A DNA stretch of 64,000 nucleotides, from assembly GCF_005885605.1 (NCBI RefSeq), contig NZ_SZVP01000001.1, forward strand, positions 62,001 to 126,000. The letters are read 5' to 3'. Under the pieces are notes generated by a model that saw nothing but the letters and a program-made list of their open reading frames with translations, was not told the DNA's origin and made no database searches. This document shows positions 1 to 64,000 of the stretch, piece by piece; the stretch's first letter is position 1; each line of letters opens with the position of its first letter. This DNA is from Colwellia ponticola. GTDB taxonomy: Bacteria > Pseudomonadota > Gammaproteobacteria > Enterobacterales > Alteromonadaceae. Position numbers and translations under genes: made by a program.

Positions 1-300
1 AACACAGTAGTAATGGGGGCTAGCTTTAGAAACACTGGTGAAATTCTTGAATTAGCAGGCTGTGATCGTTTAACGATTAGTCCACAATTAATGGACGAAC
101 TGGCTAGTAGCAATGAAAACGTTGTACAAAAATTAACAGCGAGTCAAGCAACAGCAACACAGCAAGCGCCTTTAAGCGAAGCACAATTTCGCTGGCAGAT
201 GAATGAAGATGCCATGGCCACAGAAAAATTAGCTGAAGGTATTCGTAACTTTACTATTGATCAAATAAAGCTTGAGCAACAATTAACTGAACTGCTTTAA
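1..300 (+). CDS. tal: Transaldolase, C-terminal part (gene starts before the window)
   Basis: The first 99 codons visible are the C-terminal third of a class I transaldolase. Transaldolase moves a dihydroxyacetone unit between sedoheptulose-7-phosphate and glyceraldehyde-3-phosphate in the cytosolic pentose phosphate pathway. The run [20 protein letters not shown] closely matches what I know of TalB, as do the later LAEGIRNF and the acidic C-terminus. The frame is open from base 1, so the catalytic lysine and the start lie upstream of the window. A strong terminator follows 27 bp after the stop. Family assignment is confident; tal versus talB naming cannot be settled from this fragment. Confidence 0.93.
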
Positions 301-327
301 CAAGCTTACTCAAATTACCTTGCCAAT

Positions 328-351
328 AAGCCCAGTTTTCTGGGCTTTTTT
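328..351 (+). terminator. Rho-independent terminator after transaldolase
   Basis: An 8-bp perfect stem AAGCCCAG/CTGGGCTT with a TTTT loop runs directly into a U-tract. It lies 27 bp after the transaldolase stop on the same strand and should end that transcript. Confidence 0.9.
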
Positions 352-455
352 ATACCGTTTTATAACGGTTATCTCAGTCAGATATAACTCTCCTATTGAC
401 AAAAATCAAACACCCGTTTAAGTTTTGTCTTAACTTTTCTTTATAAACTGATCTC

Positions 456-1259
456 ATGTCAAAAGATATTATCGTTTTTTCCCACGCCAATGGCTTTCCA
501 GCAGGTAGCTATAAAACGTTATTTAGTTACTTACCTGACAGTATGCAGGTTGTCGCCTTAGAAAAATATGGACATAACGCTAACAAACCCGTTAATCATA
601 ACTGGCAGGCTCAAGTTGAAGAGTTAATAACTTTTGTTGAAGAGCAGCAGCTTGACGGTAAAAAAGCTATTTGTGTTGGTCACTCTTTTGGCGGTGTCAT
701 CTCTTTTCTTGCCTGCTGTCAGCGACCAGACTTATTCAAAGGTCTTATTATGCTAGACCCGCCGGTCTTAAGTGGCATTAATGCGTTAACGATTAGGCTA
801 TTGAAAAAGACAAAATGGATAGATAAGTTTAGCCCCGCAGGTCTTGCTAAAAAACGTCGTAGTCATTGGCCGTTAGGCGCTGATGTAGGTTTAGGTTTTT
901 CTAAAAGAAAACTGTTTAGAAACTTTGATAGTCGCTGTTTGGCTGATTACATAACGCACGGAATTTGTCAGCGTAACAATCAGTTAGAACTCGTTTTTGA
1001 TGCGCAAATTGAAGCTAATATTTTTAGAAATATTCCTTCGAATTTAGCCCGTTACAAAAATAAATTAACAATACCTGCCACACTAGTTCACGCTGAAAGT
1101 ACCGATACTTTTCCGCATGAGATCTTTCAGCGCTTTACTAAATTAAATAAGCACATAAAACTAACCACCATGCCTGGTGGTCATATGTTTCCACTGGAAA
1201 GTCCAGAGCAAACCGCTAAATTAATTAGTGACATTATCAGTGATTTTCCTGATAGCTAA
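456..1259 (+). CDS. Alpha/beta hydrolase
   Basis: This 267-residue protein has an alpha/beta hydrolase fold signature. The nucleophile elbow GHSFGG places the catalytic serine at about residue 77. HANGFP near residues 10-15 is typical of the oxyanion-hole strand, and GGHMFP near 241-246 carries the likely catalytic histidine (about 243). There is no signal peptide, so it is probably cytosolic. The substrate cannot be read from the sequence; relatives are esterases and small-molecule hydrolases. It stands alone between the transaldolase terminator and a MITE-like repeat. No clear Shine-Dalgarno precedes the ATG, and no other in-frame start gives a better N-terminus. Confidence 0.85.
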   Translation: MSKDIIVFSHANGFPAGSYKTLFSYLPDSMQVVALEKYGHNANKPVNHNWQAQVEELITFVEEQQLDGKKAICVGHSFGGVISFLACCQRPDLFKGLIMLDPPVLSGINALTIRLLKKTKWIDKFSPAGLAKKRRSHWPLGADVGLGFSKRKLFRNFDSRCLADYITHGICQRNNQLELVFDAQIEANIFRNIPSNLARYKNKLTIPATLVHAESTDTFPHEIFQRFTKLNKHIKLTTMPGGHMFPLESPEQTAKLISDIISDFPDS

Positions 1260-1273
1260 CGCTGACATGACAG

Positions 1274-1603
1274 TTATACCAAGTTGATTAAGTGCTTTCC
1301 CACTCAGCACGAATTAAAAGCTTTAGCGGCAAGGCATTGATTGAAGAGCATGGTCATTCAGGAGAATGTGCTCCTGCATTCCTAATAAGCTACCTGCGTG
1401 TAGCGTCCTTGTCAAAATCAATAACGCCGCCTGTAAGCCTTTACCTTTTATTGGGTACTTGCCCCCTTGGGAGCTTGCTCGAGGCACACTAACCGCGTTA
1501 AAGTTATTTGATGTAGAGTGATTAAACCGAAAAATTCGCCTTGTGATTACACATAGAGCATAGCGCTGAGTTGGGAAAAAATTTAATCAACTCAGTATTA
1601 TAA
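1274..1603. mobile_element. MITE-like non-coding element with imperfect terminal inverted repeats
   Basis: A block of about 330 bp is bounded by inverted ends of roughly 30-40 bp. The left end begins TTATACCAAGTTGATTAA and continues through TTTCCCACTCAGC. The right end, read on the minus strand, begins TTATAATACTGAGTTGATTAA's counterpart and continues through TTTTCCCAACTCAGC. The interior has a second imperfect inverted pair around AAGGCATTGATT (1331-1342) and AAAATCAATAACGCC (1416-1430). A 66-codon open frame inside has no recognisable features. Size, ends and lack of coding fit a miniature inverted-repeat element. It fills most of the 531-bp gap between the hydrolase and eno. The parent transposase family was not identified. 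Confidence 0.65.
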
Positions 1604-1620
1604 AATCTGTCGATATAAAA

Positions 1621-1656
1621 AAAGCACGCTTGCCTTTACAGGAACAAGCGTGCTTT
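1621..1656 (-). terminator. Bidirectional-looking terminator downstream of eno
   Basis: A perfect 12-bp stem AAAGCACGCTTG/CAAGCGTGCTTT encloses a 12-base loop and has A and T runs on both flanks. Read on the minus strand it ends in a run of Ts, about 135 bp after the eno stop. It could also stop plus-strand readthrough from the MITE-like element. Confidence 0.85.
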
Positions 1657-1790
1657 TTCTATTAGTACTAACAGATAACAATTAAAATTAAAGCGACTTA
1701 GTTTGATAACAAGGTGCTTACGCGGCGTTGAACCGAGTCAATAAGCACAAACAACAAAGTGATAAACCTAAGAAGCAAAAGGATTAATTA

Positions 1791-3107
<1,317 letters not shown>

Positions 3108-3209
3108 TTATGACGCTCAAACAACGTGCTGAGCAATAAAGTTAATGTGTAAACTTAGGTGGTTACTCAGTGCGATGACAAGCAACCTCTATTATTACTA
3201 GACCTAAAC

Positions 3210-3239
3210 CTAAAACCGTAGCAATAGCTACGGTTTTAG
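3210..3239 (-). terminator. Perfect 13-bp hairpin between pyrG and eno
   Basis: CTAAAACCGTAGC and its exact complement flank a 4-base loop 8 bp after the pyrG stop. On the minus strand the hairpin is followed by GGTTTAGG rather than a clean U-run. It may be a partial terminator or a stability element setting the pyrG/eno ratio rather than a full stop. Confidence 0.5.
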
Positions 3240-3246
3240 TGGTGAG

Positions 3247-5242
<1,996 letters not shown>

Positions 5243-5839
5243 ATGACTATAGACAAATTAAACAATACCTTATCAGCTATTGACGACATTAATCGCCAAG
5301 ACCCTAATGTAATATCATACCAAGGGAGCAACCAAGCAAAAGAGTTAGTGTACGGACAACAAATGACGGACTGTTTACAGCGCTATTGGCCTCAAGCAAA
5401 TGAAGTATTACAAATAGCGGTTAGAGCACAACATATAAAACGCTGGCAGCTAAAACGTACTGAGTTTAGTGAAGGAAAAGCCGGTTATTACCAATGGAGA
5501 ATTGCACAAGGTAAATTTCATGCTGAGCTTACGGCCAGTATTATGCTTAAACAGGGTTATTCAGTCGCAGAATCAAAACAATGCGCCAGTATTATTAGAA
5601 AAGAGAACTTACAAACTAATACCGATACACAAACATTAGAAGATGTCGCTTGTTTAGTATTTATGATGCATTACTTTGATGATTTTGCGACTAAATACAT
5701 ACAACAAGATAATGAAGCGAAGATTGTGCGTATTGTGCAGTTAACGTGGAAAAAAATGTCGCCACAAGCACATGATATTGCGTTAGGGCTAGCCTTACCT
5801 GAGCATTTAGCGGCGATAGTCACTAAGGCACTTTCTTAG
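5243..5839 (+). CDS. DUF4202 family protein
   Basis: This 198-residue cytosolic protein fits my recollection of the DUF4202 family, whose function is not established. Supporting blocks are AQHIKRWQLKR, GYYQWRIAQGKFHAE, and EDVACLVFMMHYFDDF, which together give the His and Asp spacing reminiscent of HD-type metal-binding folds. There is no signal peptide or membrane segment. It interrupts an otherwise minus-strand block between pyrG and a DUF454 gene and has its own plus-strand transcription. Family membership comes from motif recall only. Confidence 0.75.
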   Translation: MTIDKLNNTLSAIDDINRQDPNVISYQGSNQAKELVYGQQMTDCLQRYWPQANEVLQIAVRAQHIKRWQLKRTEFSEGKAGYYQWRIAQGKFHAELTASIMLKQGYSVAESKQCASIIRKENLQTNTDTQTLEDVACLVFMMHYFDDFATKYIQQDNEAKIVRIVQLTWKKMSPQAHDIALGLALPEHLAAIVTKALS

Positions 5840-5882
5840 CGATATTTAGTTAATCGCATAAATCACAGCATACGTTAGCTAA

Positions 5883-6275
5883 CTACTTGCTTTCTGGTAA
5901 GCGAAAAACAAAAATAAATGGCCCTAACATCAATGCTACGACAAGTGCTGTTAACATGGCATTTTGTAGCATAAACGCTGACCAAGATAACGAAAGTATC
6001 ATGGTTAATAAGGCAATACGTTTCGCTTTTCTTGGAATACTTCGGTACTTTTGCCAATCATGAATTAATGGACCAAAGGTTTTATTGGCTAACAACCAGC
6101 GCTGCATTTTAGGAGAAGATTTAGCAAAACAAGCTGCTGCCACCAATAAAAAAGGCGTGGTCGGCAAAATAGGTAGTAACACCCCTAACATAGCTAAACC
6201 AACAAACAATATTCCTATTATTTTTAAGAGTAACACTTTGCCTTTACTGCCTGCTTGGGCTAATTGATATGCCAT
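5883..6275 (-). CDS. DUF454 (YbaN-like) inner-membrane protein
   Basis: This 130-residue membrane protein belongs to the YbaN/DUF454 family by its opening GILFVGLAMLGVLLPILPTT followed by PFLLVAAACFAKSSP. After a soluble loop containing WLLANKTFGPLIHDW come two further hydrophobic stretches near the C-terminus, so three or four transmembrane segments are likely. No biochemical role is established for the family. It converges on the DUF4202 gene with a 43-bp gap and lies 55 bp downstream of the SpoU-type methyltransferase gene, perhaps co-transcribed. Confidence 0.85.
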   Translation of the reverse strand: MAYQLAQAGSKGKVLLLKIIGILFVGLAMLGVLLPILPTTPFLLVAAACFAKSSPKMQRWLLANKTFGPLIHDWQKYRSIPRKAKRIALLTMILSLSWSAFMLQNAMLTALVVALMLGPFIFVFRLPESK

Positions 6276-6330
6276 ACAAGCCCCCTATTTTATATAGCGA
6301 TTAAGTTAGCTTAGCTTATATCGTAACATA

Positions 6331-6951
6331 CTAACACTGCTTCACTTTCACGGTATTATTGGTATCACGACTGCGACGAATTAACTCGTTGTCTGCCAGC
6401 TTAGCGCCTGCTAATTGCGTATCAGTTAATTGCCCCGTGTTTTGCCCGACCATTGATTTTGCCAAACGGTCATAAAGTAATACATTTACTGATGCCGCTA
6501 AATTCATACACCCTACGGTAGGTACATAAACAACATCATCGGCACAATCAATCACTTGTTGTTTTATAGTGCCATCTTCTGGGCCAAAAATATAAACCGC
6601 CTGCTGCGGATGAACAAAATGTGGCAGCGGTATCGCGCCTTCAACTAAATCTACACAGATAATTTTAGCGGTCTTAGGAATGTTTTCCACTAAGTCTTTA
6701 ATATTGATAAAGTCGTCGACCGCCACTAATGGTATTTTATCTTGTGCATTCTTGGTATCTGTCTTTAAAGTATCTTTATTATACTTAGCTGCTTGTTCAT
6801 AACGCCTCCCCGTATAAAGTACTTGGTCAGCTTGATAACAACCTGCCGCGCGCATTACCGCACCGACATTAGTAGGACTTTTAGGGTTAGTTAACGCAAT
6901 TGAGATGTGCGCTTTTTCTTGGTGATTCTTATCGTTCATATTACGGGTCAT
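6331..6951 (-). CDS. SpoU/TrmH-family RNA 2'-O-methyltransferase
   Basis: The 206-residue protein has the three motifs of SPOUT methyltransferases that use S-adenosylmethionine to methylate ribose 2'-OH in tRNA or rRNA. Motif 1 is NPKSPTNVGAVMRAAGCY with the conserved Asn and Arg, motif 2 is IFGPEDG, and motif 3 is MNLAASVNVLLYDR, which forms the trefoil knot. The target RNA cannot be deduced. There is no N-terminal substrate-binding extension, so it is a compact TrmL/TrmH-like enzyme. Two ATGs (6951 and 6939) are possible and neither has a good ribosome binding site. A short polar C-terminal tail follows the knot. Confidence 0.85.
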   Translation of the reverse strand: MTRNMNDKNHQEKAHISIALTNPKSPTNVGAVMRAAGCYQADQVLYTGRRYEQAAKYNKDTLKTDTKNAQDKIPLVAVDDFINIKDLVENIPKTAKIICVDLVEGAIPLPHFVHPQQAVYIFGPEDGTIKQQVIDCADDVVYVPTVGCMNLAASVNVLLYDRLAKSMVGQNTGQLTDTQLAGAKLADNELIRRSRDTNNTVKVKQC

Positions 6952-7042
6952 ATTTTCTATTTCGCTAATTCACTGTACTAAAGCTGTTTACGTAATGAAG
7001 CAGAACTATTTAACTAATTCAACAGAGTGTTAAAGAGACATG

Positions 7043-7888
7043 TTAATTTTTATTTTCTTGGTTTTTAACTTGTTGCCAATAGTTTTCTAGCTCAGCTAAG
7101 TCATGTTCAGTAAAGCCTTTACCGGATTGGTTTACTTGTGTTTCAACACCAACAAAGCGTTTAGTAAATTTTTGATTGGCTTTACGTAGCAAAGTTTCTG
7201 GGTCTTCTTTAGCATGTCGACATAAGTTAACAACGGCAAACATTAAATCACCTAACTCTTCAGCTAGCGCTGTTTTATTAAGCGAACCAGCGGTCAGCTC
7301 GTCTTTGACTTCTTGTACTTCTTCTTCAATTTTAGCAAAAACGTCGGTCATATTGTCCCAATCAAAACCAACATGAGCACATCGTTTTTGAATTTTTGCC
7401 GCTTGTGATAAAGCCGGTAAGTTTTTCGGAATATCAGCCAAAATACTCAAGGGAGTTAAATCACTGGAGCCGCCAGCATGGGCTAATGCTTTTTGATTTT
7501 TTTGTTGTCTTTCGAGTGCTTTCTCATTTTCCCAATTAGCTTTAACGTCTTCATCGGTTGTTAACTCTGCCTGAGAAAAAACGTGAGGATGGCGCCTGAT
7601 AAGTTTTTCACAAATAGCAGCGATTACCGAATCAAAATCAAAGTATTGTTGTTCTTTACCCAGTTGACTATAAAAAATCACCTGAAAAAGTAAATCACCG
7701 AGTTCTTTTTCGAGCTCAGCAAAGTCACCTTGTTCGATTGCATCAACCACTTCGTAAGCTTCTTCTAAGGTGTGACTGGTTATCGAGGCGAAATCTTGTT
7801 TAATATCCCATGGACAACCCGTTTTAGGATCGCGCAGCTCTGCCATGATCCAACGTAGTTTTTCTATTGAAGCTTGTTCATTTAGCAT
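7043..7888 (-). CDS. mazG: Nucleoside triphosphate pyrophosphohydrolase MazG
   Basis: MazG hydrolyses nucleoside triphosphates to monophosphates and pyrophosphate; in Escherichia coli it also lowers ppGpp indirectly. This 281-residue protein has two MazG repeats. The first contains CPWDIKQDFASITSHTLEEA, then EKELGDLLFQVIFYSQ with the EExxE-type metal-binding helices. The second contains KIEEEVQEVKDEL and AEELGDLMFAVVNLCRH. Length is slightly above the E. coli protein (263). It lies about 100 bp downstream of relA on the same strand, the conserved relA-mazG arrangement. Confidence 0.95.
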   Translation of the reverse strand: MLNEQASIEKLRWIMAELRDPKTGCPWDIKQDFASITSHTLEEAYEVVDAIEQGDFAELEKELGDLLFQVIFYSQLGKEQQYFDFDSVIAAICEKLIRRHPHVFSQAELTTDEDVKANWENEKALERQQKNQKALAHAGGSSDLTPLSILADIPKNLPALSQAAKIQKRCAHVGFDWDNMTDVFAKIEEEVQEVKDELTAGSLNKTALAEELGDLMFAVVNLCRHAKEDPETLLRKANQKFTKRFVGVETQVNQSGKGFTEHDLAELENYWQQVKNQENKN

Positions 7889-7986
7889 AGTCTTTTCTTC
7901 TTAGTGAACTTATATATTATTAAAAAATCTTGCTGTGGCCGCGTTTAACAACTAGCCGTATTTTAAATCGATTACATTAACGTTAA

Positions 7987-10218
7987 TTAAAGCCGCTTTA
8001 CCTGCGTCATATCATCTAATTGGCGTAACTTCTCTAAAATACGTGTTAATAATGCACTACTCTCTACTTCAAGCTTTATATTCATACTCATCGTTTGTTT
8101 GGCATTGTTGGTATGGCTTTCCATACCAACAATACTAACTCTTTCATTAGAAATAATGGTCGAAATATCGCGTAAAAGCCCTTGTCTGTCGCTACCAATA
8201 ATTTGTATAGACGCTTGATAACTTTGTTTATGATCATTGCCCCACTGCACTTCAACAAAACGTTCAGGCTGCAAGTTAAGTGAATTAGCAAGTTGCTCAC
8301 AATCTTCTCTATGAACCGAAATACCGCGTCCTTGGGTGATAAAGCCTGAAATACTATCACCCGGCACAGGTTGGCAGCATTTAGCCATATGAGTCAGTAA
8401 ATTACCCACACCTGACACGGTAATACCATTGTCTTCTTGTGTTAACACTTTATTGGTAGCGCTTTGTTTTACTAGACTTTGGGGGTCTATTTCAACCGGC
8501 GGTTTTAACTTATTATCTAGTTGAGTAAAATAGTTAACCACTTGTTGCAATCTAACGTTCCCCGTACCAATACCGGCATAAAGATCGTCAACGGTCTTCA
8601 TATTAAAACGTTTTGCCGCTGCGAGTAAGTTCATTGACGCTAACTCATGTTTAGCTATTTCACTGTCCAAAAGCTCTTTGCCTTCAGCAATGTATTTATC
8701 TCTATCGAGTAACTTAAAGAAGTGCTGAACTTTAGCGCGAGCACGAGTAGAATAAATATAGTTTAAGTTCGGGTTAAGCCAATCGCGACTTGGATTAGGT
8801 TGCTTACTGGTGAGAATAGTGACTTGATCACCCGTTTGTAAACGGTGGGTAAAAGGGACAATTTTCTCAAATACTTTAGCCCCGATACAACAATGACCAA
8901 CATTAGAGTGAATGTAGTAAGCAAAATCTAAAGGCGTTGATCCCATTGGTAAATCAATAACATCGCCACCAGGGGTAAATACATAAATACGATCTTCAAA
9001 AACCTGACTACGCAATTCATCAAGTAATTCGCCACTTTCAGCAACATCATCTTGCCATTGTAATATTTTTCTTAACCAGCCGACTTTATCATCAAAACTG
9101 TTACTTTTACTGCTAGCATTACCTTCTTTATAGCGCCAATGTGCAGCGACACCAAGTTCAGCATCATCATCCATTTGTTTGGTTCTGATCTGTACTTCAA
9201 CTGACTTTCCTTCTGGCCCTATCACTACCGTATGGATGGATTGATAGCCATTACCTTTAGGCGTAGCGACATAGTCAGAAAACTCTCTAGCAATATGTGG
9301 CCACTTGGTATGAACAACTCCTAAAGCAGAATAACAATCTTGTACTTTTTCAACGACTACACGCACTGCCCGCACATCAAACAGTTGTTCAAAATCAAGT
9401 GACTTTTGCTGCATTTTTTTCCAAATGCTGTAAATATGTTTAGGTCGACCATAAACCTCGCTCTTAATAGCAAGTGCATCAAGTTCTCCCCCTAAGCAGC
9501 TAACAAAGCTCGCCATGTATTGCTCTCGCTCTAAGCGAGTTTCATCTAGTAATTTAGCTATTTTTTGATAAACCTGAGGATGAAGGTAACGAAAGGAGAT
9601 ATCTTCTAATTCCCACTTTAATTGCCCTATGCCTAAACGATTCGATAGCGGTGCATAAATATTAGCACTCTCTTTGGCTACTAATACTCGGGTTTCTTCA
9701 TCACTATTTTTCTTTTCACGTAAATCACATAATCGTTCAGCTAACTTAATCACTACTGCACGAACATCATCAACCATTGCTAATAACATTCGACGAATAT
9801 TATCTATATTTTGAGGGGCTTGATCGGTTGATTGATTATTTTGTTGTCGTAACGCTTTAATAGCTGCCATTTGCTCAACGCCTTGACAAAGCGTGACAAT
9901 ATCTTGAGTAAAGTGCTCTTTAACAAATTCTATGTCAATAATATTATTGTTTAACAAGGGAGACATAAACGCGGCAACTAAGGAGTCTGCATCAAGATTT
10001 AAAGCACTTAAAATCTCGACCATTTCCATACTTTTATGCAGTAATGCAAGTTTTTCATCAGTTAAAGAATTTACTGAGCTTTCATGCTGATAAAACTGAG
10101 ACACCTGTAGCCATAAATCCGACAAGGCGTTGGCTTTCACATCGCTCAATGTCAAATTGCTTAACCACTGCTCAAAGCTTTGCTTCGTTATCTTATGTAA
10201 TTTACGCACGGAAACCAT
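7987..10218 (-). CDS. relA: GTP pyrophosphokinase RelA
   Basis: RelA is the ribosome-associated (p)ppGpp synthetase of the stringent response. From the ATG chosen, the product is 743 residues, nearly the E. coli length. It has an N-terminal HD-like domain in which the hydrolase His-Asp pair is replaced by SPLLNNN, so it should not degrade ppGpp. The synthetase domain follows (YGRPKHIYSIWKKM, LFDVRAVRVVV, GNGYQSIHT, EVQIRTKQMD), then a TGS domain (RIYVFTPGGDVIDLP), a Cys-containing conserved segment (CCQPVPGDS) and a C-terminal ACT domain. The frame is open further upstream into rlmD, but the ATG at 10218 has GGGAT upstream and matches the family N-terminus MVSVR. Confidence 0.97.
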   Translation of the reverse strand: MVSVRKLHKITKQSFEQWLSNLTLSDVKANALSDLWLQVSQFYQHESSVNSLTDEKLALLHKSMEMVEILSALNLDADSLVAAFMSPLLNNNIIDIEFVKEHFTQDIVTLCQGVEQMAAIKALRQQNNQSTDQAPQNIDNIRRMLLAMVDDVRAVVIKLAERLCDLREKKNSDEETRVLVAKESANIYAPLSNRLGIGQLKWELEDISFRYLHPQVYQKIAKLLDETRLEREQYMASFVSCLGGELDALAIKSEVYGRPKHIYSIWKKMQQKSLDFEQLFDVRAVRVVVEKVQDCYSALGVVHTKWPHIAREFSDYVATPKGNGYQSIHTVVIGPEGKSVEVQIRTKQMDDDAELGVAAHWRYKEGNASSKSNSFDDKVGWLRKILQWQDDVAESGELLDELRSQVFEDRIYVFTPGGDVIDLPMGSTPLDFAYYIHSNVGHCCIGAKVFEKIVPFTHRLQTGDQVTILTSKQPNPSRDWLNPNLNYIYSTRARAKVQHFFKLLDRDKYIAEGKELLDSEIAKHELASMNLLAAAKRFNMKTVDDLYAGIGTGNVRLQQVVNYFTQLDNKLKPPVEIDPQSLVKQSATNKVLTQEDNGITVSGVGNLLTHMAKCCQPVPGDSISGFITQGRGISVHREDCEQLANSLNLQPERFVEVQWGNDHKQSYQASIQIIGSDRQGLLRDISTIISNERVSIVGMESHTNNAKQTMSMNIKLEVESSALLTRILEKLRQLDDMTQVKRL

Positions 10219-10270
10219 AGATATCCCTTTATCCTTGTAAGGTAATGTAAAGATTATCGAATAATAAGTA

Positions 10271-11743
10271 TTATTGAGTAAACAATACCATAGTCTCAAC
10301 ATGCTTTGTTTGTGAAAACATATCCATGAGTGATATTTTTTCAAGCTTATAGCCTTGAGCAATCAATATTGCACTATCTCTTGCTAAGGTTGCTGGATCA
10401 CAGCTTACATAGAGTACCTTAGGTATTTTTAAAGTGGCAATTTGACCCACTGCTTGCTCTGCCCCAGCTCTTGCGGGATCAAGTAATACTTTATCAAAAA
10501 CCTGCGCACTAGCCCATGACTGTGTTAACCAATCACTGTTTAAGTCAGCTTGATAAAACTGACAATTATTATAGCCATTGTGCTGGGCGTTATCGGTTGC
10601 TTTATCAACCATCACTTGCACGCCCTCAACACCAATAACAAACTTGGCTTTATTTGCTAGCGCTAAGCTAAAATTTCCCAAACCACAAAATAAATCTAGC
10701 ACAGTATCGGCAGGTGAAATAGCTAACCAAGCTAAAGCTTGGCTAATCATCGCATTATTAACCTGGTGGTTAATTTGAATAAAATCACTACTGGCAAAGT
10801 TAATTTTATTATTGTCTGCTAAGGTATAAAATAGTTGCGATGTAGTATTTTTAGCAACAAGCGGTTGTTGTTTGTGACCATCATCAATCATGACATGCCA
10901 ATTATGTTGCTGTGCGTACCGCTGCCATAGCTCAATATCAGCATCATTCATCGCTTTTAGTTGTCGAACAACCAGCACAACTTGATTATGGTTAACAAGC
11001 CCCTTGTTCGAATCAGCGTCAACTATCCCTAGCTCAACCTTATCGTTGTCAGTAGTTTTACTTTCAATGCTCTTATCTTCAACATTACCACCTTTAGTAA
11101 TATCAGCCTGTATTACTTCTATATGACCAATCGCTGATTGTACCGTTAATTGCGCCAATAGCTTTTTCAGTAGCGGAAAAATAGCATCAAGTGGCTCAAC
11201 CAGTACAGGGCAAGATTTAATAGACGCTAAGTCATTGGTTCCTTTTTGTCTAAAACCGATGATCGCATGTGATTTTTTATCAAACTGAACACCAATGCGT
11301 GCTTTACGACGATAATGCCAAGGGTTACTTATGATAGCAGGCTGCCAAGGTAGTGTTGTTGGCGTTACTGTACTCGCCAATTTTTGAGCACTAAAGCTAC
11401 GTGAAAAAAGCTCACTCACTTTACCTTGTTTAAAGTCGAGTTGTGCTGTTATCGCCAACATTTGTAAGTCGCAACCACCACACAAAGCAAAATGCTGGCA
11501 TTTAGGGATAACTCGCTGCTCACTTTGCTGATTAACAGCAATCAGTTTAGCGCGAACATATTTACTTTTTTGTTCGATAACTTGCACTTCAACGGTTTCG
11601 TTGGGTAAAGCACCAGCAATAAAGACAGGTTTGTTTTGCCAGCGAGCAACACCAACACCGTTCATATCAAGCTTATCTATACTGACCGTTAATCGTTTGT
11701 TTTTTTCGGTTGCTTTTACTGCTGCTTTAAAATAATTTGCCAT
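10271..11743 (-). CDS. rlmD: 23S rRNA m5U1939 methyltransferase RlmD
   Basis: RlmD (formerly RumA) methylates U1939 of 23S rRNA. The 490-residue protein has an N-terminal TRAM-like domain, an Fe-S cluster motif with Cys residues around CQHFALCGGCDLQ, a SAM-binding motif LDLFCGLGNFSLALA, and the catalytic Cys in LYVSCDPATLARD. It is longer than E. coli RlmD (about 433). Part of the excess is a polar insert at about residues 214-250, rich in Asp, Lys and Asn, which is probably a surface loop. It precedes relA by 52 bp and is divergent from barA, as in enterobacteria. Confidence 0.95.
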   Translation of the reverse strand: MANYFKAAVKATEKNKRLTVSIDKLDMNGVGVARWQNKPVFIAGALPNETVEVQVIEQKSKYVRAKLIAVNQQSEQRVIPKCQHFALCGGCDLQMLAITAQLDFKQGKVSELFSRSFSAQKLASTVTPTTLPWQPAIISNPWHYRRKARIGVQFDKKSHAIIGFRQKGTNDLASIKSCPVLVEPLDAIFPLLKKLLAQLTVQSAIGHIEVIQADITKGGNVEDKSIESKTTDNDKVELGIVDADSNKGLVNHNQVVLVVRQLKAMNDADIELWQRYAQQHNWHVMIDDGHKQQPLVAKNTTSQLFYTLADNNKINFASSDFIQINHQVNNAMISQALAWLAISPADTVLDLFCGLGNFSLALANKAKFVIGVEGVQVMVDKATDNAQHNGYNNCQFYQADLNSDWLTQSWASAQVFDKVLLDPARAGAEQAVGQIATLKIPKVLYVSCDPATLARDSAILIAQGYKLEKISLMDMFSQTKHVETMVLFTQ

Positions 11744-11918
11744 GCGTACCCTAGAGGTTATGCTAACTTTACTTACATCTAACTTATTACCTACGCTTTT
11801 TGCCTAAAACGTATACTCAAGTAACCGTTATTGAAACATCAGAACGATAAATTGATCGCTACTGATAGAATTAGCTAATAAGCAATTTATTGATCTGTTT
11901 GGTAGTATTTATGTTAAA

Positions 11919-11958
11919 TTGGATAATGAATTAAATAGTTGGATAATGAATTAAATAG
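11919..11958. repeat. Perfect 20-bp tandem duplication upstream of barA
   Basis: The unit TTGGATAATGAATTAAATAG occurs twice head to tail without mismatch, 42 bp before the barA start. TAATGA and TTAAAT within it resemble -10 elements, so the duplication may have altered the barA promoter or leader. Confidence 0.9.
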
Positions 11959-12000
11959 CTGACTATTTTACCCTAAATTTATCAAGAAAGTTCAACAAAA

Positions 12001-14907
12001 ATGTATAAAATAAGTCTTAAAGACTGGGTTATCCTACTTACTATTATACCAACAACCCTGATCGGTTTTGGCCTAGCAAGTTACTTTTCTTATAATCGCT
12101 CTGTTGAATTAAATAGCTTTCTTGAGCAACGTGCTAAAAGTATTATTGAACCAATAGCCATTGCCAGTAAGGACGCTTTACTTAATAGAAACAGAGAAGA
12201 ACTTCGTCAACTGATAGGATTTACTCACCGTAATCAATCAAGCATTGTTAAAAGCATTGTTATTTTTACTGAGGATAATCAAGTTTTTGTTGCTAGTGCT
12301 TATCATGGCGATACTCACTTAATGGCACTAAAAAAAAATGTAACGTTGCCAGGCCACACTACAACACAACCTCTAGCTGATTATATCATTTTTAGAACCC
12401 CCATTATCGATGAAAACGCTAGTGAGCATACTGATACTCATAGAAAGAATGGTGATGTTACTAGCAGAGCATATAACACTACTAATGTAACCCCAAATAA
12501 CGCCCCCTTTGCTACTATCACCGCTACTGACCAAGCGAAGCCGGTAACTATTGGCTATATAGCGATGCAAGTTGATAAAAGTCAGCTTAATTTTCAACAG
12601 CAAAGTCAGTTTATTATCGCCTTTGCTTTTGCTTTACTGGGCGCTTTACTTAGCGCTATTTTTGCCCTTAAATTGATTAAGAAAGTCACTAAACCCATTA
12701 ATTCTATGGTACAAGCCATTGAGCGTATTCAAGATGGGAAATTAGAAAGTAGAGTGAGTGGAGAAATGTTTGGCGAACTTAATTTTTTAAAAAATGGTAT
12801 TAATGCTATAGCTCAATCTCTAGACAGTTATCAAAATGAAATGCATATGAGTATTGACCAAGCCACTATAGAGTTACGTGAGAGTTTAGAACAATTTGAA
12901 ATTCAAAACGTTGAACTCAGCATCTCTAAACGTAAAGCTCAAGAAGCGAACAAAGTTAAATCAGAGTTTTTGGCTAATATGAGCCATGAATTACGTACCC
13001 CACTCAATGGCGTTATTGGCTTTACTAGGCAAGTGTTAAAAACACCACTCACTGAAAACCAACGTGATTACTTACAAACCATTGATCGTTCAGCAAATAA
13101 TTTATTAGCTATTATTAATGATATTCTCGACTTTTCAAAGCTTGATGCAGGCAAAATGGTTATTGAAAATATTCCTTTTTCTCTAAGAGAGTCTATTGAA
13201 GAAACATTGATATTATTAGCACCAACAGCCCATAAAAAAAATATTGAATTATCGATAAATATTCCTCAAACCTTAGACGACTCTCTTATTGGCGATCCTA
13301 TGAGGATCAAACAAATAATCACTAATTTAATTAGTAATGCTATCAAGTTTACTCCCCAAGGCGCCGTCACTGTAGACATAACAAGTGAAGCTGTAGGTCT
13401 GCAAAATATAAAATTTAAAGTGACGGTAAACGACACTGGCATTGGTATGACGGTGAGTCAGCAAGAAAGTGTTTTTGAAGCATTTACTCAAGCAGACCAA
13501 AGCATTACCCGTTTGTATGGCGGTACAGGGCTAGGCTTAGTCATTTGCCAGCGACTCGCCCAAGAAATGCATGGTGACATTGGCTTTACCAGTATAAAAG
13601 ATCAAGGCTCTAGTTTTTGGTTTACTTTTCAATGTGAAACTAATGCTATGCCATTAATGTTAGCGTTAAACAACCAGCATTTAGTTAATAAAACCGTACT
13701 CTACTTTGAAGAAAATACTCATAGTCGTGAAGCCACTAAAAACATATTAAAACACTGGAAAATGCGTGTTACCAGTGTAATAAACAGACATCAATTATCG
13801 CAAGTCTTCTCTCACAGCAGTCAGGCAAAGCGAGGTTTTGATTATGTGATTATTGGCTATAACCAAACGGCTACCGCGTTAAGTGATTTGAAAAAAATGA
13901 TTGCGCAGTTAATGCCCGTTTCTAATAATATACATTTGGCGCTAAATAATAACTCTCCAAATTTACAAGAAGCACTCATTGCTAGTGGCGCAAAAAGCTG
14001 TATGAGTAAACCGCTAACACCAAGTATTTTAAGTAAGGTGTTACAACCAGCGATAGACTCGAAAGAATACGTTAAAATAGAAAAACGCTCTGAAAGTACA
14101 CTGATTAACAACATATTACCGATAAAAGTATTAGCGGTTGATGACAATGAAGCAAACTTAAAATTAATTAAAGCCCTACTGCTAGAACAAGTAGCTGAGG
14201 TTGTGGTAGCTACTAATGGCTTATTAGCGACTGAGCGCTGTAAAGTAGAGGCATTTTCGTTAATTTTTATGGATATTCAAATGCCAGTAATGGACGGCAT
14301 TAGCGCGCTCAAAGAAATAAAAAAAGGTGATAAAAATCATAATACCCCCATTATAGCGGTTACTGCGCATGCCTTAAGTGGCGAGAAAGAAAAAATGCAG
14401 CAACAAGGCTTTAAAGCCTATATGACCAAGCCAATAGATGAAGCCATGCTACGTCATATTATTTATGAGTACTGTGATTTTAACCACTTAGTGACTCCTA
14501 CCGCGGTAACAACGTTAACTAATATATCTAAAGCAGAACAATCTATTAAAGTCATTGATTGGTCTTTGGCATTACAGCGCAGCGCTAATAACGTAGAGTT
14601 AGCCAAAGAAATGTTTACTGGCTTAGTAGATAGTTTGCCAGAAATTCAACAAACAATAAATGAGGCGATGGTTGAGCAGAATATAACGTTAATCAAACGT
14701 GTCATACATAAGCTAAATGGCAGCTGCTGCTATACCGGAACACCTAACTTAGCCAAGATTACCAATGAATTAGAAACACAATTAAAGGCGGGATTAACTA
14801 TTGAAGAGCTTGAACCTGAGTTTTTAGAGTTTTTTGAACATATAGAGCAAGTACTCTTTGGCGTACCACAAGCACTAAAAGAAATAAACTCAGCAGGTAA
14901 CCTATAA
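12001..14907 (+). CDS. barA: Hybrid sensor histidine kinase BarA
   Basis: BarA is the inner-membrane tripartite kinase of the BarA/UvrY (GacS/GacA) system controlling Csr small RNAs. The 968-residue protein has two transmembrane segments (about 12-32 and 200-222) around a periplasmic domain, a HAMP linker, a HisKA domain (FLANMSHELRTPLNG, about 322-336) and an HATPase domain (NLISNAIKFTP, DTGIGM, GGTGLGLVICQRL). A divergent receiver-like segment lacking a recognisable phospho-Asp follows. A true receiver (VLAVDDNEANL, FMDIQMPVMDG, phospho-Asp near 756) and a C-terminal HPt domain (VIHKLNGSC) complete it. The divergent rlmD neighbour supports the name. uvrY is not in the window. Confidence 0.95.
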   Translation: MYKISLKDWVILLTIIPTTLIGFGLASYFSYNRSVELNSFLEQRAKSIIEPIAIASKDALLNRNREELRQLIGFTHRNQSSIVKSIVIFTEDNQVFVASAYHGDTHLMALKKNVTLPGHTTTQPLADYIIFRTPIIDENASEHTDTHRKNGDVTSRAYNTTNVTPNNAPFATITATDQAKPVTIGYIAMQVDKSQLNFQQQSQFIIAFAFALLGALLSAIFALKLIKKVTKPINSMVQAIERIQDGKLESRVSGEMFGELNFLKNGINAIAQSLDSYQNEMHMSIDQATIELRESLEQFEIQNVELSISKRKAQEANKVKSEFLANMSHELRTPLNGVIGFTRQVLKTPLTENQRDYLQTIDRSANNLLAIINDILDFSKLDAGKMVIENIPFSLRESIEETLILLAPTAHKKNIELSINIPQTLDDSLIGDPMRIKQIITNLISNAIKFTPQGAVTVDITSEAVGLQNIKFKVTVNDTGIGMTVSQQESVFEAFTQADQSITRLYGGTGLGLVICQRLAQEMHGDIGFTSIKDQGSSFWFTFQCETNAMPLMLALNNQHLVNKTVLYFEENTHSREATKNILKHWKMRVTSVINRHQLSQVFSHSSQAKRGFDYVIIGYNQTATALSDLKKMIAQLMPVSNNIHLALNNNSPNLQEALIASGAKSCMSKPLTPSILSKVLQPAIDSKEYVKIEKRSESTLINNILPIKVLAVDDNEANLKLIKALLLEQVAEVVVATNGLLATERCKVEAFSLIFMDIQMPVMDGISALKEIKKGDKNHNTPIIAVTAHALSGEKEKMQQQGFKAYMTKPIDEAMLRHIIYEYCDFNHLVTPTAVTTLTNISKAEQSIKVIDWSLALQRSANNVELAKEMFTGLVDSLPEIQQTINEAMVEQNITLIKRVIHKLNGSCCYTGTPNLAKITNELETQLKAGLTIEELEPEFLEFFEHIEQVLFGVPQALKEINSAGNL

Positions 14908-14920
14908 AAAACAACTTACA

Positions 14921-14963
14921 AGTCAATAAAAAAACACCTACGACTGTTGCTTTTTTATTGACT
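14921..14963. terminator. AT-rich hairpin between convergent barA and a small gene
   Basis: AGTCAATAAAAAA and TTTTTTATTGACT form a perfect 13-bp stem around a 17-base loop, 13 bp after the barA stop. The symmetric A/T arms allow termination in both directions, serving barA and the convergent small gene at 14988-15236. Confidence 0.65.
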
Positions 14964-14987
14964 AAAGCCACCTACATACTTATTTAT

Positions 14988-15236
14988 TTAACGAATAGTA
15001 ATATTTGGCGAAGTATCTATGTCGCCATCCTCAGAGATAACAGCAATTCCACCACTACATTGCAAAACTGCTAGGCTGTAGTCTCCATTATTACGAATAA
15101 AGGTGAGTTCATAACCAAACTTACCTAAACTACTCGCTGAAAACTTTTGTGCTAGCGATAACTTATGCCACCAAACTGATTGCTCTGGAGCTTCCTGTCT
15201 CCGTTCGAGCACTGGTTTCATTTGTACTTCTTTCAT
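14988..15236 (-). CDS. Small conserved-looking hypothetical protein
   Basis: I do not recognise this 82-residue protein. It has no signal peptide or membrane span. The middle (KFGYELTFIRNNGDYSLAVLQCSGGIAVISEDGDIDTSPN) looks like a small beta-rich domain of alternating hydrophobic residues, preceded by a basic, glutamate-rich N-terminus with a WWHK motif. A second in-frame ATG five codons later (15221) is also plausible; the first has GAG about 5 nt upstream. It sits between convergent barA and pdxJ, close to a bidirectional hairpin. The codon pattern looks coding. Confidence 0.6.
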   Translation of the reverse strand: MKEVQMKPVLERRQEAPEQSVWWHKLSLAQKFSASSLGKFGYELTFIRNNGDYSLAVLQCSGGIAVISEDGDIDTSPNITIR

Positions 15237-15338
15237 GGATTCTCACTTGTTGACTGAATCCTTTCAATATTTTGGTCCGTAAAGTATAGACTATAATGTA
15301 AACAAAAATAAAATAAGGCGGTCATTGAATCTAGGGCT

Positions 15339-16079
15339 CTATAAGCTGTAGTTTCTTGCTTCTAGCATTAATTGCTTCATATCTCTAACGGCTTTATCTA
15401 AGCCATCAATCGCAGCTCGAGCAATAATGGCATGACCAATATTCAATTCAATGATTTCTTTAATAGCGGCAATAGGTTTTACATTAAAGTAATTTAAACC
15501 ATGACCTGCATTAACTTTTAAACCTAAGCTGTGCGCATATTTAATCCCTACAGTTAAGCGTTCAAGCTCTGCTAGTTGCTCTGCCTCTGAAGTCAAATCG
15601 GCATAATGACCGGTATGAATTTCTATATAAGGAGCTTTAGTGGCAAGAGCCGCATCAATTTGTGCTTTATCTGCATCAATAAATAAACTTACCGCAATAC
15701 CCGCCTCTGCTAACGTGGCCGTTGCTTTAGTTATTTTATCTAGTTGTCCGACAACATCTAAACCACCTTCGGTGGTGAGCTCTTCGCGTTTTTCAGGTAC
15801 TAAACAACAAAATACCGGCTTAACATCGCAGGCTATAGCGATCATCTCATCGGTAACCGCCATTTCAAAATTCATTCGGGTATGTAATGTCTGCTTTAAT
15901 ACATGAATATCTCTGTCTTGGATATGGCGTCTATCTTCACGTAGGTGAACGGTAATGCCGTCTGCTCCTGCATGTTCCGCAACACTTGCTGCATAAACAG
16001 GATCAGGATAATTAGTGCCACGGGCTTGTCTTAGTGTGGCAATATGGTCAATGTTTACACCTAATAATAATTCAGACAT
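15339..16079 (-). CDS. pdxJ: Pyridoxine 5'-phosphate synthase
   Basis: PdxJ condenses 1-deoxyxylulose-5-phosphate with 3-amino-2-oxopropyl phosphate to pyridoxine 5'-phosphate in vitamin B6 synthesis. The 246-residue TIM-barrel protein opens [19 protein letters not shown] and contains [29 protein letters not shown] and VNAGHGLNY, all family signatures with the active-site His and Glu. Length matches the family (about 243). It lies downstream of recO in the conserved lepB-rnc-era-recO-pdxJ order, separated from recO by 230 bp in which I see no clear gene. Confidence 0.97.
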
Positions 16080-16309
16080 TCTTGTTCTCTTTGTTAATTT
16101 TAGTTTTTGGTTTTAATGTTAATTTTGACACTTTAGCTGTTTTCTAGCGCGATATAATCAAGTTATTTCAAGATACAAGTAAGATAAAGGTTACCAGTAA
16201 ATAGCTAAACAGGTAGTACCATAGTACTAATCTGAGTACATTATACTGGTCGAACACAGTTATTGATCACTAATGCAGTAATAAACCTAGCAGTAGTACG
16301 CAACCTCCC

Positions 16310-17059
16310 TCAACTATAGGCTTTGTTTGCAAACAGCTTACGGCTATTTAAAGGCTTGTTACCTAGTAGCTGATTAATCACTTGTCGCATGAGTAACTTA
16401 AAGGTATAACTCACCTCTTCTGTAACCTTATCTTCAGATAATAGTTCATCAGTTGAAGCTCTTTGATATAACGCTTCCCGTTGGGCAATTGCCTGTAAAT
16501 GCCTTTTATCGAAACATAACGCACTGTTTTTAGAGAATGTATTAGCGTTACTATAAACAGGAACAAAGCCTTGTTCAGCTATATAATGAAAGTAGCTAAC
16601 ATCGTGCTCAAAGACCGGACTAAAGTCAAATGATAAACCCAATTCTTCAAGTAATGACAGTTCAAATAGGCGTAATTGTGGGGCTATTTCTTCACCCTGA
16701 GATAAGGCAAATAAGGTTGTTTTATATTGAAAAAATAATTGCTGACAAGTGATGTGTTCGGTGAGTAAGCGAATCAATAACTCATTAATATAAAAAGCGC
16801 TAAACAGGCTATGTTTTATTAATGGGTATGATTTGCCTAGCGTATCAACTTGACTGATTTGCTTAAAGCTACCTTGCCCCTTCAATATAACGTTTAGTGG
16901 TAAAAAAGGCTGTATTAAGCCTTTTTTTATCGAGCGTTTAGATTGGCCAACATACACTAAAGCGGTTACTTTACCGTCTTGCTCGGTGAGTAAATCAACT
17001 AATTGCTGATTTTCTCGGTACGGACGGCTATGTAAAACAAACGCACTTTGCTCAATCAT
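16310..17059 (-). CDS. recO: DNA repair protein RecO
   Basis: RecO acts with RecF and RecR to load RecA on SSB-coated single-stranded DNA in gap repair. The 249-residue protein starts with the OB-fold segment IEQSAFVLHSRPYRENQQLVD followed by GKVTALVYVGQSKRS, and its helical C-terminal part contains FELSLLEELG. The zinc-finger cysteines of some RecO proteins are absent, as in enterobacterial ones. It begins 13 bp after the era stop and is clearly in the same transcript. Confidence 0.95.
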   Translation of the reverse strand: MIEQSAFVLHSRPYRENQQLVDLLTEQDGKVTALVYVGQSKRSIKKGLIQPFLPLNVILKGQGSFKQISQVDTLGKSYPLIKHSLFSAFYINELLIRLLTEHITCQQLFFQYKTTLFALSQGEEIAPQLRLFELSLLEELGLSFDFSPVFEHDVSYFHYIAEQGFVPVYSNANTFSKNSALCFDKRHLQAIAQREALYQRASTDELLSEDKVTEEVSYTFKLLMRQVINQLLGNKPLNSRKLFANKAYS

Positions 17060-17072
17060 CTATGCCGCTCTA

Positions 17073-17990
17073 CTAACCAGAGTAATCATCACCATAACCT
17101 AAACTACGTAAGGCTCGCTCATCATCAGCCCATCCTGACTTAACTTTTACCCACGTTTCAAGAAAAACTTTACTCTCAAATAAACTTTCCATATCGCGTC
17201 TTGCTTCTTGACCTATAGTTTTTAGGCGCTCACCTTTATTACCAATGACCATACGTTTTTGACTATCACGTTCAACAAGTATCAACGCATTGATATGAAT
17301 AATGCCTTTTTCATCCATCTTAAATTGCTCTATTTCAACCGTGATAGAGTAAGGTAATTCATCACCAGTAAAGCGTATAAGCTTTTCACGAATAATTTCT
17401 GACGCCATAAAGCGACTAGAGCGATCGGTAATATGATCTTCAGGAAACCAAAAAGCGCTTTTAGGTAACGATGATAAACATAATTGACGGATGGTATCAA
17501 CGCCATGACCTTTAGCTGCACAAATAGGTACAATATCTCTAAAGTCATGCATAGCGCCTAACTTTTGCAAGTGTGGTAATAACTCGTCTTTATCAGTAAT
17601 ATTATCGGTTTTATTGACCACTAATATACAATCAGCCCCACTTTGTTTGACTTTAGATAACACTAATTCGTCGTCTGTTGTCCAATGAGTGCCTTCAACT
17701 AAAAAGACAATTAACTCAACCTCTGCAATTGAACTGCTAGCGGCACGGTTCATAAACCGATTTATCACACGTTTTTCTTCGGTATGTAAACCTGGAGTAT
17801 CAACTAATATCGCTTGTCTGTTTTCTTCCGTTAAAATCCCTAAAATACGATGACGTGTAGTTTGCGGTTTTTTAGAGGTAATACTAATTTTTTGCCCTAA
17901 AAGAGCATTTAATAATGTTGATTTACCAACATTGGGTCGACCAACAATAGCAATTAAGCCAGCATAGGTATTTGAGGTATCGTTGTGCAT
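17073..17990 (-). CDS. era: Ribosome-assembly GTPase Era
   Basis: Era is an essential GTPase that binds the 3' end of 16S rRNA during 30S maturation. The 305-residue protein has G1 [11 protein letters not shown], the switch region [10 protein letters not shown]3 DTPG, G4 NKTD, and a C-terminal KH domain with [17 protein letters not shown]. It overlaps the same operon as rnc (3-bp gap) and recO. Length matches E. coli Era (301). Confidence 0.97.
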
Positions 17991-17993
17991 AAT

Positions 17994-18773
17994 TTAATTT
18001 CTCGTGCTGCTTTTTTTGCTTAGGTTACTTTTAGTAGTTCGTGCTTTTGCTACTTTCGATTGCGTTGACGCTTTTACTTTTACTGCTTTTTCTTGTTCAA
18101 TTAAGGCTAATATTTGCTGGGCGGCTTCTTGCTCTGCTTTTCTTCGACTAGTGCCTTTAGCGATAACCACTTCGTTGGTTACTGACGTTTCACAGCGCAC
18201 CGTAAACTCTTGATTATGTGACTGTCCAGAGGTGTCAATAACTTCATAAGTAGGCAGTGGTATTTTTCTACCTTGTAAAAACTCTTGTAAACGCGTTTTA
18301 GGATCTTTTTGCTCATTACCCGGTTTAATAATGGTTAAACGTTGTTCAAACCAACTTAAGATTAATGCTTTACAACGTTCAATACTCGAGTCTAAATACA
18401 CTGCGCCAATAATAGCTTCAATGGCGTCCTCAAGTATCGATTCGCGACGATGACCGCCACTTTTTAGCTCGCCTGGGCCTAATATTAAGCATTCACCTAA
18501 ATTAAAGTCACGAGCAACTTTAGCTAAGGTAACGCCTTTTACTAAGCTAGAACGCATGCGAGTAAGATCGCCTTCATCATGCTTAGGGAATTTGTCATAA
18601 AGGGCTTCTGCAATAACAAATCCTAGGATTGAGTCGCCTAAAAATTCAAGTCTTTCGTTGTGTGCGCCCTTAGCGCTACGGTGCGTAAGCGCCTGCACCA
18701 ATAGTGAGGGATCATTAAATTGATAACCAAGCTTTTTGGTTAATCTAGCAAGATTATGTGGATTAATATTCAC
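17994..18773 (-). CDS. rnc: Ribonuclease III
   Basis: RNase III cleaves double-stranded RNA, including 16S/23S rRNA precursors. The 259-residue protein has the catalytic signature [20 protein letters not shown] at about residues 40-59, the second acidic cluster [14 protein letters not shown], and a C-terminal dsRNA-binding domain ([11 protein letters not shown] to [13 protein letters not shown]). It is about 33 residues longer than E. coli RNase III (226) because of a Lys/Ser/Thr-rich tail, possibly an RNA-binding extension. It lies between lepB and era, as is usual. Confidence 0.97.
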
Positions 18774-18811
18774 GATATAACTCTTTGTGCCATGTTAGAA
18801 AAGTGCTCATA

Positions 18812-19744
18812 TTAATTAATAGCGCCAATACGATCAAAACGGATACCCGTTGGCAACCAATGCGGTAAAAAGCTATCTTGTGCTCTGTCAAAATCAAAAC
18901 TCATCCAAATAGCAACAGCTTGCCCAACTAGGTTTTCTTCTGGAACAAAGCCCCAAAAACGTCCATCTAATGAATTGTCTCTGTTATCACCCATAACAAA
19001 ATATTGATTTGCGGGCACCACAAACTCATCGGCTGCAGTACCTGCTTGTTGAAAGTAATGAGAAACTCTAGGTGAAACAGGAGCGTTATTTAATATCTGA
19101 TGGCTTTTATTGAATATTTTTGCTTCGAATTCATTCATACCGGTCTCAGAATCAGGCCCTGTATATTCACCAACAAGCTTTTGCTGCACTTGTTCAAATT
19201 CAGGGCATGTGGTATCAGATTCATGACAAGCACGTTTAATATAAAGTGATTTATTACGGTAAATAATACGATCGCCGGGTAAACCAATAACACGCTTAAT
19301 AAAGTCAATTTTGGGATCTTCAGGAAACTTAAACACTACAACGTCTCCGTACTCAGGTAATCCGTTTTCAAAAAATTTATGTCTTGCAACCGGATCCTTT
19401 AAACCGTAATTAAATTTATTCACTAAAATAAAGTCGCCATCAAGTAAAGTAGGCATCATTGAGCCTGACGGTATTTGAAAAGGTTCATATAAAAAGGATC
19501 GTAAAATTAACACAAAAGCAATCACGGGGAAAATTTGTACTGCGGTATCCACTAAAGGTGATGGCTCAGTTAAACTGGCTAAGGCTTTAGGTGTCAGCTC
19601 AGTATCAGATAATTGTTTTGCTGATACTTGTGCAGCAGCTGCTTTTAATTTACGTTGCGGTGCTAAATAAAGCTTATCCGCAAACCAAACGATACCGGTG
19701 ACGACGGTGATTATTACTAAAATTATGGAAAAATAAACGGCCAT
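18812..19744 (-). CDS. lepB: Signal peptidase I
   Basis: Signal peptidase I removes signal peptides from secreted proteins at the outer face of the inner membrane. The 310-residue product starts MAVYFSIILVIITVVTGIVW, a transmembrane segment, and has a second hydrophobic stretch before the catalytic Ser in IPSGSMMPTLL. The catalytic Lys is in DFIKRVIGLPGD, and box E is MGDNRDNSLDGR. The frame opens 16 codons earlier, but AGGA lies 5 nt before this ATG and the family N-terminus is the membrane segment. It sits between lepA and rnc in the classic operon. Confidence 0.96.
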   Translation of the reverse strand: MAVYFSIILVIITVVTGIVWFADKLYLAPQRKLKAAAAQVSAKQLSDTELTPKALASLTEPSPLVDTAVQIFPVIAFVLILRSFLYEPFQIPSGSMMPTLLDGDFILVNKFNYGLKDPVARHKFFENGLPEYGDVVVFKFPEDPKIDFIKRVIGLPGDRIIYRNKSLYIKRACHESDTTCPEFEQVQQKLVGEYTGPDSETGMNEFEAKIFNKSHQILNNAPVSPRVSHYFQQAGTAADEFVVPANQYFVMGDNRDNSLDGRFWGFVPEENLVGQAVAIWMSFDFDRAQDSFLPHWLPTGIRFDRIGAIN

Positions 19745-19802
19745 ACTATTCCTATTGTAAACTGCATTTAGGGGTGTTTTTGATAAAATCAATTAGATAA
19801 AC

Positions 19803-19834
19803 AAGAGCGACAAAAAGTAATTATTGTCGCTCTT
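19803..19834 (-). terminator. Hairpin between lepA and lepB
   Basis: A perfect 11-bp stem AAGAGCGACAA/TTGTCGCTCTT encloses a 10-base loop in the 162-bp gap after lepA. The minus-strand 3' side reads GTTTATC, not a strong U-run, so attenuation or mRNA stabilisation is as likely as termination. Confidence 0.4.
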
Positions 19835-19906
19835 ATCAAATTAAGTCAAGTCGTTGAAAAAGCATACTTAGCGTGTTCAAGCTAAGCAGTTAAAGCCAAC
19901 TTATTA

Positions 19907-21697
19907 CTAGCTATCTAATTTAAGAACCGCTAAAAACGCTTCTTGTGGTACTTCAACATTACCCACTTGCTTCATACGTTTTTTACCATCTTTTTGTTTT
20001 TGTAATAGCTTTTTCTTACGGCTAATATCACCGCCATAACATTTAGCGGTTACGTTTTTACGTAATTGCTTCACGGTAGTACGGGCAATAACATTATTAC
20101 CAATGGCCGCTTGAATAGCGATATCAAACATTTGACGATGTATTAACTCTTTAAGTTTATCAACCAACAGTCGACCACGTGCTACTGAATTAGAGCGATG
20201 AGTAATCATGGCTAAAGCATCAACGCGATCGCCATTAATCATCACGTCTACCCGCACCATATCGGCCGCTTCAAAACGAATAAAGTTATAATCTAATGAG
20301 GCATAACCGCGACTTGTAGATTTAAGCTTATCAAAAAAGTCCATAACTACTTCAGCCATAGGCATCTCATAAGTAACGGCAACTTGGTTTCCATGATAAA
20401 TTAAATCTTTTTGTATACCGCGTTTTTCAATACATAAGGTAATTACATTACCTAAATATTCTTGTGGTACTAAAATATTTGCTTGAACAATCGGCTCACG
20501 GATTTCATCAATATTGTTGATTGCTGGTAAATCCGACGGGTTATCTATCGAGATAACATCACCGTTGGTACAAGCTATTTCATAGTTTACCGTGGGCGCT
20601 GTAGTAATTAAATCGAGGTCATATTCACGCGCCAAACGCTCTTGAATAATCTCCATGTGTAGCATACCAAGAAAACCAATACGGAAACCAAAACCAAGGG
20701 CTGATGAGTTCTCTGGTTCAAAAAATAATGAAGCATCATTGAGGCTTAACTTGTTAAGTGCATCCCTAAAGTTTTCATACTCATCTGAACTTATTGGGAA
20801 AATACCTGCATACACTTGTGGCTGTGCTTTTTTAAAGCCAGGTAAGGCATGTGGGGTTTCTTTTTTACTGATAGTAATGGTGTCACCTACTGGTGCGCCA
20901 TGAATTTCTTTAATACCTGCAATAATAAAACCTACCTCGCCTGCTCTTAGCACACCGGTATCAGTTTGCTTAGGCGTGAATATGCCTACTTTGTCAATTT
21001 GGTGAACTTGCCCAGTAGACATCACCAACATTTTATCGCCTTTTTTCACTTCACCATTGATAATACGCACAAGTGAAACAACACCTTGGTAGTTATCAAA
21101 CCATGAATCAACAATTAGCGCTTGTAATGGTGCATCAACCTTACCTTTAGGTGGTGGAATGTTTTTAACAATCGTTTCTAAAACATCTTCAATACCTAAA
21201 CCTGTTTTAGCCGAGCAAGTTACTGCGTCGGTAGCATCAATACCGATGATATGTTCAATTTCTTCACAAACACGCTCTGGATCAGCTTGTGGTAAATCAA
21301 TTTTGTTTAGAATAGGTAAAACTTCTAAGTCCATTTCAATGGCGGTATAACAGTTAGCAACTGTTTGCGCTTCAACGCCTTGACCGGCATCAACTACAAG
21401 TAAGGCACCTTCACAAGAGGCCAATGAACGAGAGACTTCATAGGAGAAATCGACATGACCTGGCGTATCAATAAAGTTTAATTGGTAAACCTCACCGTCT
21501 TTAGCTTTATAATCTAAAGTAACACTTTGTGCTTTAATGGTAATGCCGCGTTCGCGTTCTATATCCATAGAGTCAAGCACTTGCGCTTCCATTTCACGGG
21601 CTTGTAAGCCACCACAGTGTTGAATTAAGCGGTCAGAAAGTGTTGATTTACCATGGTCGATGTGGGCAATAATTGAGAAGTTTCGAATATTTTTCAT
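19907..21697 (-). CDS. lepA: Elongation factor 4 (LepA)
   Basis: LepA/EF4 is a ribosome-associated GTPase implicated in translation initiation and ribosome biogenesis. The 596-residue protein has G1 [15 protein letters not shown], switch [14 protein letters not shown] and NKIDLP, then the domain order of EF-G without domain IV. The family-specific C-terminal domain is rich in Lys ([20 protein letters not shown]). Length equals the E. coli protein (599). It is the first gene of the lepA-lepB-rnc-era-recO group, preceded by the separate rpoE-rse cluster. Confidence 0.98.
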
Positions 21698-21815
21698 AAA
21701 AGGCAGTCAAATAAGGCGTCAAAATAATACAATGCTGTGATTTTAACGCTTTTACTGCCTTGGGGCTATCTTTTGTTCAGATATCTTTTATTTACAGCAA
21801 TAATGTGATGAAACG

Positions 21816-22295
21816 CTATTTAGTTAGATCCACTGAGGGCAGCACGGCTATTATTTCAGGTTGTAAACAGGCACTTTTTTTACCTTGTTTTTGTTGAAAT
21901 TTGGCAAATCTATAGCCTAAATAGCCACCAGCGACACCAAGCGCTAACGCAAATAATTCATGACTGAAAACTTGCTGTTTTAACAACCACTGACCTATAG
22001 CTGACCCTGTAATTAAACCAAATAATGGCAACAAATACACTTGACCAGCACTAGAGAGTACATGCTTTTCTGGCAAAGCCAACATAACGCTATCGCCAAG
22101 CTTGAGTGTATTTTTTGGGGCATTGGTATCATAGGGTAAAGTCAGTGTTAATTTAGCTTGTGGTAATGCTTTAGCCACTTGACCACTACCGCAAGTATCA
22201 ACTTGCGCACAGCCGCCACAGCTTGATTTTATTTGACTAGTTACGGTAATTTCACCGACGCCAATAGCAACCACATTCGCTAATTCTTTAATCAT
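21816..22295 (-). CDS. rseC: SigmaE-operon protein RseC
   Basis: RseC is an inner-membrane protein of the rpoE-rseABC operon, related to proteins of the SoxR-reducing and Rnf systems. The 159-residue protein has an N-terminal cytosolic domain with a Cys cluster SSCGGCAQVDTCGSG. Two adjacent hydrophobic segments (about 90-130) follow, with GLITGSAIGQWLL and LGVAGGYLGYRFA, then a basic C-terminus. It follows rseB by 30 bp. The cysteines could hold a redox or metal centre; this is known for relatives only as a proposal. Confidence 0.9.
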   Translation of the reverse strand: MIKELANVVAIGVGEITVTSQIKSSCGGCAQVDTCGSGQVAKALPQAKLTLTLPYDTNAPKNTLKLGDSVMLALPEKHVLSSAGQVYLLPLFGLITGSAIGQWLLKQQVFSHELFALALGVAGGYLGYRFAKFQQKQGKKSACLQPEIIAVLPSVDLTK

Positions 22296-22325
22296 TATCG
22301 TTGTTCTCTTATTGATAATTAAGCA

Positions 22326-23297
22326 TTATTTGCTAGCCGATTTGACAATTATTGATTCGGCAATCTTTTGAGCTGTTGCTAGCGGTATATCACCAACAAT
22401 ACCCACTTCTATTCCCCGCACTATCTGGTTAAACACCATAGTCGCGCCATCACTAGCATACTCAGGATCTCTAAACTTTTCTTTACTTAGGTTTACATAC
22501 ACAGACACTTCAGTAAGCCCATCTGAAAACAACATAAACTCAACGGCTTTAACATCGTTACGGTTATAACTGTTCAAGTAATGTTGGTTAGATTTTATCA
22601 CAGAAAAACCTTGTGGCATCCAACTAACCTGCCAAGCAAGCTCTTTAGTCGTTATTTCATTAGTTAAACTAATAATATCAGGTAGTTCAGTTAACTGTAG
22701 TTGCGCTAAGTTGTCTGATAATTGCTTACTTACTTCAAGATGGGTAAATTGAACTTGTTCAAGTAACTGTCCTTGGCGAGTCAATATTGCCATTTTTAAC
22801 AACAAACCTGTTTTTTGATCAAGCCATAGCCAATAACTAAAGCGGTAATCATCTTTTGCAACAATGCGCACAAGCTGAGCGACACGCCCTAAAACTCGAC
22901 TACGTCCGACAGAAATAAAACGATAACTTACTTCAAGCTCGGTAAAGTTACCGCGAAAAATAGCAGGAATTGGCCCTCTAATATCGGGAGAGATTAGTGA
23001 GTAAGGCTCGTGTTCTGGCTCGATATAACTAACAATATTACCTTGGCGTAAAAAGTCACGACGAGAGCCGTTGAGTCGAGTGAAAATCTCTAGTTCTTGA
23101 TCATCATTACCGATGCCATGTAACCAATGATAAGGCTCTGCTTGATTATTTTTAACAACAACAAAGGAAGTGGTAAAGTTAAGTTGCTTTAACGATTGGG
23201 ATAGCCGCTCTAACCATTCTTTAGCCGATTTTGTATCAGCATTGATAGCCGACACATTAAAGCTGAGCAGCAATAAAAATAATACTGGTAATTTCAT
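22326..23297 (-). CDS. rseB: Periplasmic sigmaE regulator RseB
   Basis: RseB binds the periplasmic domain of the anti-sigma factor RseA and shields it from DegS cleavage; it also senses lipoprotein-like and LPS signals. The 323-residue protein starts with a signal peptide MKLPVLFLLLLSFNVSAINA. It continues with the MucB/RseB N-domain (AKEWLERLSQSLKQLNF through GSRRDFLRQGNIVSYIEP) and the C-domain (WQVSWMPQGF, VEFMLFSDGLTEVSVYV). It lies 90 bp after rseA. Length fits E. coli RseB (318). Confidence 0.95.
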   Translation of the reverse strand: MKLPVLFLLLLSFNVSAINADTKSAKEWLERLSQSLKQLNFTTSFVVVKNNQAEPYHWLHGIGNDDQELEIFTRLNGSRRDFLRQGNIVSYIEPEHEPYSLISPDIRGPIPAIFRGNFTELEVSYRFISVGRSRVLGRVAQLVRIVAKDDYRFSYWLWLDQKTGLLLKMAILTRQGQLLEQVQFTHLEVSKQLSDNLAQLQLTELPDIISLTNEITTKELAWQVSWMPQGFSVIKSNQHYLNSYNRNDVKAVEFMLFSDGLTEVSVYVNLSKEKFRDPEYASDGATMVFNQIVRGIEVGIVGDIPLATAQKIAESIIVKSASK

Positions 23298-23387
23298 AAT
23301 TTCTCATCGGTAATGGCTTAAATGGCGATTATCAACTAATTCAACCACTCAAGCCATTAATAGCAACTAATCAATATTAGTTAGTTA

Positions 23388-24098
23388 TTAATTACCTAGT
23401 TTCACTTGTTGGTTGTGATCTTGTAAAAGTGCTTGTAAACGGCGCTGTTGAGCAAGTTTTTCCGCTATAATTTGTGCGTTAGTCGGCGGTTGTTGTGTTT
23501 GCTGACTTGATAAGCCTTGTGTGGATTGAATCGGCTGCACATTAAAACTCACAGGGTTTGCATACCCCGTTAAAGGTACTGTTTGCACTACTTGGCTTGG
23601 GGTAACTAAGTCATTACCACCAAGGTTATGCTGCACACCAATAATCATCAACCCTGCGGCAGAAGCAGCGATAGCAACCTGGCCTATAGGTTTAAGTAAG
23701 CGTGATATTTTCGCTTTAAAGCGATTTGTACCGTCAATAACTGTCTGGTCATTAATTTTCTCGATAGATTTTTCAGTACCTTGCTCGTTATTATGGTCGC
23801 TATTTTGCTCCATGGCTTGTTCAAGCGTTTTCGAGAATGCCTGTGTCGATGAGTTAGGTGACAATATCGTTGCTTCTTGAGCAATAGCGGCCGAAATAGT
23901 TTTACTTAAATCGAGCTGCAATGATTGTGGCACTTCATCACGTAATACATCACCGATTAAATGGTAATTTTTCCATGCGGTTGATAAGTGTTCATCCTTG
24001 AGCATATTATCGACTAAATGGCTACTAACACTATCACCTGTTGATGGTGAATAATTATCAACTAATGAAGATATTGACTCAGATTTAATTTCACTCAT
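23388..24098 (-). CDS. rseA: Anti-sigmaE factor RseA
   Basis: RseA is a single-pass inner-membrane protein that holds sigmaE inactive until proteolysis by DegS and RseP. The N-terminal anti-sigma domain contains ESISSLVDNY and AWKNYHLIGDVLRDE, a hallmark of the family. A polar linker follows, rich in Glu, Asn and Gln and longer than in E. coli, then a weakly hydrophobic transmembrane segment (VAIAASAAGLMIIGV) and a Gln-rich periplasmic tail. The 236-residue length exceeds the E. coli 216 mainly in the linker. It starts 92 bp after the rpoE stop. Confidence 0.93.
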   Translation of the reverse strand: MSEIKSESISSLVDNYSPSTGDSVSSHLVDNMLKDEHLSTAWKNYHLIGDVLRDEVPQSLQLDLSKTISAAIAQEATILSPNSSTQAFSKTLEQAMEQNSDHNNEQGTEKSIEKINDQTVIDGTNRFKAKISRLLKPIGQVAIAASAAGLMIIGVQHNLGGNDLVTPSQVVQTVPLTGYANPVSFNVQPIQSTQGLSSQQTQQPPTNAQIIAEKLAQQRRLQALLQDHNQQVKLGN

Positions 24099-24190
24099 AT
24101 TTTACCTTAAAACTTGGTTAACTTTGACTTTAATAAATATCTTAATAAAGCCTCTAACAAAGACATTGACAAATAACTTAACAATTGAGC

Positions 24191-24784
24191 TTAACTATTT
24201 TTTTGTAACAACGGTCTAATTTTTTTGTCGATGGCATCACGCGCTCTAAATATTCTTGAGCGTACCGTGCCGACAGGACATTCCATTATCGTAGCAATCT
24301 CTTCATAACTTAATCCTTCAATTTCTCGAAAATTTATCGCTAAGCGAAGATCCTCGGGGAGAGACTCCATCGTAGTAAAAATAACTTTTTTAATTTCAGC
24401 GGTAAGTAATATTTTTTCAGGGGAAGCTGTCTCGCGAAGTGCGCCGCCAGTATCATAAAGTTCAGCATCACTAATTTCGATATCATTACTTGGTGGTTTA
24501 CGTCCTAATGAGACGCTGTGGTTTTTGGCGCAATTAACCGCAATACGATAAAGCCAAGTATAAAAGGCACTATCCCCTCTAAAGTTAGGTAAAGCTCTGT
24601 AGGCTTTAATAAAGGATTCTTGAACAATATCAGGTACATCACTATTATTTTTCACATAGCGACTGACCAAATTGGCAACCTTGTGCTGATACTTAGTGAC
24701 CAATAAATTAAACGCACTTTTATCGCCACGCTGAACCCGCTCAACTAATTGCTGATCTATATTAAGTTCACTCTTTTGAGCCAT
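24191..24784 (-). CDS. rpoE: RNA polymerase sigma factor RpoE (sigmaE)
   Basis: SigmaE directs the envelope-stress regulon. Region 2 is clear (QQLVERVQRGDKSAFNLLV, DVPDIVQESFIKAYRALPNF, SAFYTWLYRIAVNCAKNH). So is region 4 (SLPEDLRLAINFREIEGLSYEEIATIM, GTVRSRIFRARDAI). The frame is open to an ATG at 24850, but a candidate sigmaE promoter would start transcription at about 24843, excluding that start. Remaining ATGs are 24826, 24817 (preceded by TGGAAAAT) and 24784. I give 24784, which yields 197 residues and best fits the family N-terminus; 24817 is a real alternative. It is first in the rpoE-rseABC operon and divergent from nadB. Confidence 0.93.
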   Translation of the reverse strand: MAQKSELNIDQQLVERVQRGDKSAFNLLVTKYQHKVANLVSRYVKNNSDVPDIVQESFIKAYRALPNFRGDSAFYTWLYRIAVNCAKNHSVSLGRKPPSNDIEISDAELYDTGGALRETASPEKILLTAEIKKVIFTTMESLPEDLRLAINFREIEGLSYEEIATIMECPVGTVRSRIFRARDAIDKKIRPLLQKNS

Positions 24785-24849
24785 ATTTTTTAACACTGAC
24801 AATTGATTGATACTCATATTTTCCATTGGCTCGTAACAAACATATAACA

Positions 24850-24876
24850 TAGGACTATGGTTTTTCTAAAAAGTTC
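24850..24876 (-). promoter_or_regulatory. Candidate sigmaE-dependent autoregulatory promoter of rpoE
   Basis: On the minus strand GAACTT (24876-24871) is followed by 15 bases and then GTCCTA (24855-24850). The sigmaE consensus known from E. coli is GGAACTT, about 15 bases, then GTCTAA or TCTGA. Placement directly upstream of rpoE matches the autoregulated promoter of enterobacteria. The -10 has one mismatch, so this is a reasoned candidate, not proven. Confidence 0.6.
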
Positions 24877-25098
24877 TTTTTATTTACATATTTTGTAAAT
24901 AATTGCACTTAATAGTTCAAGCTAAACATTTTCAAGCAATGGGGTGATTGATTTTTTAACCGCGAGTTAGTTACTAGCTAATATATATTACGCAGTAATT
25001 CAACGCTATTATCTGGCGGCTTATCACTATGTATTATAGAATAGAGACCTCTTATTTACTTATATATTCGCTTTTATAACCGAACTTAATCAAATCCT

Positions 25099-26700
25099 AT
25101 GACTCAACAAAATAATTGTGATGTGCTAATTATTGGCAGCGGCGCCGCAGGTTTAACTTTAGCATTGCACTTAGCTAAAAATGCTGATGTGGTTATTTTA
25201 AGCAAAGGCCCATTAAATGAAGGGTCAACCTTCTATGCCCAAGGCGGTGTTGCCGCGGTATTTGATGAAAATGACTGTATTGCCGCTCATGCTCAAGACA
25301 CCTTGATTGCAGGTGCTGGGCTATGTGATGAAGATATTGTGCAATTTACCACTGAAAATGCCAAGTCTTGTTTAGAGTGGTTGATTGACCAAGGCGTTGA
25401 ATTTGATAAAGAAAAAAGTAGTAAAGATGAATCTCGTTATCACCTAACCCGTGAAGGTGGTCATAGTCACCGAAGAATTTTGCATGCTGCCGATGCTACA
25501 GGTCAAGCCATACAAACCACACTAGCCGATCAAGTAAAGCAACACTCCCGTATTCGTATTTTTGAGCGTTTTAATGCCATTGACTTAATTTGTCAGCCAA
25601 GTACCACTGGCAATAAGCCAAAACAATGTATCGGTGCTTATATTTGGAATAGAAATACTGAAAAAGTAGAAAGTATTTATGCACAAAAAACGATTTTAGC
25701 AACCGGCGGTGCGAGTAAAGTCTATCAATATACCTCTAATCCTGATGTGTCTAGTGGTGATGGTATCGCTATGGCATGGCGCGTAGGTTGCCGAGTAGCC
25801 AACATGGAATTTAATCAATTCCACCCGACTTGCTTGTTTCATCCATCAGCTGGCACCTTCTTACTTACCGAAGCACTGCGCGGTGAAGGCGCTAAATTAA
25901 GACGCCCAGACGGTAGTCGCTTTATGCCTGCTTTTGATAAACGTGCCGAACTAGCGCCGCGTGATATTGTCGCACGTGCTATCGACTTTGAAATGAAACG
26001 CTTAGGCGCTGACTGTATGTATTTGGATATTAGTCATAAACCCAGTAGTTTTATTAAAGAGCATTTTCCAACCATTTACGAAAAAACCATGTCTTTAGGC
26101 ATTGATATCACTAAACAGCCGATGCCAATTGTACCTGCTGCCCATTATACCTGTGGCGGCGTAATGGTTGATAAACAAGGTAAAACAGACGTGAGCCAAC
26201 TTTATGCTATCGGTGAAATGTCTTACACCGGTTTGCATGGAGCCAACCGTTTAGCGAGTAACTCTTTACTTGAATGTCTTGTTTTTGCTCGAGCAGCCGC
26301 AATGGAGATAAGTGAAACCCTAGTACAGGATAATCTTCATTTAACCCTACCCCATTGGGATGAAAGCCGAGTAACTAACTCAGACGAAGAAGTAGTTATT
26401 CAACATAATTGGCACGAACTGAGATTATTTATGTGGGATTATGTTGGTATAGTTCGCACGACTAAACGCCTAGAACGCGCTTTACATCGCGTTGAGTTAT
26501 TGCAGCGAGAAATAGAAGAGTATTATCGAAACTTCAAAGTGAGTAATAACTTACTAGAATTAAGAAATTTGGTACAAGTAGCTGAATTGATAATAAGGTG
26601 TGCGATGGACCGAAAAGAAAGCCGAGGCTTACATTATACTTTAGATTATCCGGAGCTATTAACCACCGTTAAACCCACCATACTATCGCCAATTGATTAG
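25099..26700 (+). CDS. nadB: L-aspartate oxidase
   Basis: NadB oxidises L-aspartate to iminoaspartate with FAD, the first step of de novo NAD synthesis; NadA, its partner, is not in the window. The 533-residue protein opens with the Rossmann motif [19 protein letters not shown]. It contains [13 protein letters not shown], the active-site region HPTCLF and [23 protein letters not shown], and [11 protein letters not shown]. The C-terminal helical domain includes [19 protein letters not shown]. Length matches E. coli NadB (540). Divergence from rpoE is the usual arrangement. Confidence 0.98.
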
Positions 26701-26722
26701 ATTCTGTTGAGCTGTAGTGGTT

Positions 26723-27292
26723 TTAGGCTAATTTTTTTATAACATTAGCAAGGCGAGAAAAGTCTTTATTATTGATACTGTCTCTAAATATAAAGACTTG
26801 TTTACTTTGCAGGCCTTGCAATGACTTACCTTGACCACGCTGTTTAACTGCTTTGGGCGATAACTCTCTAGGTGATAACTGAATAAGTGGCAGCTGCGTA
26901 ATTGCCATGTAATTCGCTGTGGTTGCTATAGATTGCTTAGGTATCATAACTAGCCAACAGCCGATAAAACTCAGCCGACTATTAGCCACTAATTGATAGC
27001 TAGTTTTATCGCTTTTAAACCAGATCTCACCGCTAGTACTTAACAAAAATGACTCGTTAAAGTATTTATCCGCATTAAGTGATAAAAAGACACTCACTGT
27101 AATAATACTTAGCACGGTGATACTTAACGCTAACGCATAATAAAAAGTAAAGCTAACCAGCATAACTAACAACACCACTATGGCTACAAAACTGTAAGTG
27201 GCTAGCTTGTACCGAGATTTTCTAACGGTAATATTATACTTTGACGCGCTTGAGTATAAGTTGCACCATGGCGTTAAGTTCTTTATCTTCAC
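26723..27292 (-). CDS. ygfX: YgfX (CptA)-like membrane protein, start uncertain
   Basis: The protein is encoded immediately after sdhE in the position of ygfX/cptA. In E. coli that product is an inner-membrane protein proposed as a toxin partner of SdhE, a role still debated. It has a basic stretch (KSRYKLATY), two close transmembrane segments (YSFVAIVVLLVMLVSFTFYY, ALSITVLSIITVSVFLSL) and a soluble C-terminal beta domain with GEIWFKS and FRD motifs. No ATG lies at a sensible distance: the frame's ATGs are deep inside sdhE. GTG at 27292 is used here; a rare start near the sdhE stop would give a shorter protein. The 22-bp gap with convergent nadB holds no clear terminator. Confidence 0.7.
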   Translation of the reverse strand: MKIKNLTPWCNLYSSASKYNITVRKSRYKLATYSFVAIVVLLVMLVSFTFYYALALSITVLSIITVSVFLSLNADKYFNESFLLSTSGEIWFKSDKTSYQLVANSRLSFIGCWLVMIPKQSIATTANYMAITQLPLIQLSPRELSPKAVKQRGQGKSLQGLQSKQVFIFRDSINNKDFSRLANVIKKLA

Positions 27293-27539
27293 AAACTTTA
27301 TGTCCCATAAACCATGCAAATAGTTCAGGATCTTGTTCGGTAAGTAAACGTTCAAAAGTAAATTGTTGTTTTGATGATAAGCCATCATATGCTTCATCAA
27401 CAAAATCAATAAATAATATATCTAACTCTAACATGCCTCGACGACACGCCCATTTTAAACGGGCTTTATTAACTTTATCGAGATGAGCAGGGTTTTCGTT
27501 ATTTGTTACTGCATTATTTGAAGCTTCGTTACCAGACAT
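27234..27539 (-). CDS. sdhE: FAD assembly factor SdhE
   Basis: SdhE (YgfY) helps attach FAD covalently to succinate dehydrogenase and fumarate reductase flavoproteins. The 101-residue protein contains the signature KWACRRGMLELDILF, with the RGxxE motif that contacts the flavoprotein, and the helical segment FERLLTEQDPELFAWFMG. An N-terminal extension of about 20 residues rich in Asn precedes the conserved core; E. coli SdhE has 88 residues. The gene overlaps or abuts the ygfX-like frame, suggesting coupled translation. Confidence 0.93.
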   Translation of the reverse strand: MSGNEASNNAVTNNENPAHLDKVNKARLKWACRRGMLELDILFIDFVDEAYDGLSSKQQFTFERLLTEQDPELFAWFMGHKVCEDKELNAMVQLILKRVKV

Positions 27540-27845
27540 ACGTATCCTTGATTAATTAACCACTCTTCATTGTAGCAACATCTCTGATGGCACAGCTATT
27601 AAAAATACTCAATATCATTAATAAAATTACCCAAACGAGTTGTTTTTGTTATTTTAGTCCTTACCTATATAGTTATACCTATATTATACCAATATAGTTG
27701 TGATAAATTTATTAGCCTTTTAAGTTAGAACACAAAGCTAATAGCATACTCACTATAAAACGAAATAGTAATTTACTGAAAAAATAACTACATGCAGCTA
27801 CTTAACACACATAGCTAAACTCACCTTTTTCTCATAGAGTTCATC
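27540..27845. other. Divergent intergenic region sdhE/ygfZ
   Basis: These 306 bp separate divergent sdhE and ygfZ and must hold both promoters. Around 27665-27705 there is an imperfect cluster of TATACC, CTATAT and CCAATATAG repeats with partial dyad symmetry. No coding frame or RNA gene is evident. Confidence 0.4.
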
Positions 27846-28823
27846 ATGACAACCATTGCCGATACATCATTACCTTCGCTAAAACAGTTACCAGAAACTT
27901 TCCTTATAGAACTAAATGATTTTGGCGCTATTTCTTTATCTGGTGAGGAGCAAACTAAGTACTTACAAGGGCAAGTAACCTGCGATGTTAATAACAGCAG
28001 CGCTTCTAACTTACTTGTTGGCGCGCATTGCGATGCTAAAGGAAAAGTCTTTTCTGTTTTTAGATTAATTAATCGCTCGTCTGCTCACTTATTATTACAA
28101 CCTAAAGCCAGCATTGAAAACTCTCTTAAAGAGCTCAAAAAATTTGGTGTTTTTGCTAAAGTGACTATTAATGAAGTGGATAACTTACGCTTTATCGCTT
28201 TAGTGGGTGAACAAGCCAGTGGCTTATTACAACAAGAATTTGCACAAGTTCCCGATAGTTTAAGCCCTGTAGTACAAGTTGGTTCAACTAACTTAATTTA
28301 CCTTGCTGGTAAGCAACCTAGATATATTATTATCGATGAACCAAGCGTGATAAGCACACTGGTTGATAAATTATCACTACCAACTTATTCTCAGCAAGTA
28401 TGGAACTTATTAGAGATAAGCCAAGGTTTCCCTATTTTATCAACAACCACCAGCGGCCATTACGTGCCACAAATGCTTAACCTACAAGCCATTAACGGTA
28501 TAAGTTTTACTAAAGGCTGTTATTTAGGACAAGAAACCGTTGCTAGAATGCAGTATCTAGGAAAAAATAAACGCGCACTCTTTTGCTTACATACCGATCT
28601 TAAACAAACATTAACAGCCGATGATATTATTGAAAAACAATTAGGTGATAACTGGCGCAAAGCTGGCGATATACTTGCCTATTATCAAGCGGATGATGGT
28701 AGCTGTGTTATTCAAGCAGTATTAACAAACGATGGCGCACAACCTGCAATGCGTATTGCTTCAGATGATTCATCTATCGTCTCTGAGCAAGCATTGCCCT
28801 ATAGTCTTAACACTGAAAAGTAG
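27846..28823 (+). CDS. ygfZ: tRNA-modifying protein YgfZ (folate-binding, Fe-S related)
   Basis: YgfZ is a folate-dependent protein of the GcvT-like family needed for activity of some Fe-S enzymes, including the tRNA methylthiotransferase MiaB. The 325-residue protein carries the diagnostic motif KGCYLGQETVARMQYLGKNK (about residues 222-241) with its conserved Cys. Upstream are GAISLSGEEQTKYLQGQVTCDV and AHCDAKGKVFSVFRLI. Length matches E. coli (326). It is divergent from sdhE and about 90 bp upstream of slyD; the sdhE/ygfZ pairing is conserved in enterobacteria. Confidence 0.95.
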   Translation: MTTIADTSLPSLKQLPETFLIELNDFGAISLSGEEQTKYLQGQVTCDVNNSSASNLLVGAHCDAKGKVFSVFRLINRSSAHLLLQPKASIENSLKELKKFGVFAKVTINEVDNLRFIALVGEQASGLLQQEFAQVPDSLSPVVQVGSTNLIYLAGKQPRYIIIDEPSVISTLVDKLSLPTYSQQVWNLLEISQGFPILSTTTSGHYVPQMLNLQAINGISFTKGCYLGQETVARMQYLGKNKRALFCLHTDLKQTLTADDIIEKQLGDNWRKAGDILAYYQADDGSCVIQAVLTNDGAQPAMRIASDDSSIVSEQALPYSLNTEK

Positions 28824-28914
28824 CGCGGTAAACTCTATGCTTGCCCCTCAAAGCTACCCCCTAAACGAAACCTTAAAACTAAACTTTAAATATTTAAAAT
28901 CACTAGGATAAAAT

Positions 28915-29403
28915 ATGAAAATAGCCAAAAATAATGTTGTTGTTATGCACTATGCCGTATCTGACAGCGAAGGTACCTTAATTGATAGTTCTTACGATGA
29001 TAAACCAATGGCGATTATTCAAGGTACTGGTTACTTAATTCCAGGATTAGATGATGCACTTGTTGATCACGAAGCGGGCGATAAATTTGAAGTTGCCGTT
29101 GCTTGTGAAGACGCTTACGGCGAACGCCATGATGATTACGTACAAACTGTGCCAAAAGAAGTACTTGCTGGTGTTGAAGATCTTGCTCTGGGAACCCAGT
29201 TACGTGCAACCACTGATGATGGTGAGCAAACAGTGATTGTCATTGATGTACAAGATGATGTTATTACCGTGGACGGTAACCACCCTCTTTCAGGTTTAGA
29301 TTTAAACTTTGACGTTGAAATTCTTGAAGTACGTGAAGCTACGGCAGAAGAGCTTAAACATGGTCATGTCCACAGCGAAGGTGGTTGTGGCCACGAGCAC
29401 TAG
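28915..29403 (+). CDS. slyD: FKBP-type peptidyl-prolyl isomerase SlyD
   Basis: SlyD is a cytosolic prolyl isomerase and chaperone that also delivers nickel to hydrogenase in some bacteria. The 162-residue protein has the FKBP half-domain (VVMHYAVSDSEGTLIDSSY, IPGLDDAL), the inserted IF chaperone domain (about 70-125), and the returning strand HPLSGLDLNFDVEILEVREAT. The C-terminus is His- and Cys-containing (HGHVHSEGGCGHEH) and shorter than the E. coli metal-binding tail, so metal binding is plausible but reduced. AGGA 6 nt before the ATG supports the start. A strong terminator follows. Confidence 0.94.
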   Translation: MKIAKNNVVVMHYAVSDSEGTLIDSSYDDKPMAIIQGTGYLIPGLDDALVDHEAGDKFEVAVACEDAYGERHDDYVQTVPKEVLAGVEDLALGTQLRATTDDGEQTVIVIDVQDDVITVDGNHPLSGLDLNFDVEILEVREATAEELKHGHVHSEGGCGHEH

Positions 29404-29440
29404 TATTTTTACTGTTAACAAGTAAAAATGATCAGATATA

Positions 29441-29476
29441 AAAAAACGTAACCTTACGTCTAAGGTTACGTTTTTT
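29441..29476. terminator. Bidirectional terminator between slyD and recA
   Basis: A 16-bp perfect stem AAAAAACGTAACCTTA with a CGTC loop and its complement ends in seven Ts on the plus strand and six on the minus. It separates the convergent slyD and recA genes and can end both transcripts. Confidence 0.93.
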
Positions 29477-29533
29477 TCGTTTTAAGCTCATTAATGAAGC
29501 GCTAAGCTGTCTATTAAATTGTTCGGCTTGGTA

Positions 29534-30595
29534 TTACTCAGCCGATAGTTTTTCTACTGTAGTTGGGGTATCTATTTCGTCTGCAATTTTATCATCGGTA
29601 ATGACAACTTTTGATAAAAACATATCACGTAATTTAGCATCAACATCTTTAGCCATTTCAGGATGATCATCTAAGTATTTCGCCGCGTTAGCTTTACCTT
29701 GACCAATTCTTTCGCCATTACAGCTATACCAAGCACCGGCTTTTTCTACAAAACCATGCTTAACACCTAGCTCAATTAACTCACCTAAGCTGTTAATACC
29801 TTCGCCATAAAGAATTTGAAATTCAGCTTGTTTAAAGGGGGGAGCAATTTTATTTTTAACGACTTTAACACGTGTTTCGTTACCAACAATTTCATCACCA
29901 TTTTTAACAGCGCCAATACGACGAATATCTAAACGTACTGAGGCGTAGAATTTTAACGCATTACCACCCGTAGTCGTTTCAGGCGAACCAAACATAACAC
30001 CAATTTTCATACGAATTTGGTTAATGAAAATAAGCATGGTATTTGAACGTTTCAAATTCCCCGTTAATTTACGCATGGCTTGTGACAACATACGCGCTTG
30101 TAAACCCATATGTGAATCACCCATGTCTCCTTCAATTTCCGCTTTTGGCGTCAGTGCCGCAACAGAGTCAACCACGATGACATCAATAGCGCCAGAGCGC
30201 GTTAACATGTCAACAATTTCTAGAGCTTGTTCGCCAGTATCAGGTTGAGAAATTAATAACTCATCAATATTCACCCCTAACTTTGCCGCATAAACAGGGT
30301 CAAGCGCATGCTCTGCATCAATAAAGGCACAAACTTTACCGTTGCGCTGTGCTTCAGCAATAACTTCTAAAGTTAATGTTGTTTTACCACTTGACTCAGG
30401 ACCATAAATTTCAACCACACGACCCATTGGTAAACCGCCAGCACCTAAGGCGATATCCAAGCCTAATGAACCCGTAGAAATAGTTTCTACGTCCATGGTG
30501 TTATTGTCACCAAGTTTCATTATTGAACCTTTACCAAATTGACGTTCAATTTGAGCTAAGGCTGCTGATAATGCTTTTTCTTTATCGTCTTTCAT
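29534..30595 (-). CDS. recA: Recombinase RecA
   Basis: RecA catalyses strand exchange and triggers LexA self-cleavage in the SOS response. The 353-residue protein has Walker [11 protein letters not shown] (about 66-75), Walker B region [14 protein letters not shown]-like ([12 protein letters not shown]), loop L1 with [10 protein letters not shown], loop L2 [20 protein letters not shown] and a C-terminal acidic tail. Length matches E. coli RecA. GGAG lies 7 nt before the ATG. Its promoter carries a LexA operator. recX, often found downstream, is absent here. Confidence 0.99.
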
Positions 30596-30639
30596 AATTT
30601 ACTCCAAGAGCATGTCTGTTATTTCGTTTTGATGGGCTA

Positions 30640-30667
30640 AGTATACTGTAAGCGTGTACAGTATCAA
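30640..30667 (-). promoter_or_regulatory. recA promoter with embedded LexA (SOS) operator
   Basis: On the minus strand TTGATA (30667-30662) and TATACT (30645-30640) are a -35/-10 pair with a 16-bp spacer. The spacer is itself the SOS box CTGT-N8-ACAG (30661-30646), and the dyad extends to ATACTGTA/TACAGTAT. As I remember it, the E. coli recA promoter has the same layout, so LexA repression is well supported. Confidence 0.93.
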
Positions 30668-30888
30668 GTTTTATTACAATTATTTTTATTTTAAATAAAA
30701 AACTAGCTAGACGTCACTTTTAAAACACTGAAAAATAAGGCTTTAAAAGGCATTAATAACTTTTTAAAATTTAAGGTTAAAAAGTTATCAGCTAGTTTTT
30801 ACTTTTATTAAATGCGTTAAATACAGTACTTATAACGTATTTTTCTTAGCCCTTCTCTTACCACGAGTCAAACTATAACCCAACATAG

Positions 30889-31782
30889 CTAAGCTAGCTT
30901 TTTTTGACCAAAACTAACAATCTGTTCAGACATTTTTTTATTAATGCCTTTTACCAATACCCAACTATGCCAATATAAGGTTTCCACTAAGTCTTTATCC
31001 GGACATAAGCTTATTAACTGTCCCGTTTTAAGCTCTTGCTCTATTTGTAATTTAGGTAATAAACAATAAGCAACGCCTTGCTTTACTAACTCAACAAAGG
31101 CCTCAGATGAGCGAACACTATGACAGTAATATTCACTGGCTGCTAAGTTAAAATGTTTTGCTATATAACGTACGTGCATATCATCTTTATGATCATAACT
31201 TATCGCAGGTGCCATTTTTAAGGAGCGTCGACTGACACCATCGGGGAAATATTTTTGCGCAAAGCCTTTACTTGCCACTAAGCAATATTGCATTTCCCCT
31301 AACTTAAAAGAACGATAACCTTTTAACGGTTTTTCTATAACGCTGACTGCGCCAATCGCTTGGCCACTGCGTAACTTATCTAACGTTCTTTCTTCATGCT
31401 CAATAATTAAATTAAGTTCAACTAAATAATTTTTAAGTACTGGGGTAATAGCATCAATAAACCAAGTGGCAATACTGTCGGCGTTAACAGCAAGTGCTAC
31501 TTTCATCGGTTTAATGGGCGTATCTGGAGATAGCAAAGGGACTAACTCATGCTCAAGCTGTTTTACTTTTTTAAAGTGACTCAGTAATTGTTCACCGGCA
31601 ATAGTTGCAACAATAGGTTGATTGCGAATAAGTACAGGTTGCCCTACATGCTCTTCTAACGCTTTAATTCGTTGAGATACCGCTGACTGAGAAATAAATA
31701 ATTTTTGCGCTGCTAACTCAAAGCTTTGTAACTCAATAACCTCAGCTAGCGCTGCTAAAAGTTTATAATCAAAATTTGCCAT
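30889..31782 (-). CDS. argP: LysR-family regulator ArgP
   Basis: ArgP (IciA) is a LysR-type regulator that activates the arginine/lysine exporter gene argO in response to arginine. The 297-residue protein has the N-terminal winged helix (YKLLAALAEVIELQSFELAAQ, ISQSAVSQRIKALEEHVG) and a periplasmic-binding-like effector domain (KVALAVNADSIATWFIDAI, VAYCLLPKLQIEQEL). The divergent neighbour is a LysE/ArgO exporter gene, the classic argP/argO-type arrangement, which supports the name. The 116-bp AT-rich gap should hold its operator. Confidence 0.92.
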   Translation of the reverse strand: MANFDYKLLAALAEVIELQSFELAAQKLFISQSAVSQRIKALEEHVGQPVLIRNQPIVATIAGEQLLSHFKKVKQLEHELVPLLSPDTPIKPMKVALAVNADSIATWFIDAITPVLKNYLVELNLIIEHEERTLDKLRSGQAIGAVSVIEKPLKGYRSFKLGEMQYCLVASKGFAQKYFPDGVSRRSLKMAPAISYDHKDDMHVRYIAKHFNLAASEYYCHSVRSSEAFVELVKQGVAYCLLPKLQIEQELKTGQLISLCPDKDLVETLYWHSWVLVKGINKKMSEQIVSFGQKKLA

Positions 31783-31898
31783 AATGCTCTCTAACCAAAT
31801 AAGTTTTACTAATGATAGTTAATTATTATTAATTATGTTCAATTAAATAATTAATGCAAAATAGCGCGCATTAATTTCCTGACCGTTTTATAGAGACC

Positions 31899-32522
31899 AT
31901 GTTGAGTTTATTAGTTTTAGCAAAAGGCTTCACCCTGACTTTAAGTATGATTATGCCTATTGGTACGCAAAATTCGATGCTAATCAACCAAGGCATTAGT
32001 CAAAATCATCATAAAATGACAGCGGCTCTTTTTGTACTTTACGATGCTTTATTAATAAGTATGGGCGTGCTCGGTGGTAGTATTTTACTATCGCATAACC
32101 CGATGTTATTTAACCTACTTACTTGGGGCGGTATCTTATTTTTAACGGTTTATGGCTCGCTATCAATGAAGTCCGCCATTGTGAAAAGTAAAAACACCAC
32201 TGATACCGTATTGAAAAAAAAATCAGCAAAGATTGTTTTTTTAACGTCTTTGGCAGTCACTTTTTTAAATCCCCATGCTTATATTGATACGGTAATGGTT
32301 ATTGGTAGTGTGGGTGGGCAATATGCCGATGAAGGAAAAATATACTTTTTGGTTGGTTGTATTTTTGGTTCATTAACTTGGTTTACTTGTTTGGCATTAG
32401 GCGCAGCTAAGCTGTCAAAACAATTAAGTAAACCGAAAGTAAAAATGATTATAGATATTATTATTGCCTTGGTTATGTGGTTGGTTGCTTGGTCACTCTT
32501 TAATACTTGGTTAACAAGGTAA
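31899..32522 (+). CDS. argO: LysE-family amino acid exporter, ArgO type
   Basis: This 207-residue inner-membrane protein has five or six hydrophobic segments and the LysE-family opening KGFTLTLSMIMPIGTQNSMLINQGI. A later LNPHAYIDTVMVIGSVGGQY is diagnostic of LysE/ArgO exporters of basic amino acids. It is likely driven by the proton motive force. It is divergent from argP, its probable activator, with the shared promoter in the 116-bp gap. Substrate (arginine or lysine) is inferred from family and context. Confidence 0.92.
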   Translation: MLSLLVLAKGFTLTLSMIMPIGTQNSMLINQGISQNHHKMTAALFVLYDALLISMGVLGGSILLSHNPMLFNLLTWGGILFLTVYGSLSMKSAIVKSKNTTDTVLKKKSAKIVFLTSLAVTFLNPHAYIDTVMVIGSVGGQYADEGKIYFLVGCIFGSLTWFTCLALGAAKLSKQLSKPKVKMIIDIIIALVMWLVAWSLFNTWLTR

Positions 32523-32775
32523 TAAGTTAATAAGTTAACGACTACCTAAGCACTTTACTAAGTAGTTATCTAGGAAATAAAGCTACAGACAATAAAGGTT
32601 AAAAAATCAAGAAATGCTAACACTGCTTATGGCATAATCTAACGATAATACCTGTAGGTATATTTATACCCATTATCCCGATTATTTAGCTGTTAATAAA
32701 CGACTAGTACCCTACTAACACGGTACTAACACCTTATTAGCAAGCTACCTATAACATAAGAGTTTTAGCTTTTCT

Positions 32776-35421
32776 ATGACCACTGCCACCAAAGATTTAT
32801 CCGCTCACACGCCAATGATGCGTCAATATTTAACCATTAAAGCCGAGTTTCCACATACTTTAATCTTTTATCGTATGGGCGATTTTTATGAGTTATTTTT
32901 TGATGATGCCAAAAAAGCCTCTGATTTGTTAGATATTTCACTTACCGCGCGTGGTAAAACCGGTGGCAATGCTATTCCTATGGCCGGCGTGCCCTATCAT
33001 GCTGCTGAAAACTACTTAGCGAAATTAGTGAGTTTGGGGGAATCAGTCGCCATTTGTGAGCAAATTGGTGATCCTGCTACGAGTAAAGGCCCCGTTGAGC
33101 GTAAAGTGGTACGTGTTATCACCCCTGGCACCGTTAGTGATGAGGCGCTCTTAACCGACAGGCAAGATAATTTAATTGTCGCCATAGTTGATAATCAATC
33201 ACCCAATGCCAAATTAAAAACTAACTCTGCGCCAGCTTTTGGTCTAGCTTATTTAGATATGGCTAGTGGTCGCTTTGTCCTCACTGAGCCACAAACTAGT
33301 GAACAACTACAAGCGGAGCTGCAACGCTTAGCGCCTGCTGAATTACTTTATAGTGAATCACTACAAGACTTTGACTTAATAGCCCATAGAAAGGGCTTGC
33401 GCCGCCGCCCAGAATGGGAATTTGATCTTGATACTGCAATAAGCTTACTCAATAAACAATTTGATACCAAAGCGTTAACGGGTTTTGGCGTTGATGATAA
33501 ACCTTTAGGCTTGGCGGCTGCCGGCTGTTTATTTCAATATGTAAAAGATACTCAGCGTACTGCCCTGCCCCATATTCGCGCCATTGTTTGTGAATCGGCT
33601 AATAAAGGTGTAGTACTTGATGCCGCTACTAGACGTAATTTAGAGCTTACTCAAAATTTGCATGGCGGTTTAGATAATACTATCGCCGCTATTTTAGATA
33701 AATCATCAACGCCTATGGGCTCGCGCTTACTTAAACGCTGGCTACATTTTCCGTTACGTGATTTAACCGTATTGCATAATCGCCAAAATACCGTTGCTGA
33801 TATCATCGCACTAGATTTAATCACGCCGATTCAGCCATTATTAAAAAGCTTGGGTGATATTGAGCGTATTGTCGCCAGAATAGCGTTAGGCTCTGCCCGA
33901 CCACGAGATTTTGCTCGTTTACGTTTTGCTCTACAACAACTGCCAGCGCTGCAAACAGAACTAACTACAGAGTTAAATGCCGCGCAACAAGAGAAGTCAC
34001 CCAAAGCCATAACGAGTTACTTAACCACTATTGCCGAACAAAGCCAGCCAATACCTGGGCTACAACATTTACTAGAACAAGCTATTGTTGAAAATCCACC
34101 CGTGTTGATACGTGATGGCGGTGTTATCGCACCTGGTTATCACGAAGAGCTCGATATATTACGTGATTTAAGTGATGGTGCAACGGAGTTTTTAGCACAG
34201 CTTGAACAACGTGAAAAAGAACGCACAGGCATACAGTCATTAAAAGTAGGTTATAACAAAGTACATGGCTTTTTCATTGAAATGAGTCGCACCGCTGCCG
34301 TTGATGTCCCTGATGATTATATTCGCCGACAAACATTAAAAAATAATGAACGCTTTATTACCGAAGAGTTAAAAAAACACGAAGAAAAAGTACTGAGCGC
34401 TCAAAGTAAATTTTTAGCCTTAGAAAAAACACTTTATCAAGAGCTATTCGACAAGGTATTACCTGACTTAGCGCAATTACAGCAGTTAAGCCAAGCGATT
34501 GCTGAACTTGATGTATTAACCACTTTTGCCGAGCGAGCATTAACGCTAAATTATGTAAAACCTCGGTTAGTTGCAGAGCCTGGCATTAGCATTGATGCTG
34601 GTCGACATGTTGTTGTTGAACAAATGACTACCGATGCCTTTATTGCTAACCCTGTACTATTAACAGAGCAGCGAAAAATGTTGATTATTACTGGGCCAAA
34701 CATGGGCGGTAAATCAACTTATATGCGCCAAACGGCTTTAATCGTACTACTTGCGCATATCGGTTGTTATGTGCCAGCAAGTAGCGCCACCATAGGGTTA
34801 GTCGATAGAATATTTACCCGAATAGGTGCCTCTGATGACTTAGCCAGTGGCCGTTCAACCTTTATGGTAGAAATGACTGAAACTGCCAACATACTACATA
34901 ATGCGACGGATAAAAGCTTAGTGTTACTCGATGAAATTGGTCGTGGTACCAGTACTTACGATGGTTTGTCACTGGCTTGGGCATGTGCAGAAATGCTAGC
35001 TCTAAAAACCAAAGCATTCACTTTATTTGCTACTCATTATTTTGAGTTAACCTTACTGGCCGAGCAAATATCCACGCTAGCTAATGTTCATTTAGATGCA
35101 ATAGAACATGACGATAATATTGTTTTTATGCACGCTATTAAAGAAGGTGCTGCCAGCAAGAGCTTTGGCTTACAAGTAGCGCAGCTAGCGGGGGTACCAA
35201 AAATGGTGATCAAGCGTGCCAAGCAGCGATTAACTGAACTAGAGCAACAGCAAGCGCCAACGGTATTATCACCAGCACCGGCAGAAAGTAATGCTTTTGA
35301 GCAATTAAGTTTAGTGACCGAAGAACATCCAGCGCTAACAACACTTATCGACACAGATATTAATGAGTTAAGCCCGCGACAAGCACTAGAGTTATTATTT
35401 ACTTTAAAAGAACAGCTATAG
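32776..35421 (+). CDS. mutS: DNA mismatch repair protein MutS
   Basis: MutS recognises base mismatches and small loops and recruits MutL. The 881-residue protein has the mismatch-binding domain with [15 protein letters not shown], containing the Phe-x-Glu motif near the N-terminus. The connector, lever and clamp domains follow. The ATPase domain has Walker [15 protein letters not shown] (about 638-651), the ABC-like [16 protein letters not shown], Walker [16 protein letters not shown] and [10 protein letters not shown]-terminal dimer/tetramer helix ends the protein ([17 protein letters not shown]). Length is slightly above E. coli MutS (853). Confidence 0.98.
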
Positions 35422-35505
35422 GTAACTTATAACAGAGCCAGTTGAATAAACTTAACTGGCTGTTGGTTAAGACCAGTGAGAAACATATAGGGCTTAGAAA
35501 CGAAA

Positions 35506-35536
35506 AAAGCCTCAGCAGTATTAGTGCTGAGGCTTT
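35506..35536 (-). terminator. Terminator for the minus-strand tRNA-Phe
   Basis: A perfect 12-bp stem AAAGCCTCAGCA/TGCTGAGGCTTT with a 7-base loop is followed on the minus strand by six Ts. It starts 12 bp after the tRNA 3' end. It may also help end mutS transcripts from the other side. Confidence 0.85.
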
Positions 35537-35547
35537 CATCTTTTTTA

Positions 35548-35623
35548 TGGTGCCCCGACCCGGATTTGAACCAGGGACACGAGGATTTTCAATCCTCTGC
35601 TCTACCAACTGAGCTATCGGGGC
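35548..35623 (-). tRNA. tRNA-Phe (GAA)
   Basis: The 76-nt sequence on the minus strand forms a complete cloverleaf: acceptor GCCCCGA paired with TCGGGGC, D-arm GCTC AGTTGGTA GAGC, anticodon stem GAGGA/TCCTC with GAA in the loop, T-arm with GGTTCAAATCC, and encoded CCA. It is identical to the tRNA-Phe at 43097-43172 on the other strand. Confidence 0.97.
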
Positions 35624-35659
35624 ATTCTTTATAAAGCAATAACTCTCTAAAGAGCGCGT

Positions 35660-35688
35660 ATAATATAGTTAAAAATTATAAGAGGCAA
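35660..35688 (-). promoter_or_regulatory. Promoter of tRNA-Phe with GC-rich discriminator
   Basis: On the minus strand TTGCCT and TATTAT are separated by 17 bp, and the discriminator reads ACGCGC. GC-rich discriminators are typical of stable-RNA promoters under stringent control. It lies 36 bp upstream of the tRNA. Confidence 0.7.
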
Positions 35689-35763
35689 CCATTTTATGAG
35701 AAATATTACATAAAAAAGTGAATTAAATTAACGCTGTTCAATTAAGCAACTACTAGTGGCTAT

Positions 35764-36141
35764 TTAAAGTTCAAAATCACTAAAGTCGATATCAGTGTCT
35801 ATATCGATATTCGTCTCTACGTCTGCAGTAGGCTTTGTTTTACTTGGTTTAGGTGGATCAAGTAATGAGGGTTGCCTATCAAGTTCATTTTCTTGATTAA
35901 GCTCAGTTGCTGATTTTACTGTCGGCTGTCTTGTCAACTGTGCTGCTTTTAACTTTTTATTTTGCTTACGTTTCTTGCGTTGAAGACAACGTTTAATTAC
36001 TTTTTGCTTTTCATTAGTGCTGAACTCTTTCCAGTGTTGACGTTCATCACGTGAACGCATACAACCTAGGCAGTGACCTTTGTCATCAGACTCACAAATG
36101 CCAATACAAGGGCTAGGGATATCAAAAAACTCTAATTGCAC
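35764..36141 (-). CDS. DUF1289 family protein with long polar tail
   Basis: The N-terminal 55 residues match the DUF1289 family: SPCIGICESDDKGHCLGCMRSRDERQHW, with four cysteines in a C-x3-C-x7-C-x2-C pattern likely to bind a metal or Fe-S cluster. Residues after about 60 are low-complexity. They start with a Lys/Arg run and continue as a Thr/Asp-rich acidic tail, probably disordered. No function is established for the family. It lies downstream of the SulP gene on the same strand, with a terminator in between, so it is probably transcribed separately. Confidence 0.85.
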   Translation of the reverse strand: MQLEFFDIPSPCIGICESDDKGHCLGCMRSRDERQHWKEFSTNEKQKVIKRCLQRKKRKQNKKLKAAQLTRQPTVKSATELNQENELDRQPSLLDPPKPSKTKPTADVETNIDIDTDIDFSDFEL

Positions 36142-36272
36142 TTATCTCTCGCTTAGCTTTTAGCTTAACTTGATATTAGTTTGTTCTTAACTTTTATTTA
36201 TCGTTTAACTATTATTCAACGATTAGTTAACTATCACTACAACGCTTACGATACCTTTATTAGCAGTAATAA

Positions 36273-36311
36273 AAAATGCGCTGTAAGTTAACTATAACTT
36301 ATCAGCGCATT
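36273..36311 (-). terminator. Terminator downstream of the SulP transporter gene
   Basis: The arms AATGCGCTG and CAGCGCATT plus inner TAAGTTA/TAACTTA form a long stem with one bulge. On the minus strand it runs into six Ts. It lies about 60 bp after the SulP stop. Confidence 0.87.
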
Positions 36312-36369
36312 CTTATAATAGCTAGCGGTGTTAACGCTAACTCATCAATTTATAACAAAAAAGGGAATA

Positions 36370-37893
36370 TTAATCTTTACTCACTACATGGTAATGAGGA
36401 TCTTCAATAATATTAAGCTCTACTAATTTATCAGCTTTATGTAGTAGCGCTTTACAATCCTTATTTAGATGCTTTAAATGCATGTTTTTATTACGTGATA
36501 AGTAACGCTCGGCTAGGGTATCAATGGCTTCAATAGCAGAGTGGTCAACAACACGAGCACTTTTAAAGTCAACAATCACATCATTACTGTCTTCTTCTGG
36601 AGTAAATTGCTCAAGAAAGTTCGCAATAGAACCGAAAAATATCGGTCCATCTACTTCATATACTGTTGAGCCGCTTTCATTAACAGTGCGATGTACAGCA
36701 ATATGTTTAGCATGCTCCCAAGCAAACACTAAGGCTGAAACGATTACACCAACAATAACAGCAACAGCAAGATCAGAGTAAACAGTAACCCCTGAGACCA
36801 ATACAATAACAAAGGCATCCGCTTTAGGTACTTTGCCTAAAATGCGCAGGCTTGACCATTCAAACGTACCAATAACCACAATAAACATCACACCCACTAA
36901 TGCAGCAAGTGGAATTTGTTCAATCAAATCAGAGGCAAATAATATAAAGCCTAATAAAGCTAATGCTGCAGTAATACCTGAGGCTCTACCACGACCACCT
37001 GAATTTACGTTGATCATCGACTGACCTATCATGGCACAACCACCCATGCCGCCAAAAAAACCTGTTGCCGTATTAGCTGCACCTTGAGCAATACATTCTT
37101 TATTGCTCTTACCACGAGTACCCGTTAGCTCATCAATTAAAGTCAATGTTAGTAATGACTCAATAAGACCAATGGCTGCCAGTACTAACGCAAAAGGTAA
37201 AATAATTTTTAATGTTTCTAATGAAAAAGGCACATCAGGAATAGCAAAGGTAGGTAAACCACCAGCAATTGAGGCAACATCACCAACAAGTTTGGTATCT
37301 AAATCAAGGACAAACACTAATACTGAAATACCGACAATAGCCACTAAGGTAGAAGGGACTGCTTTAGTGATTTTTGGAAAAAAGTGAATAATAGCCATAG
37401 TTAACACAATTAAGCCAGCCATGATAAATAATGGGTTACCTTGCATCCATTCAAGTTCTCCAGCGGCGTTAGTCACTTTAAATTGCCCTAACTGCGCTAA
37501 AAAAATAACAATGGCTAAACCATTAACAAAACCTAACATAACAGGGTGTGGTACTAGGCGGATAAACTTACCTAATTTAAAAATACCCGCCATTATTTGC
37601 AATAGACCGGTGAGCACCACAGTGGCAAATAAATATTCAACACCGTGAATAGCAACTAAACTGACCATCACGACTGCCATAGCGCCGGTAGCACCAGAAA
37701 TCATTCCCGGACGACCACCAAAAATAGCAGTAATTAAGCCCACCATAAAAGCGGCGTATAAACCGACTAATGGCTCTACGCCAGCAACAAAGGCGAAAGC
37801 TACAGCTTCAGGTACCAGTGCTAATGCAACGGTTAGGCCTGATAGCACATCATTTTTCAAGTTAGACACTTTACTAGCGTGTAATTCAAACAT
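36370..37893 (-). CDS. SulP-family anion transporter with STAS domain
   Basis: This 507-residue inner-membrane protein belongs to the SLC26/SulP family of anion transporters. It opens with [24 protein letters not shown] and [13 protein letters not shown], typical of the first transmembrane helices. About 12-14 hydrophobic segments follow, and a C-terminal cytosolic STAS domain (about 395-500) has [20 protein letters not shown]. It may carry sulfate, bicarbonate or another anion; substrate cannot be called from sequence. In marine proteobacteria relatives are often annotated as sulfate permeases or sodium-dependent bicarbonate transporters. DUF1289 lies downstream, and a GntR regulator is encoded upstream. 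Confidence 0.9.
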
Positions 37894-38187
37894 TTTTATC
37901 TCATTGGGTTTATCGCCAACAGTTACGGTTAAGTTAACCTATTAGCGGGTACGAATTGGCAAACCTGAATCTTCTCTGCTTAACTAGCGTAGCATTAACT
38001 AAGCTAGTATTAGCTCACGTAAATTAATTAACGCGAACATAAGCTATGTATAAATAACTAAAATAAACAGAGACAAAGAAGCAAATTTTGTGTGATTTTG
38101 CGGGGCGTGAATACTATAGAAATGCACAATAAAAGTCAATATTTGCTTACTTTTACAACACAATAAACCGGTAATGTTAAGTGGAAG

Positions 38188-38850
38188 CTACATTAATTCA
38201 CGTTGCTCTAAAAAAGCTTTGATTTCATTTCTAGAGCTAAGTATATGGTGCTTTAAAACCTCAACAGCTTTATCAACATCGCCCGTTTTACAGAATGCTA
38301 ATAGCTGATGATGCTCAGGACCTGCTTTTGAAATACCGCCCGCCCATAATAAGTGCATACGAATATACCTATCTGCATTCTTGTTTAAGGTATTAACTAA
38401 ATCTTGTGTTTGTGGGCGATTAGCCCCTGAGTATAAACAATTATGAAAACGAGAGTTAAGTTCGCTCCAGGTATTGGTGGCATTTTCTTTACCAAGCGCC
38501 TGGTCTAACTCGATTAAAATATCATTCGCTTCTGTTAATTTTTTATCCGTTAAAAAAGGTAATGAAGCAGCAAGTAAGTGTCCTTCAAGCATCGCCCGTA
38601 ATTCAAAAAGCTCAGCCACATGCTTAGCATTAAGCTCGGTTACTGTTGCGCCTTTATGAGCCTCAAAAACAACAAGGCCTTCCCCTTCTAAATGCAATAA
38701 TGCCTCTCTAACGGGAATACGACTAACGTTTAATTCTGCCGCTAGTGATGCTTGGCGAAGTGACTCTCCTGCTTTTAATTCACCACTTAAAATTTTTTCT
38801 CTTAGGGTTTCAACCACTAACTGCGTTCTTGTTTTATATACTATGGTCAT
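38188..38850 (-). CDS. GntR-family regulator, FadR (FCD) subfamily
   Basis: The 220-residue protein has a winged helix-turn-helix (LREKILSGELKAGESLRQASLA, VSRIPVREALLHLEGEGLV) followed by an all-helical FCD ligand-binding domain. It contains LFELRAMLEGHLLA, NSRFHNCLYSGA and EHHQLLAFCKTGD, where the histidines and Asp could bind a metal and an organic acid. Such regulators control catabolism of carboxylates or sugar acids. No catabolic operon is adjacent: it stands between the SulP gene and a MITE-like element, so its targets are unknown. Confidence 0.9.
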   Translation of the reverse strand: MTIVYKTRTQLVVETLREKILSGELKAGESLRQASLAAELNVSRIPVREALLHLEGEGLVVFEAHKGATVTELNAKHVAELFELRAMLEGHLLAASLPFLTDKKLTEANDILIELDQALGKENATNTWSELNSRFHNCLYSGANRPQTQDLVNTLNKNADRYIRMHLLWAGGISKAGPEHHQLLAFCKTGDVDKAVEVLKHHILSSRNEIKAFLEQRELM

Positions 38851-38863
38851 AAAATGATCCTAA

Positions 38864-39131
38864 CTAGGGTCTGTTGATCTTTCAGGGTTAAAATTTATTC
38901 AATTTAAAACGGGGTTAATCGCGGCGCGAGCTTCAAATAATAGTTATTCTATTTAAAAAGCGAGCAACAAAGAGTACATTCGTTTTAAATGAACCTAAAG
39001 GGAGCACTTGTTTGAAATTTATAAGGCGTTATCACATGTTCGTGTAGCTAGCTACACATCACATGCTCTGCCTTTTTAAAATACCAAACAAGTCGCTGTA
39101 AAAGTAATCTCGAAAGGTTAACAGACCCTAG
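38864..39131. mobile_element. MITE-like element with AGGGTCTGTT terminal inverted repeats
   Basis: A 268-bp non-coding block has inverted ends AGGGTCTGTTGATCTTTC and GAAAGGTTAACAGACCCT, 16 of 18 positions complementary, bounded by CTAG on each side. The interior contains a hairpin around GTGTAGCTAGCTACAC (39043-39058) and has no open frame. It occupies nearly half of the 593-bp gap between the GntR gene and the next gene and is unlike the element at 1274-1603. The remaining 39132-39443 holds only promoter-like AT-rich sequence. Confidence 0.75.
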
Positions 39132-39443
39132 CCTCAACAACTCTTTTAACAGCGTTTTAATAGTACATTATTAACAATGTATATTACTCTTTTATTCCTA
39201 ACACTTTACTTACTAATGAACTATCCAGTCAGTTTCTTTTACTTGCTAGGCAGTGCACAACCGCTTAAATACAAAAAACTACAGATTAAAAAACTTTGTT
39301 CATGGTTAAAGATCCATCTGTAATAAAAATTACGGCAGTTTAACCAACTACCGTGTTTTTATCATTAACTTTATCGAGTTGTATGGATCAATAATGAAAT
39401 TAACCTGCTATGATATCGATGAACATTATTATAGGAAAATCAC

Positions 39444-39806
39444 ATGGAAATTATCGCCATACTGGCGTTGCTGCTATTAATTTGGATGCTATGGCAGTTA
39501 GTAAAAGCAAAAAGGTTTACCCGCTTTAAACGACAAATTGATACTGAATTAAAAGATAAGGTAATTGCTAATATTATTGAGGAATTAACGTTAACTCGTA
39601 GTGAGCAATTACCTAACAACGAATGTCATCAAGCAGCAACATTACTTTTTTGGACACAATATAAAAGCCGTATATTGCATGCAGCTTTAACACGTGAAAT
39701 AGTTGATCAACAATGGCTGATAGACACAGGTAATTTACGTAACGCCCAACATTTATTTTTTATTGAGCGTCACCACTTACCTAAACCGCAGCAAACAGAA
39801 GAATAA
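39444..39806 (+). CDS. Hypothetical membrane-anchored protein
   Basis: I do not recognise this 120-residue protein. It has one N-terminal transmembrane segment (IIAILALLLLIWMLWQLV) followed by a basic juxtamembrane stretch (KAKRFTRFKR), suggesting an N-out, C-in single-pass protein. The rest is a soluble helical domain (ELKDKVIANIIEELTL to QWLIDTGNLRNAQHLFF). An AGGA-like site precedes the ATG (ATAGGAAAATCAC). It ends 49 bp before convergent trmB; a hairpin overlapping the trmB stop could terminate it. Confidence 0.75.
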   Translation: MEIIAILALLLLIWMLWQLVKAKRFTRFKRQIDTELKDKVIANIIEELTLTRSEQLPNNECHQAATLLFWTQYKSRILHAALTREIVDQQWLIDTGNLRNAQHLFFIERHHLPKPQQTEE

Positions 39807-39842
39807 GGTAACCATACCGATAACGCTGGTGATTCGAAACGA

Positions 39843-39870
39843 GCTAAAAAGGCTATTAAGCCTTTTTAGC
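39843..39870 (+). terminator. Weak hairpin overlapping the trmB stop
   Basis: GCTAAAAAGGCT and AGCCTTTTTAGC pair around a four-base loop. The Ts lie inside the stem rather than after it, and the hairpin overlaps the last trmB codons, so it is only a possible terminator for the plus-strand gene. Confidence 0.4.
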
Positions 39871-40581
39871 AAATTGTAAATCCCATACGCCATGACCTAG
39901 GTTTTGGCCACGGTTTTCAAATTTAGTCAATGGACGAGAATCAGGGCGTGGTACATAGTCGTTTGTCTCAGACAAGTTACTATAACCTGGCGCACTTTGC
40001 ATATCTTCTAGCATACATTGTGCATAATTTTCCCAGTCAGTTGCCATATGAAATACACCGCCGACTTTCAATTTTTGTCTGATCGTTTCAACAAATTCAG
40101 CCGAAACAATTCTTCGTTTATGATGCTTTTTCTTATGCCACGGATCAGGAAAAAATAATTGCACCGTTGTCAGTGAGCCGTCAGGTATACAATCAGCTAA
40201 AATCTCAATAGCATCATGCTCATATACTTTTAAATTGCTAACGCCTGCTTCAACTGCAGATGAAATACAAGCGCCAACACCGGGCTTGTGTACTTCAATA
40301 CCAATAAAGTTTAGCTCTGGTGCCGCTTTAGCCATTTCAACTAAAGATTTTCCCATACCAAAACCAATTTCTAACACCACAGGGTTGGTATTAGTAAATA
40401 ATGTTTGAGGTTCAATAACGCCATCACTATGGTTTAGTCCCATGTTTTGCCAATGATCGTTAATCGCACGTTCTTGATTTTTGGTTAAGCGACCTTCGCG
40501 TTTAACAAAGCTACGTACTTTACGAATGTACTTACCTTCTTGCTCAGCCTGCTCTATGGTTTTATGTGTTTTTTCTGTCAT
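39856..40581 (-). CDS. trmB: tRNA (guanine-N7)-methyltransferase TrmB
   Basis: TrmB methylates N7 of G46 in tRNA variable loops using S-adenosylmethionine. The 241-residue protein contains the SAM motif [13 protein letters not shown], then [12 protein letters not shown], the active-site segment [20 protein letters not shown] and the C-terminal [17 protein letters not shown]. Length matches E. coli (239). It is 137 bp downstream of yggL on the same strand and opposite mutY-yggX, the conserved enterobacterial neighbourhood. Confidence 0.97.
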
Positions 40582-40718
40582 TTTAGATCTTTACTCATCT
40601 TCATTTATATATTCAGCAAGTAATATAAAAATTACTGCATAAGTAGTTATTCAAGCTTATTACGTAAAGTCAATGCGCTTTAGGCAATGCCGCATAAAGT
40701 TCATTGATAAAACGTAAG

Positions 40719-41057
40719 TTATTCAGCCCACCAAACATCGTACAAATCGCTTACTGCCACTGACGTCGCACCATTGTCCGTTAACCATTTTTTAACCGCA
40801 CTGCGATGCTCCTCAGTACAAGAGCCTAATGCTTGCGTACAAATAAGACCATGCCATAAAGTATCGCCTTCTCCGCCAAAACCTAAACCATTAGGCTGAA
40901 TAGCTTCGGCAAAAAATTTATTGATAAACGTATCAAGTTCTTCGCCACTGATGTCATCTTTTAATTTCCAAGCAACATCGAAGCCTAATTCTTGAAACTC
41001 ATCAACACGTAATTTTTTACGGATACGGGTACTACGGTTTTTTGCGTTTATTTTCAT
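40719..41057 (-). CDS. yggL: YggL (DUF469) ribosome-associated protein
   Basis: This 112-residue protein belongs to the YggL/DUF469 family, reported to bind the 50S ribosomal subunit. Recognisable blocks are RSTRIRKKLRVDEFQELGFDV, NGLGFGGEGDTLWHGLI and the acidic C-terminal DLYDVWW. It precedes trmB and is divergent from mutY, as in E. coli. No signal or membrane segment is present. Confidence 0.93.
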   Translation of the reverse strand: MKINAKNRSTRIRKKLRVDEFQELGFDVAWKLKDDISGEELDTFINKFFAEAIQPNGLGFGGEGDTLWHGLICTQALGSCTEEHRSAVKKWLTDNGATSVAVSDLYDVWWAE

Positions 41058-41337
41058 TATTAAAGCCTTATATTTTTCTTAATGCTAAATGGGAACTCTT
41101 AATGACTCTACTAATTAATGATGAAAAAATGATTAACGAGCCATTAAAATGAACTAAGCGAAGCGAATTTTAAAGGCGATATTATATACCCCTTACTTAG
41201 TAAAGGGTAGGATTTCAGTGGTAATTGAAGTCCGAGCCACCCTATTTATCGATAATTAGCGCTATTCGCCATAATTGGTACGAAAAGCTTAATTTGTCTA
41301 TTTGAGCTCAACAAATTATTTAGTTACACTGCGCGCT

Positions 41338-42435
41338 ATGAATAATCCTATAGCACTATCAGCCAATTCGGCTGAAAAATTTGGCCAACAAGTGGTAAGT
41401 TGGTATCACCTGCAAGGTAGAAAGCATCTACCTTGGCAGCAAAACAAAACCCCATACCGCGTATGGATTTCAGAAATAATGCTACAACAAACCCAAGTTG
41501 CTACTGTTATTCCTTATTATCAGCGTTTCATGGCAAGTTTTCCGACCATTACTGACTTAGCCAATGCCGATGAAGATACCGTGTTACATCATTGGACCGG
41601 ACTGGGTTATTATGCTCGAGCCCGAAATTTACATAAGTCAGCCAAGATAATGCTTGCTGATTATGATGGTAATTTTCCCATAGAAATTGAACAAGTTATT
41701 GCTTTACCAGGCATTGGGCGTTCAACCGCAGGCGCTATTCTAAGTTTATCATTAAAGCAATATCACCCTATTTTAGACGGTAATGTAAAACGCGTTTTAG
41801 CACGGAGCTACCTTGTTGAAGGTTATAATGGCTTAAGTAAATTTGATAAAGCCTTATGGCAATTAAGTGAACAATTAACACCGGCAATAGAAACGGATAG
41901 TTTTAATCAAGCAATGATGGATTTGGGCGCAACGGTGTGTACTCGCAGTAAACCAAAATGTGAGCTATGCCCTATTAAACAAAGTTGTTTAGCAAAAGCG
42001 AGTGATCAACAAGCGAACTTTCCTCAGAAAAAGCCGAAAAAGAAAATCCCTGAAAAGAAAACGATCATGGTGATCCCAAGATTAAAAAACAACCTCTCTG
42101 ATAAGGTGCTAATGGAAAAACGCCCTCCTGCAGGTATTTGGGGCGGCTTATGGTGTTTTCATGAAATTGATGATGTCACGGAAATTGATGACTTAATGAC
42201 TAATTTATCACTTAAAGCGCTCTCATCACAAACCTTAACAGAGTTTAGGCATACCTTTAGTCACTTTCATTTAGATATAACACCAGTCATAGTAGACTGC
42301 CAACAACTTGATAATAGTCAGAGTACAAAAATAAACGAACCAGACCAGCAAAAGTGGTATGATTTACAACAAGAATTAAGTGTTGGCTTAGCCGCCTCAA
42401 CACAAAAATTACTGACATTACTTAGAGACTGTTAA
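41338..42435 (+). CDS. mutY: Adenine DNA glycosylase MutY
   Basis: MutY removes adenine mispaired with 8-oxoguanine. From the ATG the product is 365 residues, near the E. coli length (350). It has the catalytic Glu in [11 protein letters not shown], the helix-hairpin-helix [12 protein letters not shown], the catalytic Asp in [12 protein letters not shown] and the [4Fe-4S] ligands [17 protein letters not shown] (C-x6-C-x2-C-x5-C). A C-terminal NUDIX-like 8-oxoG recognition domain ([24 protein letters not shown]) completes it. The frame is open 12 codons further upstream to a TTG, but family alignment favours the ATG. yggX follows at 174 bp. Confidence 0.97.
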
Positions 42436-42609
42436 ACGTAAAACTACTGAAGCTGAACGTATAAAACATTGAACTTTAGCAGTTTGACTTGAATAATCAG
42501 TAAAATGTAACAATCTACACTAAAGCTAAGTTCATTGATGAGTGGGCTTTGAATAAATAACTACATACCAATAACTACTAATAATAACTACCAATATAGA
42601 GAAGCCATT

Positions 42610-42882
42610 ATGAGTCGCACAGTATTTTGTCAAAATTTAAACAAAGAAGCCGAAGGTTTAGGCTTTCAACTCTACCCAGGTGAAATAGGTAAACGTATTT
42701 TTGATAATATCTCTAAAGAAGCGTGGGGATTGTGGCAAAAAAAGCAAACCATGCTAATAAATGAAAAAAAAATGAACATGATGAATGCTGATGACCGTGC
42801 TTTTTTAGAAAAAGCTATGGTTGCTTATTTATTTGAAGGGAAAGAACCTGAAATTGAAGGTTACGTACCACCGAGCAAATAA
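42610..42882 (+). CDS. yggX: Fe(II)-trafficking protein YggX
   Basis: YggX is a small protein linked to protection of Fe-S clusters from oxidants. The 90-residue sequence starts [20 protein letters not shown] with the conserved Cys7 and continues [36 protein letters not shown]. Length equals E. coli YggX (91). It follows mutY, the conserved pairing; MutY itself carries an Fe-S cluster. Confidence 0.96.
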
Positions 42883-43017
42883 TCGCTATTATTTTGTTCA
42901 GTGTTTTTCCTTGCTCATTTTATAACTCGTTAATGTACATAAAAAGCTCACAAAAAACAGATGTGCTGCAAAAAGCAGCAAACAAACACTTTTTATTAAA
43001 AAGTTGGTAAAAAAGGG

Positions 43018-43046
43018 TTGACGAGATAAAAGAAAAACAGTTTAAT
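43018..43046 (+). promoter_or_regulatory. Promoter of the tRNA-Phe/tRNA-Thr cluster
   Basis: TTGACG and TTTAAT are spaced by 17 bp and followed by a GC-rich discriminator ACGCCCC, as in stable-RNA promoters under stringent control. The tRNA-Phe starts 50 bp after the -10. Confidence 0.75.
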
Positions 43047-43096
43047 ACGCCCCGTCTTAACGAGGCAGCGAACTGCAGCCAAGTTAAACATGTTAA

Positions 43097-43172
43097 GCCC
43101 CGATAGCTCAGTTGGTAGAGCAGAGGATTGAAAATCCTCGTGTCCCTGGTTCAAATCCGGGTCGGGGCACCA
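43097..43172 (+). tRNA. tRNA-Phe (GAA)
   Basis: A complete 76-nt cloverleaf with encoded CCA and a GAA anticodon, identical over its full length to the minus-strand copy at 35548-35623. It leads a cluster with two tRNA-Thr genes. Nothing separates it from the first tRNA-Thr by way of a clear terminator, so a joint precursor is likely. Confidence 0.97.
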
Positions 43173-43283
43173 TTTTACAGAAGTACTACTAATTAATTTC
43201 TCGTTAATATTATTAAGTGATACTTCGGTGCCAAAAGTATTTAAGCCGTTATTTTAACTTAAATATTGCACACAGCTTTGTGT

Positions 43284-43359
<76 letters not shown>

Positions 43360-43384
43360 TTTATTCTCTTCTGAGAAGAAACCA

Positions 43385-43414
43385 AACCTTGACAGCAATG
43401 TTAAGGTTTTTTTT
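43385..43414 (+). terminator. Terminator after the first tRNA-Thr
   Basis: AACCTTGACA, GCAA loop, TGTTAAGGTT then eight Ts in total. One G-U pair in a 10-bp stem. Confidence 0.9.
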
Positions 43415-43535
43415 CACCTAAAGTTTAAGAGCAGATCTTACAAAGATATTACTCAATAAAAATATTAAATAATATTTCAGTGCCAAAAGTATTTAAGCCG
43501 TTATTTTAACTTAAATATTGCACACAGTTTTGTGT

Positions 43536-43611
<76 letters not shown>

Positions 43612-43636
43612 TTCATTCTCTTCTGAGAAGAAATCA

Positions 43637-43666
43637 AACCTTAACAGCATTGTTAAGGTTTTTTTT
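43637..43666 (+). terminator. Terminator after the second tRNA-Thr
   Basis: AACCTTAACA, GCAT loop, TGTTAAGGTT then a run of Ts. The stem is a perfect 10 bp, a duplicate of the terminator at 43385. Confidence 0.9.
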
Positions 43667-43690
43667 CGTCTGTAATTTATTAGATATTTA

Positions 43691-43767
43691 GCGACATACT
43701 GACGACCATACTGCTTGAATCAGTAACTCATTAAAGATCAGCAGTTCGATGCCAACAGTCGGCACCA
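43691..43767 (+). pseudogene. Decayed tRNA-Thr-like copy 1
   Basis: The 3' end CAGTCGGCACCA and the T-loop TTCGAT align with tRNA-Thr, but the 5' acceptor GCGACAT no longer pairs fully, the D-arm is lost and the anticodon arm is altered (CTTGAATCAG). It keeps the downstream trailer and terminator of the intact copies. It is identical to the copy at 43850-43926 and is unlikely to fold as a tRNA. Confidence 0.75.
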
Positions 43768-43792
43768 TTTATTCTCTTCTGAGAAGAAATCA

Positions 43793-43821
43793 AACCTTGA
43801 TAGCAATGTTAAGGTTTTTTT
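43793..43821 (+). terminator. Terminator after decayed tRNA copy 1
   Basis: AACCTTGATA, GCAA loop, TGTTAAGGTT and a T-run. It is the third copy of the array terminator and still looks intact. Confidence 0.8.
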
Positions 43822-43849
43822 CGTCTGTAATTTATTAGGTATTTACTTA

Positions 43850-43926
43850 GCGACATACTGACGACCATACTGCTTGAATCAGTAACTCATTAAAGATCAG
43901 CAGTTCGATGCCAACAGTCGGCACCA
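43850..43926 (+). pseudogene. Decayed tRNA-Thr-like copy 2
   Basis: A 77-bp copy identical to the one at 43691-43767, including the CCA end. The trailer resembles the others for about 10 bp (ATTCATTCTC) and then diverges, with no terminator. It marks the distal edge of the array. Confidence 0.75.
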
Positions 43927-44021
43927 TTCATTCTCTTCATATTGTCTGAAATAATAACCCTTTATTAATAATGGCTATGCCATTATCATCAAGTAATACT
44001 GTTTACACTTTAGGTACAATG

Positions 44022-44569
44022 ATGAAAAAGCTAATAACTGTTTTATTAACGCTATTAATAACGGCTTGTAGCACTACAAATACCACTAAGTTTGACTATA
44101 ACGAAAAAACTGACTTTTCATCACTTAACAGCTTTCAATTTAGTGAAAAAATCAGAAAACTGTTGATTCAAATCCCATTATGGATAACCGCATTAAAAAT
44201 GCTATTGAAAGTGCTTTAACACGCCAGCTTTTTACCCATCAAGCAGAGCCTGCTGATTTACAGGTAAGTTATCACTTTACTCAACAGGAAAAAGCCAATA
44301 ACTCATCATTTAGTATTGGCTTGGGTGGTGCTAAAATGGTCGGTAACGGTCGTGCTGGTATAGGTTTAAGCACCAGTATCCCTATTGACAGTGACGCCAC
44401 CATCATCACTAAAATATTTATCGATATCAGCCATAATAACACCGCTATTTGGCATGGTACTGATACCTATGAAGGCAAGGGAGATATGTCTTATCAAGAC
44501 AAGGAAGACGCTATTACTACAACAGTCAATCGCTTGCTAGCTAACTTCCCTCCGACTAAAAATAAATAA
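44022..44569 (+). pseudogene. DUF4136-like lipoprotein gene with a frameshift
   Basis: The first part encodes a lipoprotein signal (MKKLITVLLTLLITACSTT, lipobox LITAC) and a DUF4136-like start (FDYNEKTDFSSLNSFQFSEK). The second part continues in another frame (KNQKTVDSNPIMDNRIKNAI, then LQVSYHFT and WHGTDTYEGKGD), which fits the same family. Frames switch at the run of six As at 44146-44151; seven As would restore one continuous reading frame of about 180 codons, the usual family size. AGGT lies 6 nt before the ATG. It may be a true pseudogene, a slippage-dependent gene or a sequencing error. Family role: unknown outer-membrane or periplasmic lipoprotein. Confidence 0.75.
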
Positions 44570-44702
44570 GGTAAATAAAGCACTTAGCAATGCCCTGAAG
44601 GTTTACTCAGGCGTATTGCACCATGGTTAATTATTTAACAACTTTAGGCATTTTCACTTTCGTTAACCCATTATTTATTTTGTTATATTTGGTGAAATAC
44701 TC

Positions 44703-45013
44703 ATGGCTTTAGTAATTAGCGCTGTTCATAACACTCAAGCTACCTCATTAAGTCATCACACCCTACTTAGTGATATAGCTATTAATAACAGTAATCAATG
44801 GACAATTGAGAGTAGCTCACTATTGGTATGACAAAGATAAAGTCAGCTATGGAAGCACCTATTAATGCAATACAATTAAACACATTAGAAGGCAAGCAAT
44901 ATCAATTACTTGCTAGTAACATACAACAGTACTTAAATGACTTATTTACCCAGTAAAAATTAGCTAATGATGCCGATAAACAATTGCATGCTCTGCTCTA
45001 TAGCATTATGTAA
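44703..45013 (+). pseudogene. Decayed coding remnant of unknown family
   Basis: The 657-bp gap between the DUF4136-like gene and the transporter has no long frame, but parts look coding. An ATG at 44703 (with GGTGA upstream) opens 42 codons to a TGA that overlaps an ATG at 44828 (ATGA). That second frame runs 42 codons to TAA at 44954. Reading past the TAA gives another plausible stretch (KLANDADKQLHALLYSIM) to 45013. The pattern suggests a small protein gene broken by a frameshift and a stop. I do not recognise the family, and two very short real genes remain possible. Confidence 0.4.
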
Positions 45014-45226
45014 AATACTGAAAAGCTCCCTTTAACACTTCAACGATGTTAAGTAGCAGCCATTACAGCATTAAGCGTTATTATTTAGTCGTGCTAGTTA
45101 GTTGAATAATCCTCTAAAAAAGTGATAATAGCATCAATGCCATTAAATTTATTGACCCGATTAGCGCTTCAGTCGCGAGTTAAAAATAGTTATATATAAT
45201 AAATAAGCCCTTCCCCTGGAGAAAAC

Positions 45227-47401
45227 ATGCCATTAGTAAACCTATATCAAAAACTGAGCCCTTTTCAGCGGGTTATTATTGCGCTAATACTGGGTATAAG
45301 TACGGGTATTTTTGTAGGAGAGCCCGCGGGAAATATTGCCGTTATTGGCGATGTTTACATCCGCCTATTACAAATGACCGTATTACCTTATGTACTTGTC
45401 TCTATTATTGGTGGTCTAGGGCGTTTAGACAGTTCAATGGCTAGTCGCATTGGTATGCGCGCAGTCAAGGTTATTATTATTATGTGGTCGGCTGTAATGG
45501 CAACCCTATTACTACTTCCTTTAGCTTACCCTAACTGGCAAACCGCTGGTTTTTTCAGTACCAGTATGATTACTGAGCCCAGCACTTTTAATTTTGTAAA
45601 ACTGTATATTCCCAGTAATATTTTCGCCTCACTATCCGAAACCATTGTGCCCGCGGTTGTTCTCTTTTCATTGTTGATGGGGGTTGCCTTAATACAGGTG
45701 AAAAATAAAGAGACACTATTAACCTTAACCACAAATATTGGCGACAGTTTAATGAAGGTTGCCTCTTATGTAGCCAAATTAGCACCTTTAGGTATTTTTG
45801 CTATTTCAGCGGCTGCCGCTGGTACCTTAGAAGTGGAAGAGCTTGGTCGTCTACAAGTATTTTTATGGGTTTATATCATTGCCGCTGCCCTACTCGCTTT
45901 TGTATTTTTACCGTTACTGATTCATTGGGCTACGCCTTTCTCTTATCGTGAAATTTTATCCACCGCCGGTGAAGCCATGGTAACGGCATTGGCAACAGGG
46001 ACAGTATTAGTTGTTCTGCCTATGATAATAGAGCGTAGTAAAGAGTTATTAGCTAAGCATGGTATGGAATGTGAAGAAACAGACTCAACGGTAGATGTGT
46101 TAGTTCCTACCGCTTACAGTTTCCCAAGTACCGGTACTTTATTAGGTTTAGGTTTTATTCTATTTTCTGCTTGGTATGTTGGCACACCATTAGGAGATGA
46201 CGATTATATTTCTTTTGTGGTGATGGGTGCATTAACGGCCTTTGGTAGCATGGCTGTTGCTATTCCTTTTTTACTTAACTTTTTCGACTTACCTGCTGAT
46301 CAATTTCAATTGTACCTATTAGGTAGTGTTGTTACAGCGAGATTTGCAACCGGTTTAGCCGCATTACATGGCTTTGTGGTGACTTTATTAGTTGCCTCAG
46401 CAGTATTGAAAAAGCTTAGATGGCATAGAATGATGCAAGCCATTGGTATTCACTTAGCGGTGACATTTGGCGTGATGATTGCCACTGGCTTTATTTTAAA
46501 AGCAATGATCCCCTATAAATATGAAGGTATACAAACCTTTGAATCAATGAAAGCAATGAATACAATTACTGAGTTTGAATCCTATCAAACACTTACGCCA
46601 CTAGGGTACTTTGAGCAGCAACAACCTCGCCTTGAAGTCATCCTTGAACGTAAAAGCATCCGTGTTGGCTATTACGAAGCAAGTTTACCTTATGTTTTTA
46701 AAAATAAAGATAATCTTATGGTTGGCTTTGATATCGAAATCTTGACGCAGTTTGCTAAAGATTTAGATATTAAATTAGCAGTGATACGACTTGAAAGCAG
46801 CGCTAATGAAGCTGAGTTATTAGCTAATGGCAGCATTGATATAACGCTGGGCGGTCACACTATTACACCTAAGCGAGCCTTAGAAGTAACCTTCTCAGAT
46901 GCTTATACTTTCCACACAGTAGGTATATTAGTCAATGATGCTAAACGTGATAAGTTTGCGGATATTTCGACCATTGCAACCATAAAAGATTTAAATTTAG
47001 GTGTAGGACGTAGCAAGTACTACAAAGATATGGTTAAAGAGTACCTACCCAATGCCAAGCTAACACAATTAACGGATGAAGATTACGTAAGGCAATTTCT
47101 TAAAGGGCATTATAAAGGCATAGATGCCTTAATTTATTCCACTGAAGCTGGTTCCGCTTGGGCTATGCTGTACCCTAACTTTTCAGCCATTATACCTAAA
47201 GGTATGCAACTTAGAGCACCTGTTGCGTTTGTTATGCCAAAAGGTCAATTAGACTATGTACAATACATGAATACTTGGCTCAAACTAAAACAAGATAATG
47301 GTTTTCAAGATAAGGTATATGACTATTGGATTTTAGGTAAAAACCCTAAAGCCAAAAAACCACGTTGGTCAGTAATGAAAGATGTACTCGGCTGGATTTA
47401 G
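45227..47401 (+). CDS. Dicarboxylate/amino acid:cation symporter-like protein fused to a solute-binding domain
   Basis: The 724-residue product combines two families. Residues about 1-430 resemble the DAACS (GltP/SDF) sodium- or proton-coupled symporters, with several hydrophobic helices and the N-terminal LLQMTVLPYVLVSIIGGLGRL. Residues about 465-710 form a periplasmic solute-binding domain of the SBP_bac_3 type (KSIRVGYYEASLPYVF, GFDIEILTQFAKDL, NGSIDITLGGHTITPKRA, FSDAYTFHTVGILV). The transport core is unusual: the TM7 NMDGT signature appears replaced by YSFPSTGT, and the serine-rich hairpin by TALATGTVLVVLP. The substrate is probably an amino acid or carboxylate, but this is inference. 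GGAG lies 8 nt before the ATG. A strong terminator follows. Confidence 0.85.
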   Translation: MPLVNLYQKLSPFQRVIIALILGISTGIFVGEPAGNIAVIGDVYIRLLQMTVLPYVLVSIIGGLGRLDSSMASRIGMRAVKVIIIMWSAVMATLLLLPLAYPNWQTAGFFSTSMITEPSTFNFVKLYIPSNIFASLSETIVPAVVLFSLLMGVALIQVKNKETLLTLTTNIGDSLMKVASYVAKLAPLGIFAISAAAAGTLEVEELGRLQVFLWVYIIAAALLAFVFLPLLIHWATPFSYREILSTAGEAMVTALATGTVLVVLPMIIERSKELLAKHGMECEETDSTVDVLVPTAYSFPSTGTLLGLGFILFSAWYVGTPLGDDDYISFVVMGALTAFGSMAVAIPFLLNFFDLPADQFQLYLLGSVVTARFATGLAALHGFVVTLLVASAVLKKLRWHRMMQAIGIHLAVTFGVMIATGFILKAMIPYKYEGIQTFESMKAMNTITEFESYQTLTPLGYFEQQQPRLEVILERKSIRVGYYEASLPYVFKNKDNLMVGFDIEILTQFAKDLDIKLAVIRLESSANEAELLANGSIDITLGGHTITPKRALEVTFSDAYTFHTVGILVNDAKRDKFADISTIATIKDLNLGVGRSKYYKDMVKEYLPNAKLTQLTDEDYVRQFLKGHYKGIDALIYSTEAGSAWAMLYPNFSAIIPKGMQLRAPVAFVMPKGQLDYVQYMNTWLKLKQDNGFQDKVYDYWILGKNPKAKKPRWSVMKDVLGWI

Positions 47402-47430
47402 CTAATCCCACAATTACCTACTAGGCACAA

Positions 47431-47454
47431 AAAAAGCACCTTGTGGTGCTTTTT
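47431..47454. terminator. Bidirectional terminator between the fusion transporter and the convergent amidohydrolase gene
   Basis: AAAAAGCACC, loop TTGT, GGTGCTTTTT: a perfect 10-bp stem whose A and T flanks allow termination on both strands. Confidence 0.9.
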
Positions 47455-47473
47455 TATTATCTAGATAATAAGG

Positions 47474-48334
47474 CTAAGCTTTATTATTTTGCTTATGGTA
47501 GTTATTAATATACCACTGAGTATGTTGAGCAATAGTATCATTATACGCTTGCTTTAATGATGGCAACACCACAGTATTAGCCTGCCCAGTTAATTCATCC
47601 ATAAAAACTTTTTTAGTTTCAGTGGCTAACACTAATACTTGCTCGTATTTACCATGACAAAACGCCGCTAAATACCCTTTACCATAAAAAATATCATTTT
47701 CTGCTGCGATAACCTTTACGCTATCAACTTGCATACCCTGTAAGGCCGTTAACCAGCTATCAATAATAGCTCGCCACTGCTCACCTTTAACTGAGGTAGT
47801 CCCTACGTTAAATACCGGTAAATCTTGCCTTTCATGGCGCTTAAAATTATACGAGTGGTTGTCATAGACAACACATTGCCCAAAGTCTTCAATTAGCGCT
47901 TCAACAACGCCAGCAACAATGCGATAAAATTGCGCATGTTTCGCCTTACTTTTAGCAATCATGACTTCAGTTAAAGGTGTTGTCCAAATATCTTTGCCCC
48001 AAGCAGTTTCATAAACACATTCATCAGTATTACGATTTAAATCATATTCATAACGCGAATCGTGAGCAATTAAGGTGATCGCTTGTTTGGCAATAAAGCT
48101 CGCTGTGTGTGGGTCTTCTTCATAATAACGCGATGCTTTATCTAGTAAGCAATTTTCTTCAAGCTCTGCTCTAAAGTTGCTACCATCATGAATAGCAGCG
48201 GACATAGCTGGCAAATATTTCTCAATTTTAAGGGTGAAAGCTCCGCCGACTACTGTAGCTTCAAAACAGTGACGTCGCTTTATTTTATTAATAATTTCTT
48301 GTTCGGTGAGTTGTTTGGTGAGTTGTTCAGTCAC
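47474..48334 (-). CDS. N-formylglutamate amidohydrolase family protein
   Basis: The 286-residue protein matches the N-formylglutamate amidohydrolase family by ITLIAHDSRYEYDLNRNTDE (arginine- and aspartate-containing core), CVVYDNHSYN and GKGYLAAFCHGKYEQVLVLATE. These zinc enzymes act in histidine degradation or on related N-acyl amino acids; some family members have unknown substrates. No other histidine-utilisation (hut) gene is visible here, so a hut role is unsupported. It converges on the fusion transporter gene across a bidirectional terminator. The N-terminal TEQLTKQLTEQE is a short polar repeat. Confidence 0.8.
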   Translation of the reverse strand: MTEQLTKQLTEQEIINKIKRRHCFEATVVGGAFTLKIEKYLPAMSAAIHDGSNFRAELEENCLLDKASRYYEEDPHTASFIAKQAITLIAHDSRYEYDLNRNTDECVYETAWGKDIWTTPLTEVMIAKSKAKHAQFYRIVAGVVEALIEDFGQCVVYDNHSYNFKRHERQDLPVFNVGTTSVKGEQWRAIIDSWLTALQGMQVDSVKVIAAENDIFYGKGYLAAFCHGKYEQVLVLATETKKVFMDELTGQANTVVLPSLKQAYNDTIAQHTQWYINNYHKQNNKA

Positions 48335-48460
48335 AAAGGACTCCTTAGCGAATTTGCATAAGTTAATGCGTATATCTCAATCCCTGTAAAGTATACGACT
48401 ACGGGTAAGTACATGCGGTAAAAGGTTATTAACAACAGGTAAGTAACTAGTCATATATAA

Positions 48461-48919
48461 CTAGTTACTTACCTGTTTGAGTGTCTGTTTAAGTAAACGC
48501 TTCATCAGGGCATTATTATATTGATGAATGATCTTTTCACTAGTAAAGAGCTGCGGTAACTCAATAATAAAAATTAATATGACTAGTGTGATACCTACAA
48601 TAGGAAGCAGGTGGCTGAAATATAAAAAGCCTCCTATTATCATCATAATCAAATTAGCCAAGCCACGTTGCCACTTACCTAAATAAAAGTGGTGTAAGCC
48701 AGCGATAAAGACCCAGTTTAAGGCGGCATAAGTATCGGGATCTTTTACTTGGGCAACTTCTAACGCATAGTAATATTGTTTTTGTTCTCGACTCAGCTGA
48801 GCTATTTGCGCACGTAGTTGCTCTTCTTCTTGACGTAAAGACAATGTACGCATAATCGATTCCATAGTTATATCATTAATTTCTGTAACTTTCTGATCAT
48901 TGATACTCAGGACTGTCAT
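48461..48919 (-). CDS. TM2-domain-like small membrane protein with N-terminal coiled coil
   Basis: The 152-residue protein has a helical, Glu/Gln-rich N-terminal part (about 25-55, likely coiled coil). Two transmembrane segments typical of a TM2-type hairpin follow (AALNWVFIAGLHHFYLGKWQRGL, then IMMIIGGFLYF), and a further hydrophobic helix before a basic C-terminus. The GLHHFYLG motif is the TM2 hallmark. No function is established. It is the last gene of a small minus-strand operon after a YidD-like and a DUF4177 gene, 33 bp behind the former. Confidence 0.75.
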   Translation of the reverse strand: MTVLSINDQKVTEINDITMESIMRTLSLRQEEEQLRAQIAQLSREQKQYYYALEVAQVKDPDTYAALNWVFIAGLHHFYLGKWQRGLANLIMMIIGGFLYFSHLLPIVGITLVILIFIIELPQLFTSEKIIHQYNNALMKRLLKQTLKQVSN

Positions 48920-48952
48920 TCTTTACCGATGGTATTTTGCGCTTTTTGTTGG

Positions 48953-49183
48953 CTACTTATTCGGTACAGGATCATCAGTGATATTAACACAATCGGGGTT
49001 ATTACAACGTTTAATGCGCTTAACACCGATAATAACGCCTTTAACAACCCCAAACCGCTCAATCGCTTGATAGGTGTAATGCGAGCAGCTTGGGGTAAAG
49101 TTACAGCTAATAGCAAAGTGTTTAACTGAGCCACCTGTTTTTTGATAAAGACGGATAGCCTTTAATAAAGCTGTTTTAACCAC
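48953..49183 (-). CDS. yidD: YidD-like membrane protein insertion efficiency factor
   Basis: This 76-residue protein has the YidD signature CNFTPSCSHYTYQAIERFG followed by VVKGVIIGVKRIKRCN and DDPVP near the C-terminus. YidD is thought to assist YidC-mediated membrane insertion. It starts with GTG at 49183 and overlaps the DUF4177 stop by 8 bp, indicating coupling. The usual home of yidD is between rnpA and yidC; here it is in a different operon, so this may be an extra copy. The real yidD locus is outside the window. Confidence 0.85.
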   Translation of the reverse strand: MVKTALLKAIRLYQKTGGSVKHFAISCNFTPSCSHYTYQAIERFGVVKGVIIGVKRIKRCNNPDCVNITDDPVPNK

Positions 49184-49403
49184 GGCTTCGACCTAAAGTA
49201 ATAATGATGGCTTCTCGTGACCAAAATAACCAAAAGCGTTTTTGTTCTATTACTTGAAAAACGAGTTGCCAACCATCGGCTGCCTCTTGATTTAATGTTG
49301 CTTCTAAACGTTTTAACGGTAAACCACTAGAGCCTAACAATAACGTTCCACAACCACCTTCAGTAACATAAAGTACTTTGTATTCATCGTATTTACTCAT
49401 CAT
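49176..49403 (-). CDS. DUF4177 family protein
   Basis: This 75-residue protein belongs to DUF4177 by YKVLYVTEGGCGTLLLGSSG, LEATLNQEAADGWQLVFQVIEQKRFWLFW and a basic C-terminus. No function is known. Three starts overlap at the N-terminus (GTG 49406, ATG 49403, ATG 49400); AGAG lies 5 nt before the middle one. It is first in a three-gene operon with a YidD-like and a TM2-like membrane gene, so a membrane-related role is plausible inference. Confidence 0.8.
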   Translation of the reverse strand: MMSKYDEYKVLYVTEGGCGTLLLGSSGLPLKRLEATLNQEAADGWQLVFQVIEQKRFWLFWSREAIIITLGRSRG

Positions 49404-49655
49404 CACATCTCTATTTATGGTATTAAAAACTAGGGTTTATATAGTTTGCCTATTAATGTCAAAATATAAAAGCAAGATGATAATAACAAGTATTAGTTTT
49501 TTTGTGCTCTGTAATCACTAAAATTATTTCATAGTGTGTAATTATTTTATTACCTATATAGTGATAATTTATAAGGCTGAGTACTAGTCAAGCTACCGTT
49601 GCGGCTGGTAGAATCTTACTTACTATATTTCTTGAACATAAAAGAAGACATTGAG

Positions 49656-50381
49656 ATGGGCAGAGCATACCAAAACCGCAAATTATCCATGGCCAAAACT
49701 GCGGGGGCCAAAACTAAAGTTTACTCTAAGTACGGTAAAGCAATTTACGTTTGTGCTAAAAATGGTGGTGTTGACCCTGATGGTAACCTAGCGTTGCGTG
49801 GTTTAATTGATCGTGCAAAAAAAGATCAAGTCCCCACTCACGTTATAGATAATGCGCTTAAAAAAGCCTCTGGTGCTGGTGGTGAAGATTTTGTTGAAGC
49901 CCGCTATGAAGGTTACGGTCCTGGTAACTGTATGGTTATTATTGATTGCTTAACGGACAATGGTAACCGTACCATTAAAGATGTTCGTCAGTGTTTTACT
50001 AAGACAAACTCTAAAATAGGCACGTCTGGTTCAGTGTCACATATGTTCGACCAGCAAGCCGTTTTTGCTTTTCAAGGCGAAGATGATGAAAGTGTTTTAG
50101 AAACATTAATGATGGCTGACATCGACGTAACTGATGTTGAGTTAGAAGACGGAATTATCACCGTTTATGCCCCGCATACCGAGTTCTTTAAAATCAAAAC
50201 AGAATTTGCTAACTCAATGCCTGAGTATGATTTAGAAGTTGAAGAGATTTCGTGGATCCCACAAAACTATATTGATGTTGAAGGCGAAGAAAACTTAGCA
50301 AACTTTGAGAAATTTATCGCTATGTTAGATGATTGTGATGATGTGCAAAATGTTTATCATAATGCCGAAGTTAAAGCTTAA
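49656..50381 (+). CDS. YebC/PmpR family (TACO1-like) regulatory protein
   Basis: The 241-residue protein starts [20 protein letters not shown], typical of YebC/YeeN proteins, and contains NPDGN-like [36 protein letters not shown] and [18 protein letters not shown]. The family includes DNA-binding regulators (PmpR) and translation factors acting at poly-proline motifs. The second-copy type YeeN is the closer comparison by its N-terminus. The frame is open 19 codons further 5', but this ATG matches the family start. A terminator follows. Confidence 0.92.
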
Positions 50382-50426
50382 TAAGCGAACTTAACCTCTG
50401 CCTTTACATAATTAAGCAATAGACAA

Positions 50427-50461
50427 CTAAAAAGCCAATATTACTCATATTGGCTTTTTAG
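50427..50461 (+). terminator. Terminator after the YebC-family gene
   Basis: CTAAAAAGCCAATA and TATTGGCTTTTTAG form a perfect 14-bp stem with a 7-base loop. The T-run lies in the 3' arm, and the A-run on the other side allows use by the convergent gene. Confidence 0.85.
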
Positions 50462-50523
50462 ATCTTAGTGCAGTAACTAACTCTTATTCATATGGATTAA
50501 CTGATATTTTTACTGATACCTTA

Positions 50524-51693
50524 CTATTCGTCATAAAGCGGTAGTACTTTGCCACTTAAGCTACCACGCCACTTTTTACCTTTTTCAATAAATAGTATTT
50601 CACCGTATTTGCCACGTTTAATACTTGAGTCTATCGCGATTACTCTGCCTTGATAACGTGTTTCAATCTGCTTTTGTGAGGTGTGACCAACAATTATGTG
50701 TTTAACATCAAAGTGCTTAAGTAGCATATCAATTTCTGCAGAAGTCGCGCCCTTGTCTTGAGCAAAGTAACCACGATACCAAATAGGACCGTTGCTTTTG
50801 TGTAAGAATTTAGCCCAGCCTTCCCTTGGCTGCTCAAGCTCAGCCTTAATTAAACTGTCTTTAAATACCGTATTAATATCAAGCAAGCTGCGCTTTTCAG
50901 TGGCTAAACTTGGATGAAACCCACCATGGGCAAAGAGCATATTATTTACTTTTACCAATACGGGTTTGCTTCGTAGCCAATTACCTAAAATACTATTTTG
51001 GCTAAATAACTGCTCAAAGGGTTTATTTAATCGTTGCGCTGTTTTTATATACTTGGGGTGTAAGTAGCGTAAATCACCATTAAGCACCATCACTTCATGA
51101 TTACCTAAGGTTAAATGAATACCGCCACCTGCTTGTTGCGCTTGTTGCTCTAAGTCGTATAAAAACCATAAAATCTCAGTCACCTTGTCACCGCGATCAA
51201 AAATATCACCGGTGATAACAAAATGGCCTTTGCCAAAAGCCCAATTTTTATTTTCATCAATAATGTTGTTATTGGTTAATAGTTCAATCATTACATCATA
51301 TTGACCATGAAAATCACTTAAGGCGGCCACAGGATAATCACCCGAAAATTCCAGTACTTTATTTTCTATACTAGTCAAAGCATGTATTTGAGCTGGCATG
51401 TTACAAGCCGAAATAGATAACGGAAAATTAACAGTCTCAGTAACACTTGTTACCACATCTCCTTGGCATAACCAATAAGACTCAAGCTGTTGTTGCTGGT
51501 TAACAAAAACATAGGGACCATCGTTCACTGGCGCTAATGTTGGTTTTATTACTGGCGTCGATATTATTGTTAATGCTTCAACCTTTGCTTTTTCAGCTGG
51601 CATGGAAAAAGCAAAAGTTGAAACACTGCTTGTTAGTAATAGCATTAATATCAGTGCGGTATTTCTAAAAACGAAAAAAGAAGAGTGAAACAT
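50524..51693 (-). CDS. Secreted PPP-type metallophosphatase (Shewanella-like phosphatase)
   Basis: The 389-residue product begins with a signal peptide (LILMLLLTSSVSTFAF) and has the metallophosphatase motifs in order: SDFHGQYD, GDIFDRGDK, LGNHEV, LFAHGGFHP and VGHTSQ. This arrangement fits the Shewanella-like PPP phosphatases, which bind two metal ions and dephosphorylate phosphoprotein or small substrates; a periplasmic location is implied. GGAG lies 6 nt before the ATG at 51693; a GTG 20 codons earlier is less likely. It is transcribed after the TonB-receptor gene, beyond a terminator. Confidence 0.88.
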   Translation of the reverse strand: MFHSSFFVFRNTALILMLLLTSSVSTFAFSMPAEKAKVEALTIISTPVIKPTLAPVNDGPYVFVNQQQQLESYWLCQGDVVTSVTETVNFPLSISACNMPAQIHALTSIENKVLEFSGDYPVAALSDFHGQYDVMIELLTNNNIIDENKNWAFGKGHFVITGDIFDRGDKVTEILWFLYDLEQQAQQAGGGIHLTLGNHEVMVLNGDLRYLHPKYIKTAQRLNKPFEQLFSQNSILGNWLRSKPVLVKVNNMLFAHGGFHPSLATEKRSLLDINTVFKDSLIKAELEQPREGWAKFLHKSNGPIWYRGYFAQDKGATSAEIDMLLKHFDVKHIIVGHTSQKQIETRYQGRVIAIDSSIKRGKYGEILFIEKGKKWRGSLSGKVLPLYDE

Positions 51694-51771
51694 AGAAACT
51701 CCAAGAAAGTAGGACAAGATACTAAAAAAGTACCAAGAAAAGATAAAAACCACGTCCGTGTGAGGATTTAA

Positions 51772-51802
51772 AAATGGAGGTAAGCGTTGCTTACCTCCAT
51801 TT
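51772..51802 (-). terminator. Terminator after the TonB-dependent receptor gene
   Basis: AAATGGAGGTAAGC and its exact complement (14-bp stem, 3-base loop) end in five Ts on the minus strand, 31 bp after the receptor stop. Confidence 0.9.
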
Positions 51803-51833
51803 AAATTGACTTAACTAATTAGCTTAATTATGC

Positions 51834-54800
51834 TTAAAAAGTAATTTCAGCACCTGCGTAAAGGAAACGGCCAACACTACTACCGTAACCACTGTAGAAA
51901 TGGCCACGGCCACCTAAGCTGTAATCGCCTTGATTATCAAAGATGTTATTTACACCACCAAAAACACGTAAATCACCACCTTTTGATAGAGAAATATCAT
52001 AAGAAACCGATAAGCTATGTGTTATGTATGAACCAATTTCGTTTAACATCAATGCTTCTGGGTTTGCAACACACTCTGCATTGCCAGCTGCACAGTTTTC
52101 ATCGTTATTCGCCATATCTTCTAACCAATCTTCTTCATCGCCTTGGTTAACGGTAATTGGTCCTTTGTACTTAGTACTCCAGCGTACGCGCCAGTCTTCT
52201 TTATACCAAGTTAGTGACGCCGAGCCTTGCGTATCATAAATATCATTATCGTAGTAACCTTCATAGTTTTCAGTTACTGGACCACTTGGCGACTGTACTG
52301 TTTTAGTCCAATCGAGCACATGAGTCCAATCACTCTTAAACTTAATACTACCTAAGTCATCAAAGTCATGAACGTATTCAATTGCTAAATCAATACCGCT
52401 GGTGCTAATTTCATCAACGTTATAATCACGCTGCATAACTTCAATTAAGCCGCCATCTTCATCACGTTTTAAGTCATTACAAAATGAGTTACTGCCACCG
52501 CGCTCATCCCATGCCAATTCAGAGTTATAACAGTACTCCATAATATTGTCATTAGAATATGTCGATAACGCATCTTCAATGGCAATATCGTAGTAATCAA
52601 TGGCAATGCGTAGACCTTCAACAAATGATGGCGCTAATGTGACACCAACGGTTAACGTGTCAGCCGTTTCTTCGAAAAGGTCTGGGTTACCAACGCCTGG
52701 TGAATAGTTATTATCAGCAACATCAAACTCACCATTTTGAGCAATATAATTCGCAATGCTAGTTTCTTTTCGACAATTATCATGGCCGGCATCGGTTGAG
52801 GTTGCCGTAGCGCCCAAACAAATATCAGTATAATCACTATCGTAATCACCTGCTGGTGGTGACATTAAGTTATCAATTGATGGCGCGCGTTGTGCTCGTG
52901 CCCAGTTAGTTCTAATGGCATAACCGTCAACAATTTCCCATACAAGACCGGCACGGTAACTGGCAACTAAATCAACACCTTTAGCGCTGTAGTCAGCAAA
53001 ACGTGCTGATATATCGGCAGTTAAACTTTTCGCACCAGTAACATCTCTCAGTAATGGAATACCTGCTTCACCAAAAATTTCAGCTACGTCCATTTCGCCA
53101 GAATACTGTGGTACATAGTTAAAGCTAATACCGCCTTCTACAGCGCCGCCACCAGTTTTAACTTCTTGTGAATCACGTCTAAATTCAAAACCAAAGGCGG
53201 TTGCTACTGGTCCTGCTGGCATATCAAATAAGTCACCCGCCATATAACCGGTAAAAGTAAGTTGCTCAACTTCAGTATCAATGGTTGGGTTAGCCCGAAT
53301 ATAATCTGCCGCCTCTGTGGTAATAGAACCTTCACCAAATAAATTCATTGGTACACAACCTGCTGCGCGCGCTGCATCATCAGCACATTGAATAGTTACG
53401 CCATCGTCTGCGTATTCAGCATCAAGCGCATAACTGGCTTTAATAACATCAATTTCATTGCCACGTATTTGCTCTTGCGTTGATTTACCGTAACCTACCG
53501 ATACATCCCAGTCCCATTCACCGTCAAATGCTGTGCCTTGTAAACCCGCCCATGAACGAATAGTGTGACGAGTGTTATCAGTATAAATATTACCTACCTC
53601 AGCAAAGTTTCTATCCCACTTAATCGTACTACCACCGCCAGCAGCAATTTCAGCCGGCACATAAGGGTTACTACGCTTAATTCGACCCATGTCTATTTGA
53701 CCAAACTCGCCAGTAGCTGGATCGTAAGTAATCACTAAGTCACTTTCATCTTCACTTTCTGGTGCTTTATTGTTGAATGACTTATTTAAACTATGCTGTA
53801 GCTGCCCGTAAAAAGTAATATCGTCGGTTAGCTCAAAATCAACTTTAATCGCCGTATTTAAGCCTTCATCTGGCGTTTTTAACATAACGAATTGATCTGT
53901 ATCTATGCCGTGCTGTTCTTCAACCCAATCATCACGTAATGTTTGACCGTCATACCAGAAGCCGCCTACGCCACCACTGCCTTCGTGGAAAACACCACCA
54001 GGGATAGAGTCACTTAAACTGCGCCAATCAGCTTGGCTAATATCACGCATACACTCGCCATCTCGAGGCTCTGCTTCAGTAAGCATAGTGTTACACATTC
54101 TCTCATCATCATAGGAGTGAGATTCTTGAATTTGCGCACGCTTACGGTCGTTATAAGTTAAACCGTATTGTTTATCATAGGTTGAGCTTAAGTAAACATA
54201 ACCACGACCTTCAGCAAATTCGCTGCCGTAGTTTAAATCTAAAGTAAATTCTTTAGCGCCGCCTTCAACTGACTCACCGCCGCGGGCTTTAAAAGCAAAG
54301 CCTTCTTTATCTTGTTGGGTAATAATGTTAACAACACCCGCAATAGCATCAGAGCCATAAGCTGCTGAAGCACCACCGGTAATTACTTCAACTTTTTTAA
54401 CCATACCTGTAGGGATAGTTGATAAACTTACCGCATTACTGCCGTGGCTGTTTGATACTACACGGCGACCATCAATTAACGTTAACGTACGCTGCGAACC
54501 TAAGTTACGTAAGTTAATGGTTGAAAGACCTGTCGCGGTAATGTTTGATTGGCTGTTAGTATTACTACTACTTTCAGAAATTTGTGGTAATTCATCAATT
54601 AAAATTTCAGCTAATGAACCTAAACCTGTATCTTCAATCGCTTCGTTGTCCATTGTTGCTAATGGTGTTGCAACCGTGAAACTATCTCGACGTAAACGAG
54701 ATCCTGTTACCGTAATTTTTTCATCTGCTGTTGATTTTTTTACATTCTTAGCGGGGGTTATTTGTGTAACAGATTTTGCTATTGCATTTTCAGCATCTGC

Positions 54801-54896
54801 AGCAAATGTGGTTGGTGCAAAAGCGATAGCACTGCCGGCAAATGCTGTATATATAGCAGCGTGAATTGCGATGGTGATTGGGCTCTTATTCATCAT
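51834..54896 (-). CDS. TonB-dependent outer-membrane receptor
   Basis: The 1020-residue protein has a signal peptide (about 1-32, AGSAIAFAPTTFAADA) and a plug domain that starts with the TonB-box-like region EKITVTGSRLRRDSF. The plug continues through LAEILIDELPQIS, TINLRNLGSQRTLTLIDGRR and GGASAAYGSDAIAGVVNIIT. A large beta-barrel ends in the aromatic FLYAGAEITF. Such receptors import siderophores, vitamins, peptides or glycans with TonB energy; sequence alone gives no substrate. The size and the QRTLTLIDGRRVV motif are typical of marine Alteromonadales and Caulobacter-type receptors. The split CadC-like regulator is encoded divergently 780 bp away, a possible local control. Confidence 0.93.
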   Translation of the reverse strand: MMNKSPITIAIHAAIYTAFAGSAIAFAPTTFAADAENAIAKSVTQITPAKNVKKSTADEKITVTGSRLRRDSFTVATPLATMDNEAIEDTGLGSLAEILIDELPQISESSSNTNSQSNITATGLSTINLRNLGSQRTLTLIDGRRVVSNSHGSNAVSLSTIPTGMVKKVEVITGGASAAYGSDAIAGVVNIITQQDKEGFAFKARGGESVEGGAKEFTLDLNYGSEFAEGRGYVYLSSTYDKQYGLTYNDRKRAQIQESHSYDDERMCNTMLTEAEPRDGECMRDISQADWRSLSDSIPGGVFHEGSGGVGGFWYDGQTLRDDWVEEQHGIDTDQFVMLKTPDEGLNTAIKVDFELTDDITFYGQLQHSLNKSFNNKAPESEDESDLVITYDPATGEFGQIDMGRIKRSNPYVPAEIAAGGGSTIKWDRNFAEVGNIYTDNTRHTIRSWAGLQGTAFDGEWDWDVSVGYGKSTQEQIRGNEIDVIKASYALDAEYADDGVTIQCADDAARAAGCVPMNLFGEGSITTEAADYIRANPTIDTEVEQLTFTGYMAGDLFDMPAGPVATAFGFEFRRDSQEVKTGGGAVEGGISFNYVPQYSGEMDVAEIFGEAGIPLLRDVTGAKSLTADISARFADYSAKGVDLVASYRAGLVWEIVDGYAIRTNWARAQRAPSIDNLMSPPAGDYDSDYTDICLGATATSTDAGHDNCRKETSIANYIAQNGEFDVADNNYSPGVGNPDLFEETADTLTVGVTLAPSFVEGLRIAIDYYDIAIEDALSTYSNDNIMEYCYNSELAWDERGGSNSFCNDLKRDEDGGLIEVMQRDYNVDEISTSGIDLAIEYVHDFDDLGSIKFKSDWTHVLDWTKTVQSPSGPVTENYEGYYDNDIYDTQGSASLTWYKEDWRVRWSTKYKGPITVNQGDEEDWLEDMANNDENCAAGNAECVANPEALMLNEIGSYITHSLSVSYDISLSKGGDLRVFGGVNNIFDNQGDYSLGGRGHFYSGYGSSVGRFLYAGAEITF

Positions 54897-55676
54897 TCAT
54901 CTCTCTTATGTTGTTATTTAGTTATATTTTTTATTATTTATTTTGGTCGCTTCCTAAGGAACCAATTATTTATTAGCTAATATAAATTAATACCTGATAG
55001 ACGTAAGGTAGAAGTAGTGAGCACGTTAGATAGCAGGCCTCAAATGATCTAACCATAAGTAAAACTCACTAACGCAAAGACACATCGCAAATACACATCA
55101 AAGTAATTTCTTGTTAATAAAATGTAATTTAATTAGACTTACTCTGTTGTAAGAAAATCAGCTCACTTATGCAATCTATAGAATATCATTTGTACATCTA
55201 TTTAATATCTATCCAATAAAAACAACAACTTAAAATAAAAAACAAGTAGCCACGGCTAAAAGCAGTTAATCAGTTACTTTAGAATAAACAAAGTAAGATA
55301 AAGGTATTACTTAACTATGATCATTTTATTAACGGCCATTCCAACTAAATCACTACGACATAATGATTAAAGCAACTCATGCTGACTGTTAACGGAAACT
55401 TTATTAATTAAATAACCGCTTTATCGACACAGAAGTCACTCAATAACAACTATTTATTGAATAACTAGTTGTACTAAATAATGTGCTTCTGTATTGTCTG
55501 AAGTGGTCTAATAAGTTAGATACTCTCAGGTGAATGATGAAATAACATAGTGGTAGGCTTTTCCTCTATGGAGTAGCTATCAGAGCAGCGCCTATAAGCT
55601 TAGTGATATTGACATAATAATCTGATAAGACTTAGTTCCTAATAAACATAACAAGTTGAGTAAAAAAGTTTACATA
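54897..55676. other. Long intergenic region between TonB receptor and split regulator
   Basis: These 780 bp are AT-rich and contain no convincing coding frame, tRNA or long inverted repeat. They must hold the receptor promoter (minus) and the regulator promoter (plus). The size leaves room for a small RNA or operators that I cannot resolve by eye. Confidence 0.4.
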
Positions 55677-57880
55677 ATGCATAATCAGCCTTTTAAAATT
55701 GGACGTTATCAGGTAACACCCGAAGAATTTTCTATTCAAATTGATAGTGGTGAAAAACAGTCATTACAACCTAAATTTATCGAAGTACTGGTTTATTTGG
55801 CCAAGCATCATGGACGTGTTGTACCTAGAAGCGAACTCATTGACCACATTTGGGGCACTGACAGTTTTGTGGGTGAAAAAAGTTTAACTAATGCCATTTG
55901 GCACTTACGGAAAACTTTAACTAAGGTGGAGGGGGAAGAGGAAGTAATAAAGACCATTCGCAAGGCAGGTTATCCAAACCACAATGGCGACAAGATAACC
56001 CGCTACTAAGCACTACATCCCATTCAGAACCTATAGCAAGTAGTATAAATTACTCAATAGGTAGCACTATTGAAAGTTCAGTCGATAACTCGTTATATCA
56101 AAAACACACGCTCAATAAAAACCTAGCGACCAAAAGCATTAAAGGTCGTACTAAGATAACCAAAAAACAGGCACTCTTTGCTTTAGCTATACTTTTATTA
56201 AGCCTATTTTTTATTACTTCGTTTTCTAATGAGCAAAACCCTAGCATAACAACTATCACCAAGCATCCAGGCAGTGAGCTTTTTCCTGCCCCTTCACCCG
56301 ATGGTCGTTTTGTAGTTTATAGCCAAGTATTATCAAACCAGCCGATTAATCTTTTTATGAAAGATACTCATCAATTATCCTTACCCCCCAAGCAGTTAAC
56401 CTTTGATGATGCTATTGAACGACAAAGTGTTTGGAGTAATGACGGTCAATACCTTTACTTTGCTCGTAAAGATAAAGCGAATAAAAGTTGTTATTACATA
56501 CAATTAAAAGTAGCTAGTCAGCAAGAGACTCCAATAGCGACTTGCCCTATGCAGGGGATTTATTATTATCTGGATATATCACCCGATAATAAAATACTTG
56601 CTGTATATAACAGAAGTACTTCAGCTAAAAGATCGGGGATTTACTTTATTGATTTAACCTCAAAAAACTTCACTATGACCCGTTTTTCTTGTGATACTGG
56701 TTGTCAATATAAAGATAGAGATATGGCTTTTTCTCCCGATGGTAAATACATCGCCGTTGCCCGACGTCTTAACCGTTTAAGTGAAAATATTTATCTAATT
56801 AACTTAGCAACTAACGTAACCACACAACTGACCTTTGATGAAGAAGATATTGTCGGTATGTCTTGGTTTAGTGGTAGCAAAAAACTAGTTTTTGCCGCTC
56901 AACGCGCTGATACTCGCTCTGGCTATATGATAGACATTAACAATAAAGTAAAAAAACCGTTACACTTATCAGGGTTTAGTTACCCAAGTATTGCCAAACA
57001 TTCACAGCAACTTTATTATCAAGAACGTAAAGAAAATTCATCATTAGTAAGCTTACAGCTTAATGACACTATCGCGAATAGCCCTTTTCCGGTGTTACAA
57101 TCAAATTTTACCTATGAATCTCCTGATTACAATCCAGTGACTAATTTAATGGTATTTTCTTCTAACGAATCAGGCTTTGATGAACTATGGTCAGCAAAAG
57201 TAGATGGTAGCGCACGCAAACAGTTAACTAATTTACAGCAAACTATTCGCCATCCTAAATGGTCACATGACGGTAAAAAAGTAGCTTTTTTAGCGCCACT
57301 ATCACAAGGAAGTGGCGCTGGCATCTATATTTATTCAATCGAAAATGAGAAAGTAACCTTACTAAAAAGTCCTTTTGTGCAACATAATCGTCCCACTTGG
57401 TCGCTTGATGATACTAAAATTATCTCTGCCATTTATGGTGATAAACATACCGATATTTACAGTATTACTATTGCTGACGGAGTAACTAAACGTCTAACCT
57501 TTGATAGTGCCCGATATGGGGTAATGATCAATGCTGATACCTTACTTTATACCAAGATGAAAAAGGGCTTATGGCAAAAAAATATTAATAATGATCAAGC
57601 TGCAAAAAAAATAATTAATGGTAATTTGTTTAATACCCTCTACTCATGGACTTATCAAAATGATCATGTTTATTATCAAAAAATATTTAATGACCACTAC
57701 CAATTGATCACCTATGATCTAACCAATAAGATGCAATCACCTTTGGTAAGATTGCCGTTAAACTCAATTTCCTTAAGCGATAGCATTAGCTATATAGCCA
57801 GCGAAGACAGCTTACTCTATACCAGCAGTAGTTTTCCTCAAGCGAATATAAAAATGATAACAACTAACCACTTATATTAG
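55677..57880 (+). pseudogene. CadC/ToxR-like transmembrane regulator with TolB-like domain, split by a frameshift
   Basis: The first frame (55677-56009) encodes a winged-helix DNA-binding domain of the Trans_reg_C type (QPKFIEVLVYLAKHHGRVVP, LIDHIWGTDSF, SLTNAIWHLRKTL, IKTIRKAGY) and then ends quickly. Another frame, open from about 55970, continues with LSKPQWRQD, a polar linker, a transmembrane segment (LFALAILLLSLFFITSF, about 56170-56220) and a periplasmic beta-propeller of TolB/WD40-like repeats (SPDGRFVVYSQ, SNDGQYLYFARKD, SPDGKYIAVARR). Joined, these make a one-component membrane regulator. Restoring one TATC unit at 55971 would join the frames. The annotated start avoids an upstream TTG. 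Confidence 0.75.
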
Positions 57881-57965
57881 GGGTTATGTTCTTGAAGGTT
57901 AAATTTTTTTGTCTTTTACCTTATGAGAAGGCAGAGCCTTTTAATTAGATAAAGATAAAAAACGA

Positions 57966-58000
57966 AAAAGCCAACAAATGACGAACATTGGTTGGCTTTT
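57966..58000 (-). terminator. Terminator after parC
   Basis: AAAAGCCAAC and GTTGGCTTTT pair with extra inner ATG/CAT pairing. On the minus strand the stem ends in Ts, 34 bp after the parC stop. The plus-strand side could also end the split-regulator transcript. Confidence 0.8.
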
Positions 58001-58033
58001 ATTTATATTTTTTGCAAGAGTTTACAACTTAGG

Positions 58034-60340
58034 CTAAGTAAGCTGTCCCTGTTCACTTGCTTTATCATCACTACTTTCAATACCCTCTAGTTGCTCTACT
58101 TCAATGGCTGAAACACGTTGCAAACCTCTAGGTAGCTTATTACCACGACGACCACGCTCACCTTTATAGTGTTCTATATCTACGGCTTTTAACGTAAGTT
58201 TACGTTTGCCTGCATGTAAGGTAATGGCTGCACCTTCAGGAATAATACAAAGTAAACTAACAAACTCTTCACGCGTTTTGGCGCGTGCCGCAGGAATATT
58301 AATAACTTTATTCCCCTTGCCCTTACTCAGTACCGGTAGGTTTTTCACAGGAAAAACCAGCATACGCCCTTCGCTCGTTATGGTTAAGCAATTATCCGTG
58401 TCAATATTATGAATACGCATTGGTGTCATTACCTTTGCTGCCTCTGGTAAGGTAATTAACGCTTTACCATTTTTATTGCGACTCACCATATCAACAAAGC
58501 TACTAACAAAACCATAACCTGCATCACTTACTAACAAATACTTAGTGTCATCATCAGACATAATACTATGAACAAAAGCTTTACCTGGCGCAAGATTAAA
58601 ACGACCTGTTAAGGGCTCACCTTGGGAGCGTGCCGTGGGTAAAGTATGCGCATCGGTGGTAAAAGCACGACCGTCTGAGCCAATAAAAACTACGGGTCGA
58701 TTACTGCGCCCTTTTGAGGAGCATAAATAACTATCACCAGCTTTATAGCTTAAGCTTGTCGGGTCAATATCATGACCTTTAGCACAGCGCGCCCAACCTT
58801 TGTCAGAAATAACAACAGTTACTGACTCGCTAGGCACTAAATCTTTTTCTGTTAACGCTTTTGATTCACTACGTTCAACCAATTTAGAGCGACGATCATC
58901 ACCATAAAGTTTAGCTGCTTCAAGGATCTCTTTTTTCATTAGCGTATTCATTCGCGCTTTTGAATTAAGAATTTTTTCTAAATAGTCTTGTTCAATACGT
59001 AGTTCATCTTGTTCTGCTCGAATTTTTATTTCCTCGAGCTTGGCTAGTTGGCGTAATTTTATTTCTAGAATTGAGTGTGCTTGCGTTTCAGATAACGCAA
59101 AGCGAGAGATAAGCTCAGCTTTAGGATCATCAAAGCCGCGAATTATTTCAATCACTTCATCAATATTTAAGTAAGCAACTAATAAACCATCAAGGATATG
59201 CAAACGGGCTAAGATTTTATCTAAGCGGTATTGTAAGCGACGACGTACTGTTTCACGGCGATACTCGAGCCATTCAGACAAAATAACCAGTAAGTTTTTT
59301 ACTGCAGGACGGTTATCTAAACCTATCATATTGATATTTACACGATAGCTTTTTTCTAAATCAGTGCTAGCAAATAGATGCTGCATTAGCTGTTCTACAT
59401 CAACACGATTTGAGCGCGGTACAACGACAAGACGTACCGGGTTTTCATGATCAGACTCATCACGCAGATCAACGACCATAGGTAACTTTTTCGCGGTCAT
59501 TTGTGCGGCAATTTGTTCTAATATCTTACCGCCAGAAGCTTGATGCGGTAGTGAAGTAATAACAATATCGCCCTGCTCTACATCATAAACAGCACGCATT
59601 TTTATACTACCACGGCCTGTTTGATAAATTTTTTCAATATCGGCTTTTGGGGTAATAATCTCAGCATCGGTTGGATAATCTGGTCCTTGCACAAACTCCA
59701 GTAAATCGCTTACTTCTGCTTTTGGATTTTCAATTAAGTGTACACAAGCATCGGCTATTTCACGGACATTATGTGGCGGAATATCTGTTGCCATACCGAC
59801 GGCAATACCGGTAATACCGTTGAGTAAAATATGCGGTAAACGCGCCGGCAAAGTTTTTGGCTCTTCCATAGTACCATCAAAATTTGGCTGCCAATCAACC
59901 GTGCCTTGCCCTAACTCAGCCAGTAATACTTCACTAAAACGTGATAGACGTGATTCCGTATAACGCATTGCCGCAAATGATTTAGGATCATCGGGTGCCC
60001 CCCAGTTTCCTTGACCATCTACTAAAGGGTAACGATAAGAAAAAGGTTGTGCCATCAACACCATGGCTTCATAGCAAGCACTATCGCCATGGGGATGAAA
60101 TTTACCTAATACATCGCCCACGGTACGCGCTGACTTTTTATATTTAGCGGTTGCAGATAAACCAAGCTCTGACATTGCATACACTATACGACGTTGAACT
60201 GGTTTTAAACCATCGCCTATATGTGGCAAAGCTCTATCCATAATGACGTACATGGAATAATTTAAATAAGCTTCTTCGGTAAAACGCCTCAGAGGGACTT
60301 GTTCTACTCCATCAAGGCTATATTCGAGCGCATCTGACAT
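58034..60340 (-). CDS. parC: DNA topoisomerase IV subunit A
   Basis: ParC is the DNA-cleaving subunit of topoisomerase IV, which decatenates replicated chromosomes with ParE. The 768-residue protein has the quinolone-resistance region [25 protein letters not shown] and the catalytic Tyr in [25 protein letters not shown] and the C-terminal beta-pinwheel repeats also fit. The sequence [15 protein letters not shown] and length (E. coli 752) fit ParC rather than GyrA, which has a longer C-terminal domain. parE is not adjacent downstream; the upstream genes are GGDEF proteins. Confidence 0.95.
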
Positions 60341-60465
60341 GAATTGGTTTCCTGATATTACATATTGGGTTGTGATAAGTGTCTTAGGGTATAACTTTTA
60401 GTATAACTTTACTTATATCGTTAACGAGATAAACCAAAAGCATAGCTCAACATATTATCAAAAAT

Positions 60466-60494
60466 AAGTTAAGAATAATTAAGTTAAGAATAAT
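60466..60494. repeat. 15-bp tandem duplication upstream of parC
   Basis: AAGTTAAGAATAATT is followed directly by 14 bases of the same unit. It lies in the 299-bp gap between the GGDEF gene and parC, otherwise without visible features. Confidence 0.85.
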
Positions 60495-60639
60495 AGCCAA
60501 GCCAGCTTGAGCATGATTCGCTTAGGTGTACTAAGACGATCATGTTGACTTGGGTTTGGTATGGGTATAGCTTAGCTGATTATGTGCTTAGACAACACAG
60601 ATAAAGTAACAAATGCACTAATATTAGCTGTCTGTTAAG

Positions 60640-61983
60640 TTATTTCACACGTCGCTCTTGTGATGCGACGATATTTTTATAACAAACAACGCTATTACGA
60701 CCTTGTGCTTTAGCTTGGTACATAGTTAAGTCTGCACCATGTAATAAATCATCGAAACTTATTTGCTTATCGTTCATGGTTATTACACCAATGCTGATAG
60801 TTATTGTGTTAGGTAACATTAATGATGAAAAGTCATAATGTGCTATTTTTTTATTAATGTGCATGGCAATGGCCTTCGCTTTATTGCAGTCGGCAAAAGG
60901 CAATAACGCCACAAACTTATCACCCGCTAAACGAGCAAGAAAATCACGGGATCGCATGGTTTCTTTCATTAATTGCGACACGACCACTAACGCGCTATCA
61001 CCAAGGTGATGACCCACCTTGTCATTAAGTTGTTTAAAGTGGTCTACGTCTATTAAAAGCACCGATAACTCTTCAGGTTGATGTGTAAAGTTATTGACCA
61101 TCTGCTCACCTTGCTCAAACAGAGCACTTCGGTTGGCTAGGCCGGTTAGGTCATCAGTTTTCGTTAAAGTCAGCAACTTATTACGCACTCTTAGCTGTCG
61201 GTAAAAAAGTAATAAAAAAAGAATAGCCGTGCAAATAATCAAGATGAAATTATACTGTTGTGACGATTTTTCTTTTTGTACTTCAACAACACGTCTCTCT
61301 TTTAACTCGTTTTGATTTTCCATCAAAATATTGTTAGCTTTCTTACTTTGCACTTCAAAGGACTGCTCTAACGATTCAATCATATTCAAGCGCTTATTTT
61401 TACGATAAATGTTATATTTTTTTAAATACGCTTTTTGTTCGAGGTAAGCAAGATCATATTGTTGTTGTCTTGCATAGTGCTCTGACAATAATAAATGTAA
61501 CTGTAAAAATGCAGGTTGAGCTAATTGCTCAATAGAAATTTGCTCTGATAACTTATCTGCTTGCTGCAAAAGCATAATTATCTGTGCGTTGTGCTCACTA
61601 CTTTCGGCGCTATCAATAACCTCACTAGAATGATTATTTTGGTTAAATAAACTTTCTTTTAATAACGCTTGAGCCACTAATAATAAATATTGCTCTGCCG
61701 CATTTAATAGCACTTTAGATAAGGTAAATTGTGCCAACGCTATATCAATTTGCTGGTGATTAATGTTCGTTTTGTTTAACTCGGTAATTAACGGTAGTAA
61801 TTGCGCGTTTATCGGTAACTTATTGATAACAGTTAGAGGCGGTACAGTGTTTTTATTGGCTGTAGTGTTTACTGATAACAAGAGCTTATCAGCTTTATTA
61901 ACAGGCTCATTAGCCAGACAGGTTGTCACTAGTAGCCACTGTATAAACAGTATTATCAATTGCCGTTGACCGGTGAGTTTCAT
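60640..61983 (-). CDS. Membrane GGDEF-domain protein with altered active-site motif
   Basis: The 447-residue protein has an N-terminal hydrophobic/signal segment, a helical region resembling TPR-like repeats (about 60-210), a transmembrane helix (FILIICTAILFLLLFY) and a C-terminal GGDEF domain. The catalytic loop reads AGDKF (about 353-357) instead of GG[DE]EF, so diguanylate cyclase activity is doubtful, although DVDHFKQLNDKVGHHLGD is well conserved. The product-binding I-site RxxD is intact as RSRD five residues before the loop, so c-di-GMP binding is likely. Its ATG shares a base with the stop of the upstream GGDEF gene (TAATG), indicating translational coupling. Confidence 0.85.
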   Translation of the reverse strand: MKLTGQRQLIILFIQWLLVTTCLANEPVNKADKLLLSVNTTANKNTVPPLTVINKLPINAQLLPLITELNKTNINHQQIDIALAQFTLSKVLLNAAEQYLLLVAQALLKESLFNQNNHSSEVIDSAESSEHNAQIIMLLQQADKLSEQISIEQLAQPAFLQLHLLLSEHYARQQQYDLAYLEQKAYLKKYNIYRKNKRLNMIESLEQSFEVQSKKANNILMENQNELKERRVVEVQKEKSSQQYNFILIICTAILFLLLFYRQLRVRNKLLTLTKTDDLTGLANRSALFEQGEQMVNNFTHQPEELSVLLIDVDHFKQLNDKVGHHLGDSALVVVSQLMKETMRSRDFLARLAGDKFVALLPFADCNKAKAIAMHINKKIAHYDFSSLMLPNTITISIGVITMNDKQISFDDLLHGADLTMYQAKAQGRNSVVCYKNIVASQERRVK

Positions 61984-63929
61984 TAGCTACACACCTTATT
62001 TTTTCCAGAAGTTTTCGCTTGTGCAAGCTGTGTTTCGGCTTTTGCAATTAAACTCACTAGATCATTATCATTTGTTAACGTTGCAATACCAATGCTAATA
62101 CTGACTTTTTCAATAGTATCATTGTCAATAGTAATGAATGTCCATGCATGTTGCTTTACCCCTAAACGAACGCGCTCTGCTATTTCAATGGCTGATGCCA
62201 TGTCAGCTCGAGGTAAGCAAACCATAAACACTTTGCCCCCAAAACGACCGAATATATCACTTTTACGCATTATATTAGCGCCCAAGGATGCAATCTCAGC
62301 TAAGACTGTATCGCCAATAGAATAACCAAATTTATCGTTAATCTCTTGCAGGTGGCCAACCTCTATTAACAATACACTTAATTGCTCTTGATTTTTTTTT
62401 GCTCGTTTAAATGCTTCTTCTGATTTACTCAGTAAGCTGTATCTATTAGCAACGCCGGTGAGGTCATCAATACGTGAGGTAATATTAAGCTTATGCTGAC
62501 TTTGCATTAATTTAATCAACACCCAAGAAAAAGATAATACAATTAAAATACTGATAATGATGTATATACGCAGTGCTTTATTTTCTAAGTTCGCTTTAGA
62601 TAAACTCGCTTCATAGCGTACCTTTTGGCTCTGTAATATTTTACCTTGCTTATCTGCCTGCTCAGCTTCTAGCTTGAGTCGTACCTGGGTAACAGACAAA
62701 CTATCTTCGTTTTCATATAACTTATCTGTTAACGCGATAACACTAGACTGAGTTTGATAAGCTTGTTTATATTTTCCTTGCTGATAAAAAACCTTCGCTT
62801 TGAGCTTAATCATTCTGACGTAACGCTGCTTTTTAATTATCGTTGAGGCTGGGTACTTGGTTATTATTTTTTCAACTCGCCCTATACTCATTAGTACTTC
62901 ATCATAGCGCCCTAACTCGTATAAAATATTAGCCTCGTTATAGTAATACTGTAGCTGATAATCATATTTTTCAGTCAACTGTAAATGTTTTTTTGCTATC
63001 AATAAATAGCGATAAGCCGCATCAGGGTTACTAGCAGTCTTTTTTAAGTGCGCCCACGCTACGCCCAAATAAACATTAAACATACTCTCGCTTGGCGTAT
63101 CTTGGGTAAACTCAGCAATAATGGTGTTAAAAACAATGATGGCTTGCTGATAATTTTTATTTCGAATGTGGTTGATAGCAATATTATGTAAACTGCTGTG
63201 AGCAGCTAATAACATCCCTGCTTTTTTGAAGTGTAAATACGATTGCTGATAGTAAGCCATAGACTGTTCATCTTGCAGCAAATGAGAATAAACGATACCT
63301 AGCTCAGTATTAGCATTACCTTTGAGCTTTTCATCGTCGGTTTGCTTTGCAATATTATAAGCATCATTGAGCAAGACTAAAGAGCGTTTAAAATCATCGG
63401 TAAGGTAGGCAATAGCACCTAAATTAATAAGCCCTGCGGCAATTTGTATTTTATTGTGCAGTGATTCAGCAACTTCTAAGCCTCTTTTATACTCTTTAGT
63501 TGCTTGAGGAATATCACCTAAACTCTCTAAAGCAAACCCTTTTAAATATAATAACTCGCTAATTAAAATACTTGGACTCACTAGCTTTTTGGCGACACTA
63601 AGACCTTTATTGGCGGTGTTTTTAGCAGCGCGGTAACTATTTTGCTCAATTTTTATTTCGGTCAGTAGTTTAAAATAAACTAAGTTTTGCTCTACGGTTA
63701 ACGTACTCAGTTTATTTTGATAAACGTTGAGTCGCTTAAGAGAGAGTGCTAAATCGCGCTTTTTTAGCTCTTTTACTTGCTCTGCAACTTGATTAAATTG
63801 TCCATGTACTGCTTTTTCTTGTGCACTTTTTTCTTGTGCAGTTATAGGCATAGACAATAACAGCCCAGCAATACTAATAAAAATAGCGACTAACGTAGCC
63901 GCTATTTTTTGAGTAGCGCAGTTAAACAA
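61983..63929 (-). CDS. TPR and GGDEF-domain membrane protein with degenerate active site
   Basis: The 648-residue protein has an N-terminal signal or anchor (LVAIFISIAGLLLSMPITAQ), several tetratricopeptide-like helical repeats (for example EYKRGLEVAESL, AYRYLLIAKKHL), a transmembrane helix (IYIIISILIVLSFSWVLI) and a C-terminal GGDEF domain. The active-site motif is GGKVF (about 564-568) and the preceding DxD-containing segment is changed to EVGHLQEIND, so it is probably catalytically dead. RKSD five residues upstream keeps the I-site. It is translationally coupled to the smaller GGDEF gene after it. Its 5' side lies 71 bp from the window edge. Confidence 0.85.
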   Translation of the reverse strand: MFNCATQKIAATLVAIFISIAGLLLSMPITAQEKSAQEKAVHGQFNQVAEQVKELKKRDLALSLKRLNVYQNKLSTLTVEQNLVYFKLLTEIKIEQNSYRAAKNTANKGLSVAKKLVSPSILISELLYLKGFALESLGDIPQATKEYKRGLEVAESLHNKIQIAAGLINLGAIAYLTDDFKRSLVLLNDAYNIAKQTDDEKLKGNANTELGIVYSHLLQDEQSMAYYQQSYLHFKKAGMLLAAHSSLHNIAINHIRNKNYQQAIIVFNTIIAEFTQDTPSESMFNVYLGVAWAHLKKTASNPDAAYRYLLIAKKHLQLTEKYDYQLQYYYNEANILYELGRYDEVLMSIGRVEKIITKYPASTIIKKQRYVRMIKLKAKVFYQQGKYKQAYQTQSSVIALTDKLYENEDSLSVTQVRLKLEAEQADKQGKILQSQKVRYEASLSKANLENKALRIYIIISILIVLSFSWVLIKLMQSQHKLNITSRIDDLTGVANRYSLLSKSEEAFKRAKKNQEQLSVLLIEVGHLQEINDKFGYSIGDTVLAEIASLGANIMRKSDIFGRFGGKVFMVCLPRADMASAIEIAERVRLGVKQHAWTFITIDNDTIEKVSISIGIATLTNDNDLVSLIAKAETQLAQAKTSGKNKVCS

Positions 63930-64000
63930 TCGCCATATCGCCTTTACTTTGTAACCAAATTTTTCTATCTGGGCTTCGTTTTTTAGACAATAACATATCC

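Follow-up and report, generated by a model that had tools for sequence, protein, structure and literature searches.

The SLC1 fold is probably the best-studied elevator fold. In glutamate transporters, the NMD motif is described as a nexus of ion and substrate binding, while D394, R397, and N401 bind the amino group, the side-chain carboxylate, and the main-chain carboxylate, respectively (PMC12668577). According to PMC12344293, TRAP and TTT systems were the only secondary transporters known to use a soluble binding protein before the work on TAXI-GltS, and TAXI-GltS fusions are rare. The same source poses the question of whether an elevator mechanism makes the use of a binding protein possible, and notes that this could be tested with further classes of such transporters.

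Here, we analyzed one gene in a 64,000-nucleotide stretch of the Colwellia ponticola genome (the window, whose numbering is used throughout). A preliminary description, made from the sequence alone, had proposed that this gene joins a DAACS/GltP-like membrane core to an SBP_bac_3-type periplasmic binding domain in one reading frame, and had pointed to TRAP transporters as the example of binding-protein-dependent secondary transport. TRAP is indeed a precedent, but not the sole one, as TTT and TAXI-GltS systems are also of this kind (PMC12344293). No study of an SDF plus SBP_bac_3 fusion was found in the literature searched, which was mostly without subscription papers, and such a report may exist.

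Results

A single gene encodes an SDF core and an SBP_bac_3 domain

The fusion gene (45227..47401, + strand) is a single uninterrupted frame of 724 aa, with an ATG at 45227, a stop codon at 47399-47401, and its own ribosome-binding-site-like motif, a GGAG (45218..45221, + strand) seen directly in the sequence five bases 5' of the ATG. The Pfam SDF family matches residues 15-390 (45269..46396, + strand; E 5e-51) over positions 4-385 of the 387 in its profile, and SBP_bac_3 matches residues 478-702 (E 1.2e-20); each match passes its curated cut-off. The two halves of the proposed architecture were thus recovered in one frame, and the SDF match spans the full domain. By Pfam and solved relatives, the binding domain covers residues about 472-705 (46640..47341, + strand), and it is preceded by a variable linker (residues 428-471; 46508..46639, + strand). 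A match to Lig_chan-Glu_bd (E 0.11) remains under its cut-off. The NCBIfam models DctA, GltP, and SstT match the core and several amino-acid binding protein models match the rest, all of them far under cut-off, so that the fusion is none of these named proteins. Four further SDF genes are present in the same genome.

The fusion recurs in two clades

A total of 54 distinct homologous proteins or pieces were gathered, 50 of them full length. Four partial or split pieces (L026, L028, and two of L027) and identical duplicates were left out of the 50, as was L052, a 506-aa partial protein under the score used. The 50 distinct full-length fusions fall into clade A (28, window protein included), with over 50% identity to the window protein, and clade B (22), with 28-34% identity. 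The closest named homologues (84-87% identity) come from Colwellia, and one homologue is annotated as 'cation:dicarboxylase symporter family transporter'.

When the domain architecture was searched with Pfam, SDF and SBP_bac_3 were found in 25/25 homologues from both clades, with no third family at E <= 0.001; the motif counts and conservation scores given below refer to 25 of the 50 full-length fusions. All 53 complete matches listed from 99 related genomes cover both domains. Among the listed matches, significance falls from E 5.7e-114 to matches over the SDF length only at 1.2e-25 and weaker; therefore, no stand-alone core of the fusion subfamily was seen among those listed from the 99 genomes. 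The preliminary description had allowed for a sequencing-error fusion of two genes. With 50 distinct full-length proteins spread over two clades, this can be excluded, and the two domains are truly joined in one chain. Where dN/dS was defined, it was 0.02-0.07 for the core in nine of ten pairs and 0.07-0.10 for the SBP domain in seven of ten, the remaining pairs being undefined because synonymous sites are near saturation. Strong purifying selection acts on both domains.

Clade A was detected in 27 of the 99 related genomes (in one of them split across two contigs) and clade B in 24, with both clades in 11 and neither in 59. These counts leave out a fragment resembling clade B in G035 (query 13-115); one TGA lies inside the matched stretch of the clade B row G051, whose frame still has 710 aa. 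Further out, the fusion is rare, being found in 6/274 genomes of a class sample (one a 506-aa partial) and in 6/398 genomes of a phylum sample, the genome of the window included in both. A profile search of the 274 class genomes returned the same five other fusions. The fusion profile found no relative in the viral collection. In the plasmid collection it gave two distant fusions, L080 and L079, on 156-kb Halioglobus and 919-kb Pseudoalteromonas plasmid records, and the fusion gene is therefore present on secondary replicons too. A copy in a metagenome-assembled genome labelled Deltaproteobacteria (L027:6001-8168) is frame-broken in mid-gene; it still has an FGase neighbour, which matches at 67% over 152 residues up to the contig end.

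The core has a predicted SLC1 fold with an added ninth helix

A model of residues 1-445, for which six ordinary SDF rows were included in the alignment given to the predictor, is of moderate quality (pLDDT 70.2, pTM 0.71). It predicts an SLC1 fold with two re-entrant hairpins and a broken TM7: hairpin 1 spans residues 240-257 and 261-277, TM7 (283-296 and 302-317) is broken at the sequence SFPSTG, and hairpin 2 (324-337 and 342-352) is followed by TM8 (357-393) and an added TM9 (399-427; 46421..46507, + strand). Many bacterial and human SLC1 structures were among the matches to the core. The structure 9bgy was matched by Foldseek at E 3.1e-11 and gave the highest Z in VIA-align (32.6; rmsd 4.1, 373 aligned), in agreement with the DAACS/GltP-like core proposed earlier. 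As the six added SDF rows may bias the model toward the SLC1 fold, the assignment leans also on Pfam and hhalign. The aligned ranges stop by residue 399, with TM9 outside. A full-length model built from 22 clade A sequences was poor (mean pLDDT 48.3, pTM 0.33), for which reason no claim is made about domain docking.

All 50 fusions have a hydrophobic TM9 (lowest peak 1.72). Between TM8 and TM9, the loop carries a strong basic charge, with a mean of 3.8 Lys+Arg and 0.06 Asp+Glu, and the segment past TM9 is acidic, with means of 0.76 and 2.04, respectively (50 fusions). By the positive-inside rule, these charges predict a periplasmic binding domain, as the preliminary description had supposed, and TM9 should be the element that brings the chain to that side. 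Since the C-terminus past TM8 is cytoplasmic in the known SLC1 fold, it is TM9 that makes such a fusion workable.

The transport site is remodelled

To compare individual residues, the alignment of the 25 fusions also included the four other SDFs found in the genome of the window. The absence of NMDGT noted before was borne out: its place in TM7 is taken by SFPSTG (residues 298-303; 46118..46135, + strand), with Pro300 in 25/25. At the N310 column, Asn occurs in 0/25 and Pro in 25/25 fusions, and Asp is found at the D312 column in 0/25. Retention in TM8 is equally low (N401 and D405 0/25 each, D394 and R397 1/25 each). The place of the serine-rich motif at the tip of hairpin 1 is occupied by ATGTVL (residues 256-261; 45992..46009, + strand). 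The loss of this signature, also proposed earlier, holds for the most part, as Ser is kept in 1/25 fusions at the S278 column, but it stays in 9/25 at S277. Hairpin 2 (residues about 335-357; 46229..46297, + strand) is six residues shorter than the canonical one and its tip loop is gone, the Gly of the VPG tip being deleted in 25/25; the six-residue gap was found again by hhalign on different alignments. In helix 8, position 372 (46340..46342, + strand; Arg in the window protein) is occupied by Arg (18) or Lys (7) in the 25 fusions, compared with Met (three) or Ser (one) in the four ordinary SDFs, its exact register being uncertain because of the nearby gap.

The four ordinary SDFs retain N310 (three), D312 (one), N401 (four), D405 (three), D394 (four), and R397 (three); as some of these residues, such as D312, vary there too, the canonical set is not universal. 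Judged by the NMD motif together with N401, D405, D394, and R397, the fusions do not belong to the characterised Na+- or H+-coupled glutamate transporters.

Conservation across the 25 fusions is highest in TM7 (0.72), TM4 (0.70), and TM2 (0.70), followed by hairpin 1 (0.66) and hairpin 2 (0.64). It is lower in TM8 (0.58), TM9 (0.42), and the loop between hairpin 1 and TM7 (0.42), with the lowest scores in the linker (0.38) and at the N-terminal end (first 12 residues, 0.35). This pattern in the aligned sequences suits a working, differently built site better than a decaying one.

The binding-domain pocket differs between clades

The closest solved relatives of the binding domain are cyclohexadienyl dehydratases and their reconstructed ancestors, and in profile comparison the ancestors AncCDT-1 and CDT-Anc1 score best. 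At the column of residue 550, which we take to hold the usual pocket Arg for the carboxylate in SBP_bac_3 amino-acid-binding proteins, Arg was counted by eye in 6/7 printed clade A rows (window included) and in 4/22 clade B rows. The column that presumably carries the usual Asp for the amine in these proteins is Ser638 in the window protein. The two clades probably bind different ligands.

An amidohydrolase gene accompanies clade A

Downstream of the fusion, a convergent gene (47474..48334, - strand) encodes an amidohydrolase of the FGase family (PF05013; 55.6 bits), and a terminator-like inverted repeat with A and T tracts (47429..47455) can be seen directly in the sequence between the two genes. 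An identification of this neighbour as HutG, the N-formylglutamate deformylase, was rejected, since the NCBIfam equivalog model gives 13.2 bits against a cut-off of 278.75. An FGase gene lies 3' of the fusion in 16/24 loci of one search, and in three of the eight loci lacking it the sequence stops at the fusion or no more than 0.6 kb from it. It is also located beyond the fusion in L048 and L049, from two other families. As just 1.5 kb of flank is visible in these two loci, and the upstream ORF of L048 belongs to a family also found upstream, in opposite orientation, in Colwellia loci, a wider shared gene order is possible.

A close FGase orthologue (defined as 64% or more over most of the protein) is present in 20/27 genomes with clade A versus 0/72 without it (Fisher 2e-15, relatedness ignored), leaving seven clade A genomes without one. 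Within the genus the corresponding numbers are 20/26 versus 0/13 (3e-6), and in the class sample 2/2 versus 0/271 others. Not counted were a 69-residue FGase fragment of 75% identity in G001, which lacks clade A, and FGase matches at 33-41%; three of the listed close matches (G015, G018, and G283) contain one internal stop. Within the 99-genome set, no close FGase orthologue was found in clade B genomes that lack clade A. The linkage of fusion and amidohydrolase may be inherited gene order.

In addition, a gamma-glutamyltranspeptidase gene adjoins the 3' end of the fusion in five loci (L012, L014, L015, L021, and L041), and it sits 6 bases past the amidohydrolase in L014 and L021 and 67 bases past it in L015. 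In the genome of the window, a paralogous FGase domain (L104) shares its chain with a MATCAP peptidase domain and lies beside a glutathione-synthetase-like ATP-grasp gene, an arrangement that suggests an amide or peptide pathway. As a lead, these observations suggest for clade A a substrate in which glutamate, or an acid like it, carries an amide.

In clade B loci, two ORF families recur 3' of the fusion (11/22 each) and a third recurs 5' of it (7/22). By eye, these recurring neighbours are an RcsF-like lipoprotein, TrmO, and methionyl-tRNA synthetase, which give no clue to function. Two of the three clade B paralogues of genome G078 (L060 and L061) are each followed by a same-strand ORF of one family, and the one 3' of L060 resembles GGDEF-EAL by eye, a possible signalling link in that lineage.

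Upstream of the fusion in the window, there are three consecutive tRNA genes (43097-43608; Rfam). Between positions 40000 and 52000 only these three tRNAs reach their family cut-off, three other RNA matches being under theirs. A DUF4136 lipoprotein gene (43971-44569) is apparently split over two overlapping frames, 43971-44219 and 44180-44569, one with a lipoprotein-signal-like start (by eye) and the other with the Pfam match, which indicates a frameshift or a sequencing error.

Discussion

We are moderately confident that the fusion is a single-chain, binding-domain-fed importer of the elevator type that does not rely on conventional cation coupling and perhaps takes up an N-acylated or gamma-glutamyl-type acid. 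One chain would form a self-contained importer, probably homotrimeric as SLC1 proteins are. Its C-terminal SBP_bac_3 domain, which TM9 is predicted to place in the periplasm, would capture the solute and pass it to the outward-facing transport domain, which, judging from the fold, would bring it in by an elevator movement. Because known glutamate transporters bind Na+, the amino group, and the main-chain carboxylate with residues that are gone here, and because a Lys/Arg is fixed in helix 8, uptake is probably not driven through the usual Na+ sites. The fixed Lys/Arg may replace part of the role of the cations, and uptake may be uncoupled or use another ion. A high affinity of capture on the outside, together with consumption of the substrate in the cell, would set its direction, the enzyme keeping up the gradient. 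Many uncoupled members of the transporter family adjoin genes for amino-acid enzymes, and a pairing of this kind has been proposed (PMC12668577).

For clade A, we hypothesize that the likely substrate is an organic acid lacking a free alpha-amino group, for example an N-acylated or gamma-glutamyl-type compound. This hypothesis draws on two facts: the core has lost its amine-binding Asp, and the amidohydrolase gene co-occurs. The idea is not general, since clade B mostly lacks the pocket Arg (4/22 keep it) and close FGase orthologues are absent from clade B genomes that lack clade A.

The preliminary description had left a choice between binding-domain-assisted transport and a nutrient sensor. 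In terms of sequence and prediction, assisted transport fits better, because a signalling domain was found by Pfam in 0/25 chains scanned and the amidohydrolase co-occurs with clade A. A sensor or transceptor, in which a core that does not transport would let the periplasmic domain sense a nutrient and signal across the membrane to a separate partner, is the foremost alternative, and we regard it as unlikely. The known substrate and ion ligands of the core are lost, as this reading would have it, and the alteration of both the core and the binding-domain pockets is compatible with non-transport. The membrane protein DctA is said to work with the kinase DcuS, and the GGDEF-EAL-like ORF at one of the two similarly arranged G078 paralogues could be such a partner. 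However, besides the two points already given, conservation within the core is on the high side in TM7 and in both hairpins, and the families recurring beside clade B fusions are not signalling-like by eye, most neighbour ORFs there being unnamed.

A regulated transporter appears improbable to us. Here, the core would carry its own substrate, and the binding domain would act as an allosteric gate for a signal, without solute handover. SBP-type domains do gate membrane proteins elsewhere, as in ionotropic glutamate receptors, and both the variable linker and the sub-threshold match to Lig_chan-Glu_bd speak for this arrangement; yet one shared substrate is the simpler account of why core and binding domain have been remodelled jointly. 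It seems very improbable that the C-terminal domain acts as an enzyme, namely as a cyclohexadienyl or arogenate dehydratase of the periplasm. Its best solved relatives do include such dehydratases, but the best profile scores go to the ancestors AncCDT-1 and CDT-Anc1, which we take to be binding proteins, and the presumably catalytic Glu of the dehydratase TDTVEA stretch aligns with Ala641 in the fusion. Finally, a sequencing-error fusion or a pseudogene can be dismissed in spite of the frame-broken L027 copy, given 50 distinct intact proteins under strong purifying selection.

In the fusion family, nature has attached a binding domain to the SLC1 elevator fold. It would let one ask, in a single protein, how a binding domain hands over its solute and whether transport becomes one-way, and also how an SLC1 carrier operates after losing its sodium sites.

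Among known systems, the SDF/DAACS symporters (GltPh, GltTk, EAATs, and DctA) share with the fusion the Pfam SDF family, the fold, the two hairpins, and the broken TM7. The fusion is unlike them in lacking the NMD motif, N401, and D405, in its short hairpin 2, in the Lys/Arg of TM8, and in its added TM9 and fused binding domain. The best PDB match of the core in both sequence and fold is AncInt, a Na+-uncoupled ancestral aspartate transporter (PDB 9bgy, 9bgz, and 9bh0). According to PMC12668577, AncInt shows that the SLC1 fold can function without Na+, but it retains the binding-site residues, which the fusions do not. ABC importers with permease-fused binding domains (PDB 6h30) resemble the fusion in joining an SBP_bac_3-type domain to a membrane protein; in contrast to them, the fusion has no ATPase or ABC permease domain by Pfam.

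With an extracytoplasmic binding domain (its side being predicted) on a secondary-carrier fold, the fusion is a candidate binding-protein-dependent secondary transporter. Pfam scans of the window and 25 homologues gave SDF and SBP_bac_3, with no TRAP, TTT, or GltS membrane part and no DctP, TAXI, or Bug binding protein. Since both carrier and binding-protein family differ, the fusion is a member of none of TRAP, TTT, and TAXI-GltS, although it is our hypothesis that it works like them. TRAP systems (SiaPQM and DctPQM) resemble its proposed mode of action in that an elevator carrier performs secondary transport fed by a binding protein; their DctP/TAXI binding proteins and DASS-fold membrane part (PMC12344293) are what sets them apart. 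The nearest precedent is TAXI-GltS, in which a secondary transporter outside the TRAP and TTT groups has a binding protein as its partner, some bacteria having the two fused, and the carrier is modelled as elevator-type, as is proposed for the fusion (PMC12344293). The TAXI domain there is N-terminal to the GltS carrier and the one studied binds glutamate, whereas in the fusion described here an SBP_bac_3 domain lies C-terminal to a carrier of the SLC1 fold.
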